Shown piece after piece: positions 1-64,000 of a stretch of 64,000 nucleotides of DNA. The notes under the pieces are model-generated. The model worked only from the letters and a program-made list of their open reading frames with translations, made no database searches and was not told the origin of the DNA. The stretch is from Paeniglutamicibacter sp. Y32M11. GTDB taxonomy: Bacteria > Actinomycetota > Actinomycetes > Actinomycetales > Micrococcaceae. The stretch is from the NCBI RefSeq assembly GCF_019285735.1, contig NZ_CP079107.1, forward strand, positions 4,092,001-4,156,000, written 5' to 3'. Position 1 is the first letter of the stretch; each line of letters starts with the position of its first letter. A program made the translations under genes and the position numbers.

Positions 1-232
1 GCGTTCGCTGGGCACCACCACCGGCGCAGCTGTCGTCGGTCTGGTCCTGGCTCAGATGACCACCGACTTCGGCGGGGTTTCGGTCCCGTCGGAGGCCGGG
101 TTCCGTGTCGCCTTGATTCTCGGCGCCGGCATCTCCGTCATCGCAGCCATTTTGGCCGCGTGCATCCCGGCTGCGGCCTCAAAGATCCCACTCGAGATTG
201 CTCCCCAACAAGAAGTGGCCCTCGCCAAGTAA
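1..232 (+). CDS. MFS transporter, C-terminal end (partial)
   Basis: The reading frame is already open at the window edge and runs from base 2 to a TAA at 230-232. About 76 residues remain. They contain two hydrophobic stretches separated by a short polar loop: a GTTTGAAVVG glycine/alanine-rich helix of the kind packed at the end of 12- or 14-TM Major Facilitator permeases, then a second helix ending in a short charged tail. I infer an MFS exporter from this pattern; the substrate cannot be told. A strong hairpin follows 56 bases downstream. Confidence is moderate because only the tail is visible. Confidence 0.6.
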   Translation, partial: RSLGTTTGAAVVGLVLAQMTTDFGGVSVPSEAGFRVALILGAGISVIAAILAACIPAAASKIPLEIAPQQEVALAK

Positions 233-287
233 ATGACGAGGTGAGCTTCTCCCCTCCCCGGCACCACCGTGAAGGTCCCGGCGCCGA

Positions 288-323
288 GCATGCCCCCACT
301 CAACGGTGGGGGCATGCTTGTTT
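288..323. terminator. Bidirectional terminator between the MFS gene and the NarL regulator
   Basis: A perfect 12-bp stem (288-299 with 306-317, arm GCATGCCCCCAC) closes a six-base loop and is followed by TTGTTT on the plus strand. It lies between two convergent genes, so it probably serves the MFS gene on the plus strand and may also serve the response-regulator gene on the minus strand. Confidence 0.75.
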
Positions 324-394
324 AACGGGAAACCGTGGATGTGATCGATGCGATGTCAACCGAGCGCTCGGCGCCTATCGTCTCCATTGGCCGC

Positions 395-1063
395 TCAGTC
401 CATTTCCGATTCAAAAACGCACAGCGCCACCTGGACCCGATTGTCCGTATCCAGTTTCTCCAAGACGCGTCCGACATGGGTTTTTACCGTGGCCAAGGAA
501 ATGAACAGCTTGCTGGCGATCTCCGGGTTCGAATGTCCCCGTGCCATCGCCACGGCAATCTCCCGTTCGCGCTCGGTCAGCAGCTCGAGTCGCTCCAAGG
601 CCTCGGCGCGGCGTGAACTTGGCTGCCTGGACCCGGCAACGTTGATCAACTGTTTGGTTACCGATTCCGACAACATGGTTTTCCCGGCAGCCACTTGCCC
701 TACCGCGGACATCAGATCGAGGGGTGGCGTGTCCTTCAGCAGAAAACCGCTGACCCCGAGCTTGAGAGCGGAGAGCACCATGTCATCGGTGTTAAAGGTG
801 GTGAGAATCAGGATCTTTTGTTCCACATTTTGGCGCAAGATCTCCGCACTGGATTCCAGTCCATCCATGATAGGCATGCGAATATCCATCAACACCAGAT
901 CCGGGGCCAGCGAGGCAACCATCCGCACCGCTTCGCGGCCATCGGCGCATTCGCCGACCACCGTAATGTTCGGATCCGATTCAAGAATCATCCGCAATCC
1001 CACGCGCACGAGGTTCTCATCGTCAACCAGCACGATCCGAATCGACGCACTTGGGTTCACCAT
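395..1063 (-). CDS. NarL/LuxR-family response regulator
   Basis: A 222-residue response regulator with an N-terminal receiver domain (about residues 8-122) and a C-terminal LuxR helix-turn-helix (about 155-218). The acidic pair VDDEN, the phosphoacceptor Asp in LVLMDIRMP (about residue 60), and the switch Lys in LLKDT are all present. The LuxR part shows LTEREREIAVAMARGHSNPEIA and the recognition-helix region SLATVKTHVGRVLEKL. I chose the ATG at 1063, which overlaps the kinase stop by seven bases; a GTG nine bases upstream is possible but has no better ribosome-binding site. It is translationally coupled to the sensor kinase immediately upstream, so the pair forms one two-component system. 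Target genes are unknown. Confidence 0.93.
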   Translation of the reverse strand: MVNPSASIRIVLVDDENLVRVGLRMILESDPNITVVGECADGREAVRMVASLAPDLVLMDIRMPIMDGLESSAEILRQNVEQKILILTTFNTDDMVLSALKLGVSGFLLKDTPPLDLMSAVGQVAAGKTMLSESVTKQLINVAGSRQPSSRRAEALERLELLTEREREIAVAMARGHSNPEIASKLFISLATVKTHVGRVLEKLDTDNRVQVALCVFESEMD

Positions 1064-2292
1064 GGCAACCACACCTTCACCACAAACTCGTCGTCATTTT
1101 TCATATCAATCAGTACATCGCCACCGGCCAACCGCGCCCTTTCGGTCACACCGGTGAGACCCAGCCCGGCGGCAGGGGCGCCGGCGGGCGGCCGTTGCCC
1201 ACGAAGACCTGCGGGAAGCCGATTAGAGACCCGCAGCAGGAGCTGGTCTTCAGCGCCCCCGGCAATTTCCATGATCACCGGCTCTCCGGGGGCATGGCGC
1301 CGGGCATTGGTGAGCGTTTCCTGGATGATGCGATAGAGATGTCGGCCGGTGGATTGGGCGAGGCTTGGGAGTCGGTCGCTCGTCGCCTGCGACATCACCA
1401 CCTCAACCTCGGTTCCCACCGCGCGACTTTCGGCAATGACCTGGTTCAGTTCCCCCAGAGTGGGTTGCGGCCTGGCCAGTTCATTATCAAAGAGCGTTCC
1501 CGGATCCCGCAACGTGCCCAGAACCTCGCGCAGTTCACCCAGGGCTAGGCGCGAATTTTCCCTGATGATCCCCGCCGTGGCACGCGTCTGTTCAGGCGAT
1601 AAATCTTGGCGAATTTCCAATGCCCCCGAATGCAGGGCAACAAGCGAGAGCCGATGGGCCAGCACATCATGCATTTCTCGAGCAATGCGAGTTCGTTCAT
1701 CGGCCTTTGCGGCATGGATCTGCGCCTGCCGTTCACGCTGGGCACTGCGCGTCTGTTCAAGTAGTGAGTCCGCCAGTTGCCGCTTGCCGCCGATATACAT
1801 GCCGATCAGCATCGTCGGGCCCACCAGCACGATGCCCACGATTAATGTCTGCCACCAGGTGATCACCTCTTCGGGCATCGGAAGCACGGCACCAAACAAC
1901 GCCTCGGAGGCGAATATGCCCAGCACAAAGAGGGTTCCGATGCCCAGTATTTCCCACATCCGGCGCCTGGTGGCCAGGGATACCATGGCCAAACCCGCAA
2001 AGGGCATGGCCAGCGTTGACGGAATGGAAAGCAGCACCAGACTAGCTGCCATCACAACGGGGAAACGATGACGCAGGGGGTACAACACCAAGGCAACGAT
2101 CCCACCGAGGATATCGAGGAAAATCAGTGACCCCACGGCCCGAACATCAACCGCCGAATCGGGTGAATATTCGCTATACGTCAGAGCAAAAGCGATTTGC
2201 CCCATGATCAGACCCAACCCGATGCGCCAGAACTGCGCCAGGAACCGCCGCAGCTTGCTGCGCGCTCGTCCCTGTCTCTGCTCGGTAGTCAT
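1057..2292 (-). CDS. Sensor histidine kinase, HisKA_3 (NarL/DesK type)
   Basis: This 411-residue membrane sensor kinase has about five hydrophobic segments in residues 20-170, then a helical linker and the HisKA_3 dimerisation box with the phospho-accepting His at about 208 in REMHDVLAHRLSLVALH. The C-terminal ATPase domain ends in a GLTGVTERARLAGG stretch that matches the G-box of this family. There is no recognisable extracellular sensing domain, so the signal is probably sensed within the membrane. The gene overlaps its response regulator. It is divergent from the CPBP protease gene at 2425, which makes that gene a plausible target, though nothing in the sequence proves it. Confidence 0.93.
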   Translation of the reverse strand: MTTEQRQGRARSKLRRFLAQFWRIGLGLIMGQIAFALTYSEYSPDSAVDVRAVGSLIFLDILGGIVALVLYPLRHRFPVVMAASLVLLSIPSTLAMPFAGLAMVSLATRRRMWEILGIGTLFVLGIFASEALFGAVLPMPEEVITWWQTLIVGIVLVGPTMLIGMYIGGKRQLADSLLEQTRSAQRERQAQIHAAKADERTRIAREMHDVLAHRLSLVALHSGALEIRQDLSPEQTRATAGIIRENSRLALGELREVLGTLRDPGTLFDNELARPQPTLGELNQVIAESRAVGTEVEVVMSQATSDRLPSLAQSTGRHLYRIIQETLTNARRHAPGEPVIMEIAGGAEDQLLLRVSNRLPAGLRGQRPPAGAPAAGLGLTGVTERARLAGGDVLIDMKNDDEFVVKVWLPW

Positions 2293-2424
2293 AGCTGCAA
2301 CGATACCGGCGGCACCGCGGCAGCGGCATCGGCCGATAGGACCACCCTAGGGCGCCACCGGGGAGAGAAAAGATCCTCCGAAATGTCGAGGCACGTCGGG
2401 GCCTCGGTGATACAGAATGGGGTC

Positions 2425-3492
2425 ATGAACACGATCCCGTCCCTCCCGCCACCGGGAGCGAACCCGCCACCGAGCCTGCCACCCGCCTATTGGGTTCCGG
2501 CCCCGGTGGCTCAGCTTCCACCGGCGAAGCCCCTGCCCTTCCACCGCATGGCACGCACCTACTCCGCCTATCGCTGGTTCAAACCCCTGCTGGTTGGACT
2601 CATCGCCCTGGGTCTTTATATCGGGATGATGATCATCGCGAGCATCGGTTTCTTTATTGTCATCTTGAGTGACCCGGCGCTCGAGGCCCTGCTGGACTCG
2701 GCGATGAGCTCCCCCGAAGACCTGGATATGAGTGAACCGAGCATCTTCGTTTTCGCCATGATCTCCATCATTCTGATGCTGCCGGCCATCCTGTGGGCAA
2801 CGCGGATGATGAATGTCCAAAAGGTAGGATCGCTCAGCTCCGTCACGGGAAGAATCCGCTGGGGTTGGCTGGGCTGGTGCACGGGTGTGGCGCTCGGAGT
2901 CTTGGGATTGAGCTTCGGATTATCCTTCCTCGTGGATTCCATCGCCGGTTATGAGGTGGCTCCCAGCGGTGGCGCCCCCAACCTGTGGCTCATGGTGGGA
3001 CTGACACTGGTGCTGGTGCCATTCCAGGCCGCGGCCGAGGAATATGTGTTCCGCGGCTACCTGATGCAATTGATCGGAGGCTGGTTACGGCATCCCGCCT
3101 TCGCCATCCTGCTTCCCATTCCGTTTTTTGTGCTGGGTCACGACTACGACATCTATGGACAGCTGGATGTTGGAATGTTCGCCCTGGCCGCGGGTTGGCT
3201 CACCTGGCGCACCGGCGGTCTGGAAGCGGCAATTGCCCTGCACGTGGTCAATAACGTCCTGCTGTTCTTGATGGGTGCCGTCGGACTGATCGACGTGAAT
3301 GACTCCGCGGGCAGCCTGGGAAGCCTGATCTTCTCGACGGTGACCACCGGCGTATTTGTGCTGCTGGTTCTGTGGCTGGCCAATCGGCGCAACATCCAAC
3401 GATTCAGCACGCCACGCCCGCCGGCACCGGTACTCACGGCACCCGGGTACTGGGTTCAGCCCGGCGGCTGGACCCCACCGCCGGCGCACTGA
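2425..3492 (+). CDS. CPBP-family intramembrane metalloprotease
   Basis: A 355-residue protein with a proline-rich cytoplasmic N terminus (about 45 residues) and about eight membrane segments. The CPBP/Abi signature is complete: EEYVFRG (Glu-Glu-x-x-x-Arg, about residue 200), a second motif with His in LGHDYDIYGQ, and the third motif HVVNNVLLF. These residues form the metal site of the Rce1-like CAAX-protease superfamily. Start chosen at ATG 2425; the upstream in-frame extension is arginine-rich, reaches into the opposite kinase gene and has no support. The C terminus repeats the proline-rich YWV-Q/P motif seen at the N terminus. In bacteria such proteins process peptides or act in immunity, but the substrate here is unknown. 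Confidence 0.88.
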   Translation: MNTIPSLPPPGANPPPSLPPAYWVPAPVAQLPPAKPLPFHRMARTYSAYRWFKPLLVGLIALGLYIGMMIIASIGFFIVILSDPALEALLDSAMSSPEDLDMSEPSIFVFAMISIILMLPAILWATRMMNVQKVGSLSSVTGRIRWGWLGWCTGVALGVLGLSFGLSFLVDSIAGYEVAPSGGAPNLWLMVGLTLVLVPFQAAAEEYVFRGYLMQLIGGWLRHPAFAILLPIPFFVLGHDYDIYGQLDVGMFALAAGWLTWRTGGLEAAIALHVVNNVLLFLMGAVGLIDVNDSAGSLGSLIFSTVTTGVFVLLVLWLANRRNIQRFSTPRPPAPVLTAPGYWVQPGGWTPPPAH

Positions 3493-3561
3493 GTCGGGTT
3501 CCTCAACTCCGTACGCAGGTATCTGTACGTCAAGCACACAACAGAAACAGTAGGTAGAAGG

Positions 3562-4215
3562 ATGATCGTGAAGTCAGATGCCTGGCGCGCCGCACGACTG
3601 GCAGGGATCACCCTAGTCGGCTCGCTCACCGCGCTACTTCTGGCCGGTTGCGTCCCGCTTGATGAGCCACCCCCCGGCCCTGACACCGCGGAGACGGCAG
3701 CGTCCCTCACCCCAACAGCGGAACCGACGAGTTGGGACGATTGTGGTAAACCCACGATCAGCCATGCAGAGCCCGCGGAAAAGGGCTGGCGCATCATCGG
3801 CGCCATGGAGCTGAAGATCCAGGACGGCTCGCGGTCCACCACGGAGTACTTCACACGGAGCCTGGCCCCATCCATCGTGTGGGAGGGTTCGGGGCAACCG
3901 TCCGATCGCTTCACCGAACAGATCTCCGAGGTGATCGAGTATCCCGCCACCGGGGTCATCGTCGGGCATGAAGCCGTGGCGGATATGTTCCAAGGCGTCA
4001 AGGACCCGGGGACCACACTGGGCTACCGTGCGGTTGAAGAAATTTCGGTGCCGATCACCCTATCGTGCGGCGATCTCGTGGCCTTCGGAACGGTAAACAC
4101 CTGGATGAACAATGAGACCGGAATCATCGATTGTTCCCTGCCGGCCGAGGTAGAACCAGAACTGCCCAGCAATATGGTCCGGAAGCAATGGTGCCCGGAC
4201 CAGGGCTCGAACTGA
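3562..4215 (+). CDS. Putative lipoprotein, unknown function
   Basis: A 217-residue protein with a clear lipoprotein signal: a basic N terminus, a hydrophobic core and the lipobox LLAGC (Cys about residue 30). A threonine/proline-rich linker follows, then a globular part of about 150 residues with two cysteines near its end. An AGAAGG ribosome-binding site sits just before the ATG. I recognise no family. It lies 69 bases after the CPBP protease on the same strand and only 11 bases from the convergent response-regulator gene, so it may belong to the protease transcription unit or be an envelope input to one of the flanking two-component systems. Confidence 0.85.
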   Translation: MIVKSDAWRAARLAGITLVGSLTALLLAGCVPLDEPPPGPDTAETAASLTPTAEPTSWDDCGKPTISHAEPAEKGWRIIGAMELKIQDGSRSTTEYFTRSLAPSIVWEGSGQPSDRFTEQISEVIEYPATGVIVGHEAVADMFQGVKDPGTTLGYRAVEEISVPITLSCGDLVAFGTVNTWMNNETGIIDCSLPAEVEPELPSNMVRKQWCPDQGSN

Positions 4216-4226
4216 GCACTCGCTGA

Positions 4227-4862
4227 CTAACGAATGAGTCGGAGACTGCGAGCTCTGTCGATGGCTGCCGTACGATTCTCCACGCCCAGCTTGTTATAGA
4301 TGTGGATCAGGTGAGTCTTGACCGTGGACTGGGAGATGAACAGGTCGGCGGCGATTTCCTTGTTGCTGTGTCCGCGGGCCAGTAGCTGCAGCAGCTGAAG
4401 TTCGCGCGGGCTCAGATCGGTGGAGTTGGCACGCGCGTCGGGGGTGAAGCGCGCGGCAATGTCGGCGGAGAGCACTTGTGCCCCGGCGGCAGCGGCCTCG
4501 ACCGCCGCGAGCACATCGGGCAGCGGGGCATCCTTGAGCAGATAGCCCGCGGCGCCGGCATCCAGTGCCGCCCTGATGTCGGCATCCGAGTCGTACGTGG
4601 TCAGGATCAGCACCGGAGGTCCGTTGATGGCCCGGATGCGTGCGGTGGCGGTGACTCCGTCCATGCCATCCATCTGCAGATCCATGAGCACCACATCCAC
4701 GCGCTCACCCAGGGTTTTTAACCGCTCGAGTTGGGCCAGTGCCGCGGCACCGTCGGCGGCCTCGGCCAGCACCTGCAGCCCGCCCTGTTCGGTGAGCACC
4801 GCGCGCAGGCCGGCACGCACCACCGGATGGTCATCCACGAGCATGATCTTCAGGGTAGGCAT
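4227..4862 (-). CDS. NarL/LuxR-family response regulator
   Basis: A 211-residue regulator with a receiver domain (about 4-122) and a LuxR helix-turn-helix (about 145-208). Visible motifs are LVDDHPVVRAG, the phosphoacceptor Asp at about 61 in VLMDLQMDG, the switch Lys in LLKDAPL, and the DNA-binding signature LSPRELQLLQLLARGHSNKEIA with SQSTVKTHL. The start overlaps the kinase stop (ATGA, minus strand), so the two proteins are made in a coupled fashion. It is a different pair from the system at 395-2292: the proteins share only the family fold. Confidence 0.94.
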   Translation of the reverse strand: MPTLKIMLVDDHPVVRAGLRAVLTEQGGLQVLAEAADGAAALAQLERLKTLGERVDVVLMDLQMDGMDGVTATARIRAINGPPVLILTTYDSDADIRAALDAGAAGYLLKDAPLPDVLAAVEAAAAGAQVLSADIAARFTPDARANSTDLSPRELQLLQLLARGHSNKEIAADLFISQSTVKTHLIHIYNKLGVENRTAAIDRARSLRLIR

Positions 4863-6160
4863 CAGGAGTCGCTTTCTGCGGTGTCTAGCGGGATACGAAC
4901 GGCCAATACCGTTCCCTCCCCGGGGGCGGATTCAATCTCCAGGGTGCCACCGAGCAGTCCGAGGCGCTCACGCAGCCCGGCCAGACCGTAGCCGGTGCCA
5001 TCGCTGCGTGGTTTGGCCGGAATGTCGCCGGACCTCATGCCCTTCCCGTCATCAAACACATCAAGCGTCACGGCATCCGAGAGATATCCCAGGCTCAGCA
5101 CCGCACGTGTGGCGTGCGCATGGGCGCCAATGTTGGCCAGCCCGGATTGGGCGGCACGAATGAGTGCCGCAGAGACCTGCGGAGGCAGGGCGATTGCCGA
5201 ACCGTCTTGCCGGAAGCTGACAAGAAATCCGTGGCCAGCCGCGCTGGCACTCCGCTCGGTGCTGGCACAGAGTCGGCGCAGCTTGCCGGCCAGCGACTGA
5301 GTGCCGGAAGCTGAGGAAAGATCGGCCACGAAGTCTCGTGCCTCGGCAAGGTTTTCCGCGGCAGTGGCACCGATGGTTTCGAGTCGATCGGCAGCTGCGC
5401 TGTTATCCCCCGCGGCTAGGGCCGCGGCGGCGGAGCGGGAGACCAAGACGATGCTGGAGAGCCCCTGGGCCAGGGTGTCGTGGATTTCGCGGGAGAGCCG
5501 GGTGCGTTCGGCCAGAATCCCGGCGCGGTGTTGTTCCTCGGCGAGCGCCGCACGGGTGGTTCGCAACTCGTCCAGGGCCCGGCGTTGGTTGACCCCCTCG
5601 GCATACAGCGCCTGGTAGGCCATGCCCATGATGACGGCGAAGATCGCGCCGAGCATCGGACCCAGGATCTGCGGCAGAGCAAGGGCTCCGGAGTGGTACC
5701 AACCGGCGGCGATGACCGCAAAGGTCAGCAGTGAGACCGCAACTAGCGCGTGGCGCTGTCCCAAAATATGCAGGTGGAGGAAGAACAGCGGGAACGCCAA
5801 CCAGGAGAAATCGGCGTGGAGGTAGAGCAGCACGAGCCACAGCAACACGACCCCGGCCAGCCACCACATGGCCCAGGGCGCGGTACTGGGCGCCCGGCCT
5901 GCGGCATGGCGTTTTTCCGCGATGGTTCCGGCCAGATATAGCGCCGCCAGCAGCAAGGCGAGGGTGATGGCGGTGACGCGGCGCGGTGTTGTCGTTTCCG
6001 AGATCAATACGCGCACGAGTCCGACGGCGAGTAGCGCGGCAAATCCCACATGGAGGCCCACCCGTAAAACGCGCAGCACCATCTCACCGGCCGAGGCGGC
6101 CGGTGCTTCCACGGGGCTCGCTCCGGCTCCGCGGCGTGGTGGGTTGGCAGGAACGCTCAT
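4862..6160 (-). CDS. Sensor histidine kinase, HisKA_3 family
   Basis: A 432-residue kinase starting at ATG 6160, which has GGGAG eight bases upstream; a 31-residue upstream extension in the same frame has no such site. After a proline-rich N terminus there are about six membrane segments (about residues 28-180), a coiled-coil linker, and the HisKA_3 box with the phospho-His at about 227 in REIHDTLAQGLSSIVLVSR. The ATPase domain shows DVFDDGKGM and GYGLAGLRERLGLLGG. It overlaps its regulator by four bases. The cytosolic linker and absence of a large extracellular loop suggest sensing of membrane or cell-wall state, by analogy with other actinobacterial members. Confidence 0.93.
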   Translation of the reverse strand: MSVPANPPRRGAGASPVEAPAASAGEMVLRVLRVGLHVGFAALLAVGLVRVLISETTTPRRVTAITLALLLAALYLAGTIAEKRHAAGRAPSTAPWAMWWLAGVVLLWLVLLYLHADFSWLAFPLFFLHLHILGQRHALVAVSLLTFAVIAAGWYHSGALALPQILGPMLGAIFAVIMGMAYQALYAEGVNQRRALDELRTTRAALAEEQHRAGILAERTRLSREIHDTLAQGLSSIVLVSRSAAAALAAGDNSAAADRLETIGATAAENLAEARDFVADLSSASGTQSLAGKLRRLCASTERSASAAGHGFLVSFRQDGSAIALPPQVSAALIRAAQSGLANIGAHAHATRAVLSLGYLSDAVTLDVFDDGKGMRSGDIPAKPRSDGTGYGLAGLRERLGLLGGTLEIESAPGEGTVLAVRIPLDTAESDS

Positions 6161-6325
6161 GTCTCCCAGCGTAGTGCCGCACCCCAGCACCCCGGCTCCA
6201 CCAAATGGTTGACTCTCAGCGTGATCATCCGAGCAAACGTGTCTGGAGACCATCGGTTCGTGCAGAAATTCTTGCTACAGCCTGCCAGTCTATGCCGGAG
6301 TCCCCGCGGTGAAGTGGTTGGGGCC

Positions 6326-7738
6326 CTATGAATGAAACCCGAACTCGTGGCGCAGGGCGCTTTGTGCGGCCAAATAGCCACACATGCCGTGGACCGCTGG
6401 TCCCGGCGGGGTGGAACTGGAGGCGAGATAGATGCCCTTGGCCGGGGTTCGCCACGGATCGGGCGAAAGTACGGGACGTGCCAGCATGCCCCGTAGGTCG
6501 GTCGCCCCACCGGAAATGTCACCACCCACCAAGTTGGGGTTCTGCACCGCTAATCCGGGAGCAGTGGTGGTTTGAACATGATCGATGGTGTTGATGAAGC
6601 CGGGAGCCACGACTTCCAGCTGTCGATTCATGGTCTCACTCATATCCCCGGGGTATCCGTTGGGTACGTGGGTATAGGCCCACAGCACGTGTTTGCCCGC
6701 AGGCGCCCGGGAGGAATCAAAGGCGCTGGGCTGCGAAACGATGACGTAGGGGCCCGCGGAGACGCGGGTGCGGATCCGGCGTTCGTCGCGTCCGATCTGC
6801 CCCGCGGTGCCTCCGAGGTGGATGGTGCCAGCCTGGGCCAGTTCTGAGTTGCGCCATGGGACCGGGGCGTTGAGCACGTAATGAACCAGGCACGAGCCCG
6901 GTCCTCTACGGGTGCGGTTGAGGACCGCCGAGTACTTCTGCGGCAGCGCGCTGCCTGCGATCTTGGCCAACGCCTCGGGTGAGGAATCAAAGATGACGGT
7001 CTTTTCCGGGATCTCGGCTCGATCGGTGACCTCGGTGTTCAGTTCAATGTGCCCACCGGCCTCAACAAACATCGCAGCCAAAGCGTCGGAGATGGATTGG
7101 GAGCCGCCGAGCGGAAGCGGCCACCCCCCGGCATGCGCGGATGCTGCCAGGAAGAGCCCAGCGCCCCAGGCACTCGGGCCCCTGCCGCCACCGGCGGCGT
7201 GGGCGGAACATCCGGCGATCATTGCCGCGGCCAGTTCCCCGGTTCCCAGCCCCGGAATCATCAGTTGGGCCGCACGCAGACCAAAAACAGCAAGCGCTTC
7301 AAGCTCTCGTGGTCGGCGTAGCAGGGGGTGCAGCAGAAGCTCCGCTGTGCCTTCCATCCGCTTGACCACCGGCTTCAGGAGCCTGCGGTAACCGGGCCCG
7401 TCGTGGCCTAATCCTTGGACGGTCCGCTCCAAATCCCGCCACCCGATCCCCACCTGGCCCTCGGGCATCGCGTGAGCAAAGGAGATCTCCGGGAGAACAA
7501 AATTCACGCGTTCGGCCAACCCGATCTCGGCAAAAAACGGGGAGAGCAACGCCATGGGGTGTACCGCGGAACCCACATCATGAATCGCGCCTCGGTAGCC
7601 CAGCTCGTGGGTGCGGGCCGCGCCGCCGATGGTGCTATTGCGTTCCAGCAGCCTGACCGAGAGTCCCGCCCGGGCCATGGTCAGGGCCGCTGCCAACCCG
7701 TTGGGTCCTGCACCCACCACCGCCACGTCATAGGCCAC
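6326..7738 (-). CDS. FAD-dependent oxidoreductase, phytoene-desaturase/CrtI-like
   Basis: A 470-residue flavoprotein. The N terminus carries the dinucleotide-binding motif VVGAGPNGLAAALTMARAG followed by the acidic ERNSTIGGAAR stretch of the CrtI/amine-oxidase superfamily, and the C terminus has the second FAD motif ending in GPAVHGMCGYLAAQSAL. The start is best placed at GTG 7738, preceded by GGAG at a five-base spacing and overlapping the upstream gene by 11 bases; a TTG at 7756 is the alternative. Such proteins act on carotenoids, retinol-like compounds or other lipids; no carotenoid genes lie near, so the substrate is open. Coupling to the GT87-like gene suggests a shared lipid or glycolipid role. 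Confidence 0.85.
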   Translation of the reverse strand: MAYDVAVVGAGPNGLAAALTMARAGLSVRLLERNSTIGGAARTHELGYRGAIHDVGSAVHPMALLSPFFAEIGLAERVNFVLPEISFAHAMPEGQVGIGWRDLERTVQGLGHDGPGYRRLLKPVVKRMEGTAELLLHPLLRRPRELEALAVFGLRAAQLMIPGLGTGELAAAMIAGCSAHAAGGGRGPSAWGAGLFLAASAHAGGWPLPLGGSQSISDALAAMFVEAGGHIELNTEVTDRAEIPEKTVIFDSSPEALAKIAGSALPQKYSAVLNRTRRGPGSCLVHYVLNAPVPWRNSELAQAGTIHLGGTAGQIGRDERRIRTRVSAGPYVIVSQPSAFDSSRAPAGKHVLWAYTHVPNGYPGDMSETMNRQLEVVAPGFINTIDHVQTTTAPGLAVQNPNLVGGDISGGATDLRGMLARPVLSPDPWRTPAKGIYLASSSTPPGPAVHGMCGYLAAQSALRHEFGFHS

Positions 7739-9167
7739 GGGTGCTCCGTAGGACAAAGCTGTCCCGGGCGCCGGCGAAGGCGCCGGCCTGCGGATCTACC
7801 TGTCCGGAGCGGCGCACGGGGTCGAGCCTGGGGTCAAACATCGAGGCACAGATCCTGTACATGAGCCACCCGGTGGCGATCATGTGCCCCAGCACGGCAA
7901 GTACGTAGAAGGACGTCGGGAACGCGTTTGAGGCCTGAATGTCGGCGGTGGTGGCATAGAGGTACATCCAGATCGCCCAGAAATGCAGAACCTCAAAAAG
8001 CTGCCAGATCAGGAAGTCTTTCCACTTCGGCCAGGCGAGTGCGGCCAACGGGATCAGCCACACCACAAATTGTGGGGAGTAGACCTTGTTGAACATGATG
8101 AAGGACGCGACGATCAGGAATACCAGTTGACTCAGTCTCGGTGCCACCGGGGCTCGTAAGCCCAGGAAGGCGATGCCCGCGCAGCAGGCCACAAAGAGTC
8201 CCATGGCCAGCACGTTGATCACTCCGGCATCCAGCGTATTCATCCCCGGAACTTCGGCGGCGGTGACGTTGTAGATGTGCCAGAAGGAGGAGAGCCCAGC
8301 GCCGCGGTCCTCGGTGAAGGTGAAGAAGTGTTTCCACGCGTCGAAGTTCGCCACTGCCATGGGCGCATTGACCGCCACCCAGGACAGGGCTGCCCCGGCT
8401 AGAGACACCCACAGTGGCCGGTAGCGCCCGGAGCGGATAGCCAGGACGATCACCGCTCCGAAGAAGAGCAGGGGGAAGACTTTCATGGCCGTGCCCAACC
8501 CAATGAGTACTCCGGCGAGGAAGGTGAGTTGGCGGGCCCAGGCCAGCATCGCCAGGGCTAGGAACGCAACGGCCCACATATCCCAATTGATGGTGGAGGC
8601 GAGTATCAGTCCGGGTGCCAAGGCCACCATGGCGGCATCCCATGGTCGACGGCCCGCTGCACGTGCCGTGGCGATGACCACCACCATCCACAGGGAGGCA
8701 ACAATCAACAGGTTCACATCGAAGAAGGCTAAGGCCCTGTCGAATTCCCCCTGTGGAACCAGCGCTGCGGTGGCCGATGCCACCACGGACATCAGGACCG
8801 GGTATTCGAATTGGGCGCCGTCGGCGAAGGGAGCAAACGCATTCTCCGCGAACCCTCGGGCATGGAATAGCGCCGTCCAGTCCGAATAACAGGCCCATTG
8901 ATAGGAGTTGGTACCGCCCCAACCATTTAGCCGGCACGCATTTTTTGCCAGTACCGCAAGGAGCACGCCGATGATCGTGAAAATGATCAGCACGCGTTCG
9001 ATGGTGAAGAACCCCGGGGTGGTCATCCCCGGTTTTGCATGCTTTCCCAGGGGGCCGCCAATGACCTCCGTGAACCGTTTCAGGAAGACATCGCTGCGGC
9101 TGGGCACAGAAATGCGCATCGGGGCGGTTCCCCGTTTCGGCGGGCCGGGGGCGGTTGAGCGGGTCAT
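7728..9167 (-). CDS. GT87-like (DUF2029) membrane glycosyltransferase
   Basis: About 479 residues from ATG 9167. After a short basic N terminus it has about ten hydrophobic segments, with a conserved acidic spot in the first long loop (CYSDWTALFHARGFAENAFAPF) and the FEYPVLM motif that is typical of polyprenyl-phosphate-mannose-dependent mannosyltransferases of the GT87/PimE group. Later, VNAPMAVANFDAWKHFFTFTEDRGAGLSSFWHIYN matches the actinobacterial subfamily (only part of this span is cited as motif: NFDAWKHFF). The protein probably transfers a hexose from a lipid-linked donor outside the membrane. It precedes and overlaps the FAD oxidoreductase. The longer in-frame N terminus is rejected because it would run into the SRPBCC gene. 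Confidence 0.82.
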   Translation of the reverse strand: MTRSTAPGPPKRGTAPMRISVPSRSDVFLKRFTEVIGGPLGKHAKPGMTTPGFFTIERVLIIFTIIGVLLAVLAKNACRLNGWGGTNSYQWACYSDWTALFHARGFAENAFAPFADGAQFEYPVLMSVVASATAALVPQGEFDRALAFFDVNLLIVASLWMVVVIATARAAGRRPWDAAMVALAPGLILASTINWDMWAVAFLALAMLAWARQLTFLAGVLIGLGTAMKVFPLLFFGAVIVLAIRSGRYRPLWVSLAGAALSWVAVNAPMAVANFDAWKHFFTFTEDRGAGLSSFWHIYNVTAAEVPGMNTLDAGVINVLAMGLFVACCAGIAFLGLRAPVAPRLSQLVFLIVASFIMFNKVYSPQFVVWLIPLAALAWPKWKDFLIWQLFEVLHFWAIWMYLYATTADIQASNAFPTSFYVLAVLGHMIATGWLMYRICASMFDPRLDPVRRSGQVDPQAGAFAGARDSFVLRSTRGL

Positions 9168-9253
9168 GGTTTTCAGCCTAGTAGGTCGATCGGTCAATGC
9201 CCCGCCTCCGGCCCCGCGGCGCGCGTTCCCCCCACTCCCGCGCGGCCCGGCGC

Positions 9254-9700
9254 TTACCGTCCCTCGTTGGGGAACAGCGCGGCTAGCCGCTCGAGGGTTC
9301 GTTCCATGTTCTGCCCGGTGGTCCGGGTGAAGCCCAGGAGCCGAATCATCCATTTGTGCCGCAACCGGCTGGCATCCCAGGTTTCGCTGACGGTTGTCCC
9401 GGAGTCATGGGGTTCTAGTTCATAGCGCCAGCGGTGCCCGCTGAAGTGCCGCCACGCAATCACCCGGTCTTGCTCGTATTCGACCACGGTGTTGCTGATC
9501 CGGTAGGGCACGCCCAGGCGCATCTGCATGCCGAACTCGCTGCCTAAAACGAGCCGTTGCACCTGCCCTGTTGTTGCCCGAACCGTTCCGGATCCGTCGA
9601 TGACCGGATGCATCGCCGGATTCGCGAGCACGTCGAAGATCTCATGCGGGGTGGCGGCGATCAATCGCTGGCGGGTTTGGAGATATGCGGAGGGACTCAT
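9254..9700 (-). CDS. SRPBCC-family (polyketide cyclase-like) protein
   Basis: A 148-residue single-domain protein with the START/Bet v1-like pattern: a beta-strand with ATPHEIFDVLANPAMHPVIDGSGT near the N terminus, alternating hydrophobic strands such as VIAWRHFSGHRWRYEL, and a long C-terminal helix ending RTLERLAALF. The HPVIDGSGTV segment is common in actinobacterial dimerisation/transport members of the SRPBCC superfamily. They bind small hydrophobic ligands, but the ligand cannot be predicted. It is transcribed in the same direction as the membrane glycosyltransferase, 86 bases upstream of it, and is divergent from the PhoD-like phosphatase. Confidence 0.85.
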   Translation of the reverse strand: MSPSAYLQTRQRLIAATPHEIFDVLANPAMHPVIDGSGTVRATTGQVQRLVLGSEFGMQMRLGVPYRISNTVVEYEQDRVIAWRHFSGHRWRYELEPHDSGTTVSETWDASRLRHKWMIRLLGFTRTTGQNMERTLERLAALFPNEGR

Positions 9701-9908
9701 GAGCCCATCCTATGCATCTGCCGCGTCTTCGTGTCCCACTATGCGGCGATCCCGAAGATTGAGGTTCTGGTGCTTGAGTGGCGCTTGTCGTCGCCACTCA
9801 AGGGCTGGGACATGGGTCGGCCACCCGAGGTCCATCGATTATGGGTCTATACCGATCGATTCCGTTGTGCCATTCTGGTGTTCACCGGCGCTACCGGAGG
9901 GAATGCTG

Positions 9909-11636
9909 ATGAGCAGTGGATTCACACCGACCGGCTCGCCGCCGGTGATCGCCGGGGGCCTGCTGCTTGGCCCCATGCTCCGTTACGTTGATGACACCAG
10001 TGCCAGTATCTGGGTGGAAACCGCCGCGTCCTGCACCGTCGAGATTCGTTCCGGTACGGAGGCTTGGCAGGCGGCGACCTTTGTGGCGCACGGCCACCAC
10101 TACGCCCTGGTTGAGGTCTGGGGACTGGAGGCGGGCAGCTTGCGTCCCTACACGGTGCACCTCGACGGAGATCTGGTCTGGCCCATCGAGGACGGATTCC
10201 CCGGATCGATGATCTCCACCCTGGATCCGGCCAAGGAACCACGGCTGGCTTTCGGATCCTGCCGCACGAGTGTTTCCCATGACGAATCCGGCAATCGCAC
10301 CCACGGGATCGACGCGATGCGCGCCTATGCCCTGTCCATGGCCGCACCGGGCCATGGCCACTGGCCCGATCTGATGCTGTTCCTCGGCGATCAGGTTTAT
10401 GCGGACTCCACCAGCGACGAAATGCAGGAATTCATCCGCAGACGGCGCAACATCAAGGAAGCACCAGGGCCCGAGCTGAAGGATTTCGAGGAATACGCCC
10501 ACCTGTATCGCCTAGCGTGGTCGGACCCGGCCAATCGCTGGCTTCTCTCAACCCTGCCCAGTGCCATGATCTTTGATGACCACGATATCCGCGACGACTG
10601 GAATTCCTCGCTGGGTTGGAAACACAAGATGCAGGAGACCAGTTGGTGGCACCAGCGTATTGTTTCCGGGCTCGGCTCGTACTGGATCTATCAGCACCTG
10701 GGCAACCTTTCGCCCGTTCAGCGGGCGGCAGATCCGCTGTGGCAGCGCATCGTGAACCACACGGGTCTCGGCGAGTTTGATCTATCGGCGGACCTCGACG
10801 AGTTTGCGAAGCGCGTGGAGTCCGTGCCGGAAAGCTACAGCTGGAGTTTTTGCCGGGATTGGGATGAGGTGCGCCTGATCGTGGTGGATTCCAGGGCGGC
10901 GCGCAAGCTTGAACCCGAACGGCGTGCCCTGCTTGATCCTGTGGAAATTGCCTGGCTAGATGAGCAGATGCGTGGCGGATTCCGCCACCTACTCATTGGC
11001 ACCTCGCTGCCGTTCCTGCTGCCGATGGGCCTGCACCACGTGGAATCGTGGGACGAAGCCATCTCTAACCCCAACCGTGGGCGGCTCCGGTCGTGGTTGG
11101 GCGAGCGGTTGCGCCGACGTTTTGATCTTGAACATTGGGCCGCGTTCCAGCGCAGTTTCCAGGAGGTGGCCAGGTTCGCCACCGAGGTTGCCGACGGCCA
11201 ACGCGGGCCCGCCCCGCAGACCGTCACGTTCCTCTCCGGGGACGTGCACTTCTCCTACGTCTCCGAGGTCGAACGCGAGGGCGGCAGCCGGATCCTGCAG
11301 GCGGTTTGTTCCCCGATCCGCAATCCGCTGCCACCGTTCCTGCGCTACTTTGCCGCGGCCTTGGCCTTTGGGCCAGCGGTCCCGTTCGGTGCGTGGATGG
11401 CGTCTTTGGCGCACGTGCCAAACCCACCGTTTGCCTGGAAACTCATCAAGGGGCCCTGGTTCGACAACAACCTGGCCATCCTCGAGGCCAGCGCAGACGG
11501 GCTGGCCCTGAGCTGGCTCGCCGGCGTGGCTCGGGATAAGAACCCGGCGCACCCCGGGCTGAAAACCGTTGCCACCGCATCCCTGGGGACCCGCCGAGAC
11601 GGCGCCCTGCAACAGGACCCGCCAGCGGGGCGGTAG
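9909..11636 (+). CDS. PhoD-like phosphatase / alkaline phosphatase D family
   Basis: A 575-residue metallophosphatase. An N-terminal fibronectin-like region (about 1-90) is followed by the catalytic domain with FGSCRTS, DLMLFLGDQVYAD, MIFDDHDIRDDWN and FLSGDVHFSY, which supply the PhoD metal ligands. GGAGG lies eight bases upstream of ATG 9909, which decides against ATG 9903 and against a longer N-terminal extension overlapping the SRPBCC gene. No signal peptide or Tat motif is seen, so unlike classical secreted PhoD it is likely cytoplasmic. The gene is monocistronic and ends eight bases before the convergent thioesterase gene. Confidence 0.9.
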   Translation: MSSGFTPTGSPPVIAGGLLLGPMLRYVDDTSASIWVETAASCTVEIRSGTEAWQAATFVAHGHHYALVEVWGLEAGSLRPYTVHLDGDLVWPIEDGFPGSMISTLDPAKEPRLAFGSCRTSVSHDESGNRTHGIDAMRAYALSMAAPGHGHWPDLMLFLGDQVYADSTSDEMQEFIRRRRNIKEAPGPELKDFEEYAHLYRLAWSDPANRWLLSTLPSAMIFDDHDIRDDWNSSLGWKHKMQETSWWHQRIVSGLGSYWIYQHLGNLSPVQRAADPLWQRIVNHTGLGEFDLSADLDEFAKRVESVPESYSWSFCRDWDEVRLIVVDSRAARKLEPERRALLDPVEIAWLDEQMRGGFRHLLIGTSLPFLLPMGLHHVESWDEAISNPNRGRLRSWLGERLRRRFDLEHWAAFQRSFQEVARFATEVADGQRGPAPQTVTFLSGDVHFSYVSEVEREGGSRILQAVCSPIRNPLPPFLRYFAAALAFGPAVPFGAWMASLAHVPNPPFAWKLIKGPWFDNNLAILEASADGLALSWLAGVARDKNPAHPGLKTVATASLGTRRDGALQQDPPAGR

Positions 11637-11644
11637 CAACTGCC

Positions 11645-12598
11645 TCAGTACACGCGCGCCGTGACAAACCCCAACGGGGCCAGCTCGGCGCGCCGGCAAA
11701 TCAGATCCACGGCGTGAGCATCCAGGCGCTTGTCCTCCTCGTTGACAGGCACCAGCTGCCGCACCTCGGAAGCTCGCCCGGATTCGTCGCGGGTAACAAA
11801 GATGGTCATGCATTGCGTCGTATCGCGCCATTGGGTTTCACGCGGGTCCCGCGCCCGCACATGCACGGCAATATGCATCGAATGCGGGCCGGTATGGATC
11901 AACCTGGCCTCGAGTTCAACGATGTCGCCAATGTGGATGGGGTTCATGAAGTGGATGCCACCGGAGTAGACGGCCACCGCATCTTTGCCGGACCAGCCCA
12001 TGGCGCAGGCCCGAGCGACCTCGTCGATCCAACGCATGACGATTCCGCCGTGCGCGTTTCCGCCCCAGTTCACGTCGCTCGGCGAGGCCAAGAAGCGGAA
12101 TTTCTCTCGCGGCGCGGTGCCAGCATCCGTGTATTCCTGGGCCCGCATGGCGTCGCGGATCTCCGCACGCACGGCAACACGATCAGCAGCTCCTTGGGCC
12201 AGCTGAGCACCTTCTGCGTCGACCGGCACCCACCGCGGGACGGTCTTGGCCCGACGGTTTTCGTCCATCGCCACGAAGACCAGAATGCAGTCCATGGCGG
12301 GCCTAAAGATTCGTTCACGCACGTCGGCGGCGTCGACGGTGACTACAACCTGCATGCTGCTGCGCCCGGTGTGCACAATCCGTGCCGTGACCTCGATCAG
12401 GTCGCCATTTTCGATGGGCCGGGTGAAGTGGACGTTTCCGACGTAGGCGGTGACGCAATAGCCCCCGGAATAACCGACGGCGCAGGCGTAGCCGGCCTTG
12501 TCGATCCATTCGAGAACACGTCCAGCCTGCACCGTGACCCCGTCTTCGGAAACATCAGTAGGGGCGGCCAGGAAGCGCAGCGTGATCACGTCATTCAT
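11645..12598 (-). CDS. Acyl-CoA thioesterase with two hotdog domains
   Basis: A 317-residue protein made of two tandem hotdog folds (about 1-150 and 165-315). Each repeat has the pattern G(R/G)VLEWIDKAGYACAVGYSG or GIVMRWIDEVARACAMGWSG, then VHF(T/M)xPIxxGDxxEVxARxxHTG, characteristic of YciA/BACH-type acyl-CoA thioesterases. In these enzymes the Asp of the WIDE/K helix is catalytic. The protein probably hydrolyses medium- or long-chain acyl-CoA in the cytosol. It stands alone and is convergent with the PhoD-like gene. Confidence 0.9.
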   Translation of the reverse strand: MNDVITLRFLAAPTDVSEDGVTVQAGRVLEWIDKAGYACAVGYSGGYCVTAYVGNVHFTRPIENGDLIEVTARIVHTGRSSMQVVVTVDAADVRERIFRPAMDCILVFVAMDENRRAKTVPRWVPVDAEGAQLAQGAADRVAVRAEIRDAMRAQEYTDAGTAPREKFRFLASPSDVNWGGNAHGGIVMRWIDEVARACAMGWSGKDAVAVYSGGIHFMNPIHIGDIVELEARLIHTGPHSMHIAVHVRARDPRETQWRDTTQCMTIFVTRDESGRASEVRQLVPVNEEDKRLDAHAVDLICRRAELAPLGFVTARVY

Positions 12599-13445
12599 GG
12601 CTACATACTAGCTACGAGGCGAGTTTTGACGTTGTTTCATTGCTCGACGGCTACTCGAAGATGATCCATTCGAGGCGAGGCTTCGTCCGCTCCACCAAAA
12701 CTGGTTCGAATCTTTCCGGGGCCTAGAGCATTCGACGCACTTGCCGCGGCGCCTCCAGCGCTACCGCCACAGCTGGCACGGACCCGACAACACTGATGAC
12801 AATGGCGACTTCGTTGTGATTTCTCTTGCGACGTTTTCTAGGTCCAAATCGGACAGAAGTTTATTTTGTTTTTAAAGAAAACAAGAAACTTAACTGACAA
12901 TATCCACAAGAAATTTAGTTCTCGATGGACCATATTTCGCACCGGAAAATTTCGTCGAAACTCGCCAACATTGCGCTGCGTTAGTTTAACCATGGAATCA
13001 CCAATATCGATTTATTGATCATTTTCGCGCGCCACACATAAGACCGAACATAGCCGGACAATCTGACGGTTGTAATCATATCTTTCGACGCCTTAAATAC
13101 CTCTCATATAATCCGAACGAGCGACGCAAATTCTCTTTCTTATCCAGCAGCAAAAGGTGAAGTTATTGAACACAATTTGGTCAGTATAATTAAATCATTG
13201 GCAAATATCATTACTTACGTAATGACCGAAACTGAAAATGTGCTCGACTTGAGATCGAAAAATGCGCACCGATACGGTGAGAGTCATTTGACCCGCAAAA
13301 GGGCTCCAAAAAAGCAAGCGACTACCTTGCGGTCAAACCGATCCTGACGCGTCGAAAAAGCGAAAGTTGATCGGCAAGATCTTGGACTGATGGTGCTGAG
13401 CCCTTCAGAAAACGGGGTTCTACATCGTTCGGGGCTTAGAAACAC
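12599..13445. other. AT-rich intergenic island without a convincing gene
   Basis: The stretch between the thioesterase and the FMN reductase is strikingly AT-rich: by hand count lines 12841-12900 and 13141-13200 have about 30-32% GC, against about 60% for neighbouring genes. An open plus-strand frame without an ATG near its start runs from about 13055 to a TGA at about 13347. Its last part reads like protein (for example VIEHNLVSIIKSLANIITYV and a lysine-rich tail), but the only starts are an internal ATG near 13222 and TTG codons with no good ribosome-binding site. It may be a remnant of foreign DNA or a regulatory spacer; no repeats or transposase remains are visible. Confidence 0.5.
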
Positions 13446-13479
13446 GTGTGGCCGGCACCCTTTCGGATGCCGGCCACAC
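13446..13479 (-). terminator. Terminator of the FMN reductase gene
   Basis: A perfect 12-bp stem (arm GTGTGGCCGGCA, 13446-13457 with 13468-13479) with a ten-base loop. Read on the minus strand it is followed by GTGTTTCT, and it lies about 50 bases after the stop of the FMN reductase gene. Confidence 0.7.
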
Positions 13480-13528
13480 AATAACTCATAGACCGACTTA
13501 GGTCAGCGAGAAAACCTTCGACTCGAAA

Positions 13529-14083
13529 TTAGTTGCTTTCGGCCACTGCACGAATGCCCTGAAGCACCTCTGCGACCTGGGAGGCAACCTCAGCGTCGTC
13601 CTTCGGGTGGAGCTCGGCGAAGCGGACCACGGAGTTGGGGATGGAGAGCTTAACGTCCTCGAGAACGTTGGCGCCAGCGATGGTCAGTGCCTTGCGAGCT
13701 TCATCCTGGGCCCAGACGCCACCGTACTGGCCGAACGCGGTTCCGATGACCACCGACGGAAGATCCTTCAGGGCTCCAGCGCCGAACGGGCGGGACAGCC
13801 AGTCAATGGCATTCTTCAGGACGGCAGGCATGGTGCCGTTGTATTCCGGGGAAACGAGCAGCAAGGCATCCGCTTCAGCAGCAGCAGCGCGCAGTTCAAC
13901 GGCAGCGGCCGGAACCTGACCTTCAACGTCCTGGTCTTCGTTGTAGAAGGGGAGGTTCTCCAGTCCGGAGTAGACGTTAACGTCAACGCCGTCAGGTGCG
14001 TTCAAAGCGGTGGCTTCGGCGAGCTGGCGGTTCGTCGAACCGTTGCGCAGGGATCCGACGAGGGTGAGGACGGTGGTTGCCAT
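13529..14083 (-). CDS. NADPH-dependent FMN reductase (flavodoxin-like)
   Basis: A 184-residue protein with the NADPH_dep_FMN_red fold: LVGSLRNGSTNRQLAEA at the N terminus binds the FMN phosphate, and LLLVSPEYNGTMPAVLKNAIDWLSRP is the family hallmark around the flavin ring. Start ATG 14083 is preceded by GGGAG at eight bases; an upstream 17-codon extension is rejected. Members reduce quinones, chromate or azo dyes, or supply reduced FMN. A TetR regulator lies 156 bases upstream on the same strand and may control it. Confidence 0.92.
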   Translation of the reverse strand: MATTVLTLVGSLRNGSTNRQLAEATALNAPDGVDVNVYSGLENLPFYNEDQDVEGQVPAAAVELRAAAAEADALLLVSPEYNGTMPAVLKNAIDWLSRPFGAGALKDLPSVVIGTAFGQYGGVWAQDEARKALTIAGANVLEDVKLSIPNSVVRFAELHPKDDAEVASQVAEVLQGIRAVAESN

Positions 14084-14239
14084 GATGAAATCTCCCATTG
14101 TTGAGGGGCCGCGGTGGCTACTCGTTGCGGTCACCGCGGAAAGTTTGACGTATCAATCAAAGTGAACGAGGCAATGTCGCAGTCAATTCCCGGACCCAGC
14201 GTGACATGCGGCACTACCGACCATCACGTGCTCCCATAC

Positions 14240-14854
14240 TCAGGCAGCCGGCCGCATCCCCTCAATCAATAGCTGCAGTGCGCGATGGCTCAGCTCTGCT
14301 CGGTCCGGAGCGTCAACGGGCACTGCGGAGTGGACCATGGCCATCATGAGCAGCAGGTCTGTATGCCGGAAATCATCACGGACCACGCCCACTGCGAGTG
14401 CTCGCTCGACCAGCAATTCCAATTGCTCGGTTAGCTTTATTTCCATTTCACTCAGCGCGGCGAGCAGTTCTTCGGGCGTGGACCCACGGGCCCATCCGGC
14501 ACTGCCGACGTAACCACCCAGGATTAGTTCTCGCATTCCTCGGTCTGCGGCCAACTGAGCTGAGGTCACGCGGAGAAAATGCTCAATTCCCTCCCAGGGA
14601 TGGGTATAGCTATTCGCGGCGACAGCAAAATCACCCCTGTCAAGAATGTGCCGACGGTAGACGTCCAGAATCAAGACGTCCTTGTCGCGGTACCGGCGGT
14701 AGAGCGTCGCAACTCCAACACCGGCGATCCTAGCGATCTCCGACAGCGGCACTCCAAGGCCCTTGATCGAGAACAGCTCATGCGCGCAGCCGCGCAGAAT
14801 CTCATCCCGATCCATCGCCAGTGCTTCTTCGGGCACCGTTGCGCTCATATCCAT
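14240..14854 (-). CDS. TetR-family transcriptional regulator
   Basis: About 204 residues from ATG 14854. The N-terminal helix-turn-helix shows GVPLSEIARIAGVGVATLYRRYRDKDVLILDVYRR, of which the core IAGVGVATLYRRYRDK is the TetR recognition helix. The C-terminal part is helical and contains a REL..GGYVGSAGWARG segment typical of the TetR_C_33-like ligand domain. The start is uncertain: ATGs at 14848 and 14935 are also in frame and none has a strong ribosome-binding site. Upstream, a minus-strand TATACT box lies near 14953-14960. The downstream FMN reductase is the likely target. Confidence 0.82.
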   Translation of the reverse strand: MDMSATVPEEALAMDRDEILRGCAHELFSIKGLGVPLSEIARIAGVGVATLYRRYRDKDVLILDVYRRHILDRGDFAVAANSYTHPWEGIEHFLRVTSAQLAADRGMRELILGGYVGSAGWARGSTPEELLAALSEMEIKLTEQLELLVERALAVGVVRDDFRHTDLLLMMAMVHSAVPVDAPDRAELSHRALQLLIEGMRPAA

Positions 14855-15360
14855 CTGGGCAGCGCGGCGGCCCGATGATGCTGGATTAGTTACGGTCTTT
14901 GCTAACAAGGAACTGATGAGTCCACCACTTTTCATACACAGGGGTCTTGGCGAGTATAACGCGACCGGCACCGAGGAGGAACTAGGATTCTGCTGCGTAT
15001 CCTCGGGGAGGAATACCTATTCCTTCCGGTGCTATACCCGCGGCGTGAGCCGCTCATCACGACATCGAATGCCTCTCAATCCCCCCCCCGCTAGTTATCC
15101 GACCATGCGTCACCTTGGCCCTCGAACCCGGGATACCCCAAAGCGCGCCGACGATCGCCGATCCCCAAGATAGAGAGAAGAGCGTCCGCAAAGGACGGGC
15201 CCTAGTCCTTCGTACGGAAGATGGGGATTGCGCCGAGATCACCAATCTGTGTTTTTCTGCTTTTATGTGGTTTTGTGTTGACATTGCGTAAGGAATGCCC
15301 CTAAAGTCATACGAACACAGATCGTCGTGACTCGCATCACCTTACCCGGAGGCCCACACA
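14855..15360. other. Intergenic region between the TetR gene and the fru operon
   Basis: About 500 bases that hold the divergent promoters of the TetR gene (minus) and the fructose operon (plus, listed separately). A small dyad AAGGAC...GTCCTT occurs at 15191-15210. Short T-rich direct repeats of the type TTTTxTG precede the fru -35 box at about 15250-15276 and could be FruR binding sites. I see no additional gene. Confidence 0.5.
15278..15307 (+). promoter_or_regulatory. Promoter of the fructose PTS operon
   Basis: A consensus -35 box TTGACA at 15278-15283 is followed after 18 bases by TAAAGT (15302-15307) as -10. The expected transcript would start near 15314, leaving a leader of about 47 bases with GGAGG at 15348-15352 before the GTG start at 15361. 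Confidence 0.65.
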
Positions 15361-16140
15361 GTGTTTGCCGAAGAACGCCACCGTCTCATCACCGAGCAAC
15401 TCGCCGCGCAGGGCAAGGTCGGAGTCGCCGATCTGTCCGAGCGCTTTGGCATCACGCGTGAAACCGTTCGTCGCGACCTCGCCCAGCTCGAGCAGCAGGG
15501 CGTCTTGCGTCGAGTACACGGTGGAGCCGTTGTGGCCTCAAAAACCAGTACCGCCGAACAAAGCCACACGGCCCGCACTACCCAGAACCACGAAGCCAAG
15601 CAGCGTATCGCTACCAAGGCGCTCGAGTTACTCCCCCAGGGTGCAACATCGATCGTGCTTGACGCCGGAACCACCACCGAACTTTTTGCTGGGCTCTTGG
15701 CTGACGAACTGGCTTCCCAACGGGCCGCCGAACTTCTGGTGATCACCCACGCGCTGCCCATCGCCCTGCGGATCTCCCCCACGATGCAGCTTGAGTTGAT
15801 TGGTGGGCGGGTTCGCGGACTGACCAGCGCCGCCACCGGCAACCACACACTTGTCCAGCTGGACGGATTACGCCCAGACATTGCCTTTGTCGGCGCCAAC
15901 GGCTTAGACGCCACCTTCGGTCTCAGCACCCCCGACTCGCTCGAAGCTGCCGTCAAGACGGCCATCGTCGGTTGCGCTCGACGCGTTGTACTGCTGGCAG
16001 ATTCCAGCAAGTTAGGTGAAACCGCGTTGGTTCGCTTCGCCACGCTGGCCGATATCGACACCTTAGTTACCGATGCAGCACCCGACGCCGATCTGGCAGC
16101 AGCCCTCGAAGCTGCCGACGTTGAGGTGGTGTTGGCATGA
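15361..16140 (+). CDS. fruR: DeoR-family fructose operon regulator
   Basis: A 259-residue DeoR/GlpR-type repressor. Residues 1-55 hold the helix-turn-helix (ERHRLITEQLAAQGKVGVADLSERFGITRETVRRDL in sense; core FGITRETVRRDLAQLE). The C-terminal DeoR sensor domain has LDAGTTTELFA, the sugar-phosphate-binding pattern, and LADSSKLGE. The GTG start has GGAGG at eight bases. It is the first gene of the unit and overlaps fruK by four bases (ATGA), so it is autoregulated in cis with the pathway; fructose-1-phosphate is the expected effector by family knowledge. Confidence 0.93.
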   Translation: MFAEERHRLITEQLAAQGKVGVADLSERFGITRETVRRDLAQLEQQGVLRRVHGGAVVASKTSTAEQSHTARTTQNHEAKQRIATKALELLPQGATSIVLDAGTTTELFAGLLADELASQRAAELLVITHALPIALRISPTMQLELIGGRVRGLTSAATGNHTLVQLDGLRPDIAFVGANGLDATFGLSTPDSLEAAVKTAIVGCARRVVLLADSSKLGETALVRFATLADIDTLVTDAAPDADLAAALEAADVEVVLA

Positions 16141-17123
16141 TCGTCACCCTCACCATGAACCCGAGCATGGACCGGACCATCGAGCTGAGCCACCCGCTAC
16201 AGCGCGGTGGCGTCCAACGAGCCCAATCACTGACCTCGCAGGCCGCCGGCAAGGGCGTCAATGTGGCCCGGGCACTGGCCTCCGCTGGCGTCCCAACACT
16301 TGCGGTATTACCCGGAGATCCACATGATCCGGTGATCGTGGGACTCATTGACTGCGAACTGCCGCACGTGGCACTGCCGATCGGTCAGGCCCTGCGCACC
16401 AATCTGACCCTGGCCGAAGCTGACGGCACCACCACCAAGATCAACGCCCCGGGCCCGCTGCTGGATAACACCCACCAACGCGCCCTGATCGATCAGGTAC
16501 TGCTGTCCGCCGATGGGGCCAACTGGTTGATCATGGCCGGATCTCTGCCCCCGGGTGTCCCCGATAGCTTCTACGCCACGCTCGTGGCCGAGGTCCGGCG
16601 CACCTTGGGATCACGGGCCCCGCGCATCGCCGTAGACACCTCCGGCGCACCATTGATCGCCCTCTTTGCCGCAGGGCCCGAATGCGCACCGGATCTGGTC
16701 AAGCCCAATGCCGAGGAACTCGCCGAACTCACCGGACACGGCACCGAAGAAACCCTCGAGGCCGACCCCCAGCTAGTTGTGGAGGCAGCCGGACGGCTCA
16801 TCAGCCACGGCACAGCTGCCGTACTGGCAACCCTGGGCTCCAAGGGTGCCGTGCTGGTGACCGCCTTGGGAAGTTGGCACGCTCGCCACCCACCGGTCAC
16901 CGCGCGTAGCACCGTCGGTGCGGGAGATTCGGCCTTGGCCGGATACCTCTTGGCCGATGCCCAAGGCTTGGCACCCGCCGAGTGTCTACGCCAGGCGGTC
17001 GCCCATGGATCCGCCGCCGTCTCCTTGCCGGGATCCACGATCCCCGCCCCCGAACACACCAACCCGCGCGCCGTAACCGTCGCCGCGCTCTCCGCTCCGC
17101 TCACCACCGAAGGAAAGCCATGA
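16137..17123 (+). CDS. fruK: 1-phosphofructokinase
   Basis: A 328-residue PfkB-family kinase that phosphorylates fructose-1-phosphate to fructose-1,6-bisphosphate. The N terminus TLTMNPSMDRTIEL, the AAGKGVNVARAL signature, and the C-terminal catalytic motif STVGAGDSALAGYLL (Asp as base) are all intact. Length matches the family. It overlaps fruR and fruA by four bases each, giving a tightly coupled operon in which regulator, kinase and transporter are made together. Confidence 0.95.
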   Translation: MIVTLTMNPSMDRTIELSHPLQRGGVQRAQSLTSQAAGKGVNVARALASAGVPTLAVLPGDPHDPVIVGLIDCELPHVALPIGQALRTNLTLAEADGTTTKINAPGPLLDNTHQRALIDQVLLSADGANWLIMAGSLPPGVPDSFYATLVAEVRRTLGSRAPRIAVDTSGAPLIALFAAGPECAPDLVKPNAEELAELTGHGTEETLEADPQLVVEAAGRLISHGTAAVLATLGSKGAVLVTALGSWHARHPPVTARSTVGAGDSALAGYLLADAQGLAPAECLRQAVAHGSAAVSLPGSTIPAPEHTNPRAVTVAALSAPLTTEGKP

Positions 17124-19168
17124 CCTCTCTGATCACCGAAGAGCTCGTCCTGCTCGATGCGAACCTTGGAGGAACCAGCACCGAGGTCATTGCCAAGCTC
17201 GCTGAACGCGTAGTTGCTCAAGGCCGCGCCACCGACGTCATCGCCCTGCAGGGCGACGCGGTGGCCCGTGAATCCAAGACCGCCACCGGGGTTCCCGGCG
17301 GAATTGCCATTCCCCACTGCCGCTCCACTGCCGTCACCGTCCCGACCCTGGCCATGGCCCGGCTGAATCCGGCCGTCGACTTTGGTGCCAAGGACGGCGC
17401 AGCCGACCTGATCTTCTTCATCGCTGCCCCCGATGGCGCCGACAAGGAACACCTGAAGCTGCTCTCCAAGCTGGCCCGCTCGCTGGTCAAGAAGGACTTC
17501 ACCGCCGCACTGCGCGCCGCGCAGAACCCGGCGGAGATCGTGGCGCTGGTTGAGGCCGCCATCACTCCGGCTCCCGCGGCCGAAGCATCCGCACCGGCCA
17601 CCGCAGCTCCCAGTACACCGGCCCCCGCGGGCCAGCGCCGCCTGGTCGCCGTGACCGCCTGCCCCACCGGCATCGCCCACACTTACATGGCCGCCGATTC
17701 CCTCGTGGCAGCAGCAGCCGAGGTAGGGGTCGATCTGCAGGTCGAGACCCAGGGATCCTCCGGGGCCACCCCGCTTGACCCCGCCGTCATTGCCGCCGCC
17801 GAAGCGGTCATTTTTGCCGTTGACGTTGATGTGCGCGACAAGTCCCGCTTTGCCGGCAAGCCGCTGATCCAGTCTCCGGTCAAGCGTGGCATCGATGAGC
17901 CGGCCGTGATGATCGCCGAGGCCTTGGCCGCGGCCCAAGACCCGAACGCGCGCCGAGTCCCGGCAGCTAGCGGATCCTCCGATGCGACTTCCTCCTCATC
18001 GAGTGGTGGACGCGAAAGCGTCGGAGCGGCGCTGAAGCGCGCGCTGCTCACCGGCGTCAGCTACATGATCCCGTTTGTTGCCGGTGGCGGTCTACTGATC
18101 GCGCTGGGCTTCCTGCTTGGCGGATACGCCATCACCACCGTGGCCGATGACATCTTGGCCGCAAATACGCTCTTCAACCTGCCCGGCGCCGACATGGTGA
18201 CAACCCTTGATGCCAAGTTCGGCCCGCTGGGCGTGTACCTCGGCGCCGTCGTCTTCAAGATCGGCGCGCTCTCAATGAGCTTCCTGGTCCCGGCGTTGGC
18301 CGGTTACATCGCCTATGCCTTTGCCGACCGTCCGGGTCTGGCACCCGGCTTCACCGCCGGTGCGGTGGCTGGCTTCATGGGCGCCGGCTTCCTCGGTGGC
18401 ATCGTCGGCGGTTTGATCGCCGGACTTGCTGCCCGCTGGATCGGTTCCTGGTCCGTTCCACGTTGGATGCGCGGTCTGATGCCGGTGGTCATCACCCCAC
18501 TGTTGGGTTCCATCATTGCCTCGGGTCTGATGTTCCTGCTGCTCGGCGGACCCATCGCGTCGTTGACCACGGGTTTGAACAGCTGGCTGTCGGGAATGTC
18601 CGGTGCTGCTGCAGCCCTTCTTGGTCTGATCCTTGGCCTGATGATGGCCTTCGACTTGGGCGGTCCGGTTAACAAGGTGGCCTACTCCTTCGCCGTTGCT
18701 GGTCTGGGTGCGGGCGCAGCAGCCAACCAGGCACCGTGGCAGATCATGGCAGCCGTCATGGCTGCGGGCATGGTTCCACCGCTGGCCTTGGCCTTGGCCA
18801 CCTCGCTTGATCGTCGACTCTTCTCCAATGCCGAACGCGAAAACGGCAAGGCCGCCTGGCTGCTGGGAGCCGCCTTCATCTCCGAAGGTGCCATCCCGTT
18901 CGCCGCTGCCGATCCGCTGCCCGTGATTCCCGCCAGCATGCTCGGTGCCGGTGTTACCGGAACCATGATCATGAGCATGGGCGTCACCTCTCAGGCGCCG
19001 CACGGCGGGATCTTCGTCTTCTTCGCCATCGGTAACCTCGCAATGTTCGTGGTCTCCATTATCGTGGGCACCATCATCAGCGCCCTCGCAGTCATCGCCC
19101 TGAAGCGATACGCCCGCAAGACTCCGATCGCAGCAGCAGATCTAGCTCAGGAGAAGGTGGCCGCATGA
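17120..19168 (+). CDS. fruA: PTS fructose transporter subunit IIABC
   Basis: A 682-residue fusion of three PTS domains. EIIA (about 1-150) has the phospho-His at about 66 in GGIAIPHCRST. An alanine/proline linker (about 150-170) leads to EIIB (about 172-275) with the phospho-Cys at about 181 in VTACPTGIAHTYMAA. EIIC (about 310-670) has about nine membrane segments and the family patches FDLGGPVNKVAYSFAV and GAIPFAAADPL. It imports fructose and releases fructose-1-phosphate. It starts at ATG 17120, overlapping fruK, and overlaps ptsI at its end. Confidence 0.96.
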   Translation: MTSLITEELVLLDANLGGTSTEVIAKLAERVVAQGRATDVIALQGDAVARESKTATGVPGGIAIPHCRSTAVTVPTLAMARLNPAVDFGAKDGAADLIFFIAAPDGADKEHLKLLSKLARSLVKKDFTAALRAAQNPAEIVALVEAAITPAPAAEASAPATAAPSTPAPAGQRRLVAVTACPTGIAHTYMAADSLVAAAAEVGVDLQVETQGSSGATPLDPAVIAAAEAVIFAVDVDVRDKSRFAGKPLIQSPVKRGIDEPAVMIAEALAAAQDPNARRVPAASGSSDATSSSSSGGRESVGAALKRALLTGVSYMIPFVAGGGLLIALGFLLGGYAITTVADDILAANTLFNLPGADMVTTLDAKFGPLGVYLGAVVFKIGALSMSFLVPALAGYIAYAFADRPGLAPGFTAGAVAGFMGAGFLGGIVGGLIAGLAARWIGSWSVPRWMRGLMPVVITPLLGSIIASGLMFLLLGGPIASLTTGLNSWLSGMSGAAAALLGLILGLMMAFDLGGPVNKVAYSFAVAGLGAGAAANQAPWQIMAAVMAAGMVPPLALALATSLDRRLFSNAERENGKAAWLLGAAFISEGAIPFAAADPLPVIPASMLGAGVTGTMIMSMGVTSQAPHGGIFVFFAIGNLAMFVVSIIVGTIISALAVIALKRYARKTPIAAADLAQEKVAA

Positions 19169-20853
19169 GCGAGTCTTTCGCCGGAGTCGGAGTCAGCGCC
19201 GGACGGGTCATTGGCCCGGTCCGTCGGATGCCAGATCCGATCATCGCCCCCGCCGACGGCGCTCCACTGCCCGCCGGAGTCAGCATCGAAGAGGAATCGG
19301 CACGACTGGCCCAGGCCACCGCGGCGGTTGCCGCGGGATTAAAGGAACGCTCCGCCGCCGCCACCGGCGACGCAGCGGCAGTCCTGAAGGCCACGGCACT
19401 GATGGCCTCGGATCGAACCTTGCTGAAGTCGGCCACCAAGCTGGTGGCCTCCGGAACCAACGCCGAATCGGCCATCTGGGAGGCGGCGGAAGCCGTCGCC
19501 ATGCAGCTGACCGGCCTGGGCGGTTACATGGCCGAACGCGCCACCGACGTCCTGGATGTCCGCTCCCGGATTGTCGCGCAACTGCGCGGCGTCCCGGCAC
19601 CGGGAATCCCGGACAGCGACGAGCCATTTGTGCTCTGCGCGGTTGACCTGGCACCGGCGGACACCGCCACCCTCGATCCGGCACGCGTACTGGCCCTGGT
19701 CACCAGCGACGGCGGACCGCAGTCGCACACGGCGATCATCGCGCGTTCGCTCGGTCTGCCGGCGATCGTCGCGGCCAGCGGAACCACGGTGCTCAGCGAC
19801 GGAGACATCCTCTTTGTGGACGGCATTGATGGCACCGTGGTGCGCGCACCTGGTGCCGAGGAAGAAGCGCTGGCGCAGGCCTACGCCTCCCGTGTTGCCC
19901 TGCCGGAGTTCAACGGCAGCGGCGCACTGAAGGATGGTCATGCCGTGCCCCTGCTGGCCAATGTCGGTTCCGGAGCCGATGCGCAGACAGCAGCCGCAGC
20001 CGGAGCCCAGGGCGTGGGCCTGTTGCGCACCGAGTTCTGCTTCCTGGGCCGGGATACCGAGCCGTCTCATGAGGATCAGGTCAGCGCGTACAAGGCAGTG
20101 TTTGATGCGTTTGGCGGCTCCAAGGTTGTCGTCCGCACCCTTGATGCTGGGGCGGATAAACCGCTGCCCTTCCTCACCGACGACTCGGAACCTAACCCGG
20201 CCTTGGGTGTGCGCGGCTACCGAACCGATGGCTCCGTCCCGGGTGTTTTGGATCGGCAGCTGAAGGCCATCGCCGAAGCGGCCGACGGCTCGGCCGCCGA
20301 TGTGTGGACCATGGCTCCCATGATCTCCACCCCGGCGGAGGCCGCGGCCTTCGCGGCCATGTGCAAGGATGCCGGACTCAAAACCCCCGGAGTCATGGTG
20401 GAGGTTCCCTCCGCGGCACTGCTGGCACGGCAGGTTTGCGCGGAGGTGGACTTCGCGTCCATTGGCACCAACGATCTCACCCAGTACACGATGGCGGCAG
20501 ACCGCCAGCTCGGTGCGTTGGCCGCGCTGAACGATCCATGGCAGCCGGCGGTGCTGCACCTGATCAAGGCGACCTGCGACGGAGGTGCGGCCGTTGAAAG
20601 CGGACCGCGCCCGGTCGGAGTATGTGGCGAGGCCGCGGCCGACCCGGCACTGGCAGTTGTCCTCGTCGGGCTCGGGGTGGCTACGCTGTCCATGAACCGC
20701 CGTGCTCTTCCGGCTGTTGCCGCCATTCTCAAGACCGTTGATCTTCCCGGAGCCCGACGCATCGCAGAACTGGCACTGAACGCCGCATCGGCCGATGACG
20801 CCAGGAATGCCGTGCGCAACGAGCTGCCCGAGCTTGATATGTTCGGGCTCTGA
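19165..20853 (+). CDS. ptsI: PTS enzyme I (phosphoenolpyruvate-protein phosphotransferase)
   Basis: A 562-residue enzyme I. The swivelling His domain carries the phospho-His at about 188 in SDGGPQSHTAIIARSLG, and the PEP-binding barrel has LRTEFCFLGRD, VVVRTLDAGADKPLPF, VMVEVPSAALLA, FASIGTNDLTQYTMAADR and the active Cys in PVGVCGEAAADP. It passes phosphate from PEP to HPr. Its position inside the fructose unit, overlapping fruA by four bases, means the general PTS protein is made with its main user here rather than from a separate pts locus. Confidence 0.96.
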   Translation: MSESFAGVGVSAGRVIGPVRRMPDPIIAPADGAPLPAGVSIEEESARLAQATAAVAAGLKERSAAATGDAAAVLKATALMASDRTLLKSATKLVASGTNAESAIWEAAEAVAMQLTGLGGYMAERATDVLDVRSRIVAQLRGVPAPGIPDSDEPFVLCAVDLAPADTATLDPARVLALVTSDGGPQSHTAIIARSLGLPAIVAASGTTVLSDGDILFVDGIDGTVVRAPGAEEEALAQAYASRVALPEFNGSGALKDGHAVPLLANVGSGADAQTAAAAGAQGVGLLRTEFCFLGRDTEPSHEDQVSAYKAVFDAFGGSKVVVRTLDAGADKPLPFLTDDSEPNPALGVRGYRTDGSVPGVLDRQLKAIAEAADGSAADVWTMAPMISTPAEAAAFAAMCKDAGLKTPGVMVEVPSAALLARQVCAEVDFASIGTNDLTQYTMAADRQLGALAALNDPWQPAVLHLIKATCDGGAAVESGPRPVGVCGEAAADPALAVVLVGLGVATLSMNRRALPAVAAILKTVDLPGARRIAELALNAASADDARNAVRNELPELDMFGL

Positions 20854-20908
20854 TCGTCCTTTAATCCGTACTAATCCACACAGAACACCAGAATCAAGGA
20901 GAAATACC

Positions 20909-21184
20909 ATGGCAGAACGTATCGCCACCATCGCCAGCCGCGTCGGCCTGCACGCCCGTCCGGCAGCCATCTTCGCCGAGGCCGCAGGCGACCAGCCGCT
21001 GGAGGTCACCATCGCTTTGGAAGGCGAGCCGATCGAGGACGCGTTGGATGCTTCGAGCATCCTTTCGCTCATGGGTTTGGGTGCCGAATACGGCACCAAG
21101 GTAGTACTCCGTGCCGAGGGTGAGGGCGCTGAAGCCATCCTCGAATCCCTGGCTGGCGTGTTGGAAACCGACCACGACGCCTAG
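20909..21184 (+). CDS. ptsH: PTS phosphocarrier protein HPr
   Basis: A 91-residue HPr. The phospho-His at position 15 lies in RVGLHARPAA and the regulatory serine region is DASSILSLMGLG (Ser 49/50). Start ATG 20909 follows AAGGAGA at a good spacing. It comes 55 bases after ptsI and completes the set needed for fructose uptake. A strong terminator follows. The serine region departs from the low-GC Gram-positive KSIMGVMSL form, as is usual in actinobacteria, where HPr kinase control is absent. Confidence 0.95.
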   Translation: MAERIATIASRVGLHARPAAIFAEAAGDQPLEVTIALEGEPIEDALDASSILSLMGLGAEYGTKVVLRAEGEGAEAILESLAGVLETDHDA

Positions 21185-21196
21185 TCACCAACGCCA

Positions 21197-21245
21197 GCGG
21201 CCCGGCAGAAACCATTGTGGTTTCTGCCGGGCCGCTGCTTTTTCA
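21197..21245 (+). terminator. Rho-independent terminator of the fru-pts operon
   Basis: An 18-bp perfect stem (21197-21214 with 21218-21235), a three-base loop, and a T-rich tail TGCTTTTTC. It lies 13 bases after the ptsH stop. Confidence 0.9.
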
Positions 21246-21290
21246 CCCGAAAATCTTGGCGGTCAGACGTCGTCGGTTCTCGCCGGAGAG

Positions 21291-21608
21291 TTAGGCGTGC
21301 AGGGACTTCAAGCCCACGACGCCACCAACAATCATCAGCAGGAAAATCACCTTCAGGATCGAGATGGATTCCACGCCGGTCGCCATCGCATAGATAACCG
21401 TCAGAGTCGCGCCAATGCCGACCCACACGGCGTACGCAGTACCAACGGGCAGATCGCGCATCGCATAGGCCAATCCGGCCATGCTGAGCAGCAGTCCCAC
21501 CCCAAAAACAATGGTGGGCGCTACTTTAGTGAATCCGTCGGATTTGCCCAGCGCCGTAGCCCAGACGGCCTCAAGAACACCGGAAAGAATCAGAATAAAC
21601 CAGGACAT
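21291..21608 (-). CDS. gdx: Small multidrug resistance exporter, Gdx/SugE guanidinium type
   Basis: A 105-residue four-helix SMR protein. The N terminus MSWFILILSGVLEAVWATAL aligns with E. coli SugE/Gdx, with the essential Glu at position 13. Other landmarks are GKSDGFTK after helix 1, DLPVGTAYAVWVGIGA in helix 3, and GVVGLKSL at the end. Gdx proteins export guanidinium in exchange for protons. Start ATG 21608 follows GAGGAG; the longer frame runs back through the riboswitch and is rejected. The guanidine-III aptamer placed directly before the ribosome-binding site strongly supports Gdx rather than a drug-polyspecific EmrE. Confidence 0.93.
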   Translation of the reverse strand: MSWFILILSGVLEAVWATALGKSDGFTKVAPTIVFGVGLLLSMAGLAYAMRDLPVGTAYAVWVGIGATLTVIYAMATGVESISILKVIFLLMIVGGVVGLKSLHA

Positions 21609-21623
21609 GACAAGACTCCTCGT

Positions 21624-21665
21624 GGGCCGTCTTGTCGCACACCGGGTACGGCACCCATCGTCCGG
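21624..21665 (-). ncRNA. Guanidine-III (ykkC-III) riboswitch controlling gdx
   Basis: Read on the minus strand, the leader contains in order CCGGACGA, GCCGTACCCGGT and ACAAGACGG, the nearly invariant blocks of the ykkC-III / guanidine-III aptamer known from Thermobifida. The variable spacers are 6 and 5 bases, close to those of the known RNA. The last block is two bases from the GAGGAG ribosome-binding site (21616-21621) of gdx. The compact pseudoknot would therefore sit against the site and control translation initiation, with guanidinium as ligand. The match was made by eye from memory of the consensus. Confidence 0.9.
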
Positions 21666-21915
21666 AATCCCCTGTCGGGATGATTCCACGATGTCACACG
21701 CCACGGATCGGGGGCAAGCATCTCTGCTGGTCAGATCGGTCACCAAAGACACGGACCCTCCGCCACCGGCCCAGACGCAGGGGGCTTATCAAACCAGTCT
21801 TGTCGAAAACGATTCTCACTACACAAATGTCGGCGCTTCTATGTAGTCTCATCACATTCAATGGTTGCCTTTTCAACTAAAAGGTTGCTGGCTTCACTCG
21901 CGAAGGAAATGTTCC

Positions 21916-22467
21916 ATGTCAGAATCCAATAACACGCCGACAGCGCACCGCCTTATCGGTGCCCTAAACCACGGGTCGGGGTCATCGAATCGTGCGATGG
22001 CCCAACTATCCGGACGACCGAAAAGCCAAAAACACTTTGACCCACACGCCTACCGCGCGGTCGTCTGGCTCCTCGTCGCCATCGCCGCAGTCACCGTATG
22101 GTTTGCGGCTCCCACTGGCGGTGAAGCGTCCGACTGGTCAGGTGACATGACCGTCGCTGAATTCAGTAAGACTGCCAACGATAAATCCACCGAAGGAGCT
22201 CCACAGCAACAAGTGGTGAACGGTTGGTTCGTCGCGGATACGATTCCTATCCTTTCTGAACAGGTTTCTGCCCTGCACACCTCCTTGAACTCAGGACGAA
22301 TTCCGGGGTTGATGCTGGTCTTCGGACTGGGCTACTGTGCAGATGTGGTCGGTCGGTCGCTTGCCTCTGCAAGTCAGCGCCAACGATTCAAAGGCTCATC
22401 AGTGGGCACCGGTAGGGAGCCCGCGGAAGACTCATCCGCCGTCTCTGATGGCACCGCCACGCAGTAG
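21916..22467 (+). CDS. Hypothetical membrane protein
   Basis: A 183-residue protein I do not recognise. ATG 21916 follows AAGGAAA. Residues 1-48 are polar and basic; about 49-66 (AVVWLLVAIAAVTVWFAAPT) form a clear membrane helix; a polar, probably extracellular part of about 60 residues follows; a second weaker hydrophobic segment (IPGLMLVFGLGYCADVVG) lies near 140; the tail is serine/glycine-rich. Upstream, at about 21862-21884, two GGTTGC direct repeats flank a small CCTTTT/AAAAGG dyad. No neighbour suggests a role. The gene is convergent with fadD. Confidence 0.7.
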   Translation: MSESNNTPTAHRLIGALNHGSGSSNRAMAQLSGRPKSQKHFDPHAYRAVVWLLVAIAAVTVWFAAPTGGEASDWSGDMTVAEFSKTANDKSTEGAPQQQVVNGWFVADTIPILSEQVSALHTSLNSGRIPGLMLVFGLGYCADVVGRSLASASQRQRFKGSSVGTGREPAEDSSAVSDGTATQ

Positions 22468-22483
22468 TCGCTGATACAGACAT

Positions 22484-22529
22484 GGCCGCGGTGGGGCGTC
22501 CGGCTTCTGCCATACGCCCCACCGCGGCC
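22484..22529. terminator. Bidirectional terminator between the membrane protein gene and fadD
   Basis: A perfect 16-bp stem (arm GGCCGCGGTGGGGCGT, 22484-22499 with 22514-22529) around a 14-base loop, lying 16 bases after one stop codon and about 50 bases from the convergent fadD stop. The tail on the plus strand is CCATTGTTGGTTT. Confidence 0.75.
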
Positions 22530-22580
22530 CCATTGTTGGTTTGTAACCGGGCGAAAGCGCCCAGACGCTTCCCGCGCCAA

Positions 22581-24269
22581 CTATAGGTTCGGGGAAGCCT
22601 GCTCCCGTACCTGCTTGCGTAGGATCTTGCCGAGCATCGAACGGGGTAAATCATCGATCACCACCACCCGCTTGGGAACCTTGTAACCGGCCAGCTGAAC
22701 GCGGCAATACTCGCGGATGCCCGCCTCATCCAGCGCGGCGCCGGGTTCAAGCTCCACCGCTGCAACCACCATTTCACCGCCGCGTTCCAGCGTCTTGCCG
22801 AAGACGGCAGCATCCTTGACGTCCGGGTGGGAGCGCAATACCGATTCAACCTCGGAGGGTGAGACGTTAAATCCGCCGGTGATGATCAGTTCCTTGGCGC
22901 GGTCCACGATGGTGGTGAAGCCATCTTCATCCACCGTCACCACGTCTCCGGTTCGCAGCCATCCATCGGGTGTCAGCGATTTGGCGGTTTCCTCGGGGTT
23001 ATTCCAGTATCCGGCGAACACCTGGGGTCCCTTGAGCAGCAATTCGCCGGGCTGGCCCTGCTCTACCTCAACTTCCGGATCATCCAGGTCCACGACCTTC
23101 ATCAGCGTCGAGGGGAACGGCACACCGATGGTGCCGGTACGACGCGTGGGGTGGAACGGGTTTCCCAGCGCCACAGGTGAAGACTCGGTCATCCCATAGC
23201 CCTCCACCAGCAGTCCGCCGGAGACCGATTCCCAGAGTTCAACCACCGAATCGGGCAGGTTCATGGCTCCCGAGATGCAGTACTTGGCGGAGCGCAGCGA
23301 CACGCCCTTTTCCTTGGCGGCCAGCGCCGTACGCTCGTAGATCGGCGGGACAGCGCAGTAGACGGTTGCCGGTGACTTTTTCATCGCGGCCAGGATGAGA
23401 TCCGGGTCAAATTTCGGGAAGAGTACCAACAGGCCCTGCTTCTTCACCCCGAAGGTCAGGTACAGCGTCATGCCGAAGGCATGGAACATGGGCAAGATCG
23501 CGTAGAGGATCTCATGACGCTCCTGGGCTCCTGCCATCCAGGCCTCGCCCTGCAACGCATTGGAGTACAGGTTGAAGTGTGTGAGCATGGCACCCTTCGG
23601 GGTGCCGGTGGTCCCGGAGGTGTATTGAATCACCGCGAGGTCTTCCACGGACGGACGCGGGTGGGAATCTGCGAGTCGATCGGCGCTGAGCAGTTCCTTG
23701 AAGGACATGGTGCCAGGGGCCGGGGCCGTCAGGGCATCCTTCGAGGCGCGGATCTTCTTCAGCGGCAGTTTTAAGGCAAGTCGCTTGATGGCAGGGAAGG
23801 CTTCGAGCAAATTCACCGAGATCAGCGCGTCGATGCGCACGTCCTGGGGGAACTGGCGCACCGAATCCGCTGCCTTATCCCAGGCGATCACCACGCGGGC
23901 CTGGTGGTCCTCGAATTGGTGGCGCAGCTCGCGTGAGGTGTACAGCGGGTTGTGTTCCACAACTACCGCTCCCAGACGCAGCACGGCGTAGAACGCGATG
24001 ACATGTTGCGGGCAGTTGGGGAGGATCAGGGCGACCCGGTCCCCCGCGACTACCCCGAGCCGCCGCAGTCCCTCTGCCGCGCGCGTTACCTGCTCGCCGA
24101 GTTCGCGGTAGCTGGTGCGTCGCCCAAAGAATTCGGTGGCCGGGGAATCGCCCGCCGCAGCTACGGAACGCTCAAACATCACGCTGAGCGATTCGGTGGG
24201 GAGCTCGATTTCGGCGGGGACGCCCGGCTGGTAGTTCTTGGTCCACAGGTGGGCGGAAGTATTCTCCAT
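22581..24269 (-). CDS. fadD: Long-chain fatty-acid-CoA ligase
   Basis: A 562-residue ANL-superfamily enzyme that activates fatty acids to acyl-AMP and then acyl-CoA. The AMP-binding loop IQYTSGTTGTPKGAMLTH (about residue 210), the A5 motif GYGMTESSPVALGNP, the A7/A8 motif GWLRTGDVVTVDEDGFTTIVDR, and the final catalytic Lys region RSMLGKILRKQ are intact. Length is typical for FadD. It follows panD on the same strand after 47 bases, so both may be in one transcript, although their functions are not obviously linked (pantothenate feeds CoA, the co-substrate of FadD). Confidence 0.93.
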   Translation of the reverse strand: MENTSAHLWTKNYQPGVPAEIELPTESLSVMFERSVAAAGDSPATEFFGRRTSYRELGEQVTRAAEGLRRLGVVAGDRVALILPNCPQHVIAFYAVLRLGAVVVEHNPLYTSRELRHQFEDHQARVVIAWDKAADSVRQFPQDVRIDALISVNLLEAFPAIKRLALKLPLKKIRASKDALTAPAPGTMSFKELLSADRLADSHPRPSVEDLAVIQYTSGTTGTPKGAMLTHFNLYSNALQGEAWMAGAQERHEILYAILPMFHAFGMTLYLTFGVKKQGLLVLFPKFDPDLILAAMKKSPATVYCAVPPIYERTALAAKEKGVSLRSAKYCISGAMNLPDSVVELWESVSGGLLVEGYGMTESSPVALGNPFHPTRRTGTIGVPFPSTLMKVVDLDDPEVEVEQGQPGELLLKGPQVFAGYWNNPEETAKSLTPDGWLRTGDVVTVDEDGFTTIVDRAKELIITGGFNVSPSEVESVLRSHPDVKDAAVFGKTLERGGEMVVAAVELEPGAALDEAGIREYCRVQLAGYKVPKRVVVIDDLPRSMLGKILRKQVREQASPNL

Positions 24270-24316
24270 ACTTCCATCATGCCGCCAATGAGGGGCGCTA
24301 ATAAACTTCTAGGGGA

Positions 24317-24739
24317 TTAAGCGTTGGCAAAAATCGCGAATGGCGGTGTTTCTAGGCCGTCAGTGAGCGCCTCGGCGGGATCGCTGCCCAAGGCTTTGAT
24401 GGCATTTTTGCCGTCTACGTGCACCACAGAGGGCTTGAAACTGCGGGCTTCAGCATCGCTCATGGAGGCATAGGTGATGATGATGACCAGATCGCCGATG
24501 TTGACCAGATGAGCTGCGGCACCGTTGATACCGATCACCCCCGAGCCACGTTCTCCGGCAATCGCGTAGGTCTCCAGACGGGCACCGTTGGTGACATCGA
24601 CGATGGAGACAAGCTCACCGGGCAGAATGTCGGCAGCGTCAAGCAGATCCGCATCAATGGTGATGGATCCGACGTAGTGCAGGTCAGCATGGGTGACGGT
24701 GGCACGGTGGATCTTGGACTTAAACATGGTGCGCTGCAT
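24317..24739 (-). CDS. panD: Aspartate 1-decarboxylase proenzyme
   Basis: A 140-residue PanD, which makes beta-alanine for pantothenate and CoA. The self-cleavage site Gly24-Ser25 lies in [10 protein letters not shown] exactly where the family has it, creating the pyruvoyl cofactor on Ser25. Further landmarks are [14 protein letters not shown] at the N terminus and NGAAAHL and [10 protein letters not shown] in the body. Start ATG 24739 has GGAG in the preceding purine-rich stretch; a 64-residue extension in frame is rejected. The other pan genes are not in the window. Confidence 0.95.
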
Positions 24740-25210
24740 GGGGGGATCTCCTGGAGGGGTGTAGTGCAGGCGGGGCAATCTTCCTTGACTGCCCACCTCG
24801 AGGCTCCGGTCAGGTGGAATGGGGATGAACCGGCGCCTAGGACATTCTAAACCGGCAGCCTTTGGCTTGTCTGTGACGCATTGGGGTTGGAGATCTCTGC
24901 GGTTCTTCGTTATGTATCGCGGCAGAATCAATGTGTTAACGACCGTTTAAACACCCGAATCCGTCCACTGGTTCATTGGCGGCCGGCCGGCCCCTGGCTC
25001 CCGATGCATCCGAAAACTCAGGTCACTCGCGTAATTGACTCCACCCCAGAGAATCGGTCGGCGCGAGAACGGAAGATCATGAAGCGACTTCATGACCGCC
25101 ACACCCAAAACAACAGTTTACATTGTGGGTTCAAACTCATAGTATGAGTTTCACAAAGTGGCGCTCATCACTTTATGCGCTCGCCCCCTCACCTCATGAT
25201 CGGATCCCCA
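24740..25210. other. Intergenic region between panD and the GntP operon
   Basis: About 470 bases separating two divergent units. The half next to panD has no convincing small gene. The half next to the permease holds the promoter and palindrome listed separately. No riboswitch pattern was recognised. Confidence 0.5.
25117..25151 (+). promoter_or_regulatory. Promoter with embedded 19-bp palindromic operator before the GntP operon
   Basis: A -35-like TTTACA (25117-25122) and a -10-like TAGTAT (25140-25145) are 17 bases apart. The -10 box lies in the centre of a perfect inverted repeat AAACTCATA-G-TATGAGTTT (25133-25151), so a bound protein would block RNA polymerase. The IclR-family gene at the other end of the operon is the natural candidate regulator; that link is inference. 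Confidence 0.6.
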
Positions 25211-26656
25211 ATGTCAGAAACTGCGATTCTGATCAACACCGCTGTGGCCGTCCTGGCCACAGTGCTGCTGATTGTTAGATTCAAGGTCAATCCCGTAATC
25301 GCTCTGGTCTTGGGATCGCTTTACCTCGGATTATCGACCGGGCTCGGCATCACGAAAACCATCGAAACCATCACTGGTGGATTCGGCGAGATCATGGTGG
25401 AAGTCGGATTGCTGATTGCCTTCGGCGTTCTCATGGGATCGATTCTGAACGAGACGGGTGCCATCAGGAGGCTCGTTGAGCATCTCCTACGGGTCTTCGG
25501 CCCCAAGGCCCTCCCCTACACCATGGCTCTGGCCATTGGAACGGCGCTGCAGTCGATCTTCCTTGACGTGCTTCTGGTGATTTCAGCACCTCTGGCCCGG
25601 CGCATGGCTCCAAAAATCGGCAAACTCGGAACCGCACGCATGGCTGCCGCCATGGCAATCGCCTTGGAATGTGGCATCGTTTTCATGGTTCCCGGCGTCG
25701 CATCGCTTGCCCTTGCGGGTCTACTCGGCGTGCCTCTGGGAAAAATGCTGATCTTCGGGTTCCTTGTCGTCGTCCCGACCATCATTATTTCCATCGCCAT
25801 CATGTCATTCCTGTTCAAACGAGGATTCTGGAAATCGGACCGCGATGAGCAACACCTCTTCGACGAAGAGGACTTCCCTCGGGCCACCTCCGGCACACCC
25901 CACGGACCGGCAGCCTATGGAATTTCCGCCACCGGCACAGAGTCCAGCGGCGAAAGCACGGATCTGACGGGTGCGCCCGGCACAGTAGTCGTGGCGGAAC
26001 GCGAAAAGCGGGAAGCGCCCCTCTTGCTGCTTTTCACACCGCTACTCCTCTCCTTGCTGTTGATCGGCAGTGGAGCAGTGGTTGAAATCTTTGGTCTAGA
26101 AATAGCTCCGCTGCAGCTTGTGGGCCACCCCGTCGTGGCCCTGCTGATCGGTTTGATTGGGACCACCCTGGTCGGCCGTTACACCGTGGGGCAGAAAAGC
26201 GTCGAGAACGCCATCTCCTCCGGGTTCAAGGAAAGTGGACAGATCCTCTTGCTCACCGGCGTGGGCGGATCACTTGCAGCAACGGTTGCCGCGGCGGGAC
26301 TCGGGGACATCCTTGGAGGATTCTTCTCGGCGAGCGCAGTTGCCCCGCTTCTGGTCGTTTGGGCCATTGCAGCAGTTCTTCACATCGCCGTTGGTTCCGT
26401 GACGCTCTCCGCCATTACCGCAGCAGGATTGCTGGCACCGATCGCACCCGCTCTGGGCATCGACCCGGTACTCATTGCCCTGGCCGCTGGCGCGGGCTCC
26501 CTGTTCATGGTTCACGTCACGTCCAATACCTTCTGGCTCCTGCAGTCGTTGCTGGGCCAAACGGTTCGTGGCGCACTAAAAACCGTTACCTTCGGTGTTT
26601 CCGTCGCCTCCGTGGTCGCCATGCTCGTGGTCCTGGCGCTCAGCATCTTCATCTAA
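25211..26656 (+). CDS. GntP-family carboxylate:H+ symporter
   Basis: A 481-residue permease with about 12-13 membrane segments. The early pattern FKVNPVIALVLGSLYLGLSTG, then ETITGGFGEIMVEVGLLIAFGVLMGSILNETG, and late HIAVGSVTLSAITAAGLLAP are hallmarks of the GntP/gluconate permease family. A charged loop of about 60 residues (about 205-265) divides the protein. ATG 25211 is the likeliest start, though the ribosome-binding site is poor. GntP members carry gluconate and related hydroxy acids. Because the downstream enzymes activate a carboxylate with CoA, the cargo is probably a hydroxylated organic acid rather than gluconate itself; no gluconate kinase is present. Confidence 0.88.
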   Translation: MSETAILINTAVAVLATVLLIVRFKVNPVIALVLGSLYLGLSTGLGITKTIETITGGFGEIMVEVGLLIAFGVLMGSILNETGAIRRLVEHLLRVFGPKALPYTMALAIGTALQSIFLDVLLVISAPLARRMAPKIGKLGTARMAAAMAIALECGIVFMVPGVASLALAGLLGVPLGKMLIFGFLVVVPTIIISIAIMSFLFKRGFWKSDRDEQHLFDEEDFPRATSGTPHGPAAYGISATGTESSGESTDLTGAPGTVVVAEREKREAPLLLLFTPLLLSLLLIGSGAVVEIFGLEIAPLQLVGHPVVALLIGLIGTTLVGRYTVGQKSVENAISSGFKESGQILLLTGVGGSLAATVAAAGLGDILGGFFSASAVAPLLVVWAIAAVLHIAVGSVTLSAITAAGLLAPIAPALGIDPVLIALAAGAGSLFMVHVTSNTFWLLQSLLGQTVRGALKTVTFGVSVASVVAMLVVLALSIFI

Positions 26657-26689
26657 CTTCTCTCCCACATACCTTAGGAAGTCACCCAA

Positions 26690-27934
26690 TTGTCTGAAAA
26701 CGAAATCGCACCACTGCACGGAATTAGGGTCCTGGAGCTCGGAAATTACATTGCCGCGCCGACCGCGGGCCGACTGCTGGCAGATTTTGGGGCCGAGGTC
26801 ATCAAGGTCGAACGTCCCGGAACCGGAGACGAGCTGCGCAATTGGCGGCTGAAAAAAGGCAGCGTGTCCATGCTGTACCGCACGATCAACCGCAACAAGA
26901 AGTCGGTGGTGCTCGATTTGCGCAGCGACGCCGGTCGTGCGGCCGTCCTGGAATTGGTCAAGCAGTGCGACATCCTGTTGGAGAATTTCCGTCCCGGAAC
27001 CTTGGAGAAGTGGGGTCTTGGACCCGAGGTACTCAACGCGGCCAATCCCGATCTGGTGATCACCCGGATCTCGGCCTTCGGGCAAACCGGCCCACTGTCC
27101 GAGCGCCCGGGTTTTGCGGCCGTTGCCGAGGCCTTCAGTGGTTTCCGCAATCTGGTGGGTGACCCCGATCGGGCACCGGTGCGCGTCGGCGTCTCCATTG
27201 GTGACTCCATCGCGGGTCTCTACGCGGCGTTCGGATCGGTCATGGCCTTGTTCCAACGCGAGACGCGTCGCGGCAGCGGAAGACCTATTCCCGTGCGCGA
27301 ACGCGTCATTGACGTGGCCTTACACGAGGCCATGTTCTCCATGATGGAATCGCTAGTTCCCGACCTCGGCGCCTATGGCGACAAGCGCACCCGGGTGGGC
27401 GGCCGCATGGAGGGAATCGCCCCATCCAACGCCTACGTCTGCAAGGACGGTGCCAGCATTGTGGTGGCCGGAAACGGAGACGCGATCTTCCGCCGCTACA
27501 TGGATACCATCGGACGCCCCGACCTGGGCAACGACCCGTCCCTGCAATCCAACGCCGAACGCTGGGAGCGGCGCATCGAACTTGATGCGGCCATCGGAGT
27601 CTGGACGGCAACATTGCCCTCCTCCGAGGCGCTGGCGCTGCTTGATACCGCCGGCGTTCCCGCCGGACCGATCTACACCGCACAAGACATCGTGAACGAC
27701 CCGCAATACGCGGCACGCAACATGATCCAGTCCTTCGATGTGTCCACCGGAGAGGAGATCATCAAGGATGTGGGGTTCCCCGGCATCGTCCCGGTGATCG
27801 GCGGCACCTCGTTGCCGATCCGCACCCTGGGCCCTGATCTCGGAGAACACACGCAGGAGGTGCTTGGCGGGCTGCTGGGCATGGACGCCAAACACATCAC
27901 CGCCGCATCAAACCCCGAAAGGACCCTGGCATGA
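26690..27934 (+). CDS. CaiB/BaiF (family III) CoA-transferase
   Basis: A 414-residue family III CoA-transferase. TTG 26690 is the likely start, eight bases after AGGAAG. Family landmarks are LHGIRVLELGNYIAAPTAGRLLADFGAEVIKVE at the N terminus (core VLELGNYIAAP), ILLENFRPGTLEKWGL, the catalytic Asp in RVGVSIGDSIAGLYA (about residue 173), and VPAGPIYTAQDI. It moves CoA from a donor such as succinyl-CoA to a free carboxylate. It lies 33 bases after the permease and overlaps the lyase gene by four bases, so it should activate the acid brought in by the permease to provide the lyase substrate. Confidence 0.92.
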   Translation: MSENEIAPLHGIRVLELGNYIAAPTAGRLLADFGAEVIKVERPGTGDELRNWRLKKGSVSMLYRTINRNKKSVVLDLRSDAGRAAVLELVKQCDILLENFRPGTLEKWGLGPEVLNAANPDLVITRISAFGQTGPLSERPGFAAVAEAFSGFRNLVGDPDRAPVRVGVSIGDSIAGLYAAFGSVMALFQRETRRGSGRPIPVRERVIDVALHEAMFSMMESLVPDLGAYGDKRTRVGGRMEGIAPSNAYVCKDGASIVVAGNGDAIFRRYMDTIGRPDLGNDPSLQSNAERWERRIELDAAIGVWTATLPSSEALALLDTAGVPAGPIYTAQDIVNDPQYAARNMIQSFDVSTGEEIIKDVGFPGIVPVIGGTSLPIRTLGPDLGEHTQEVLGGLLGMDAKHITAASNPERTLA

Positions 27935-28893
27935 GCCACACCCTAGAACCCCGCGCGGTGCTGCGCGATGTCACCCTGCGCGACGGCCTGCAGCTGACCG
28001 GCAAAATGCTGTCCACCGAACGCAAGGTGGAAACGGTGCGCGAACTCATCCGCCTGGGTGTGCCGGAAATCGAGTTGGGATCCATGGCCCGGGCCGATCT
28101 GGTCCCCACCATGGCCAATACCCTTGAGGTCGCCGCGGCTTTGACCGCCGAGGAACTGGAGAAGTGCTGGATCTGGGTGGCCACCCCGGGCCATGTGGCC
28201 AAGGCCGCGGCGGCTGGTCTACGCAACTTCCAGTACTGCCTCTCCGCGTCCGATGCCCACAACCAGGCGAACATCGGACGCAGCACCGAGGCCAGCCTCG
28301 CCGCCCTGCCGCAGGCCATCGAATACGCACGCGCCGTGGACGGACGCATCCAGCTCTGCATCGCCACGTCCTTCACCTGCCCGTTTGACGGGCAGGTACC
28401 CGAGCGGCGCGTCCTGGACATCGCCAATGACCCGCGCGCGGAGGGCACCTGCGACATCGTCATCTGTGACACCCTGGGACAGGCCGTCCCCGCGCAGGTG
28501 GCAAGCCTGATCTCACGAGTCCGCGACGAAACTCCGGCACGACGCATCGTCTACCACGGCCACGACACCTGGGGCCTGGGTGTGGCCAACACGCTCGCGG
28601 CCATCGGCGCCGGAGCCGGTGTTATCGATGGCGCCCTCGGTGGGCTCGGTGGTTGCCCGTTTGCCCCCGGAGCCAGCGGAAACACCTCCAGCGAGGACAT
28701 TCTCTTTGCCACCCGTCCCGAGTGGCTCGATCCGCGCGGCTTTGCCGGCTTGGTGAAACTTTCAGAGGACCTACTGAAGGAACTGGGCGAACCCAACCGC
28801 TCCAAGTCGGCCCAGGGCGCGCGGTCCACTGCCGCGGCCTTCGAGTGGGTCATTGCCTCGGACCGGGTCCCTTCCTGCGAGGGTGCGTTGTAG
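27931..28893 (+). CDS. HMG-CoA-lyase-like (HMGL family) 3-hydroxyacyl-CoA lyase
   Basis: A 320-residue DRE-TIM metallolyase. VTLRDGLQ carries the conserved Arg-Asp, YHGHDTWGLGVANT supplies the metal-binding His-x-His, and GGLGGCPFAPGASGN is the flexible loop with the catalytic Cys, all as in HMG-CoA lyase. Such enzymes split a 3-hydroxy-3-substituted acyl-CoA to acetyl-CoA plus a 2-keto product. Here no leucine-degradation genes are near; the next two genes handle hydroxypyruvate and glycerate, which suggests a substrate carrying a hydroxymethyl and a carboxyl group at C3. It overlaps the CoA-transferase and the dehydrogenase genes. Confidence 0.9.
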   Translation: MSHTLEPRAVLRDVTLRDGLQLTGKMLSTERKVETVRELIRLGVPEIELGSMARADLVPTMANTLEVAAALTAEELEKCWIWVATPGHVAKAAAAGLRNFQYCLSASDAHNQANIGRSTEASLAALPQAIEYARAVDGRIQLCIATSFTCPFDGQVPERRVLDIANDPRAEGTCDIVICDTLGQAVPAQVASLISRVRDETPARRIVYHGHDTWGLGVANTLAAIGAGAGVIDGALGGLGGCPFAPGASGNTSSEDILFATRPEWLDPRGFAGLVKLSEDLLKELGEPNRSKSAQGARSTAAAFEWVIASDRVPSCEGAL

Positions 28894-29882
28894 TGGGGGC
28901 CCGGATCCTGCTGACCACGCCCCTACCGGAGCCCGCACCGGCATTACTGGCCGCGGCCGGGGATGTGACCGTCTTGGAGGCACCGCCCAGCTATGCGGAA
29001 CTCGACGCGCTGTGCGCGAGCGGAGACTTTGATGTGGTGCTCACCCAGCTGCGCGATGTAATCGATGCTCCACTGCTGGCTCGGGCCCGGGTCCGAGGTT
29101 TCTCCAACTACGCGGTCGGCTACAACAACATCGACGTTGCCGCGGCCACCGGGCACGGCATCGCGGTGGCCAACACCCCCGGGGTGCTCACCAACGCCAC
29201 GGCCGACATCGCCATGCTGCTGATCCTGGGCACCGCGCGGCGCGTCATCGAGGCGGACCGATTGGTCCGCGAGGGACGCTTTACCGGGTGGGAACCCGAG
29301 CTTTTGCTCGGTTCCGATGTCTCCGGCAAGACCCTGGGACTCGCGGGGTTTGGGCGCATTGCCCGGGCCACGGCTCGCCGCGCGCTGGGCTTCGGCATGG
29401 AGGTCATCTTTGCCCCTCGCCCTCCCGGGAACCGGGTGGTTGACCACAAGGAGCTGGGCGAGTTCGCGGGCAAGGTGCGCCAGGTTCCGTGGGACGAACT
29501 GGTGACCGCCAGCGATTACCTGTCGCTGCATGTCCCGCTAAACCCCGACACTCGGCATCTGGTGGACGCTGTGGTGCTGAAGCGGATGAAGTCCACCGCC
29601 ATCCTCATCAACACGGCCCGCGGTCCCATCGTTGATGAGGAAGCGCTGGTCCACGCGCTGTCCACCCGAAGAATTGCCGGTGCCGGGCTGGATGTTTTCG
29701 AAAACGAGCCGGCGTTGGCGGAAGGGCTGGCCTTGCTGCCCAACACCGTCCTGCTGCCGCACGTTGGCAGCGCTACGGTGCCGGTGCGCGCCGAAATGGC
29801 GCGCCTGAGTGCCCTGAACGCCATCGCCATGGCCGCCGGTCAATTGCCCGCACATCCGGTAAACCCGGAGGTCTACGCATGA
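28893..29882 (+). CDS. D-isomer 2-hydroxyacid dehydrogenase (glyoxylate/hydroxypyruvate reductase type)
   Basis: A 329-residue NAD(P)-dependent dehydrogenase. GTG 28893 shares one base with the lyase stop (TAGTG). The substrate-binding region FSNYAVGYNNIDVAAATGHGIAVANTPGVLT (core SNYAVGYNNID) matches the GRHPR branch; GLAGFGRIARATARRALGFGM is the nucleotide-binding loop; ARGPIVDEEAL holds the catalytic Arg, and LLPHVGSAT the catalytic His. It probably reduces hydroxypyruvate to D-glycerate, since a glycerate kinase follows with a four-base overlap. Confidence 0.9.
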   Translation: MGARILLTTPLPEPAPALLAAAGDVTVLEAPPSYAELDALCASGDFDVVLTQLRDVIDAPLLARARVRGFSNYAVGYNNIDVAAATGHGIAVANTPGVLTNATADIAMLLILGTARRVIEADRLVREGRFTGWEPELLLGSDVSGKTLGLAGFGRIARATARRALGFGMEVIFAPRPPGNRVVDHKELGEFAGKVRQVPWDELVTASDYLSLHVPLNPDTRHLVDAVVLKRMKSTAILINTARGPIVDEEALVHALSTRRIAGAGLDVFENEPALAEGLALLPNTVLLPHVGSATVPVRAEMARLSALNAIAMAAGQLPAHPVNPEVYA

Positions 29883-30865
29883 GCGTGCTCATCGTCCCGG
29901 ACAGCTTTAAGGGAACGTATACGGCCGCCGAGGTTGCCGGTCACATTGCCGCCGGGGTCGGGCGTGCCGGGGGCACGGCCGTGGGGATCCCGGTGGCCGA
30001 CGGCGGCGAGGGCACCTTCGACGCACTCTGCGCCGGACTGGGTGCGGTGGAAGTGAAGGTGAGCGTCAGAAATCCCTGGGGGTCACCGGTCACCGCAACT
30101 CTGGGTCTGGCGGGTGACACCGCGATCGTCGAGCTGGCTCAGGCCTCCGGGTTGCATGTGCTCCATAATGGGGAGCGTGACCCTCTCACCGCCGACACCT
30201 ACGGCACGGGCCAGCTGATTCTCGAGGCCGTGGCGCGCGGTGCGCGGCGGGTCCTGGTCGCGGCCGGAGGTTCGGCCACGACAGATGGCGGGACCGGTGC
30301 CGTCCGGGCCATCACGCAGGCCGGCGGCCTGCACGGGGCGCAGATCATCGTGCTCTCTGACGTCACCACGAAATTCCCGGATGCGGCAAGGATTTTTGGG
30401 CCACAAAAGGGCGCGGACCCGGCCACCGTCGAGTTGCTGACGGCGAGGCTGCTGGAGCAGGCGCGCACCTTTCCCCGCGACCCTTCAGATGTCGCGGGAA
30501 CCGGGGCTGCGGGCGGTTTTTCCGGCGGATTGTGGGCGCACTTCGGGGCGGAACTGGTCTCGGGCGCAGAGTTTGTGCTTGATGCGGTGGATTTTGATCT
30601 GCATCTTGCCCGCGCCACCGCCGTGGTGGTCGGCGAGGGTCGGCTTGATGGGCAGAGCATGGGTGGAAAGATAATTTCGGTGGTTTTGCAGCGGGTGGCT
30701 GCCCTGGCACCGCAGGTGCCGGTGTTTGCGGTAGTGGGTTCGATTGGTGCGGACCTCGGAACGGCCCGCAGCCACTTTGCCGATGTCATGGTGGCCTCCA
30801 CGCCGGCGGACATGGTCAGGGCCGGCCTGGAGATTCAGGCAGTTCTGCGCCAGCCGGCCATCTAG
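29879..30865 (+). CDS. Glycerate kinase, GlxK/GarK type, compact
   Basis: A 328-residue glycerate kinase with VPDSFKGTYTAAEVA at the N terminus, PVADGGEGTFDAL, AGGSATTDGGTGAVRA, RIFGPQKGA, GAAGGFSGGL and VVGEGRLDGQSMGGK, all family signatures. Compared with E. coli GlxK/GarK (about 380 residues) about 30 residues are missing between the TDGGTG motif and the SDVTTKF strand. All recognisable catalytic motifs remain. It would convert D-glycerate to 2-phosphoglycerate. Its stop codon overlaps the convergent IclR stop within the palindrome CTAG (30862-30865). Confidence 0.9.
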   Translation: MSVLIVPDSFKGTYTAAEVAGHIAAGVGRAGGTAVGIPVADGGEGTFDALCAGLGAVEVKVSVRNPWGSPVTATLGLAGDTAIVELAQASGLHVLHNGERDPLTADTYGTGQLILEAVARGARRVLVAAGGSATTDGGTGAVRAITQAGGLHGAQIIVLSDVTTKFPDAARIFGPQKGADPATVELLTARLLEQARTFPRDPSDVAGTGAAGGFSGGLWAHFGAELVSGAEFVLDAVDFDLHLARATAVVVGEGRLDGQSMGGKIISVVLQRVAALAPQVPVFAVVGSIGADLGTARSHFADVMVASTPADMVRAGLEIQAVLRQPAI

Positions 30866-31665
30866 CTGCGGGGTGCCGCGGCTTCCCCGGGGAACCGTCC
30901 ACCAATTAAGCGGGTCATTCGTTCGGCGGTCTCCAGCAGCGGCTCGATCCATTCTTCGCACACCGAGCGGGGCATGCGCATGGTGGGGCCACTGATGGTC
31001 ACCGCGGCAACCAGCCCCGCCGCCGCGTCGAACACCGGGGCAGAGAGCCCGGAGGCACCGTTCTCCCGTTCCCCGGTGGTGATCGCAAAACCGTCTGCTC
31101 GGGTTCTCGAGATTGCCTCGCGCAGATCCGCGGCACTGGTGATGGTGGCTTCGGTGAAGTGCTCCAAGGGGGCGTCAAGCACCACGCCCTGGAGGTCGGG
31201 GTTCCACGCAAGTAGAACTCGTCCGGCGGACCCTGCATGCAGTGGTGCGAGTTTTCCCAGGTGCATCTCACGGCGCAAGGCGTGCCTGGTTTCGGCCATC
31301 CCGACGCAGACCCGGTACTGCGCCTCGGCGCGGAAAAGGCAGGCCGTTTCGCCCGTGATGTCGCGCAGGTTTGCCAGGAGCGGGTTGATCACGTCGAGGA
31401 CTTCCTTGCCGCGCGTGGCCGGGGCGGCCCAGTAGGCCATTTTCATGCCGATACGGAAGGCATCACCGTCCCGGTCGAGGAACCCCTGGCCCACCAGGTT
31501 GGCCACTAGTCGTTGGACGGTAGAGGTGGGCATCCCGGTGGCCACCCGGATGTCCGTCAGAGAAAGCACCGGCTGACGCAAAGAAAAAGAGTCAAGAATC
31601 GAGCTGATCTTGCCGAGCACAAGGAGCGGGTTCTGATTCTTGGTGGGTGATTCGGCCTTCGACAT
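30862..31665 (-). CDS. IclR-family transcriptional regulator
   Basis: A 267-residue IclR-type regulator. The winged helix-turn-helix (about 14-75) reads ILDSFSLRQPVLSLTDIRVATGMPTSTVQRLV, with core GMPTSTVQRLVANL. The effector domain (about 90-255) has LRREMHLGKLAPLHAGSAGRVLLAW and TTGERENGASGLSAPVFD, which contact small acids in this family. It is convergent with, and overlaps, the last gene of the GntP operon, so it is the obvious local regulator. The palindrome at 25133-25151 is a plausible binding site. Confidence 0.93.
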   Translation of the reverse strand: MSKAESPTKNQNPLLVLGKISSILDSFSLRQPVLSLTDIRVATGMPTSTVQRLVANLVGQGFLDRDGDAFRIGMKMAYWAAPATRGKEVLDVINPLLANLRDITGETACLFRAEAQYRVCVGMAETRHALRREMHLGKLAPLHAGSAGRVLLAWNPDLQGVVLDAPLEHFTEATITSAADLREAISRTRADGFAITTGERENGASGLSAPVFDAAAGLVAAVTISGPTMRMPRSVCEEWIEPLLETAERMTRLIGGRFPGEAAAPRS

Positions 31666-32017
31666 AAACCTGACGCTAGACGATGGGGCCGTGAGCGTCC
31701 AATCAGTTTGCGCTAAGGGTTCTGGACCACGGTTCCGTGCGTCGCCTCTGGGCCCTATTTTCGGCCGTGCGAAACCGCGCGGTCCTGCTCATTGAACGTT
31801 CCGTCGTCCACTGGCTATTTTCGAACTCAACGATATCCACCGCCGCATGGACGCTGGGAGGCCCTATTGGTACCCCTTTCGGCGGGGCCTCCCTCGAGGT
31901 GGGCCGGACGTGATTTGATGGAGGAGTACCCGAGCCGTCACATCGGTCGGATACGCACGTGGCTTGGTGAACAACCGGTCCCATTGCCTAAACATCGCCA
32001 TACATTGATGGAGAATC
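31666..32017. other. Intergenic region between the IclR gene and the alcohol dehydrogenase
   Basis: About 350 bases that must hold the divergent promoters of both neighbours. An open frame of 77 codons crosses it but overlaps the dehydrogenase start and has no ribosome-binding site. I see no structured RNA or further gene. Confidence 0.4.
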
Positions 32018-33061
32018 ATGCTTGAAATCAACACCTACGCAGCGACATCCGCGACGGGCGACTTGGTCCCCACCCGCATTACCCGTAGGGACGTCGGTCC
32101 CCACGACGTGCTGATTGACATCAAGTTCTCCGGGATCTGCCATTCCGACATCCACACCGTCCGCGGCGAGTGGGGAGATCAGCAATACCCGTTGGTCCCG
32201 GGCCACGAAATTGCCGGAATTGTCACCGAGGTCGGATCGGAAGTCACCCGCCATTCAGCGGGCGATCGCGTCGGTGTGGGCTGCATGGTTAATTCCTGCC
32301 GCGAGTGCGTCAATTGCCTGGCCGGCGAAGAGCAGTACTGCTTGGCTGGAAACATCGGGACCTACGGCGCCAAAGACGTTGATGGAACCATCACGCAGGG
32401 CGGCTACGCCACCCACGTTGTCGTAAATGAAGACTTCATCGTGCGCATCCCCCAAGGCTTGGGATTGGACGTTGCCGCCCCACTGCTTTGTGCCGGTGTC
32501 ACCACCTATTCGCCGCTGAACCACTGGAATGCGGGTCCGGGCAAGAAGGTTGCCGTCATTGGACTCGGTGGCCTTGGCCACATGGCCGTGAAGATTGCCC
32601 ATGCCATGGGCGCTGAGGTCACCGTCCTGTCGCGCTCGCTCAAAAAGCAGGAAGACGGACTGAAGCTGGGCGCCGATCACTACTACGCGACGGAAAATCC
32701 CGAAACGTTCGAAGCCCTTGCCGGATCCTTCAACCTGATCATCAACACCGTCAGCGCGAGTATCGACATCAGCGCCTTCCTGCAGCTGCTGTCCTTGGAC
32801 GGCGCGTTGGTCAACGTCGGCGCTCCGGCCGAGCCGCTGCCAGTCAACGCCTTTGCGTTGATTACGGGTCGTCGTTCCTTTGCCGGATCGATGATCGGCG
32901 GCATCCGCGAGACTCAGGAAATGCTTGATTTCTGTGCCGAGCACAAAATTGGTGCCGAGATCGAGGTCATCTCCGCCGAAGATATCAACAAGGCTTACGA
33001 GCGAGTCCTCGCCTCGGATGTTCACTACCGCTTTGTGATTGATACTTCGACACTGGTCTAG
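32018..33061 (+). CDS. Zinc-dependent NAD(P)-alcohol dehydrogenase
   Basis: A 347-residue medium-chain dehydrogenase of the cinnamyl/YahK-like group. Catalytic zinc ligands are in GICHSDIH (Cys about 41) and PGHEIAG (His about 63); structural zinc ligands are in [17 protein letters not shown]; the coenzyme site is [19 protein letters not shown] precedes the ATG by five bases. It would interconvert primary alcohols and aldehydes in the cytosol. It is monocistronic and not clearly tied to the operon before it. Confidence 0.93.
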
Positions 33062-33156
33062 TCAGCGTCGAGTTATTTGGCAGAGCTTCCTCGGTGCGCT
33101 GGTCCGTATGGGCGCCAAGGAGGCTCTGCCTCGCAGGGCCATGGCATGATGACGCC

Positions 33157-33429
33157 ATGGAACCCGAATCACGCAAGCAAAAGCAAATGAGCCTTCAAAT
33201 GCTGGAAGTGATGCTTCAAGCAATTAACAGACGTGAGGAAGTCTTCCGAGCCATTGAATCCTCACGCACCGATGACGAGGCTCGTAAAGCAGTGGCCGAA
33301 CTACTGCGTGTGGGAGATATTCGAGCTCGTCTTGTGCTCGACATGCAGGCAAGACGTTGGACTCTCGAAAACCGAAACATACTTAGCGGCCAGATCCAGC
33401 AGCTTCAGGCCGAATTGGATTCCCTGTGA
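33157..33429 (+). CDS. Small protein resembling the GyrA/ParC coiled-coil gate
   Basis: A 90-residue, strongly helical protein. Residues about 20-85 (VMLQAINRREEVFRAI, SSRTDDEARKAVAELL, ARLVLDMQARRWT, LENRNI) follow the order and spacing of the tower/coiled-coil region of DNA gyrase subunit A, where a turn of the type ASRTPEEAR and an ILDMQLRRL-like helix form the C-gate. Nothing else of gyrase is present: no catalytic Tyr domain and no beta-pinwheel. The start at 33157 lacks a clear ribosome-binding site. It could be a toxin-, inhibitor- or chaperone-like partner of topoisomerases, or a divergent helical protein; the resemblance is by eye. Confidence 0.65.
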   Translation: MEPESRKQKQMSLQMLEVMLQAINRREEVFRAIESSRTDDEARKAVAELLRVGDIRARLVLDMQARRWTLENRNILSGQIQQLQAELDSL

Positions 33430-33448
33430 TTCTCTCGTTCGGCCCGTC

Positions 33449-34669
33449 CTACGTTAAGGGCAGTTGACCTAGTCCCCCGGCCCGCTGCCAGGCATCGATC
33501 CCGCCATCGAGGTGGACGACGTCGGTGTAGCCCGCTGCGGCCAAGGCCTCCAGCGCCTGCCCCGAACGAACGCCCGACTTGCAATGCAGCACCAGCGGCA
33601 CGCCACGCGGGATCCCGGCCAGCGCCGACCCATCCTTGATCCCGGCCAGCGGAACCAACACGGATCCTTCTATGCGAGCAATCTCGAACTCGACCGGCTC
33701 GCGCACGTCGAGCAGCACAAAATCATCCCGCCCCGATTGGCGTCCGTCCAGTCGATTCCGAAGTTCCTCAACGGATATCGTCGCATCAGCCGCGATATTT
33801 TGCCCCTCGGGGGAAGGCCACCCGCAGAACGTCTCGTAGTTGATGAGTTCGGTGATCCGGTCTGCTTCCGGATCCTTGGTGATGCTCATTTCGCGCCAGC
33901 GAGAGGTCAAAGCGTCAAGTATCAGCAATCTCCCCAACAGGGTCTCCCCAACCCCGGTGATGAGCTTGACCGCTTCGGTAACCATCATTGCCCCGATGGA
34001 GGCACACAACATGCCAAAAACGCCTCCTTCGGCGCATGAAGGCACGCTGCCGGGCGCCGGCGGTTCGGGATAGAGGTCACGATAGTTTGGGCCGTGTTTG
34101 TCCCAGAAGACGCTTACTTGGCCATCAAAACGCAAGATTGATCCCCATACGTACGGTTTGCCTAGGATGGCCACCGCATCGTTGACCAGATAACGCGTGG
34201 AAAAATTATCGGCCCCGTCGAGGATCACGTCGTAGTCGGCAAAGAGCTCTAGCGCATTGTTGGAATCTAGCCGCACCGGATGAAGTACGACCTCAACGCC
34301 GGGGTTGATCTCGGCGATTGATGCCCGTGCTGACTCGAGTTTACTTCGTCCAACGTCACTCACCCCGTGGATCACTTGACGCTGGAGGTTGCTCAGTTCC
34401 ACGGTGTCATCATCAATGATGCCAAGAGTCCCGATGCCGGCCGCTGCCAGATACATCAGCACCGGGGACCCCAGCCCACCGGCGCCGATGACCAGCACCC
34501 TAGCGTTGCGCAACCGCTGTTGCCCTTCCTGCCCCATTTGAGGCATGAGGATATGCCGGGAATATCGTTCAAGCTCGGTATTTGATAACGGCGGACCAAG
34601 GTCAACCAGCGGCGGCAGCCGATCAATGTCTTTCTTATCAATGATTTGATTCAATGAGAACGGCTCCAT
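33449..34669 (-). CDS. moeZ: E1-like sulfur-carrier adenylyltransferase with rhodanese domain (MoeZ/ThiF type)
   Basis: About 406 residues. The adenylyltransferase domain (about 25-270) has LERYSRHILMPQMG, VIGAGGLGSPVLMYLAAAG, ELSNLQRQVIH, and PSCAEGGVFGMLC, which replaces the zinc CxxC pairs of E. coli MoeB and is typical of actinobacterial MoeZ. The rhodanese domain (about 300-400) has VREPVEFEIARIEGS and the active Cys in LHCKSGVRSGQA. It adenylates and sulfurates the C-terminal Gly of a carrier such as ThiS or MoaD/CysO. ATG 34669 is preferred over 34681. It follows thiG and the PCD-VOC gene, so it probably serves ThiS here. An AT-rich spacer upstream may give it its own promoter. Confidence 0.88.
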   Translation of the reverse strand: MEPFSLNQIIDKKDIDRLPPLVDLGPPLSNTELERYSRHILMPQMGQEGQQRLRNARVLVIGAGGLGSPVLMYLAAAGIGTLGIIDDDTVELSNLQRQVIHGVSDVGRSKLESARASIAEINPGVEVVLHPVRLDSNNALELFADYDVILDGADNFSTRYLVNDAVAILGKPYVWGSILRFDGQVSVFWDKHGPNYRDLYPEPPAPGSVPSCAEGGVFGMLCASIGAMMVTEAVKLITGVGETLLGRLLILDALTSRWREMSITKDPEADRITELINYETFCGWPSPEGQNIAADATISVEELRNRLDGRQSGRDDFVLLDVREPVEFEIARIEGSVLVPLAGIKDGSALAGIPRGVPLVLHCKSGVRSGQALEALAAAGYTDVVHLDGGIDAWQRAGGLGQLPLT

Positions 34670-34766
34670 AAATCTTTCCATATCAACTACCGACGCATTT
34701 AATCATCGTTAGTAAATTTATTTACGGTCACCTAATTAACGATAGTGGCGACCGGTATTAGAGTGA

Positions 34767-35447
34767 TCAGGCACTGGCTTCCGGAGAACCGTCGACGTCA
34801 CGGCCTTCCTCGGTACAGATGCACAGACGATTTCCCTGCGAATCCGTGGCCACCACAAACCTCGGTGCCGCGTTATGGTCAAGTCCTGCGCCAGTTTCTT
34901 CCAAAGCGTCCAAGATGGGTGAGCTCTCGCTGAAGGGAACCGTGACGTCCAGATGGAAGCGGTTCGGATTGGGAGTTGTCGTACTCTGAAACCAAATCGC
35001 TGGCCCCCTGCCGAAGGGGTCGGTGAGGCTGCCATCATTCTGCTTCTTGTATCCCAGTGCCGCGCGCCAGGTTTCCGCAATGGCTTCCTCATTGTCGGTA
35101 TCAATGGCGATCTCCACCGTGCGCAATAGATCCGGGCGCGGGGTCGCGCCAACATTTTCCGCTTCGGCAGAAATTGACCTAGCTAAGGCAGCGTCTCGTG
35201 CACTCACCATGCTGCCGGCGTCATGCGAGGTCAGCGTGATGAAAAGCGTGTCATAGCGCCAGTCGATATCCGGATGGTGATTGGCCTCTTGGGCCAGCGC
35301 ACCAACCGTAGAAAACAGGGCCAACGCCGAAGCGGAAGAATCGCACTTCAAAACCGTACGTAACGCACCTAATCCGTATCGCCAGGCGGGCAGTACCTTC
35401 AGGTTAGCTTTAATCTGTTCACTGGTCAGAACGTCTTTTGCAGCCAT
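34767..35447 (-). CDS. Pterin-4a-carbinolamine dehydratase fused to a VOC/glyoxalase-like domain
   Basis: A 226-residue two-domain protein. Residues about 5-100 match the PCD/PhhB fold with the motif EANHHPDIDWRYDTLFITLTSHDAG (core NHHPDIDW), carrying the paired His. Residues about 110-220 form a glyoxalase/VOC-like module with VEIAIDTDNEEAIAETWRAALGY, NRFHLDVTVP and RFVVATDSQGNRLCI. PCDs dehydrate 4a-hydroxytetrahydropterin; the VOC part usually binds a metal and small ligand. The gene sits between thiG (24 bases) and moeZ in the thiamine operon, an unexpected neighbour. No pterin-dependent hydroxylase is in the window. Confidence 0.85.
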   Translation of the reverse strand: MAAKDVLTSEQIKANLKVLPAWRYGLGALRTVLKCDSSASALALFSTVGALAQEANHHPDIDWRYDTLFITLTSHDAGSMVSARDAALARSISAEAENVGATPRPDLLRTVEIAIDTDNEEAIAETWRAALGYKKQNDGSLTDPFGRGPAIWFQSTTTPNPNRFHLDVTVPFSESSPILDALEETGAGLDHNAAPRFVVATDSQGNRLCICTEEGRDVDGSPEASA

Positions 35448-35471
35448 GATCTTCTCCTTCGCGTAGCCGAT

Positions 35472-36554
<1,083 letters not shown>

Positions 36555-36558
<4 letters not shown>

Positions 36559-37787
36559 GCAGACTCCTGATGTTGGCGAGCGGGTGAGAATCGGTCGGGA
36601 CGGAAGTGCTCGAGAGCAGGATCCCGTACACCCGCCAAGAGTTCGGTGATGATGCGGGCTGCAATGGGAGCCAGCAGCACCCCGTGGCGAAAGAACCCGG
36701 TGGCGATGAGCAGTCCCGGAAGTACTGTTCCGTTTGCAGCTGCGACACGTCCCAAGAGGGGTGCGTTATCCGGTGTTCCCGGGCGCGCACGCGCAGTGAC
36801 TTCGCATAATTCGAGCTCATGCACCGCCGGCAGTAGCACCTGGGCATCGCGCAATAGTTGGTGCACGCCACCGGCGCTGGCACCGGCATTTGTGTCCTCG
36901 CGGGAGGTGGCCCCGATGACCACGGTGTGATCGTTGCGCGGCACCACGTACACCGGCAGGCCACGGACCACCCCGCGCACGGTGGCCGTGGTCAAAGGAC
37001 GCAGGTGTTCGGGAACGCGCAGGCGCAAAATGTCACCGTGGACCGGGCGCAGGGGAAGAACCAGGTGCTGCGGTAGTCCGCCCAGTTCAAGAGCGCCCAA
37101 ACCATTAGCCACAACAACCTCCGGAGCCCGTATTTCGCCTCCGTCATCCAGCAATATCCCCGTGACTGGCGATGCGGTATCGGTGGGGTCCTGGTGCAGC
37201 AGTTCGCGGGCGCGCGCCCTTATCAGGACGTCCTGTGCGCAGCGCCCTTCCCGCTGTGCGGCGACATCGAGAACCTGCTTCTGGATAGCCGCGGCCGCCA
37301 AACGAGGATCAACTTGATGATCCAGCTTTAGTAAATGCGCCGAGGCGATATTCGGGGCCAGCAGCGGTTCCATGGTGCGAGCCTCACGAATACTGATCCG
37401 TGTGGCCTCAAGACCTAGACGCAGCCGGGCCTGCTGAAGATCCTCCAGGGCTGTACGGTCCGCGGCATCAGCACCCAACATCAGTGTGGGCGTGGCGCGG
37501 AAGCCGATGTCCATACCCGTCTCGGCAGTAATACGCGTGGCAAATTCTGGCCATCTAGCGGCGGAAGCCAGGGTGAGGGCCAGTAGTTGCTCTTCTTGAT
37601 AATGCAACTCACTGATGGGTGCCAGCATGCCGGCAGCGGCAAACGTTGCCCCGGTGGCGGGTTCTGGGTCAATGAGCGTGATGCGATGACCCGCACGCTG
37701 CGCTTCGAGGGCAATGCTCAGGCCAATGATTCCGCCGCCAATGACGGCAACGTCGCTACAAATGGGGTCGGGCACGGTGCACGACAT
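36555..37787 (-). CDS. thiO: Glycine oxidase ThiO
   Basis: A 410-residue FAD-dependent DAO-family oxidase. The N-terminal dinucleotide motif VAVIGGGIIGLSIALEAQRAG, the GATFAAAGMLAPISELHY segment, and the C-terminal ARPGTPDNAPLLG and GLLIATGFFRHGVLLAP are as in ThiO. It oxidises glycine to dehydroglycine for the thiazole ring. Start ATG 37787 follows GGAGA; the longer frame would begin inside the TPP riboswitch. It is the first gene of the thiOSG unit and is under riboswitch control. Confidence 0.94.
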
Positions 37788-37797
37788 TATTGTCTCC

Positions 37798-37911
37798 TTC
37801 CCTACGCCGGTATGAGCCGGATCAGGTTCCACGCCACCTTGATAATTCGGTGACGCCTATCGGTCGGCGCAATCGGCGCCCTCTCAGCCAGCTTTCCTGG
37901 CTCCCGCGGTA
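37798..37911 (-). ncRNA. TPP riboswitch (thi box) upstream of thiO
   Basis: On the minus strand the leader holds GCTGGCTGAGAGGG, with the invariant CTGAGA, a variable hairpin, then ACCTGATCCGGCTCATACCGGCG, in which ACCTGAT and ATACCGGCGTAGGGA are the pyrophosphate-binding blocks. The last bases run directly into the AAGGAGA ribosome-binding site of thiO, so thiamine pyrophosphate would repress translation of the whole thi unit by hiding that site. Confidence 0.95.
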
Positions 37912-37917
37912 CTGAAC

Positions 37918-37930
37918 TAGTCTATGAGAC
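37918..37930 (+). promoter_or_regulatory. Divergent overlapping -10 boxes; leaderless thiE start
   Basis: TAGTCT (37918-37923) lies seven bases before the thiE ATG, with no ribosome-binding site between, so transcription would start at the ATG itself. On the other strand the same bases give TAGACT (37919-37924), whose expected start is near 37912, just where the TPP riboswitch begins. Neither strand has a good -35 box. Confidence 0.55.
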
Positions 37931-38611
37931 ATGAGCCAGATCACCGCGCAAGATGAAGCAACACCCGACTTATCCGCAGCAACGATTTCCGCCGCCCGCC
38001 TATATGTCTGCACCGATGCCCGCAGCGAGCGTGGGGATTTTGCCGAGTTCATCACCGCCGCCTACGCCGGCGGTGTGGATATCATCCAGTTACGCGATAA
38101 GAGCATTGATGCTGCCCACGAGCTTGAATTGCTGGGAGTGCTGAGGGAGGTCGCCGCGAAGTTCGGCAAGCCGTTCTCGGTGAATGATCGCGCCGATTTG
38201 GCCATGCTCTCAGGCGCTCCGGTATTCCATGTGGGCCAAACCGATCTTCCTTTGCCCAGTGTTAGGTCGTTGCTCGGACACGAGGTCGTTCTTGGCCTCT
38301 CCAGTCACGACCCGGGACAAATCACCGCCGCCGCAGCTAACCCGGATACCGATTACTTCTGCGTCGGACCGCTCTGGGCCACACCGACCAAGCCAGGTCG
38401 CGCGGCCGTGGGACTAGAAATGGTGGAACACGCCGCATCTCTGAAAACGTCCAAGCCGTGGTTTGCCATTGGAGGGATCGACCTCTCAAATGTTGATCAG
38501 GTGGTTGCTGCCGGTGCCTCGCGCATTGTGGTGGTGCGCGCGATCACCGATGCGGATGACCCTGCCGCGGCTGCCCAGGCACTACTTTCGAGGTTGCCAG
38601 AAATCGGCTAA
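37931..38611 (+). CDS. thiE: Thiamine-phosphate synthase
   Basis: A 226-residue TIM-barrel enzyme that joins the pyrimidine pyrophosphate and thiazole phosphate. Motifs are ARLYVCTDA, IIQLRDKS (magnesium-pyrophosphate site), FSVNDRADLA, VFHVGQTDLP, YFCVGPLWATPTKPGR and WFAIGGIDLSNVDQV. It is divergent from the thiO operon and shares its control region, but its messenger would not contain the riboswitch. Residues 1-20 extend beyond most ThiE proteins. Confidence 0.95.
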   Translation: MSQITAQDEATPDLSAATISAARLYVCTDARSERGDFAEFITAAYAGGVDIIQLRDKSIDAAHELELLGVLREVAAKFGKPFSVNDRADLAMLSGAPVFHVGQTDLPLPSVRSLLGHEVVLGLSSHDPGQITAAAANPDTDYFCVGPLWATPTKPGRAAVGLEMVEHAASLKTSKPWFAIGGIDLSNVDQVVAAGASRIVVVRAITDADDPAAAAQALLSRLPEIG

Positions 38612-38734
38612 GCGGCAGGGTCACCGGACCCCAGATGCGCCGGATTCCTCACGAATTGGCCGTTCCTCACCGCATTGAACCTGAGGCCAAGAGACGGTAG
38701 CCCGGGCAGAACATGGCACCTCAAGAGACCTTCC

Positions 38735-38775
38735 TTGACAAAATATCTGAGTCTACTCATAATTGAGTATGATCG
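38735..38775 (+). promoter_or_regulatory. Promoter and putative TetR operator of the hydrolase/oxidoreductase cluster
   Basis: TTGACA (38735-38740), a 17-base spacer and CATAAT (38758-38763) form a near-consensus promoter. Overlapping the -10 box are the 12-mer TGAGTCTACTCA (38748-38759) and, after four bases, the weaker TGAGTATGATCG (38764-38775). The first 12-mer differs by one base from the reverse complement of a 12-mer in front of the TetR/OYE genes at 43252-43263, which points to one shared repressor. Confidence 0.65.
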
Positions 38776-38837
38776 GTTGGGTGGAAGGTGGAGTCCTCCG
38801 TGCACAATTCACACGAGGCAGAAGGTCAAGAGTTGCT

Positions 38838-39712
38838 ATGACGATGTCACCACATGAAGAGGAATCCACCTCGATGCGGTTCGTGGCGGCGCCAACCCGG
38901 ACCATCACCGCCGCGGGTGCACACTTCGTGTACCGAGAGCTCGGCGATGAAATTGATCGTGAGGTGCCGCTAGTGGCACTGACACATCTTGGTGCAAACC
39001 TCGACAGCTGGGACCCGGAACTTATCGACGCGCTCGCCACCCAACGCCGGGTGATCCTGATCGGGTATCGAGGAGTTGGCTCGTCCAGCGGGACCCCGCG
39101 GGACCGGTTCGATCAGATGGCACAGGACGCGATCGCTGCCATCCGCGCTCTGGGCCTAACCCGGGTTGACCTGTTCGGATTGTCGATGGGCGGCATGGTC
39201 GTTCAAGAGGTTCTCCGGCTTGCTCCGGATCTGGTGGACCGGGTCATTCTCGCCGGGACCGGCCCTCAGGGCGGCCCCGGATTGACCCGGATGACGGGTA
39301 CCTTTGTGCGCGGAATTCTGCGCGGGGCTGCGAGCCTCACGAACCCGACGACGCTGCTCTTCTTCACCCGAAGCGACAACGCCAAGCACGCGGCGAGGGC
39401 GTACCAAGCACGGCTCAAGCTACGCCGTATCGGTAGGGATAAGCCGGTGCGACCCGGCGTCCTGGTGGCACAGCTACGTGCGGTCAAACGGTGGGGCAGC
39501 AACCGAATCCCCCCTCTGGGCCCAAGTTCCCAAGACCGGTGCTGATCCTGCACGGCGATTCCGACCGCATGGTCAGCGTCGGGAACGCCGATGCCCTGCT
39601 GCGGTCATTCCCCCAGGCCCAGCTGCAGGTTTTTCCGGACTCCGGTCACGGCGTCGCATTCCAGAATCGACAGTCCATCACCGGCACCGTCAATCAATTC
39701 CTCCGCCGCTAA
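38838..39712 (+). pseudogene. Alpha/beta hydrolase, frameshifted
   Basis: Two frames together encode a complete alpha/beta hydrolase like the intact one at 40820. The first covers FVYRELGDEI, the oxyanion region THLGANLDSWDPE, and the nucleophile elbow LFGLSMGGMVVQ up to AVKRWG (ending at 39545 in the wrong frame). The second, open to 39712, continues with FPRPVLILHGDSDRMVS (catalytic Asp region) and FPDSGHGVAFQ (catalytic His). The switch of frame occurs between about 39490 and 39520, where GGGG and CCCCCC runs lie; a one-base deletion explains it. It is either a recent pseudogene or a homopolymer sequencing error. It is the first gene behind the 38735 promoter. Confidence 0.8.
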
Positions 39713-39762
39713 ACACGGCGCCTTCACCAACGCCAAGACACTGACATCAAGGAGATAGATTC

Positions 39763-40758
39763 GTGCGAGCATTCACCATAAACAAGTACAAAGCGCCCCT
39801 ACGCGAGGCCAACATCCAGGAGCCCACCGTGGGCGAACGGGACGTGTTGGTGCAGATTCTCGCGGCCGGCGTCAACCAGCTTGATGAGAAAATCCGGGAC
39901 GGGGAGTTCAAGACGATCCTGCCCTACAAGACCCCGCTTACCCTCGGCCACGACGTCGCGGGCACCGTCCTGAGCGTCGGCTCACAGGTCCGCGGCTTCA
40001 AGGCCGGCGATACGGTGTTCGCCAGGCCGCGGGATCACCGGATCGGGACCTTCGCCGAACGCATCGCGATCGACGAGGCAGACGTAGCTCTCGCGCCGAC
40101 CACGATTGATGCCATCGAGGCAGCGTCCCTGCCGCTGGTGGCACTGACGGCCTGGCAGGCGCTGGTGGTCAGGGGAAATGTGCAGCCCGGCCAGAAGGTC
40201 CTGATCCATGCCGGTGCCGGCGGCGTCGGATCAATCACCATCCAGCTAGCCAAACACCTCGGCGCCCACGTGGCCACCACCTCGTCGGCCAAGAACGCCG
40301 ACTTTGTCCGTGGACTCGGAGCGGACGACGTCATCGACTACCGTACCCAGGACTTCGAAAAGGAGCTCTCCGGGTACGACCTGGTGCTGGACAGCCTCGG
40401 CGGGGAGAACTTGGAGAAATCCTTGCGGATCCTCCGCCCGGGCGGGAAAGCGATCGGGATCTCCGGCCCACCGGACCCTGACTTCGCCCGCAAGGCCGGC
40501 ATGAATCCGGTGCTCCGTTTGGCGATCACCGCGCTGAGCGCCAAGATCCGCAAGCAGGCCAAGAAGCTCGGTGTGAGCTACGAGTTCCTCTTCATGGACT
40601 CCAGCGGCGACCAGCTGCGCGAGATCGCGGCCCTCGTCGATAGTGGCGTGCTGCGACCGGTCGTGGGAAAGACCTTCCCCTTCGAGCAGGCTCCGCAGGC
40701 CCTCGAGGCACTGGCCAAGGGTGGCATCCGCGGCAAGGCCGTCATCACCGGCGCCTGA
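39763..40758 (+). CDS. Zinc-free NADP-dependent quinone oxidoreductase (MDR family)
   Basis: A 331-residue medium-chain reductase without zinc ligands. It has GVNQLDEKIRDGEF, the cofactor loop VLIHAGAGGVGSITIQLAKHLGA, and DLVLDSLGGENLEKSLRILRPGGK. This set is typical of quinone oxidoreductase-like and enone-reducing members. GTG 39763 follows AAGGAG. It lies 50 bases after the hydrolase pseudogene and 61 before the next hydrolase, so it belongs to the same unit. It probably reduces an activated double bond or quinone with NADPH. Confidence 0.9.
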   Translation: MRAFTINKYKAPLREANIQEPTVGERDVLVQILAAGVNQLDEKIRDGEFKTILPYKTPLTLGHDVAGTVLSVGSQVRGFKAGDTVFARPRDHRIGTFAERIAIDEADVALAPTTIDAIEAASLPLVALTAWQALVVRGNVQPGQKVLIHAGAGGVGSITIQLAKHLGAHVATTSSAKNADFVRGLGADDVIDYRTQDFEKELSGYDLVLDSLGGENLEKSLRILRPGGKAIGISGPPDPDFARKAGMNPVLRLAITALSAKIRKQAKKLGVSYEFLFMDSSGDQLREIAALVDSGVLRPVVGKTFPFEQAPQALEALAKGGIRGKAVITGA

Positions 40759-40819
40759 CCCGAAGCACGTCGCGGACCAGCAGCATTCCGCAAGTCCCAA
40801 CCGAGAAGGAGCAATTATC

Positions 40820-41677
40820 GTGACCACCACCAACGATCCAGTCATCACCGCATACGCCCAGGCCCCCACCAAGTCCATCACCGCGCGAGGCATCAGCTTT
40901 GCCTACCGCGAGCTTGGCCCCAAGGGTGGCATCCCCGTCGTATTCTTCGTGCACCTCGCCGCGACCCTGGACAACTGGGATCCGCGCATCGTCGACGCCA
41001 TCGCGCAGGGCCGCCACGTCATCACCTTCGACCAGCAGGGCGTCGGGGCCTCCTCCGGAACGGTTCCCGACACCCTCGAGGCCGCCGCCGACGACGCCTA
41101 TGCATTCATCAGCGCGCTCGGGTTCGAGAAGATCGACGCGTTCACCTTCTCCGTGGGTGGCTTCATCGCCCAAGACCTAGTCGTTAAACACCCCGAGCTC
41201 ATCCGCAAGCTAGTGCTCACCGGCACCGGACCCCGCGGCGGCAAGAACATCGACAAGGTCGTGGCTGTGACCTACTGGGACATCCTGCGGGCAACGCTGA
41301 CCCGTTCCGATCCCAAGGAGTTCCTCTTCTTCGACCGCGACAAGGTGGGCAAGAAGGCGGGCAAGGCCTTTGTGGATCGTCTCACGGAGCGTACCGCGGA
41401 CCGCGACAAGGCCATCACCACCGCGGCCTTGCGCACCCAGCTCAAGGCCATCGTGAGCTACGGCCGCTCGGCGCCCTCGGACCTGTCGGTATTCACCGGG
41501 CCGACGCTGATCGCCAACGGCGACAATGACCGGATGGTTCCCTCCATCCTCTCCGCTGACCTGCACCAGCGCATCAAGGGTTCGGAGCTGATCATCTACC
41601 CAAATTCCGGGCACGGTGGCATCTTCCAATACTGGGAGAAGTTCGCCCCGGTTGCCGCGGAGTTCCTCGCCGAGTAA
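40820..41677 (+). CDS. Alpha/beta hydrolase
   Basis: A 285-residue hydrolase from GTG 40820, preceded by AGAAGGAG at eight bases. The fold is complete: FFVHLAATLDNWDPRI (oxyanion region), the nucleophile elbow FTFSVGGFIAQD, PTLIANGDNDRMVPS (Asp) and YPNSGHGG (His). It is a paralogue of the frameshifted gene at 38838, sharing YRELG, DxWDP, GVGxSSGT and TGTGPxGG at the same spacing. It may supply the function lost there. The substrate is probably a small ester, lactone or epoxide. Confidence 0.92.
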   Translation: MTTTNDPVITAYAQAPTKSITARGISFAYRELGPKGGIPVVFFVHLAATLDNWDPRIVDAIAQGRHVITFDQQGVGASSGTVPDTLEAAADDAYAFISALGFEKIDAFTFSVGGFIAQDLVVKHPELIRKLVLTGTGPRGGKNIDKVVAVTYWDILRATLTRSDPKEFLFFDRDKVGKKAGKAFVDRLTERTADRDKAITTAALRTQLKAIVSYGRSAPSDLSVFTGPTLIANGDNDRMVPSILSADLHQRIKGSELIIYPNSGHGGIFQYWEKFAPVAAEFLAE

Positions 41678-41715
41678 TCCCCCGCAAGCGCATCAAACGA
41701 ACGGAAGGCATGATC

Positions 41716-42516
41716 ATGAGCGAAAGCATCAGCACCGCACCAGAGGTAACGAAGCGCTTCACCTCCTCCATCCTGTTATGGATGCGCACCGATCAACCGC
41801 GCCAGACGGGCATGGGTTATTGGAAGGGCCCGCATTCGGGCATTATCGCCAACACACCGGGTTTGACGGAGTATCGCCAGATCCACCTCGCCGAGGCCAA
41901 CCCCGGCCGATGGCCGGCGCACGACACCCTGGAAACCGCGATTCCGGCCGAGCGCAAAATCGACGGCATCGCCGAAGTCACTTTCGAGAACGTGCTCTCC
42001 CCGCTGGCCGGCCGCAAGCAGACGGCGCTGGCGTTCGAGGACGAGGTCAACGTGTTCCGCCGTACCCTGCTGTACGCCGGGCCCCCAAATTCATCGCGCT
42101 GGTACGACGTCGCACCCGGCTCGCAGCCCGGATCACGTGCCGTCCTCTACCTTCGCCGCAGGGAGGGTGTCGGCACGCTGGAATTTCACCGATTTGTCAA
42201 GAAGGTTCTGGTGCCCGCACTGGTAGACACCGGGGTATTGCGAGAACTTCGGACGCAGGTGTTCCTGCCCTGGAGCGAGAAGCTCTGGGACACCCCGAAC
42301 GTTGCCCATGACAACCCCGACGGGCAGCAGCTGCACGCCTCGGTCATCCTCGGGTTTGCCGATAACGGTGCTCGCGACGCATTTTTCACCGGCAGTCTGG
42401 CCGCACGACTCACCGAACTTATCGTCCCGATGGCTTCGGCGATCCACGCGTATGACGTGGATGCGACCCTGCGATACGTGAAGAACGGACAGATTCTGCC
42501 CCACGCCGAGGTCTGA
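41716..42516 (+). CDS. EthD-like / dimeric alpha-beta barrel protein (tentative)
   Basis: A 266-residue protein from ATG 41716, which has GGAAGG at seven bases; ATG 41710 is too close to that site. The first half has SSILLWMRTD, WKGPHSGIIANTPGLTEYRQIHLAEAN and LAFEDEVNVFRRTLLY; the second repeats the same order with AVLYLRRREG, FHRFVKKVLVPAL and HASVILGFADNGARDAFF. Two tandem ferredoxin-like repeats fit the EthD/ABM superfamily, but I cannot name a family with certainty. It is the last gene of the plus-strand unit and is followed by a terminator. Confidence 0.7.
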   Translation: MSESISTAPEVTKRFTSSILLWMRTDQPRQTGMGYWKGPHSGIIANTPGLTEYRQIHLAEANPGRWPAHDTLETAIPAERKIDGIAEVTFENVLSPLAGRKQTALAFEDEVNVFRRTLLYAGPPNSSRWYDVAPGSQPGSRAVLYLRRREGVGTLEFHRFVKKVLVPALVDTGVLRELRTQVFLPWSEKLWDTPNVAHDNPDGQQLHASVILGFADNGARDAFFTGSLAARLTELIVPMASAIHAYDVDATLRYVKNGQILPHAEV

Positions 42517-42550
42517 GCGGCTAGCGTTCTAGTGATAGTAGAAAAGAGGT

Positions 42551-42599
42551 GAGGCCTCTGGCCCGGCAGGTCCATTGGATCCGCCGGGCCAGAAGCCTC
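42551..42599. terminator. Bidirectional terminator between the EthD-like and TetR genes
   Basis: A 17-bp stem with one mismatch (42551-42567 with 42583-42599) closes a 15-base loop. It lies between convergent genes, 35 bases after one stop and 25 bases from the other. T-runs are weak on both sides. Confidence 0.65.
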
Positions 42600-42623
42600 G
42601 TCATTTGATGACCTGCTACCGGA

Positions 42624-43226
42624 TCAGCGAGGCAGGATTGCCGCAAGCTGCGTGCGGATCTGCGCAAGAATCTCTTGCGTGCTCGCACTGGCATTCACGC
42701 TTGTCGCCAGAACCAGGAACATGATTGCCGAGGCCACCCCTGCCAGTGTTGCTGCCGCCGGTGCCGAGATCTGGGCTCGCTCAACAAGGATCTCGGCGAC
42801 GGCCTCCTGGGTTTGCGCGACGATGGACAGGGCTTCGGCGTGGTGTGGTTCGGCGGGGTCTCCAAAGACCATCTCCCGCAGGTACGTGCGGCCATTCTCG
42901 ACTTGAACCCGGTTGCAGTCCACAACTTCTGCAATGAGGGCCAGCACCCCGTCAAGGGCGCTTTGCGCGTCGGTGGCCGCCGCGCGCCCGCGCTCCAGCG
43001 CTGCGGCGTAGTGGATGTTCTGTACCAGCAGCAGCAGCTCGCCCTTGGTCCTGGCATAGAGGAACAGGGTGCCGGTGCCGATATCCGCGGCATCGGCGAT
43101 CTGCTGGGTAGTGACTTCGTCGACGCCGTACTCGGCGAACAACTGACTGGCGGCCGCGGTGATGCGCTCGAGCTTGGCCTGCTTGTTCCGCTCGCGTCGA
43201 CCGAGGGGCTGGGGCTCGACTGGCAT
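42624..43226 (-). CDS. TetR-family regulator of the enone/xenobiotic cluster
   Basis: A 200-residue TetR protein. Start ATG 43226 follows AGGAGG. The helix-turn-helix is ERITAAASQLFAEYGVDEVTTQQIADAADIGTGTLFLYARTKGELL (core IADAADIGTGTLFLYARTK). The C-terminal ligand domain is helical and not diagnostic. It is divergent from the Old Yellow Enzyme gene and convergent with the plus-strand unit. Imperfect inverted 12-mers at 43252-43279 lie directly upstream, and a matching 12-mer occurs at the promoter at 38748, so it probably represses itself, the OYE-SDR side and the hydrolase side. Confidence 0.92.
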   Translation of the reverse strand: MPVEPQPLGRRERNKQAKLERITAAASQLFAEYGVDEVTTQQIADAADIGTGTLFLYARTKGELLLLVQNIHYAAALERGRAAATDAQSALDGVLALIAEVVDCNRVQVENGRTYLREMVFGDPAEPHHAEALSIVAQTQEAVAEILVERAQISAPAAATLAGVASAIMFLVLATSVNASASTQEILAQIRTQLAAILPR

Positions 43227-43251
43227 CGGGGGTTCCTCCTGGAATAAACTA

Positions 43252-43279
43252 TGACTAGACTCAGTTTTGATTATAGTCA
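43252..43279. promoter_or_regulatory. Putative TetR operator between the TetR and OYE genes
   Basis: TGACTAGACTCA (43252-43263), GTTT, TGATTATAGTCA (43268-43279) form an imperfect inverted repeat with a four-base centre. A plus-strand -10-like TATAGT (43272-43277) lies inside it. The same 12-mer plus four-base arrangement is found at 38748-38775. Confidence 0.65.
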
Positions 43280-43392
43280 CTGTTGTTTGGGCTCGGAAAT
43301 ATCTCTACTCATTCTCCCACGATGGTGCGAGACCACCGGGTCTCGCGCCGGAAACGGTGCCTCTCCACTGAGTTGCAAAGGAAACCCTCCAT

Positions 43393-44463
43393 ATGACGTC
43401 CCCTTCCCTGTGGCAGCCGTTCACTCTCGGCCGGATTGAACTGCCCCATCGCCTGGCCCTGGCACCCATGACCCGCAACCGCTCAAACGCCGATGGCACG
43501 CCCGGTGAGCACGTGGCGGCCTACTACGCCCAGCGCGCATCACTGGGCCTGGTGATCAGCGAGGGAACCCAGCCCTCCGCGGACGGCCAGGGCTACTTCA
43601 ACACGCCCGGCATCTACACCCCCGAACACATCGAGGCCTGGCGGAACGTCGCCGACGCGGTGCATGAGAAGGGTGGGCACCTGTTCATCCAGCTGATGCA
43701 TGTCGGCCGAATCTCTCACCCGGAGAACACCGAGCACCACCGCCAGTCAGTCGCCCCGTCGGCGATCTCCGCCGAGCAGGAGATCTACACCGCCACGGGG
43801 CCGAAGCAAACGCCCTCCCCGCGCGAACTGAGCATCGAAGAGATCAAGGAAGTCATCGGCGAGTTCCGGCACGCCGCGGCCGCGGCCATCGCCGCAGGAG
43901 CGGACGGGGTGGAAATTCACGCCGCCAACGGCTACCTGCTGCACCAGTTTCTGGCCCCGAATGCCAATGAGCGCACCGACGAATATGGCGGATCGGTTCA
44001 GAACCGCTCCCGCTTTGTCGTCGAGGTCGCACGGGCCGTGGCGGAGGAAATCGGCGCGGAGCGCACCGGCATCCGCATCTCCCCCGCCTTCCCACTCGGC
44101 GGTCTCAACGAGGGTGACGCCGCGGCGGTGCACGCCCAGTACCAGCATCTGGTGGGCGAGCTCGCCACGCTGAACCTGGTCTACCTGCACGTCCACCACC
44201 TGGGTGACGACCTCTTGCTACGCTCCTTGCGCGACGTCTGGCCCACCGCGGTACTCGTGGTCCGCTACGGCCGCGATCGCGACTCGATTGCCGCCGACAT
44301 CGACGCGGGCCTGGCAGACATTGCCCCGTTGGGGCGCTTCGCCCTCGCCAACCCGGACGTTGTTGAGCGGCTGCGCACCGATGCGCCGCTCAACGACCTC
44401 GACCCGAGAACGCTCTACACCGGAGGGGCCAACGGCTACATCGATTACCCGGTCCTCGCCTAG
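43393..44463 (+). CDS. Old Yellow Enzyme family alkene reductase
   Basis: A 356-residue FMN-dependent ene-reductase of the classical NemA/XenA-like type. Landmarks are ALAPMTRNRSNADGTP, GLVISEGTQPSADGQGYFNTPGIY, FIQLMHVGRISHPE, the substrate-binding pair in GVEIHAANGYLLHQFL, and NERTDEYGGSVQNRSRF. It reduces the double bond of alpha,beta-unsaturated carbonyls, or nitro groups, with NAD(P)H. AAAGGA precedes the ATG. It is the first gene rightward from the operator region and is followed after 81 bases by an SDR. Confidence 0.95.
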   Translation: MTSPSLWQPFTLGRIELPHRLALAPMTRNRSNADGTPGEHVAAYYAQRASLGLVISEGTQPSADGQGYFNTPGIYTPEHIEAWRNVADAVHEKGGHLFIQLMHVGRISHPENTEHHRQSVAPSAISAEQEIYTATGPKQTPSPRELSIEEIKEVIGEFRHAAAAAIAAGADGVEIHAANGYLLHQFLAPNANERTDEYGGSVQNRSRFVVEVARAVAEEIGAERTGIRISPAFPLGGLNEGDAAAVHAQYQHLVGELATLNLVYLHVHHLGDDLLLRSLRDVWPTAVLVVRYGRDRDSIAADIDAGLADIAPLGRFALANPDVVERLRTDAPLNDLDPRTLYTGGANGYIDYPVLA

Positions 44464-44544
44464 GTCTGATACCACCACACCACCGGGCGCCGCTGTGCGG
44501 ATTCGCCCGAACATCAACGTCCTAGAGCAAAGGAAACACCCATC

Positions 44545-45258
44545 ATGACTTCATTAAGTGGCGCCATCGTCCTCGTCACCGGCGCGAACGGGGGAATCGG
44601 CGGGCACTTTGTTCGCGAAGCCCTCGCCCGCGGCGCAGCCAAGGTGTACGCTTCGGCCCGCACACCACAAGAATGGGACGACGCACGTGTCGTGCCCCTG
44701 CGCCTCGACGTGACCGATCCGGTCTCCATCGCGGCCGCCGTTGAGGCCGCGGCCGATACGACGGTGTTGATCAACAACGCCGGGGCAGGTGTGTCCTCCC
44801 CCGGCATCCTCACCCAAAGTGATGAGGAAATCCGGCGCAACGTCGAAACCAACTTCCTCGGCCCGCTCTTCCTCACCCGTGCCTTCGCACCCGTGCTGAG
44901 CACGAAGGCAGGTGACACGGCGATCATCAACATCCACTCGGCCCTCGCCTGGTACGCCACGGTCGGGATTTACTCGGCCACCAAGGCCGCCCTGTGGTCG
45001 GCGACGAACTCGCTGCGGCTCGAACTTCAGCCCGCGGGTGTCCAAGTCGTCGGTGTGCATGTCGGTTGGGTCGATACCCCCATGGCCGCCGGCACCACCG
45101 ATCCGAAGCTGGATCCCGCGGTCCTGGTGAGCAAGGTCTTTGATGCGACCGAGGCGGGCAAGTACGAAGTTCTCGCCGATGACACCTCCGTGCAGCTCAA
45201 GGCCGCACTTTCGGCTCCATTGGAGGCTCTCTACACGCAGCTCAGCACCGCGGAGTAG
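44545..45258 (+). CDS. Short-chain dehydrogenase/reductase
   Basis: A 237-residue SDR. The nucleotide motif TGANGGIGGHFVREAL, the NNAG motif LINNAGAG, and the catalytic Ser/Tyr/Lys in INIHSALAWYATVGIYSATKAAL are intact. GVHVGWVDTPMA follows as in the family. AAAGGAAAC precedes the ATG. It probably oxidises or reduces the alcohol/ketone partner of the OYE substrate. Confidence 0.93.
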   Translation: MTSLSGAIVLVTGANGGIGGHFVREALARGAAKVYASARTPQEWDDARVVPLRLDVTDPVSIAAAVEAAADTTVLINNAGAGVSSPGILTQSDEEIRRNVETNFLGPLFLTRAFAPVLSTKAGDTAIINIHSALAWYATVGIYSATKAALWSATNSLRLELQPAGVQVVGVHVGWVDTPMAAGTTDPKLDPAVLVSKVFDATEAGKYEVLADDTSVQLKAALSAPLEALYTQLSTAE

Positions 45259-45422
45259 GTATTCCGGTACGGATGCCGGCGCTTTTACGAGCGTCGGCAT
45301 CCCGGCCGCTCCGGGCCGACCCCAAGGTCAAGCAGTTTTCAAGAAGCTCACTTCACGGTGCTGGCGCTAGTGTAGGCATCGGGAGTTTCGGCGACGCGGG
45401 ACCCGCAGCAGATGGAGAGACG

Positions 45423-47807
45423 ATGACCAGCCAGAGTACAAGCAACGCAGCAGCGGTGCACGCCGCCGACAGCCACGAGGTCATCCGCGTGCGCGGGGCG
45501 AGGGTGAACAACCTCAAGGACATTAGCGTCGAGATCCCGAAACGGCGCCTCACGGTGTTCACCGGGGTTTCGGGCTCCGGGAAATCCTCGCTGGTCTTCG
45601 GTACCATCGCCGCCGAGTCCCAGCGCATGATTAACGAGACCTACTCCGCGTTTGTGCAGGGCTTCATGCCCACCTTGGCCCGTCCCGAGGTAGATACCCT
45701 GGAGGGCCTGACCACAGCAATACTGGTGGATCAGGAACGCTTGGGTGCAAACCCGCGTTCCACCGTTGGCACGGTCACCGATGCCAATGCCATGCTGCGC
45801 ATCGTCTTTTCCCGCCTCGCCCAACCGCACATCGGCTCGCCGCAGGCCTACTCCTTTAACGTCCCCTCGGTCTCCGGCGCGGGCGCCGTCACCATCGAAA
45901 AGGGCGGGAAGAAGATCAAGGAGCGACGCTCCTTCTCCATTACCGGTGGCATGTGCCCCGAGTGTGAGGGCCGCGGCAAGGTTAATGACTTTGACCTCAC
46001 GGCACTGTTTGATGCGGAAAAGTCCCTCTCCGAGGGTGCCTTGACCATCCCCGGGTACTCGATGGACGGCTGGTACGGCCGGATTTTTGCCGGTTCCGGC
46101 TACTTTGACATGGACAAGAAACTTGGCACCTTCTCCCAGCAGGAACTTGATGATCTGCTCTACCGCGAGCCGACCAAGATCAAGGTTGAGGGCATCAACC
46201 TCACCTATGAGGGCATCATTCCCAAGATGCAGAAGTCATTCCTGGCCAAAGACGTTGAGGCCATGCAGCCACACATCCGCGCCTTCGTCGAGCGCGCCAT
46301 CACCTTCACCAATTGCCCCGAGTGCGAGGGCACTCGGCTGGCCGAGCACGCCCGAAACTCCACGATCGATGGCAAGTCCATCGCCGATGCCTGCTCGATG
46401 CAGATCAGTGATCTGGCCGTTTGGGTGCGCTCGCTCAAGGAAGCCTCGGTGGCCCCACTGTTGGAGGCGCTGAGTGATACCCTCGATTCCTTTGTCGACA
46501 TCGGGTTGGGCTACCTCTCGCTGGAGCGTCCCTCCGGCACACTCTCCGGTGGCGAGGCGCAACGGACCAAGATGATCCGGCATCTGGGTTCCTCGCTGAC
46601 GGATGTCACCTACGTTTTTGACGAGCCCACCATTGGATTACACCCGCACGACATCGACAAGATGAACGAGCTGCTGCTGGCCCTACGCGATAAGGGCAAT
46701 ACCGTGTTGGTGGTTGAGCACAAGCCCGAGGCCATTAACATCGCCGACCACGTGGTTGATTTGGGGCCAAGGGCCGGTGCCGGGGGCGGGCAGATCATGT
46801 TTGAGGGCACGGTTGCCGACCTGCGTGCTTCCGACACCATCACCGGGCATCATCTGGATGATCGCACCACATTAAAGGACGCGCCCCGCCCCTGGACCCA
46901 GGCGCTTGAGGTCCGCGGAGCAAGTACCAACAACCTCAAAAACGTGGATGTCGATATCCCGCTGGGGGTACTCACGGTGCTCACGGGTGTTGCCGGCTCC
47001 GGAAAGAGCTCGCTGATCCGTGGCTCGGTGGCCGGACGTGAGGGTATTATCAGCGTTGATCAGGGTGCCATCAAGGGCTCGCGGCGTTCCAACCCGGCCA
47101 CCTACACCGGGCTGCTGGAACCGATTCGCAAGGCGTTTGCGAAGACCAACGGTGTGAAGCCGGCGCTTTTCAGCGCAAATTCGGAGGGTGCCTGCCCCAC
47201 CTGCAACGGTGCCGGTGTCATCTACACCGACCTGGGCATGATGGCGGGGGTCTCCAGCACCTGCGAGGAGTGCGACGGCAAGCGTTTTGATGCGATGGTG
47301 CTCGAGTACAAGCTCGGCGACAAGGACATTTCCGAGGTATTGGCGATGTCAGTGGATAACGCCCTGGTCTTCTTCACTGACGGCGAGGCCAAGCTGCCGG
47401 CCGCGCACAAGATTCTTTCTCGACTTTCGGACGTGGGGCTGGGTTACATCAGTCTGGGCCAACCGCTGACAACACTCTCCGGCGGTGAACGTCAGCGCCT
47501 CAAGCTCGCCACCCACATGGGTGAAAAGGGCGGCATCTACATTCTTGACGAGCCGACCACCGGCCTGCATCTGGCCGATGTTCAGCAGCTACTGGGTCTG
47601 CTTGACCGTTTGGTGGAGTCGGGAAAGTCGGTCATCGTGATCGAGCACCACCAAGCAGTCATGGCCCACGCGGATTGGATCATCGATTTGGGTCCGGGCG
47701 CCGGCCATGAGGGTGGTTCCATCGTTTTTGAAGGAACGCCAGCGCGCTTGGTGTCGGAGGCTTCCACGCTGACCGGCAAGCACCTGGCCGCCTACATCGG
47801 CGACTAG
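45423..47807 (+). CDS. Short UvrA-like ABC ATPase (excinuclease A homologue)
   Basis: A 794-residue protein with two UvrA-type ABC modules. Walker A motifs are GVSGSGKSSLVFG and GVAGSGKSSLIRG; signatures are LSGGEAQRTKM and LSGGERQRLKLA; zinc-finger pairs are CPECEGRGK and CPECEGT in the first half and CPTCNGAGV and CEECDGKRF in the second. It is about 150 residues shorter than true UvrA and lacks room for the complete UvrB-binding and insertion domains. Such short homologues occur near drug-resistance and natural-product genes. ATG 45423 follows GGAGAG. It lies 164 bases after the SDR and may be co-regulated with it. Confidence 0.92.
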   Translation: MTSQSTSNAAAVHAADSHEVIRVRGARVNNLKDISVEIPKRRLTVFTGVSGSGKSSLVFGTIAAESQRMINETYSAFVQGFMPTLARPEVDTLEGLTTAILVDQERLGANPRSTVGTVTDANAMLRIVFSRLAQPHIGSPQAYSFNVPSVSGAGAVTIEKGGKKIKERRSFSITGGMCPECEGRGKVNDFDLTALFDAEKSLSEGALTIPGYSMDGWYGRIFAGSGYFDMDKKLGTFSQQELDDLLYREPTKIKVEGINLTYEGIIPKMQKSFLAKDVEAMQPHIRAFVERAITFTNCPECEGTRLAEHARNSTIDGKSIADACSMQISDLAVWVRSLKEASVAPLLEALSDTLDSFVDIGLGYLSLERPSGTLSGGEAQRTKMIRHLGSSLTDVTYVFDEPTIGLHPHDIDKMNELLLALRDKGNTVLVVEHKPEAINIADHVVDLGPRAGAGGGQIMFEGTVADLRASDTITGHHLDDRTTLKDAPRPWTQALEVRGASTNNLKNVDVDIPLGVLTVLTGVAGSGKSSLIRGSVAGREGIISVDQGAIKGSRRSNPATYTGLLEPIRKAFAKTNGVKPALFSANSEGACPTCNGAGVIYTDLGMMAGVSSTCEECDGKRFDAMVLEYKLGDKDISEVLAMSVDNALVFFTDGEAKLPAAHKILSRLSDVGLGYISLGQPLTTLSGGERQRLKLATHMGEKGGIYILDEPTTGLHLADVQQLLGLLDRLVESGKSVIVIEHHQAVMAHADWIIDLGPGAGHEGGSIVFEGTPARLVSEASTLTGKHLAAYIGD

Positions 47808-47830
47808 TACCCCTTCTGCCTATTCTGGCG

Positions 47831-47865
47831 GCGCATCCGACCCTCGGGTCGGATGCGCCTTTTTG
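47831..47865 (+). terminator. Terminator of the UvrA-like gene
   Basis: A GC-rich stem (GCGCATCCGACC with GGTCGGATGCGC, 47831-47858) with a tight loop followed by CTTTTT. It lies 24 bases after the stop codon. Confidence 0.88.
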
Positions 47866-47878
47866 GCGTCAGCGGGTT

Positions 47879-48112
47879 TCAGCTGGCGGCGGTTGAAATG
47901 ACCTCATCGGGTGCCGGAGTGCCGGCAACTTCGTGGGCACGCAAGACGATGCGGGCGCGCTCGCGCTTCATCTTCTGGCGCGGGTCACGGTGCGGTAGGA
48001 GGTCCGCCGGGCCGAAGATCGAAAACCCGAGGTACTGTAGCCGCCAGAAAAATCTGTAGCTCAGGCTCAGTCCGGTGATGTCTTCGACAATGGGCAAGCT
48101 CTTGTCACTCAT
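47879..48112 (-). CDS. Hypothetical small basic protein
   Basis: A 77-residue protein from ATG 48112 (a TTG at 48145 would add 11 residues). The sequence has an aromatic stretch LSYRFFWRLQYLGFSIFGPADLLPHRDP followed by a basic helix QKMKRERARIVLRAH. I recognise no family. It is convergent with the UvrA-like gene, whose terminator lies just beyond its stop. Base composition matches its neighbours, which supports a real gene. Confidence 0.6.
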   Translation of the reverse strand: MSDKSLPIVEDITGLSLSYRFFWRLQYLGFSIFGPADLLPHRDPRQKMKRERARIVLRAHEVAGTPAPDEVISTAAS

Positions 48113-48260
48113 TCTGAACGCGTCACTTTCTCTGGGATTCCTCAACGGCTGCTGACGAAGTCGGATGTTCGGCGGAGCACGTCCGCCTTATTAGATTGTA
48201 GGCCAATGATTGGTGCACCAACTAAATGACTAGTCAAGAGCATCGTCAAATCGGTGTTTT

Positions 48261-48740
48261 TTAGTGGGGTGCGTTCGCGGCCGCGGCGATGACCTTTTTC
48301 ATGGTTCGATGAAGAAGGGCCAGCTCGTCGGCGTCCATATCCAACCGGCGCATCATTTCCTTGGGAATCTCCAAGGCCTGAACCCGAGCCTCCCGGCCCT
48401 TTGGTGTCAGCACGATCTCCAGCGTCCGCTCATCGCTCACACTGCGGCTGCGCTGCACAAAGCCCAACGCCTCAATGCGCTTCACCAGTGGAGATAGGGT
48501 TCCGGGATCCAGCTGCAGGAGGTTACTCAGCTCCTTGATCGACAGCGGCTCGTGCTCCCACAGGGTCAGCATGACCAGGTATTGCGGATGGGTTAGTCCC
48601 AACGGCTCAAGAACCGGGCGGTAGGCGGCAATCACACTGCGTGATGCCAAAGACAGCGCAAAACACACCTGATTCTCTAGCGCCAGCGGATCAACCAGAG
48701 GCTTTTCACTCACTTTGTTCCCTGCTCTTGGTGTACTCAT
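48261..48740 (-). CDS. MarR-family regulator, OhrR-like
   Basis: A 159-residue winged-helix regulator. The N-terminal helix reads LENQVCFALSLASRSVIAAYRPVLEPLGLTHPQYLVML, including the reactive Cys position of OhrR organic-peroxide sensors and the LxLTxPQYLV pattern. The DNA-binding part has LSIKELSNLLQLDPGTLSPLVKRIEALGFVQRSRS and DERTLEI. ATG 48740 follows CAGGA. No ohr peroxidase is adjacent, so its target lies elsewhere or is one of its neighbours. It is divergent from the nonulosonic-acid cluster. Confidence 0.87.
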   Translation of the reverse strand: MSTPRAGNKVSEKPLVDPLALENQVCFALSLASRSVIAAYRPVLEPLGLTHPQYLVMLTLWEHEPLSIKELSNLLQLDPGTLSPLVKRIEALGFVQRSRSVSDERTLEIVLTPKGREARVQALEIPKEMMRRLDMDADELALLHRTMKKVIAAAANAPH

Positions 48741-49043
48741 CGTCCTGACCATCATATGTACCGGCATCACGAGCTGCGGCACCGGGGGCACAGTGCCACA
48801 GCTCGCTGGGCTCCCGGTGCCAGTGACCTCGAGAGCTCTCAAGAAACTGCCGCACGCCGCGCCCACAGAAGCTTGATGCACGTACGGCACCTCTACTCGG
48901 AACTCTGCCTGCTCTCGGCTTCACCGTTTTCACCTCATGCTGACAAGGCACAATGCGCATTTTCGTACTTGTCTCCCAGTTGTCGCCTCCCGTTAACCTA
49001 AATGCGGTCCGATGGTTGATTAGCGCCGATAGCGTCTTTGGTT
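48741..49043. other. Intergenic region between the OhrR-like gene and the NeuA-HAD gene
   Basis: About 300 bases holding divergent promoters. TAGCGT (49030-49035) sits eight bases before GTG 49044 without a ribosome-binding site, which suggests leaderless expression of the first glycopolymer gene. I see no small gene or RNA. Confidence 0.4.
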
Positions 49044-50249
49044 GTGAGCACGAACAGCAAAGCAAAGACCCTAGTAATCATCCCGGCACGGGGTGGTTCC
49101 AAAGGGATCCCGCTTAAAAACCTGCGCAGGATCGGCGGCCAAACCTTGTTGGCACGGGCCATCGAATCCGCGTTTGCCACGCCGTCAGTTCTCGACGTCG
49201 TAGTCAGCACGGATCACCCGGAAATCAAGGCAGAAGCCCTGGCACATGGTGCAACGGTCATTGACCGCCCGGCAGAAATCGCCGGTGACACAGCAAGCAG
49301 CGAATCGGTACTGTTGCACGCCCTGGGCACGCTGGACGTACTCCCGCAAATTACCGTCTTCATCCAATGCACCTCGCCGGTCATCGACCCGGCAGACCTG
49401 CAGGACGCCATCACCACGGTTGCCAGCGGAGCAGCGGACGTCAGCTTCGCAGCGGTCCCGGATCACGGGTTCCACTGGAGCTGCGACGAGACGGGCGCGG
49501 CCCATGCCAGCGGACACGACGCCGCACGGCGACCACGTCGGCAGGACCGCGAACCACGTTTCCGCGAAACCGGCGCGTTCTACGTCATGGACACCGCAGG
49601 TTTCCTCGAAGCCGAACATCGATTCTTTGGTTCCTTGGCCCTGGCCCGGGTTCCGGAAGAACACGGAATCGACATTGATTCCGAGGCCGATCTTGAACTG
49701 GCGCAATGGCGCATGAGCCACAGCGAACAGGCCACAAGCATCGACGTTGACGCACTCGTCACAGACTTTGATGGCGTCCATACCGAGGACACCGCGTATC
49801 TCAGCCAAGACGGTACCGAATCGGTGCGTGTCTCGCGCTCCGACGGAATGGGTGTTTCGCTGCTGAAAAAAGCCGGCATCCAGCTGCTGATCCTCTCCTC
49901 GGAAACCAACCCCGTTGTCACCGCTCGCGGAGCCAAGCTCGGCGTGGAGGTAGCCCAGTCGGTGGGCGACAAGGCAGCGGTACTGGCGAGATGGATGAGC
50001 GAGCGTGGACTAGATCCGGCACGTGTCGCCTACCTCGGCAACGACGTTAATGATCTAGCAGCCATGAGCATTATCGGCTGGCCATTGACCGTGGCGGACG
50101 CCAGAGAATCGGTGCATGCAGCATCCCGTCACCGATTGGCCCGCAATGGTGGCCATGGTGCAGTCCGGGAGGCAGCCGAGCTCATCTTGGCAGGCATCAA
50201 CCTACCCGCAGACGCGGCCACCACACCCGTCCCAGCACTGGTCCATTAG
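49044..50249 (+). CDS. Bifunctional nonulosonate cytidylyltransferase / HAD 9-phosphatase (NeuA-KdsC-like fusion)
   Basis: About 401 residues from GTG 49044. Residues about 10-230 match CMP-sialate/Kdn synthetase: VIIPARGGSKGIPLKNLRRIGG, VVSTDHPEI, FIQCTSPVIDPADLQ and FRETGAFYVMDTAGF. Residues about 235-390 are a KdsC-type HAD phosphatase: LVTDFDGVHTED (nucleophile Asp), LILSSETNPVV, and YLGNDVNDLAAM. The same fusion exists in animal CMAS and some bacteria. It would dephosphorylate the NeuB product and then activate it with CTP. The protein has a basic insertion (ARRPRRQDREPRF) next to the active site. It opens the glycopolymer cluster. Confidence 0.9.
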   Translation: MSTNSKAKTLVIIPARGGSKGIPLKNLRRIGGQTLLARAIESAFATPSVLDVVVSTDHPEIKAEALAHGATVIDRPAEIAGDTASSESVLLHALGTLDVLPQITVFIQCTSPVIDPADLQDAITTVASGAADVSFAAVPDHGFHWSCDETGAAHASGHDAARRPRRQDREPRFRETGAFYVMDTAGFLEAEHRFFGSLALARVPEEHGIDIDSEADLELAQWRMSHSEQATSIDVDALVTDFDGVHTEDTAYLSQDGTESVRVSRSDGMGVSLLKKAGIQLLILSSETNPVVTARGAKLGVEVAQSVGDKAAVLARWMSERGLDPARVAYLGNDVNDLAAMSIIGWPLTVADARESVHAASRHRLARNGGHGAVREAAELILAGINLPADAATTPVPALVH

Positions 50250-50338
50250 GACCCCCAAAAACTTTCCACCAATCCTCCCCGGTACCCCACACAAAATTAA
50301 TCCCCGACGGTACCGGAAATCCACGAAAGGCAAGTCCC

Positions 50339-51232
50339 ATGACTATCTCCACCACCGAAACCGCACCCGTCGCCATTGGCGATCAGCTCCTGGGCGCTGG
50401 CCAGGCCGTCTACGTCATCGGCGAGATTGGCATCAACCACAACGGTGACCTGGAGATTGCAAAGCAGCTCATCGACGTTTCCGCCAAGGCCGGCGCCAAC
50501 GCGGTGAAGTTCCAGAAGCGCACCCCGGACATCTCCACCCCGATGGACATGCGTGACAAGATCCGCTCCACCCCGTGGGGCGACATGACCTACCTGGACT
50601 ACCGCTACCGCGTCGAATTTGATGCAGCACAGTACAAGGAACTGATCCGCTACGCCGCGGCACAGGGCCTGCACGCCTTCGCTTCCCCGTGGGACGTGCC
50701 CTCGGTCGAGTTCATGGAAGAACAGGGTGCCGTCACCCACAAGGTCGCCTCGGCCTCGGTCACCGACATTGAACTGCTCAAGGCACTGGCAGAAACCGGC
50801 AAGCCGATCATCCTCTCCACGGGTATGTCCACCATCGAGCAGATCGATAAGGCCGTGGAGACCCTTGGCACCTCGAACCTGGTCATCATGCACGCAACCT
50901 CCACCTACCCGTTGCCTCCCGAAGAAGCCAACCTGCGCATGATCACCACGCTGCAGGAACGCTACCAGGTGCCGATCGGTTACTCGGGTCACGAGCGCGG
51001 TCTGCAGATCTCGCTGGCAGCGGTCGCCCTGGGCGCCGTCACCGTCGAACGCCACATCACCCTGGACCGCACCATGTGGGGCTCGGATCAGGCTTCCTCG
51101 CTGGAACCCAAGGGCTTCGAAGCATTGACCCGCGACATCCGCATCCTCGAAGATGCTATGGGCGATGGCGTCAAGCGCGTCTTCCCGGGCGAGCTGGCTC
51201 CGCTGTCCCGCCTGCGTCGCGTGGATGCCTAG
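50339..51232 (+). CDS. NeuB-type nonulosonic acid synthase without SAF domain
   Basis: A 297-residue NeuB barrel that condenses PEP with a hexose or its phosphate. Motifs are VIGEIGINHNGDLEIAKQLI, AVKFQKRTPD, FASPWDVPSVEFM, KVASASVTDIELL, ILSTGMSTIEQI, MHATSTYPLP and the YSGHERG and VERHITLDRTMWGSDQASS blocks that bind manganese and substrate. Typical NeuB proteins (about 350 residues) end with an antifreeze-like SAF domain that caps the partner active site; it is absent here. Coupled to a phosphatase fusion and with no NeuC, the likely product is Kdn-9-phosphate from mannose-6-phosphate. Confidence 0.92.
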   Translation: MTISTTETAPVAIGDQLLGAGQAVYVIGEIGINHNGDLEIAKQLIDVSAKAGANAVKFQKRTPDISTPMDMRDKIRSTPWGDMTYLDYRYRVEFDAAQYKELIRYAAAQGLHAFASPWDVPSVEFMEEQGAVTHKVASASVTDIELLKALAETGKPIILSTGMSTIEQIDKAVETLGTSNLVIMHATSTYPLPPEEANLRMITTLQERYQVPIGYSGHERGLQISLAAVALGAVTVERHITLDRTMWGSDQASSLEPKGFEALTRDIRILEDAMGDGVKRVFPGELAPLSRLRRVDA

Positions 51233-51264
51233 TCACCTCCGGTAATACAGCGTTTTATCACCGT

Positions 51265-51291
51265 GGGGTGTCCGCATATTGCGGGCGCCCC
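51265..51291 (+). other. Stable hairpin between neuB and the GT2 gene
   Basis: An 11-bp stem with two G-T pairs (51265-51275 with 51281-51291) and a five-base loop lies in the 128-base gap. No T-run follows, so it is more likely a processing or partial-attenuation element than a full terminator. Confidence 0.4.
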
Positions 51292-51360
51292 AGCGGCATG
51301 ATGTGGCACTTTCTGCCATAACTACGATTCCCCCAAACCTAAGGACCACCTCCACTTCCC

Positions 51361-52383
51361 ATGTCCACAGCAACGGAACAACCCTTAACCCGCACGCGCG
51401 TCCCCGGCCGCATCAGCGTCATCATTCCGGCGATGAACCAGCAGGATTACATCGGCGACGCACTGGCGTCCCTGGCCCGCCAGCAATTGGGTGAAAGGGA
51501 ACTGGAAGTCCTCGTTGTTGACGACGCCTCCACCGACGCGACGGCCGCTATCACCGCCGAATTTTCCGCCCGAATTCCCGGTCTGAAGGTCATCACGCAC
51601 CCGGTCAACCGTGGAGTCTCTGCGGCAAGGAATAGCGGGTTGGAAAACGCCAGCGGAGAATTTGTGGTGTTCCTGGATCCCGATGATTGGTTTGCCCCCA
51701 CTCATCTGGCCCAGCTGGCCGACGGGCTCCAGGAGCTTGGCGTCGACTTTGTGCGCTGTGACCACGTGCGCGTGACGGGCGGGAATCGTGCGGTGCACCG
51801 GGCGCCGCAGGTGAATCGACACCAGGCACTGGATCCGGGAGATGACATTAATCCGATCCATACCTCATCGATGATTGACTACCCCTTTGTCTGGGCAGGA
51901 ATGTACCGTGGGTCCATGCTGGAGACGGCCGCACCGCGCTTCGACGAAGCGCTGCGGACCTGTGAAGACCGGGCCTGGATGTGGGAACTGAGTCTGAATG
52001 CCACGAACTACGCGATCATCAATGCTCCGGGCGTTTTTTACCGCCGCGGCCTGCCCGGGTCCCTCACCCAGGTCTTTGATGAGCGTCAGCTCGATTTTAT
52101 TGATGCGTACACGCAGATCTTGGACCTCACACTGAGCAAGGAAAAGCACCAGGTTCATGCACCCAAGGCACTGCGTCAGTTCATGGCCGTCTCCTGTCAC
52201 CACCTCAAGCGTTCGGGCGAATTCCCCGCCGAACTGCGCGCCCTGCTGCGCACCCGGCTTGCCGAGCGCCTAGCTCAGATCCCTGCCCCGCTATTAGTTG
52301 ACGCGTTGGAACTACTTGATGCCCCGCGCCGGAAGATGCTCAGCGCGCTGTATGACCCAGCGGCGAAGAAGGACTCCAAATGA
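51361..52383 (+). CDS. Family 2 glycosyltransferase
   Basis: A 340-residue GT-A glycosyltransferase. RISVIIPAMNQQDYIGDALASL, LEVLVVDDASTDAT, NRGVSAARNSGLENASGEFVVFLDPDDWF (metal-binding DPDD), and CEDRAWMWEL are GT2 landmarks. The C-terminal 120 residues are helical and may contact the acceptor. It overlaps the next gene by four bases. In the nonulosonic-acid cluster it could build the linkage unit or add side-chain sugars to the polymer. Confidence 0.92.
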   Translation: MSTATEQPLTRTRVPGRISVIIPAMNQQDYIGDALASLARQQLGERELEVLVVDDASTDATAAITAEFSARIPGLKVITHPVNRGVSAARNSGLENASGEFVVFLDPDDWFAPTHLAQLADGLQELGVDFVRCDHVRVTGGNRAVHRAPQVNRHQALDPGDDINPIHTSSMIDYPFVWAGMYRGSMLETAAPRFDEALRTCEDRAWMWELSLNATNYAIINAPGVFYRRGLPGSLTQVFDERQLDFIDAYTQILDLTLSKEKHQVHAPKALRQFMAVSCHHLKRSGEFPAELRALLRTRLAERLAQIPAPLLVDALELLDAPRRKMLSALYDPAAKKDSK

Positions 52384-53750
52384 TCGCGCTCATCCAGGCC
52401 TCCACCTACTTCCAGGTAGTTTCTCTGGCCGCCATGGCTGATGCCGGACTTCTGCCGCCAGCCGATCGCCGCATCTTGGTGCTGGCCAACGGTAGCCAAA
52501 TGCCGGAGATCACCACGGCGCTACCCGATTACCCGGGATTCGCTGCCCTGGCTGCCCGCTTCGACGGGGTAGTTGACCTGGCCGAACTGCTCTGGCCGCG
52601 CCGCTGTGGACAGTTCAACCCACGAGGCGAAGAACTTGCGCTCTTTGAAAAGCTCCTGCGCCACCGGTGGCACCTTGGCAGCGAGCAGGTGTCCCTGGTG
52701 CTCGAATCTATCCAGGTCAACCCCGCCCAGGCGCTGGCACGAATATTCTTCGACGCACCGATTTCCGTGCACTCCGACGGACTGATGTCCTACGGCCCCA
52801 CCCGCAACAGGCTGCCGCTGCACATGCTCCAGCGACTGCGCGAGACCATCCACATCGACCTGGTCCCGGGCCTTGAACCCATGCTGCTGCTCGAACACCC
52901 CGTGCAACGTAAGGTCCTGAAGCTCGAGTCGCTCGCGGCAATCTTTGCCGAACTGGCAGCCGCCGTCGACCCGGCCAGCCTCCACCTGCCCCAGGACGGC
53001 GCCCTGGTGGTGGGCCAGTACCTGGGCTCGCTGGGCATCCTTGATACGGCCAAGGAACTCGAGCTGCACCAAGACATGCTGCTGGCCGCCCGGGACGCCG
53101 GTGCGCGCTCCGTGGTGTTCAAACCGCACCCGAGCTCGGGTCCCACCGCCGCACTGCAGCTGCGAGCCCGCGCCGAATCCCTCGGCCTGGACTTCCAGAT
53201 CCTGCAGACGGATCTGTTGGCGGAAACCGTCATCACGCTCATGAAGCCGCTGGTGGTCATCTCCTGCTTCTCCACGGCCTTGCTCAGCGCCAAGAACATG
53301 CTCGGCGTCCCGGTGATCGCCGTGGGCACCAGCGAGCTATTACAGGAGCTCAGCCCGTATCAAAACAGCAACCGGATCCCGCTGTCGATCGTGCACGCCC
53401 AACTGGTTCAGGGCATCAGTTCTCCCGCCAGCGATTCGGTGGACGAGCTCACGCCATTGCTGCGCGCTGTCGCCTACTGCATGCAATACCAGAACCTGCC
53501 GGAATTGCGCGATGAGGCCGCCGAATTCCTCTCCGTGAACTACCTGCGTTTCGAGCAGCACTTTAAGCGCCGGCGCATTGCCGCCCTGGAGCTTCCTCCG
53601 TCGTGGGCCCACCCGCGGCGCAGCGGCAGGGTCATTCCCGGGGCCGCCTTCGGGCGCAAGATCCAGCGCCGTGTACTGCGGCTGTCCTCACGGTCGCTGG
53701 CCAAGGTGGCGCGCACCTTACAAGAGACCTCAACCCGTGTCTCCCGTTGA
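52380..53750 (+). CDS. Polysialyltransferase-like glycosyltransferase
   Basis: A 456-residue protein with features of bacterial polysialyltransferases (GT52/GT38 group). An acidic-Gly motif lies in SVHSDGLMSYGPTRN (about residue 130), the HP motif in VVFKPHPSSGPTA (about 245), and the Ser/Thr motif in VVISCFSTALLSAKNMLGVPV (about 300). It ends in a basic, probably membrane-associated tail. These motifs bind CMP-sugar in that superfamily. With the NeuA-HAD and NeuB genes upstream it is the best candidate for the polymerase of a poly-Kdn-type chain. Confidence 0.82.
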   Translation: MIALIQASTYFQVVSLAAMADAGLLPPADRRILVLANGSQMPEITTALPDYPGFAALAARFDGVVDLAELLWPRRCGQFNPRGEELALFEKLLRHRWHLGSEQVSLVLESIQVNPAQALARIFFDAPISVHSDGLMSYGPTRNRLPLHMLQRLRETIHIDLVPGLEPMLLLEHPVQRKVLKLESLAAIFAELAAAVDPASLHLPQDGALVVGQYLGSLGILDTAKELELHQDMLLAARDAGARSVVFKPHPSSGPTAALQLRARAESLGLDFQILQTDLLAETVITLMKPLVVISCFSTALLSAKNMLGVPVIAVGTSELLQELSPYQNSNRIPLSIVHAQLVQGISSPASDSVDELTPLLRAVAYCMQYQNLPELRDEAAEFLSVNYLRFEQHFKRRRIAALELPPSWAHPRRSGRVIPGAAFGRKIQRRVLRLSSRSLAKVARTLQETSTRVSR

Positions 53751-54753
53751 ATCGCCGGTGGCTAGACCCCGCTTCGGCCATGCCGAGGTGTGGGTTGAAT
53801 CGCCCCTGCAGTTACTCTCCGCCATTGAGGCGCACGGAGCGGGATTGTTGGGTACCACCAGCCGCATCCATCCGCGCGGGGGCACCACCACCCTTGACGC
53901 GACGCTGGAGACGCTGATCGCCCAGGCCCCGGCCGGGGTCGAATTCGCTCACGCGGCGCGGACCCCGCCAACGCCAGGATCCGTTGGCGCACGACGCTGG
54001 GTCACCGGAGATGCGTATTCTGGACGTGTACAGCGTGCACTGCTGGGCCCCATTGCCGTCAAGGAAGTGATGATCATCGACGACGGGTTGGCCACGCTGG
54101 GGCTGATCAAGGCCCTGGTCTCCGTGGACCCCACACCGCTGATCCGTCCGCGCTCGGCCTCAAGCCCCGCTCGCAAGGCCCTGGGGATCGCTTCCTGGTA
54201 CCGGCTGCGCTCGCTGGCGCGAGCCGGCCGCCTGCTGGTCTTCACCGCGCTGCCGGTGGACCCGGTGGTGGCACGCAAGTTCCTTGCCTTGGGCGGACAT
54301 CTGGAATCACATCGTTTCGAATGGCTCAGCACTCAGCCCGTCACCGAGCGCATCGCCGAACCCACCGTGGTGGTAGGTTCGGCCATGGCCGCCGACGGAC
54401 TGATCCGCAAGGGGCCGTACTTAGAATGGCTGAAGTCTCTGACCCAGGACGGGCCCGTCGCCTATTTCCCGCACCGTCGAGAATCCCAGGATTTCTTGGA
54501 CCGGCTTGGCGACCACGAGCTCATCGCGGTACGCCACCACACCATTCCCATCGAAATGCGACTACGGAACCTGCGCAGCGGCCAGGTGGTGCGGGCCTTA
54601 CCCTCCACCGCGCTTCCGTCGCTACGCCTGCTGCTGGGCAGCGCCGGCGTCCGAATCATCGGTAAGCCGATCCCCGCTGCTTGGTGGCAGCCTTCCGCAT
54701 CCCCCGAACTGCGCACACATCTTTCCTCGTCACTGGAGCTACTTACCCCATGA
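53737..54753 (+). CDS. Polysialyltransferase-related protein
   Basis: A 338-residue protein from GTG 53737, overlapping the preceding gene by 14 bases. It shows VWVESPLQLLSAIEA at the N terminus, as in the LpxQ/GT52-like sialyltransferase family; an acidic-Gly motif in EVMIIDDGLATLGLI; and AYFPHRRESQ in the place of the HP motif. The C-terminal part has LPSTALPSLRLLL, a candidate Ser/Thr motif. It is probably a second CMP-nonulosonate transferase, perhaps the initiating enzyme, in the same polymer pathway. Confidence 0.75.
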   Translation: MSPVESPVARPRFGHAEVWVESPLQLLSAIEAHGAGLLGTTSRIHPRGGTTTLDATLETLIAQAPAGVEFAHAARTPPTPGSVGARRWVTGDAYSGRVQRALLGPIAVKEVMIIDDGLATLGLIKALVSVDPTPLIRPRSASSPARKALGIASWYRLRSLARAGRLLVFTALPVDPVVARKFLALGGHLESHRFEWLSTQPVTERIAEPTVVVGSAMAADGLIRKGPYLEWLKSLTQDGPVAYFPHRRESQDFLDRLGDHELIAVRHHTIPIEMRLRNLRSGQVVRALPSTALPSLRLLLGSAGVRIIGKPIPAAWWQPSASPELRTHLSSSLELLTP

Positions 54754-55982
54754 ATACTCTCTCTTTTAGGCCCAGCATCGTGGCGGTCGCCGACTCCGAT
54801 TCCTACTTGAAGCTGGCCTGCACCACACTCTCGGCCCTCGGCCCGGAATGGGATTGCCGCGTGGTGTTAGTCCGCACCCCCATCGCGCCCACCTCCGAGC
54901 AGGTGGCAGCCGCAACCTTTGGCACCAGCTTCGAGAATCAAAACATCGAGGTGGTCACCCGCTCGGCCCTGAACTTCGATTCGCTGCACGAGCACATCAT
55001 CTTCGCCGCGGCCACGGGTCCGGTGGTCAGTGAGCTGTTCACCAAATTGCTGCGCTCCAAGGCAAATGCGGTGCGTCCCGCGGCACTCATTTCCGCGCTG
55101 CCGGGTGTCGCCTATCCCGCCACCACCAAGGGCTGGGGTTATCGACGCAGTGCCGACGCGTTTATCGTCCATTCCCATGCCGAGGCCCGTGAATTCTCCT
55201 TCCTTGCCGAACAGGAATCCGGGCATCGTCCAGATATTTTGGTGTCCAAACTGCCCTTCCTGAAAACCGCCGGGTTCCCGATTTCGCTCCAGGGTCCCAT
55301 CACCACCGTGGTCTTTGCCGCGCAGGCGAAGGTTCCGGTTGAAATCAGCGAACGCACCTCAATCCTGCTGGCGCTGGATCGCATTAAATGCCTGAACCCG
55401 CAGGTGCGGGTCATCGTGAAGCTGCGTGCGCGGGCGGGGGAACCACAGACCCATGCCGAGGCGCATCCCTTCGACACTCTCTGGGCGTCGCTCGTGGCGG
55501 AGGGCAAGGTCGGTCAGGGGCATGTTGAGTTCCTCACCGGTGCCATGGACAAGGTGCTGGTCCCCGGATCCGCGCTGCTCACCGTCTCCTCCACCGCTGC
55601 ACTCGAGGCGGTGGACCGTGGATTACCGGTGCTGGTACTCACCGATTTTGGTTTGAACGATCAAATGCTCAATTCGGTGTTTCGCGGTTCGGGGCTGTTG
55701 GGTACCTTAGATGACGCGAGTTTGTTGCGTTTCTCCTTCCCGAACCGGGCCTGGTTGCGGGAGAACTATTTCCACCGCCGTGGAACTGAGTTTGTTTCGG
55801 CCCTGAGCCACTACGCCCAACGTGCCCAAGACAACGCCCTGATCACCACAAATGAGCAATTGTCCATGCTTCGAGAGGTGGCATTGCGGCAGCGTATTCG
55901 CACCTCGCTGCCGCGTCCTGCGCTACAAGCACTGCTACGGATCAGGCACTGGTGGGTCGGTGCTCGGGGCACGAACCGCTGA
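54750..55982 (+). CDS. Putative glycosyltransferase of the glycopolymer cluster (DUF6716-like)
   Basis: A 410-residue protein overlapping the previous gene by four bases, with GGAG ten bases upstream. SIVAVADSDSYLKLA at the N terminus, ALPGVAYPATTKGWGYRRSADAFIVHSHAEA, VIVKLRARAGEPQTHAE and LLTVSSTAALEAVDRGLPVLVLTDFG (a GT-B-like donor site) point to a CDP-glycerol- or polysialyl-type transferase of an actinobacterial family that I recall as DUF6716. The final 25 residues are basic. It could transfer the linkage unit or a non-carbohydrate substituent. Function beyond a GT-B fold is inference. Confidence 0.75.
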   Translation: MNTLSFRPSIVAVADSDSYLKLACTTLSALGPEWDCRVVLVRTPIAPTSEQVAAATFGTSFENQNIEVVTRSALNFDSLHEHIIFAAATGPVVSELFTKLLRSKANAVRPAALISALPGVAYPATTKGWGYRRSADAFIVHSHAEAREFSFLAEQESGHRPDILVSKLPFLKTAGFPISLQGPITTVVFAAQAKVPVEISERTSILLALDRIKCLNPQVRVIVKLRARAGEPQTHAEAHPFDTLWASLVAEGKVGQGHVEFLTGAMDKVLVPGSALLTVSSTAALEAVDRGLPVLVLTDFGLNDQMLNSVFRGSGLLGTLDDASLLRFSFPNRAWLRENYFHRRGTEFVSALSHYAQRAQDNALITTNEQLSMLREVALRQRIRTSLPRPALQALLRIRHWWVGARGTNR

Positions 55983-56112
55983 TTTTCGCTTTGACTTGTA
56001 CCACCGTAGGGGCGTCTTGGGAATAAGCAAGCCGTTTTCTCACTTAGCATTGTAGATGTGCTGGACGGTGGGCCTTCCCCTGCCCAGAAGTTTTTGATTT
56101 TGAGGAGACAAG

Positions 56113-57198
56113 GTGTCGGAAAATCCGATTCGGGTTGCAATCGTTGGCGTAGGCAACTGCGCCACGTCATTGGTTCAAGGTGTTGAGTACTACCGTGACG
56201 CGGACCCGCAGGCCACAGTTCCCGGCCTGATGCACGTCCAGTTCGGCAAGTACCACGTCAATGACGTGCAGTTCGTGGCGGCTTTCGACGTGGACGAGAA
56301 GAAGGTCGGACTGGATCTGGCCGACGCCATCCACGCCTCCGAAAACAACACCATCAAGATCGCCGACGTCCCGACCTCGGGCATCATCGTGCAACGCGGC
56401 CACACCCTCGACGGTTTGGGCAAGTACTACCGCGAGACCATCACCGAGTCCTCCGCGGAGCCCGTGGACATGGTTGAGACGCTGAAGGCCGCACAGGTCG
56501 ACGTCCTGGTCTGCTACCTGCCGGTCGGTTCGGATGCCGCCGCCAAATTCTACGCACAGGCCTGCATCGATGCAGGCGTGGCCTTCGTCAACGCCCTGCC
56601 GGTCTTCATTGCCGGTACCAAGGAATGGGCAGATAAGTTCACCGCTGCCGGTGTCCCGATCGTCGGCGACGACATCAAGTCCCAGATCGGTGCCACCATC
56701 ACCCACCGTGTGATGGCCAAGCTCTTCGAAGACCGCGGCGTCACCCTGGACCGCACCTACCAGCTGAACGTCGGCGGCAACATGGACTTCAAGAACATGC
56801 TTGAGCGCGACCGTCTGGAATCCAAGAAGATCTCCAAGACCCAGGCCGTTACCTCCAACACCTCGGCCAAGCTTGAGGCCGACGACGTGCACATTGGCCC
56901 CTCGGACTACGTTGCCTGGCTTGATGACCGCAAGTGGGCCTTCGTACGCCTTGAGGGCCGCAACTTCGGTGATGCCCCGGTATCGCTGGAATACAAGCTT
57001 GAGGTCTGGGATTCACCGAACTCGGCCGGTGTGATCATCGACGCCGTGCGCGCCGCGAAGATCGCCCTGGACCGCGGCATTGGCGGACCGATCCTTTCGG
57101 CATCCTCCTACTTCATGAAGTCGCCGCCGGAACAGTTCAACGACGACATCGCCAAGGAAAAGGTTGAAGCCTTCATCCGCGGAGACATCGAGCGCTAA
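56113..57198 (+). CDS. ino1: Inositol-3-phosphate synthase
   Basis: A 361-residue NAD-dependent enzyme converting glucose-6-phosphate to myo-inositol-3-phosphate. GTG 56113 follows GAGGAG. Landmarks are [80 protein letters not shown] and [18 protein letters not shown]. In actinobacteria it feeds phosphatidylinositol and mycothiol. It is not tied by overlap to the polymer cluster and has its own gap of 130 bases upstream. Confidence 0.96.
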
Positions 57199-57224
57199 AT
57201 AGCACCACCCCGGAACAACTCCGG

Positions 57225-57266
57225 AACGTAGTGCGGCCGTCACGATCGTGACGGCCGCACTACGTT
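57225..57266. terminator. Perfect 42-base palindrome, bidirectional terminator
   Basis: Bases 57225-57245 are the exact reverse complement of 57246-57266, giving a 21-bp stem between the convergent ino1 and fhs genes, 26 and 16 bases from their stops. T-runs are short (CGTT and AACG ends), so termination would depend mostly on stem strength. Confidence 0.8.
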
Positions 57267-57282
57267 AACGCCCACTGGATAC

Positions 57283-58968
57283 TCAGGAGAGCCCGACGGC
57301 CCGACCCTGCTCATCCACATCCATATGCATGGCGGCCGGCACCTTGGGCAGGCCCGGCATGGTCATGATGGCACCGGTAATCGCCACGATAAAGCCGGCA
57401 CCGGTCTTGGGAATCAGTTCGCGCACCTTCACCATGAATCCTTGAGGAGCGCCCAGCAGCGTGGGATCATCGGAGAACGAATACTGGGTCTTGGCCATGC
57501 ATACCGGAAGATCGTCCCACCCATTGTCCCGGATTTGCTGGAGCATCCGCTTGGCTCCGGAAGAGTATTCGACGCCGTCTCCGCCATAGATCTCGCGCAC
57601 GATGGTGAGGATTTTTTCCTCGGTCGGACGCTCCAATTCATAGAGCGGGGCAAAGTCATTCGGAGCGTTGATGGTACGCAGCACCGCCTGGGCCAGCTCG
57701 GTAGCACCTGCACCTCCGCGCCCCCAAACATCTGCCACGGCGCACTCGATACCCGCTTCAGCGGCCCAGGACGTGATTTCGGCAAGCTCTTCTGGAGTGT
57801 CGGTGGTGAATCTGTTCACGGCGATGACCGGCTCCACCCCGAACTTTCTGATGTTTGCTGTATGCCGGGCAAGATTGGCCATCCCCAAGCGAACAGCGTC
57901 AATATTCTGGTCAGACAACGAATCCTTGGCCACTCCCCCATGCATTTTCAGGGCGCGAACGGTAGCCACCAAAACAACGGCAGATGGGGCACAATCGGCA
58001 AATCTAGCCTTGATATCCATGAACTTCTCGGCCCCCAGGTCGGCTCCGAAACCGGCCTCGGTGACCACCACGTCCGCTAGCGAGCGAGCGGTGTTGGTGG
58101 CGATGGCGGAGTTGCAGCCGTGAGCAATGTTGGCAAAGGGCCCACCATGAATCAGTGCTGGGGTGCCGGCAATGGTTTGGACCAAGTTGGGCTTAATGGC
58201 TTCTTTGAGCAGCATCGTCATGGCACCGGCGGCACCAAGGTCATCAACCGTTACCGGCCGCTTGTCGTAGGTGTAAGCAATGGTCATACGTCCTAACCGG
58301 GCGCGCAGATCCGATAGCCCCGTGGCCAAACAGAACACCGCCATAACCTCGGAGGCCACGGTGATCTCAAATCCAGTTTCGCGGGGAATTCCCTCGCTCG
58401 GCCCGCCAAGTCCGATCACGATGTTGCGCAGTGCCCGGTCGTTCATGTCCAGGACGCGCTTAAACGAGATGCGCCGAGGATCAATGCCCAGGGCATTGCC
58501 CTGGTGCAGATGGTTGTCCAGCAACGCCATCAGCAGGTTGTTGGCACTGGTGATGGCATGGAAATCTCCGGTGAAATGCATGTTGATTTCATCCATCGGC
58601 AACACCTGCGCATAACCACCACCGGTGGCTCCGCCCTTCATACCGAAGATCGGCCCCAAGGAGGGTTCGCGTAGGGCAATCATCGTTTTAGTTCCCGTGG
58701 CGGCCAGGGCATCTCCCAGCCCCACCGAGACCGTCGATTTTCCCTCGCCCGCCGGGGTGGGAGAGATTCCGCTGACCAGCACCACTTTGCCGGCTTTAAC
58801 CCCCCGTGGGAGCAAGTGTTGCGGGTCAATCTTGGCCTTGTACCGACCATATGGTTCCAATGCCTCTTGCGGTATCCCCGCGGCCTCCGCGATGTGGGAT
58901 ATTGGCTTGAGCACGGCCCGTGAGGCGATGGCCAGATCGCTCATGTCGGTTTCTGGTGTCGCTGTCAT
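57283..58968 (-). CDS. fhs: Formate-tetrahydrofolate ligase
   Basis: A 561-residue ATP-dependent ligase making 10-formyl-tetrahydrofolate. The P-loop [58 protein letters not shown]-like region (here [12 protein letters not shown]), [13 protein letters not shown] and [12 protein letters not shown] are family landmarks. ATG 58968 with GGAG upstream is the start; the 23-residue extension is not supported. It stands alone and is convergent with ino1. Confidence 0.95.
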
Positions 58969-59170
58969 GGTGCATGCTCCATCTATCTCGACCCCGTGGG
59001 TGGGGATTGTAGAAGACCAAAGTCGTTGGTTGTTCATGATGCTTCTTCAAGCTATCACCGCCACCACAGAACCCCCGGCACGTGTGCATTTTCTGTGGTG
59101 CCGCTTTTTCGGTGACGAGCCGAAACCACCTCGATCATAAGAAGTACCCAACCATGGAAGAATCGACAGC

Positions 59171-60055
59171 ATGCCCCAGACTCCGCCTTTTGCCCTATTG
59201 CTCGACGTTGACGGTCCCATCGCCTCACCGGTGACCCGTGATGTCACCCCCGAGATCATCTCCCTGTTATTGGATCTAGCCGGCGCCGGGATCCCTGTCG
59301 TCTTTAATACCGGTCGCTCGGATGAGTTCATCAAGAACCAAGTCATGGCCCCGATGATCCAGGCAGGAATGCGACAGGACGTAAAGATTCACGCGATCTG
59401 CGAAAAGGGAGCCACCTGGTTCACCTTTGGTTCCCAAGGCGCTGAGGAACTATACATTGATCATGACTTGGCAGTTCCTGGGGCCTATGCCCGAGAGATC
59501 CGCGACCTGGTGGCCACCGGCTTCGCGGAGCACATGTTCTTTGATGAAACGAAGCGGGCCATGGTCTCCGTTGAGCAACACATCGTGGCAGACAACACCG
59601 AATATCGCCATGCCCAGGTGAGTTTTGATGCAGCTGCCATGGAGGCGATGACCCGGCACGGATTGGGAGTTCAGCGTCTCGAGGTGAAAAAGCCTGATGC
59701 GAACAACGACATCGGCTACCGCGTGGACCCCACCATTATTTCCACCGATATTGAGTCGGTTCAGTTGGGTAAGGATCTTGGAGCCCGCCGCGCCTTGGAA
59801 CTGCTGGCCGGAGACGAGATTGTCCCCGCCTCGTGGTTCACGGTGGGCGATTCGCGCACCGACTATGCCATGGCCGATTGGTTGGCCGAAGAAGGGCACC
59901 TGGTCAGTCACGTGGATGTGCGCCCCGCCGATGGAATTCCAAGCGGTAAGTCGTACCCGATTTTGACGGCTTCGGATCTGGGCTTAGGCGCTGAGGTTAT
60001 TCACGATGATGCTGGTGCTGCGTTCCTGCGCCATTGGCAAGCCCAACTCAACTAG
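59171..60055 (+). CDS. HAD-superfamily phosphatase
   Basis: A 294-residue HAD hydrolase. The nucleophile motif LLLDVDGPIA, motif II in VVFNTGRSDEFI, the conserved Lys in the ANNDIGYRVDP region, and motif IV WFTVGDSRTDYAMADWL are intact. The cap is inserted between motifs II and III, as in the Cof/trehalose-phosphatase branch. The substrate is unknown; sugar phosphates are likely by family. The gene is divergent from fhs and ends before a GC-rich hairpin. Confidence 0.88.
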   Translation: MPQTPPFALLLDVDGPIASPVTRDVTPEIISLLLDLAGAGIPVVFNTGRSDEFIKNQVMAPMIQAGMRQDVKIHAICEKGATWFTFGSQGAEELYIDHDLAVPGAYAREIRDLVATGFAEHMFFDETKRAMVSVEQHIVADNTEYRHAQVSFDAAAMEAMTRHGLGVQRLEVKKPDANNDIGYRVDPTIISTDIESVQLGKDLGARRALELLAGDEIVPASWFTVGDSRTDYAMADWLAEEGHLVSHVDVRPADGIPSGKSYPILTASDLGLGAEVIHDDAGAAFLRHWQAQLN

Positions 60056-60106
60056 GACGTTCTCGCAACGTCCCTTGTTGGCAAAGCGCGGGTCGCTTTT
60101 AACCGG

Positions 60107-60139
60107 CAAAGCCCGCCGGTGAAGCCGGCGGGCTTTGCA
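60107..60139. terminator. Hairpin between the HAD gene and the small-ORF array
   Basis: A 14-bp perfect stem (arm GCAAAGCCCGCCGG, 60107-60120 with 60126-60139) with loop TGAAG. On the minus strand it is followed by CGGTTAAAAG, on the plus strand by a weak tail. It can close both converging units. Confidence 0.6.
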
Positions 60140-60235
60140 CTCTGCGATTCAATGATGTTCATGGAGCCTTCTTGGTTATCGATAAGTGCAATGAATTCTG
60201 GATTATCCCTTGGTGAAGGTGTCATCCTAAGTCAC

Positions 60236-60358
60236 TCATCGAAGACGGAACGTGATCTCCATCGGCAGATGGTTTCGCAGTTCACGCTCCCGAGCTTCGG
60301 GATAGAACTGCGTGTGCAGCCAAGACGGATTCTTGGACTTGCGGTCTTTTGCAGCCAC
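60236..60358 (-). CDS. Tiny ORF C, 40 residues, basic
   Basis: GTG 60358 follows GGGAGG at seven bases, and the gene begins only four bases after the stop of ORF B. The peptide is very basic: a lysine-rich start (AAKDRKSKNPSWLHTQF) then YPEARERELRNHLPMEITF and an Arg-Leu-Arg end. It has no membrane segment and no cysteine. I recognise no family. The ribosome-binding site and tight coupling are the main support. Confidence 0.6.
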   Translation of the reverse strand: MAAKDRKSKNPSWLHTQFYPEARERELRNHLPMEITFRLR

Positions 60359-60362
60359 GGTA

Positions 60363-60509
60363 TTACCTCCCATCAACCTGGTTGGAGGTGCGGAAGGTGA
60401 CCTGTTCAGCGGGCCGTGAGCTGCGGGCATGCAGCGCGTCGGGTCCGGTGAAGATTAATTCAGCGGAGCGTGCAGCCTGTGCAGAGATCGAAGCGATCTG
60501 GTTAGACAT
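60363..60509 (-). CDS. Tiny ORF B, 48 residues
   Basis: ATG 60509 follows GAGGAA at eight bases. The peptide begins SNQIASISAQAARSAELIF, an amphipathic alanine/serine-rich helix, and continues with a polar part rich in Arg, Ser and Thr (HARSSRPAEQVTFRTSN) to the stop at 60363. It is 72 bases downstream of ORF A and four bases upstream of ORF C. The family is unknown. Confidence 0.6.
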   Translation of the reverse strand: MSNQIASISAQAARSAELIFTGPDALHARSSRPAEQVTFRTSNQVDGR

Positions 60510-60581
60510 GATAAAAGTTCCTCAAGGATTTGGTCGATTAGTGACTCATCAGCCTCGGGAACTTGAAATACTAGGGAAGTA

Positions 60582-60689
60582 CTAGCAGGGCGCCGTTCCA
60601 GAGGCGGGGAAAGTAGTTCGCGCGGTAAAGCCGCCGAAGCCATGACGCGGGGCGTAAGTGCCGCCGAAATTCATTGAAATAATCATCAT
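60582..60689 (-). CDS. Tiny ORF A, 35 residues, Gly/Thr/Phe-rich
   Basis: ATG 60689 follows an ideal AAAAGGAGG site at five bases. The peptide starts MMIISMNFGGTYAPRHGFGG and continues with TARTTFPASGTAPC, so it is rich in Gly, Thr, Phe and Ala with a single C-terminal Cys. That composition resembles a secreted or modified peptide core more than a fragment of an enzyme. The other frames over this stretch have no ribosome-binding site. It is the first of three tiny ORFs on the minus strand. Confidence 0.6.
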   Translation of the reverse strand: MMIISMNFGGTYAPRHGFGGFTARTTFPASGTAPC

Positions 60690-60790
60690 TCCCACCTCCT
60701 TTTCTGGAAGAACATGCCAGAAGAATCTGGCGCCAATATTGTCTTTGGGATCTCGATGTCTCATTGAGACTTCTCAATCACAAGATCTAC
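60690..60790 (-). promoter_or_regulatory. Structured leader of the small-ORF array
   Basis: Read on the minus strand, the leader contains the overlapping dyads TTGAGA-AG-TCTCAA and GTCTCA-A-TGAGAC, then GCCAGA-TTCT-TCTGGC, then TTCTGG...CCAGAA, and runs into the AGGAGG site of ORF A. The TCTGG block can pair either with the upstream or with the downstream partner, so the two hairpins are mutually exclusive, a layout used by attenuators and other RNA switches. No known riboswitch consensus was recognised. Confidence 0.5.
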
Positions 60791-60837
60791 GATACACAAC
60801 ATGTCTCGGACATGCCATACCAAAGTGAATAAACTTT

Positions 60838-60887
60838 AAAAAACAGTGCCTTGTGCGGCGTGTTGATAAAAACACGCCGCACAAGGC
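60838..60887 (-). terminator. Terminator of pcnA
   Basis: A 17-bp perfect stem (60848-60864 with 60871-60887) and six-base loop; on the minus strand it is followed by ACTGTTTTTT. It lies 20 bases after the pcnA stop and separates pcnA from the small-ORF array. Confidence 0.93.
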
Positions 60888-60906
60888 CACCGGCTTCACT
60901 TCGGAG

Positions 60907-62349
60907 TTACTGCTCCGGCGAAGATTCCGGCTGTTCATCCCACCATTGGTGCAGGGCGCTGATGGCCTCATCCGGTTCGGTCGGACCCTGGTCGAGTCGT
61001 CGCTCAAGCAGGAAGTTGTAGGCGCGTCCTACCACCGGCCCTGGCTTGATCCCGAGGATCTCCATGATCTGTTGACCATTAAGATCCGGGCGCACCGCCG
61101 CCATTTCTTCCTTCTCGCTGATCTCGGCAATACGCGCCTCGAGGTCGTCGTAGGCGAAGGAGAGGCGGTCAGCCTTCTTCCGGTTGCGTGTGGTCACATC
61201 CGAGCGAGTCAGTCGATGCAGGCGCTGTAACAGGTCCCCGGCGTCGTGCACGTACCTGCGCACCGCCGAGTCGCTCCAGCCAGCATCCCCGTAGCCATAG
61301 AAGCGCATGTGTAGCTCTACGAGCCGAGCGACGGCCTTGATGGTGTCATTATCGAAGCGCAGGGCACGCATGCGGGCCTTGACCTGCTTGGAGCCGACCA
61401 CGTCGTGATGTCGGAAGCTCACTGCACCATTGGGTTCGAACTTCCGGGTCGCTGGCTTACCGATGTCGTGCATCAGCGCGGCAAAGCGCAAAACGAAGTC
61501 GGGACCGGGTACCGGCCCATCTGCGGCACTTTCCAACTTCATCGCCTGCTCCAGCACCGTCAAGGAATGCTCGTAAACATCCTTATGCCGGTGGTGCTCA
61601 TCAACTTCCAAACGCAGCGCGGACACCTCCGGAAGCACCAAATCGGCCAGGCCGCTGTCGACCAGCAGGTCGATGCCGGCGCGCGGATCAACGCCATTGA
61701 TCAGCTTCACCAGTTCATCACGCACTCGTTCGGCGGAGATGATGGAGATTCGTTCGGCCATTTCGGTCATGGCACTACGCACGTCCGGTGCAACGGTGAT
61801 TCCCAGTTGGGAGGCGAAGCGGGCCGCGCGCATCATGCGCAGGGGGTCATCGGAGAATGACATCGAGGGCGCGCCCGGGGTTCGTACTTCACCCTCGGAT
61901 AGGTCCTTGGCACCGTTGTACGGGTCCACCAGCTCCAGGCTCGGAAGGCGCAATGCCATCGCATTCATGGTGAAATCTCGTCGGTAGAGATCGTCTTCCA
62001 GCTTGTCACCGAAGGCCACGATGGGTTTGCGTGAGGCCGGGTCGTAGGCATCTGCCCGGTAGGTCGTCACCTCGATGGTGTGCTCGGCCTTGCGCAGGGC
62101 AATGGTGCCGAAGTCCCGTCCCACTTCCCAGGTGGCATCCGCCCATCCGGCCACCACAGCAAGAGTCTGATCGGGCGAGGCGCTAGTGGTGAAGTCAAGG
62201 TCCGGAGACACGCGGCCCAGGAAAAGATCACGCACGGGGCCGCCCACTAGGGAGAGTTCAAAGCCGGAATCGACAAAACGCTGCCCAAGCTCGAGGACGA
62301 CGGGGGGCAGGAGTTCGGTGAGAACCTGAAAGGACGGTAGTTGCTGCAT
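60907..62349 (-). CDS. pcnA: CCA tRNA nucleotidyltransferase with HD domain
   Basis: A 480-residue class II nucleotidyltransferase. LVGGPVRDLFLGRVSPDLDFTTSA (metal-binding DLD), YDPASRKP, DLYRRDFTMNAMAL and DDPLRMMRAARFASQLG are the CCA/poly(A) polymerase motifs. After them comes an HD domain with FAALMHDIGKPAT (His-Asp) and HDVVGSKQVKARMRALRFDN. It adds or repairs the 3' CCA of tRNAs. It is divergent from the NUDIX gene, an arrangement common near the chromosome origin region of related actinobacteria. Confidence 0.95.
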   Translation of the reverse strand: MQQLPSFQVLTELLPPVVLELGQRFVDSGFELSLVGGPVRDLFLGRVSPDLDFTTSASPDQTLAVVAGWADATWEVGRDFGTIALRKAEHTIEVTTYRADAYDPASRKPIVAFGDKLEDDLYRRDFTMNAMALRLPSLELVDPYNGAKDLSEGEVRTPGAPSMSFSDDPLRMMRAARFASQLGITVAPDVRSAMTEMAERISIISAERVRDELVKLINGVDPRAGIDLLVDSGLADLVLPEVSALRLEVDEHHRHKDVYEHSLTVLEQAMKLESAADGPVPGPDFVLRFAALMHDIGKPATRKFEPNGAVSFRHHDVVGSKQVKARMRALRFDNDTIKAVARLVELHMRFYGYGDAGWSDSAVRRYVHDAGDLLQRLHRLTRSDVTTRNRKKADRLSFAYDDLEARIAEISEKEEMAAVRPDLNGQQIMEILGIKPGPVVGRAYNFLLERRLDQGPTEPDEAISALHQWWDEQPESSPEQ

Positions 62350-62519
62350 AGTCCTTTAAGGGTGCCAGACTTTCTGGCTACCGCCATGTTCCGCTCGACT
62401 TCATTTGTGCGTTAGCTTCCACACGCCCCACGGACATACACCCGTAAAGAAGTTCGATAACATGCCTGAACAGGGCGCCGCAAGCCACGATGCGTCACAA
62501 AAACGATAGAGTGGTTTCC

Positions 62520-63065
62520 ATGGCTCATCCAGTTCCCAGCGCCCCGAAGCGCACGCCGTTGACTGCGTCAATGGCGCATGCGCAGGCGCAAGTGAGCCCG
62601 GGACATCATCCGCTGCCCACCGTTGAGGAAGTTTCGGCCGGCGGAGTTGTCATCGACACCTCGCTTCCCAGCCTCCCGGTGGCCATCATTGCCCGGTATA
62701 ACCGTGGTGGACGACTTGAATGGTGCCTGCCCAAGGGACATCCGGAGGGCCGTGAATCCAACGAAGAAGCAGCGGTCCGCGAGATCGAGGAAGAAACCGG
62801 AATTGCCGGCGAGATCTTGGCCCCGTTGGGATCCGTTGATTACTGGTTCACCGTGACGAATTACCGCGTGCATAAGACCGTGCACCATTTCCTGCTCCGT
62901 GCCACCGGTGGCGAACTGACCATTGAAAACGATCCCGACCACGAGGCCGTAGACGTGGCGTGGGTTCCCCTGCTTGATCTCGGCAAACGCCTGTCCTTCC
63001 CCAATGAGCGGCGCATCGCCGATCTTGCGCGCGAAGTACTCCCCAACTATGTCCCAGGTATCTAA
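62520..63065 (+). CDS. NUDIX hydrolase
   Basis: A 181-residue NUDIX protein. The Nudix box is complete in GHPEGRESNEEAAVREIEEETGIAGE, with the metal-binding REIEEE helix. The N-terminal 45 residues are poorly ordered and rich in Ala, Pro and His. TAGAGT (62507-62512) lies seven bases before ATG 62520 with no ribosome-binding site, so the message may be leaderless. It overlaps murJ by 17 bases. Substrates of this branch are nucleotide diphosphates or mRNA-cap-like ends; the exact one is unknown. Confidence 0.93.
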   Translation: MAHPVPSAPKRTPLTASMAHAQAQVSPGHHPLPTVEEVSAGGVVIDTSLPSLPVAIIARYNRGGRLEWCLPKGHPEGRESNEEAAVREIEEETGIAGEILAPLGSVDYWFTVTNYRVHKTVHHFLLRATGGELTIENDPDHEAVDVAWVPLLDLGKRLSFPNERRIADLAREVLPNYVPGI

Positions 63066-64000
63066 ACACCCAGCGCGCCCCAGCACGCCACCAAAAACCC
63101 CGCAAGCGCCACCAGCGTCGCAATCTCGCGGTTCATCCAAGGCTTACGCTCTGATGGCGTCGGGAACCATGGTTTCCCGCGTCCTCGGATTCATCCGTAC
63201 TGCGTTGCTTGCCGTTGCCATCGGATCTTCCACGACGATGGCGGATATCTTCGAGAAGGCGAACGTCATCCCGACGATCATCTTCATGTTGCTGGCCGGC
63301 GGCATCTTCAACGTTGTGCTGGTGCCCCAGCTCATCAAGGCGTCGAAGGCGTCTGATCGGGGCTCGTCCTACACCTCCAAGCTGGTGACGCTCACCATTG
63401 TGGTGATGGGTCTGGCCACGGTGCTGCTGACGTTCTTGGCGGGCCCGCTGATCAAGACACTGACCTTGGACTGGACCGAACCCATGATCGCGATGGGAAC
63501 CACGTTTGCTTACTGGTGCCTACCGCAGATCTTCTTCTACGGCGTATACGCGGTGATCGGTCAGGTGCTCAACGCTCACAATCGCTTTACGGCATATATG
63601 TGGTCCCCCGTCGCCAACAACCTGGTGCAGATCTGCACCATCGGGACGTTTATCATCCTGTTCGGGTCCTATAACGGCGTCGACCAGCTGAACAACTGGA
63701 CCAACGAGCAGACGCTTCTGCTGGCCGGTGGAGCTACCCTAGGCATCGTAGTGCAGGCCCTAGCCCTGTTCTGGCCGCTGCGTAAGGTGGGGCTGAACCT
63801 GCGCCCCGATTTCTCCTGGCGCGGCATGGGCCTGCGCCACGTGGGCAAGCTCGCGATCTGGACTCTGGCCTCCATGATGGTGGGGAACATCGCCTCACTG
63901 ATCAACTCCAAGTTTGTCTCGGCCACCGCCTCTGCTCGTCTGGCGCTACCGGGAGGGGGCGCCTCTGTTCCGGGCGAACAGGCACTGAATACCTCGCAGT
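63049..64000 (+). CDS. murJ: Lipid II flippase MurJ (partial, 5' part)
   Basis: The frame is open from ATG 63049 to the window end (about 317 residues seen). A proline-rich N terminus of about 30 residues is followed by ALMASGTMVSRVLGFIRTALLAVAIG, the first MurJ helix, then FEKANVIPTIIFMLLAGGIFNVVLVPQL, PQIFFYGVYAVIGQVLNAHNRF and SPVANNLVQI, all typical of MurJ/MviN. The protein flips lipid II for peptidoglycan synthesis. It overlaps the NUDIX gene by 17 bases, as in many actinobacteria. The upstream site is weak, so coupling to NUDIX translation is likely. Confidence 0.93.
   Translation, partial: MSQVSKHPARPSTPPKTPQAPPASQSRGSSKAYALMASGTMVSRVLGFIRTALLAVAIGSSTTMADIFEKANVIPTIIFMLLAGGIFNVVLVPQLIKASKASDRGSSYTSKLVTLTIVVMGLATVLLTFLAGPLIKTLTLDWTEPMIAMGTTFAYWCLPQIFFYGVYAVIGQVLNAHNRFTAYMWSPVANNLVQICTIGTFIILFGSYNGVDQLNNWTNEQTLLLAGGATLGIVVQALALFWPLRKVGLNLRPDFSWRGMGLRHVGKLAIWTLASMMVGNIASLINSKFVSATASARLALPGGGASVPGEQALNTSQ

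Follow-up and report, generated by a model that had tools for sequence, protein, structure and literature searches.

In a soil bacterium, a compact run of five genes on the + strand of the window (the whole 64,000-nucleotide stretch that was analysed), extending from a GntP permease to a glycerate kinase (25211-30865), is best explained as an operon dedicated to the breakdown of a 2-substituted malate. The likeliest such acid is itatartarate (2-hydroxymethylmalate), and we give this reading a probability of about one half. GntP would bring the diacid into the cell, and the CoA-transferase would place CoA on its CH2-COOH end, the donor being probably succinyl-CoA or later-formed acetyl-CoA. The lyase would then split the CoA ester by a retro-aldol reaction into acetyl-CoA and hydroxypyruvate. 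Hydroxypyruvate would be reduced to D-glycerate by the dehydrogenase, and the kinase would convert D-glycerate to phosphoglycerate (2-phosphoglycerate for E. coli-type enzymes). The reactions, the substrate, the transport and the regulator's ligand are predictions; the type of reaction (import of an acid and its cleavage to two ordinary metabolites) is fairly well supported, and the exact acid is probably itatartarate. The features are collected in Table 1.

Table 1. Features of the operon region, in positions of the window.
Feature	Position	Strand	Basis
Promoter-like pair TTTACA-17-TAGTAT	25117..25145	+	-10 hexamer inside palindrome
Perfect palindrome AAACTCATAGTATGAGTTT, 19 bases, probable IclR operator	25133..25151	.	
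GntP-family permease, 481 aa	25211..26656	+	PF02447, 227 bits vs cut-off 22.5
Family III CoA-transferase, 414 aa, TTG start	26690..27934	+	PF02515, 368 bits
HMG-CoA-lyase-like TIM-barrel lyase, 320 aa, discrete clade	27931..28893	+	
GRHPR-type D-2-hydroxyacid dehydrogenase (putative hydroxypyruvate reductase)	28893..29882	+	PF02826/PF00389; nearest solved structures; network residues
Glycerate kinase, short form, 328 aa	29879..30865	+	PF02595; TIGR00045
IclR-family regulator, 267 aa, convergent	30862..31665	-	PF01614 and PF09339

An earlier note, made from the DNA letters, had claimed six genes of these families, overlapping or nearly touching and closed by a convergent IclR gene. Profile searches bore out the families, and the coordinates agree with the layout. 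The GntP and CoA-transferase genes are 33 bases apart, and overlaps of 4 bases join the lyase start to the CoA-transferase end, the kinase start to the dehydrogenase end, and the IclR gene to the kinase end. GTG at 28893, which we read as the first plausible start of the dehydrogenase, touches the lyase stop (the query protein used in the searches began two codons early, at 28887). No tandem repeats were found within 24000-33000. The permease, probably the importer of the acid, scored below the TIGR00791 gluconate cut-off (208.9 vs 292.75). The CoA-transferase belongs to family III, with PF02515 over the cut-off and Asp172, which we take to be the active-site residue, in the motif IGDSIAG. All seven matched NCBIfam models stayed below cut-off, which withholds a named identity (oxalate, formyl, mesaconate, glutarate or carnitine); the best were succinate-glutarate, oxalate, formyl and mesaconate CoA-transferases. 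Its solved relatives include succinate-hydroxymethylglutarate CoA-transferase 9br6. The kinase exceeded both glycerate kinase cut-offs (PF02595, 265.1 vs 23.3; TIGR00045, 232.6 vs 168.45), with profile positions 148-180 unmatched. Neither an itaconyl-CoA hydratase nor a CitE-type lyase is among the six genes.

The lyase belongs to a discrete clade in which the catalytic residues are retained and the pocket residues altered. R17, D18, H209, H211, C242 and N251 are invariant in the ingroup, counting all rows that have letters at these positions. A53, R54, T149, G210, W214 and T252 are nearly fixed in the ingroup; R54 differs in 11/14 outgroup lyases, and the other five differ there as well. The TIM-barrel fold and the Arg-Asp, His-x-His, Cys and Asn residues of HMG-CoA lyases, presumably in their usual roles, are present. 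These are common to human HMGCL and bacterial MvaB (PDB 3mp5, 1ydo, 2ftp, 6nds), but the substrate-pocket residues and gene context differ, and the score for NF004283 was 191.5 bits against a cut-off of 246. An HMG-CoA lyase proper was rejected on score, pocket loop and gene context. The PDB title of the closest structure, 6nds, gives CoA and the C5 diacid 3-methylmalate as ligands. When we derived the CIP descriptors ourselves, (S)-HMG-CoA, (R)-citramalyl-CoA and (S)-itatartaryl-CoA came out with one common spatial arrangement. The available text of PMC6689899 gives (S)-HMG-CoA as the substrate of TIM-barrel lyases, and that of PMC9875883 gives the fungal lactone as (S)-2-hydroxyparaconate; the stereochemistry fits itatartarate as the substrate.

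The nearest solved relatives of the dehydrogenase are archaeal glyoxylate/hydroxypyruvate reductases. The substrate network in the Pyrococcus enzyme consists of Leu53, Trp138, Arg241, Glu270, His288, Ser291 and Arg297 (PMC4749974, available part). All seven are matched here, by L55, W135, R245, E272, H292, S295 and R301, and are common to the Pyrococcus and human enzymes and ours. Six of the sites were kept in 34/34 operon dehydrogenases and the Leu in 33/34. Unlike the Pyrococcus and human enzymes, this one scores below the NCBIfam family cut-off (NF009714 glyoxylate reductase, 291.3 vs 455 bits) and sits in an operon. In the dehydrogenase tree the operon copies do not form one clade, and non-operon copies lie among them.

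The gene set was then compared across 101 related loci, comprising the 80 nearest of 119 lyase relatives, a choice that favours close relatives, together with 20 regions taken from drawn genomes and a single further locus. Three organisms occur twice with identical rows (L013/L152, L037/L156, L077/L159). In L166 and L167 the lyase is incomplete, and L019 enters the dehydrogenase and kinase counts even though its dehydrogenase is fragmented. The CoA-transferase lay no more than 2 kb from the lyase in 98/101 loci. The dehydrogenase was near the lyase in 35/101, 33 of these with 120 bases or fewer between the two, and the kinase in 11/101; these counts uphold the view that the set is not a chance assembly. 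The dehydrogenase was missing from 66/101 loci and the kinase from 90/101, and hence neither is essential to the role of the lyase everywhere. Both are accessory, carried by a minority of loci, and the clade as a whole may therefore act on more than a single substrate. A sister locus (L005) with a 98% identical lyase has neither. In a less biased draw of 149 host-family genomes, 28 had the lyase, and by coordinates the dehydrogenase adjoined it in 8 of these. Among 14 outgroup lyase loci, viewed with roughly 6 kb of flanking DNA (L148 with less), none had a dehydrogenase, kinase or GntP relative, whereas 13 had a CoA-transferase (L149 had none); a generic CoA-transferase-lyase pairing was therefore rejected as the explanation. 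Distances for the dehydrogenase and the lyase were correlated (r 0.93, n 34), as were those for the kinase and the lyase (r 0.90, n 11), both above all 2000 permutations. Co-inheritance of dehydrogenase and lyase spans Micrococcaceae, Nocardia, Rhodococcus and Mycolicibacterium. In the plasmid collection, matches at E 1e-30 were limited to three records, and none of these matches fell on annotated genes.

Lyase genomes lacking the operon kinase carried a PF02595 kinase elsewhere in 30/30 tested cases, vs 138/197 in the phylum. All six GntP-type loci tested that lack the dehydrogenase have another possible hydroxypyruvate route: in five, TSR over cut-off adjoins a Hyi-like gene (Hyi and TSR being counted without a control set), and in L076, of the same type, the operon is flanked by a D-2-hydroxyacid dehydrogenase gene of another kind. 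A recognised route was absent in 5/22 dehydrogenase-less genomes (G408, G410, G412, G413, G419), whose loci are all without GntP. In these five, the D-2-hydroxyacid dehydrogenase matches at E 1e-25 are limited to SerA-sized proteins, and there is no TSR over cut-off or Hyi-like match, again counted without a control set. The presence of any D-2-hydroxyacid dehydrogenase proved worthless as a test, since 60/61 family genomes match at E 1e-25, many with SerA-sized proteins.

The dehydrogenase-kinase pair has other neighbours in some relatives. In L064 and L150 the pair is accompanied by an aconitase-family gene and a dioxygenase of ring-cleavage-like type, and this suggests other 2-substituted malates, citramalate or malate being suited better. 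In L123 the pair is located away from the lyase; a DAO gene near it was considered as a serine oxidase and rejected, being sarcosine/N-methyltryptophan oxidase-like. Relatives of the short kinase end LacI-MFS-SDR-BKACE operons in L128 and L135, a set that we would read as deoxyribonate catabolism. That pathway needs glycerate kinase (PMC6365646, available part). At odds with this reading of the enzyme, both BKACE proteins exceed the NCBIfam cut-off for 3,5-dioxohexanoate cleavage. The aminotransferase near the dehydrogenase in L118 is aspartate-type and gives no clue to a substrate.

Upstream of the operon, two promoter-like sites were found in the region vs 1.2 expected from shuffles, a weak signal by itself. 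The palindrome AAACTCATAGTATGAGTTT gave a single genome match when as many as 3 mismatches were allowed, and the control gave 0; by that measure there is no second member of the IclR regulon, as which a 2-hydroxyparaconate lactonase had been sought. The motif ACYCATANTATGRGT (at most 1 mismatch) was present within 300 bases 5' of the first gene in 30/101 relatives. The palindrome is probably the operator through which IclR, bound over the promoter, would control the operon.

The lyase clade, the association with dehydrogenase and kinase (0/14 in the outgroup) and the seven network residues make hydroxypyruvate the best reading of the lyase product. This had been proposed before, as the feed for reductase and kinase, and the network residues and kinase contexts support it. 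Itatartarate is the simplest acid that fits, and to that extent its earlier choice stands; other 2-substituted malates, or an acid yielding glyoxylate, are compatible too. The rival to be taken most seriously, though we consider it unlikely, is that the GntP, CoA-transferase, lyase and IclR core breaks down (R)-citramalate, with acetyl-CoA and pyruvate as products, and that the dehydrogenase and kinase form a separate, co-expressed hydroxypyruvate/glycerate module. Such a core would be self-sufficient with pyruvate as the product, and it is common without the dehydrogenase: GntP and IclR occur with neither dehydrogenase nor kinase in 18/102 rows. In Chloroflexus, an HMGL-type (R)-citramalyl-CoA lyase is paired with a family III succinyl-CoA:citramalate CoA-transferase. 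The 3-methylmalate in 6nds, the separated pair of L123 and the aconitase-family neighbours in L064 and L150, which could supply citramalate, point the same way. Against a merely co-expressed module stand the co-inheritance of dehydrogenase and lyase across four groups and their close spacing in 33/35 loci, compared with 0/14 outgroup loci having a dehydrogenase.

An acid of the malyl-CoA or 3-methylmalyl-CoA type, yielding glyoxylate for a glyoxylate reductase, is improbable. It would leave the glycerate kinase unexplained, make glyoxylate to glycolate an odd catabolic step, and sit poorly with Trp135, Ser295 and Arg301, which are tied to the hydroxymethyl group and fixed in operon copies; yet both glyoxylate and hydroxypyruvate are substrates of GRHPR enzymes (PMC4749974, available part), 6nds contains 3-methylmalate, and the kinase is not nearby in 24/36 dehydrogenase-bearing rows, window included. 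Hydroxypyruvate might instead come from a larger or different 2-hydroxymethyl diacid with an extra group on the CH2 carbon, whose acyl-CoA product would not be acetyl-CoA. The present evidence is compatible with such a product, and the lyase clade has many pocket changes, but we know of no common natural acid of this kind and give the idea about one chance in ten. Itatartarate, on the other hand, is known from fungi (PMC11626831, PMC9875883, available parts). Degradation of free 3-hydroxy-3-methylglutarate, via HMG-CoA to acetyl-CoA and acetoacetate, is very improbable: the lyase family and fold and the CoA-transferase relative 9br6 would suit it, but the lyase falls short of the HMG-CoA lyase model, it carries different residues where other lyases have the SFV..P loop, and likewise between the two active-site histidines, and a 2-keto-acid reductase with a glycerate kinase would be senseless with acetoacetate.

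The putative itatartarate operon is best seen as a variant of the CoA-transferase/lyase route. The Chloroflexus system has, by description, the same enzyme pairing and, by our derivation, the same spatial arrangement of the substrate, but gives pyruvate. In Pseudomonas itaconate degradation (Ict-Ich-Ccl), a CoA-transferase also acts on a branched C5 diacid and a CitE-like lyase also yields acetyl-CoA and a 2-keto acid. That route needs a hydratase, whereas the operon has an HMGL-type lyase, no hydratase, and a reductase and kinase for the keto acid. The Pseudomonas lyase cleaves (S)-citramalyl-CoA (PMC12290011), and de Witt 2023 (PMC9875883) reports no growth of Pseudomonas strains on a 2-HP/itatartarate mixture alone, both as given in the parts available. 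For oxidative deoxyribonate catabolism, too, the proposed last stage consists of glycerate, glycerate kinase and acetyl-CoA (PMC6365646, available part). The earlier note knew of no described bacterial pathway, and in the accessible portions of the CC-licensed PubMed Central literature we found no description of CoA-dependent itatartarate breakdown.

The fullest form of the proposal, to which we give not quite an even chance, is a dedicated pathway by which actinobacteria would degrade (S)-itatartarate, with an IclR regulator confined to this one operon and a new specificity in the HMG-CoA lyase family. The acid would arise by hydrolysis of the fungal itaconate derivative (S)-2-hydroxyparaconate, and itatartaryl-CoA would give acetyl-CoA and hydroxypyruvate, the latter passing through D-glycerate to phosphoglycerate. 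If true, this would close the loop on a fungal metabolite for which the literature, in the parts available, has the formation and a bacterial lactonase step making itatartarate, and no growth. Biotechnology would gain enzymes with which to handle itatartarate and, in IclR with its palindrome, a possible sensor. Such a pathway would also matter for the competition between bacteria and itaconate-producing fungi that PMC11626831 (available part) suggests. The HMG-CoA lyase fold would gain a new specificity, and an unassigned gene set of many actinobacteria would have a named substrate.

The genome that holds the window is a single contig of 4.17 Mb, and all six genes named in the earlier note were found there, with the families agreeing. 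The CoA-transferase, lyase, dehydrogenase and glycerate kinase genes each overlap or touch the next in turn, and the GntP permease gene lies upstream, 33 bases from the CoA-transferase gene. GTG 28893 is best read as the dehydrogenase start, so that P0004, which begins at 28887, has two surplus residues; residue numbers for this protein follow P0004. Locus L005 belongs to the same genus, in the genome of Paeniglutamicibacter terrestris (lyase at G498:C1:1240443).

If the lyase releases hydroxypyruvate by retro-aldol cleavage, a single carbon of the CoA ester has to bear OH, CH2OH and COOH; where the partner product is acetyl-CoA, this ester is itatartaryl-CoA. We put the probability that hydroxypyruvate is the lyase product at about 0.6, and itatartarate has roughly an even chance of being the operon substrate. 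The pathway that had been read from this gene set, running from itatartarate through hydroxypyruvate, is supported in part.

The solved structures closest to the dehydrogenase are archaeal glyoxylate/hydroxypyruvate reductases. According to the accessible portion of PMC4749974, the Pyrococcus enzymes show greater efficiency with hydroxypyruvate, and Trp138, Ser291 and Arg297 form a network surrounding its hydroxymethyl group. The window dehydrogenase has all seven network residues taken from that portion. Six of them were invariant in 34/34 operon dehydrogenases and the Leu was present in 33/34; the network Trp was kept in just 8 of 13 non-operon dehydrogenases.

Among 101 related loci (the best 80 of 119 relatives, 20 regions from drawn genomes and one more), a CoA-transferase lay within 2 kb of the lyase in 98, the dehydrogenase was present at 35 (gap of at most 120 bases in 33 of those) and the kinase at 11. 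On the lyase tree the dehydrogenase requires at least 13 changes, the kinase 10 and GntP 20, so that these genes come and go; the fragmented dehydrogenase in L019 and the GntP remnants in L021 and L030 point to losses. Distances correlated with those of the lyase at 0.93 for the dehydrogenase (n = 34) and 0.90 for the kinase (n = 11), each higher than all 2000 permutations. The dehydrogenase, where present, has tracked the lyase. In its tree, non-operon copies from genomes with and without the lyase are interspersed among operon copies. A dehydrogenase of at least 73% identity occurred in nine of 149 family genomes, all nine with the lyase; a more distant one (E 1e-90) occurred in 20, with the lyase in G460 alone. 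At 14 outgroup lyase loci used as a control, 13 of them with CoA-transferase, no dehydrogenase, kinase or GntP gene was found. It may be noted that the outgroup pairs L137–L144 have a homogentisate-dioxygenase-like gene 3.1–3.7 kb from the lyase (8/8).

If hydroxypyruvate is made, substitutes are required wherever a genome lacks the operon's own dehydrogenase or kinase. A PF02595 kinase was present elsewhere in 30/30 lyase genomes without the operon kinase (phylum base rate 138/197). Reductases were checked in 22 lyase genomes without the operon dehydrogenase, the isomerase–reductase counts having no control set. Tartronate semialdehyde reductase (TSR) exceeded its cut-off in 12, each time adjoining a hydroxypyruvate-isomerase-like (Hyi-like) gene; Hyi-like matches occurred in 16, none reaching the curated cut-off, and a TSR-like match of some score, sub-cut-off included, in all 22. 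One of the 12, G424, has elsewhere a dehydrogenase 75% identical to that of the window. In G416 (L076) another kind of D-2-hydroxyacid dehydrogenase is encoded divergently from GntP, and G409, G414, G422 and G423 have other matches of ambiguous role. In G408, G410, G412, G413 and G419, neither TSR over cut-off nor a Hyi-like match was found, and the only D-2-hydroxyacid dehydrogenase match (E 1e-25) was of SerA size. These five, in which no route was recognised, have pair-only loci or loci with ABC, TauD or aconitase genes; all six GntP-type genomes tested (L005, L010, L012, L014, L047, L076) have a possible hydroxypyruvate route.

The operon kinase lacks profile positions 148–180. Its relatives in L128 and L135 (56 and 59% identity) are the last genes of LacI-MFS-SDR-BKACE operons, a set that we read as deoxyribonate catabolism, for which a glycerate kinase is needed by mutant fitness (PMC6365646, accessible portion). 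Against that reading, the BKACE of both loci exceeds the NCBIfam cut-off for a 3,5-dioxohexanoate enzyme. The short form is probably a functional D-glycerate kinase. G546, the genome of L123, where a dehydrogenase–kinase pair stands away from the lyase, also has the lyase with an adjacent dehydrogenase.

Positions of features discussed in the window and in related loci and genomes
Feature	Location	Remark
AAACTCATAGTATGAGTTT	25133-25151 (window)	overlaps the -10 hexamer of a weak promoter-like site
Short glycerate kinase, L128	5135-6136	end of LacI-MFS-SDR-BKACE operon
Short glycerate kinase, L135	5040-6026	end of LacI-MFS-SDR-BKACE operon
Short glycerate kinase, window's own genome	G000:C1:3837462-3838328	
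Dehydrogenase-kinase pair	L123:2027-3993	beside LysR gene
Different D-2-hydroxyacid dehydrogenase (38%) with full-length glycerate kinase	G400:C43:311851-313921	the two genes adjoin
Lyase match with one in-frame stop	L067:8001-8915	probably decayed copy or sequencing error
Aconitase-family genes	L064:4699-6747, L150:6533-8560	69% identical to each other
TauD-family genes	L059, L072, L073, L074, L079, L083, L169	upstream of CoA-transferase-lyase pair

The AAACTCATAGTATGAGTTT site is the sole match in the genome at up to three mismatches (control 0). ACYCATANTATGRGT, at up to one mismatch, was found in the 300 bases ahead of the first gene in 30/101 relatives and was absent at that stringency from the other 71; its background was 28/4820 windows of 320 bases across related loci, promoter sites included in the count. 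A repressor of this operon alone is likely, and it would be the adjacent IclR protein.

We derived the stereochemistry ourselves from the CIP rules: exchanging the CH2COOH of (S)-HMG-CoA for COOH gives the arrangement of (R)-citramalyl-CoA, in which a further exchange of CH3 for CH2OH gives (S)-itatartaryl-CoA. In the accessible portions of the sources, TIM-barrel lyases use (S)-HMG-CoA (PMC6689899), the fungal lactone is (S)-2-hydroxyparaconate (2-HP) and itatartarate is formed by a lactonase (both PMC9875883). In the itaconate route of Pseudomonas, in contrast, the lyase takes (S)-citramalyl-CoA (PMC12290011, in part), the arrangement opposite to (R)-citramalyl- and (S)-itatartaryl-CoA. This would fit the failure of Pseudomonas strains to grow on a 2-HP/itatartarate mixture alone, as given in the same portion of PMC9875883, which also speculates that itatartarate is dehydrated, decarboxylated and rehydrated to 2,4-dihydroxybutyrate. 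No description of CoA activation of itatartarate was found in the literature searched, available in part and with most subscription papers outside it, so that absence is unproven; nor were the terms hydroxymethylmalate, hydroxymethylmalyl, itatartaryl and 2-hydroxymethylmalic found in the full text searched, which had the same bounds.

Other loci of the clade suggest other substrates. An aconitase-family gene stands directly upstream of the CoA-transferase gene in L064 (Nocardia nova) and L150 (the window's genus). L150 also has a gentisate-dioxygenase-like gene (under the model cut-off) and a maleylpyruvate-isomerase-family gene, and L064 a gene weakly homogentisate-dioxygenase-like. These aconitase-type hydratases could convert maleate or citraconate to (R)-malate or (R)-citramalate, possibly as part of a route for substituted gentisates in which citraconate and (R)-citramalate are intermediates. 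At seven Nocardia-type loci a TauD-family dioxygenase could form the tertiary alcohol in a hydroxylation step; in L169 a P450 gene lies just downstream of the lyase. NMT1-type ABC binding proteins were found nearby at eleven loci. All these neighbours are consistent with cleavage of 2-R-malyl-CoA across the clade, R being variable. The operon is best viewed as a new form of the CoA-transferase/lyase route; carrying a reductase and a kinase, it would be the form for R = CH2OH.
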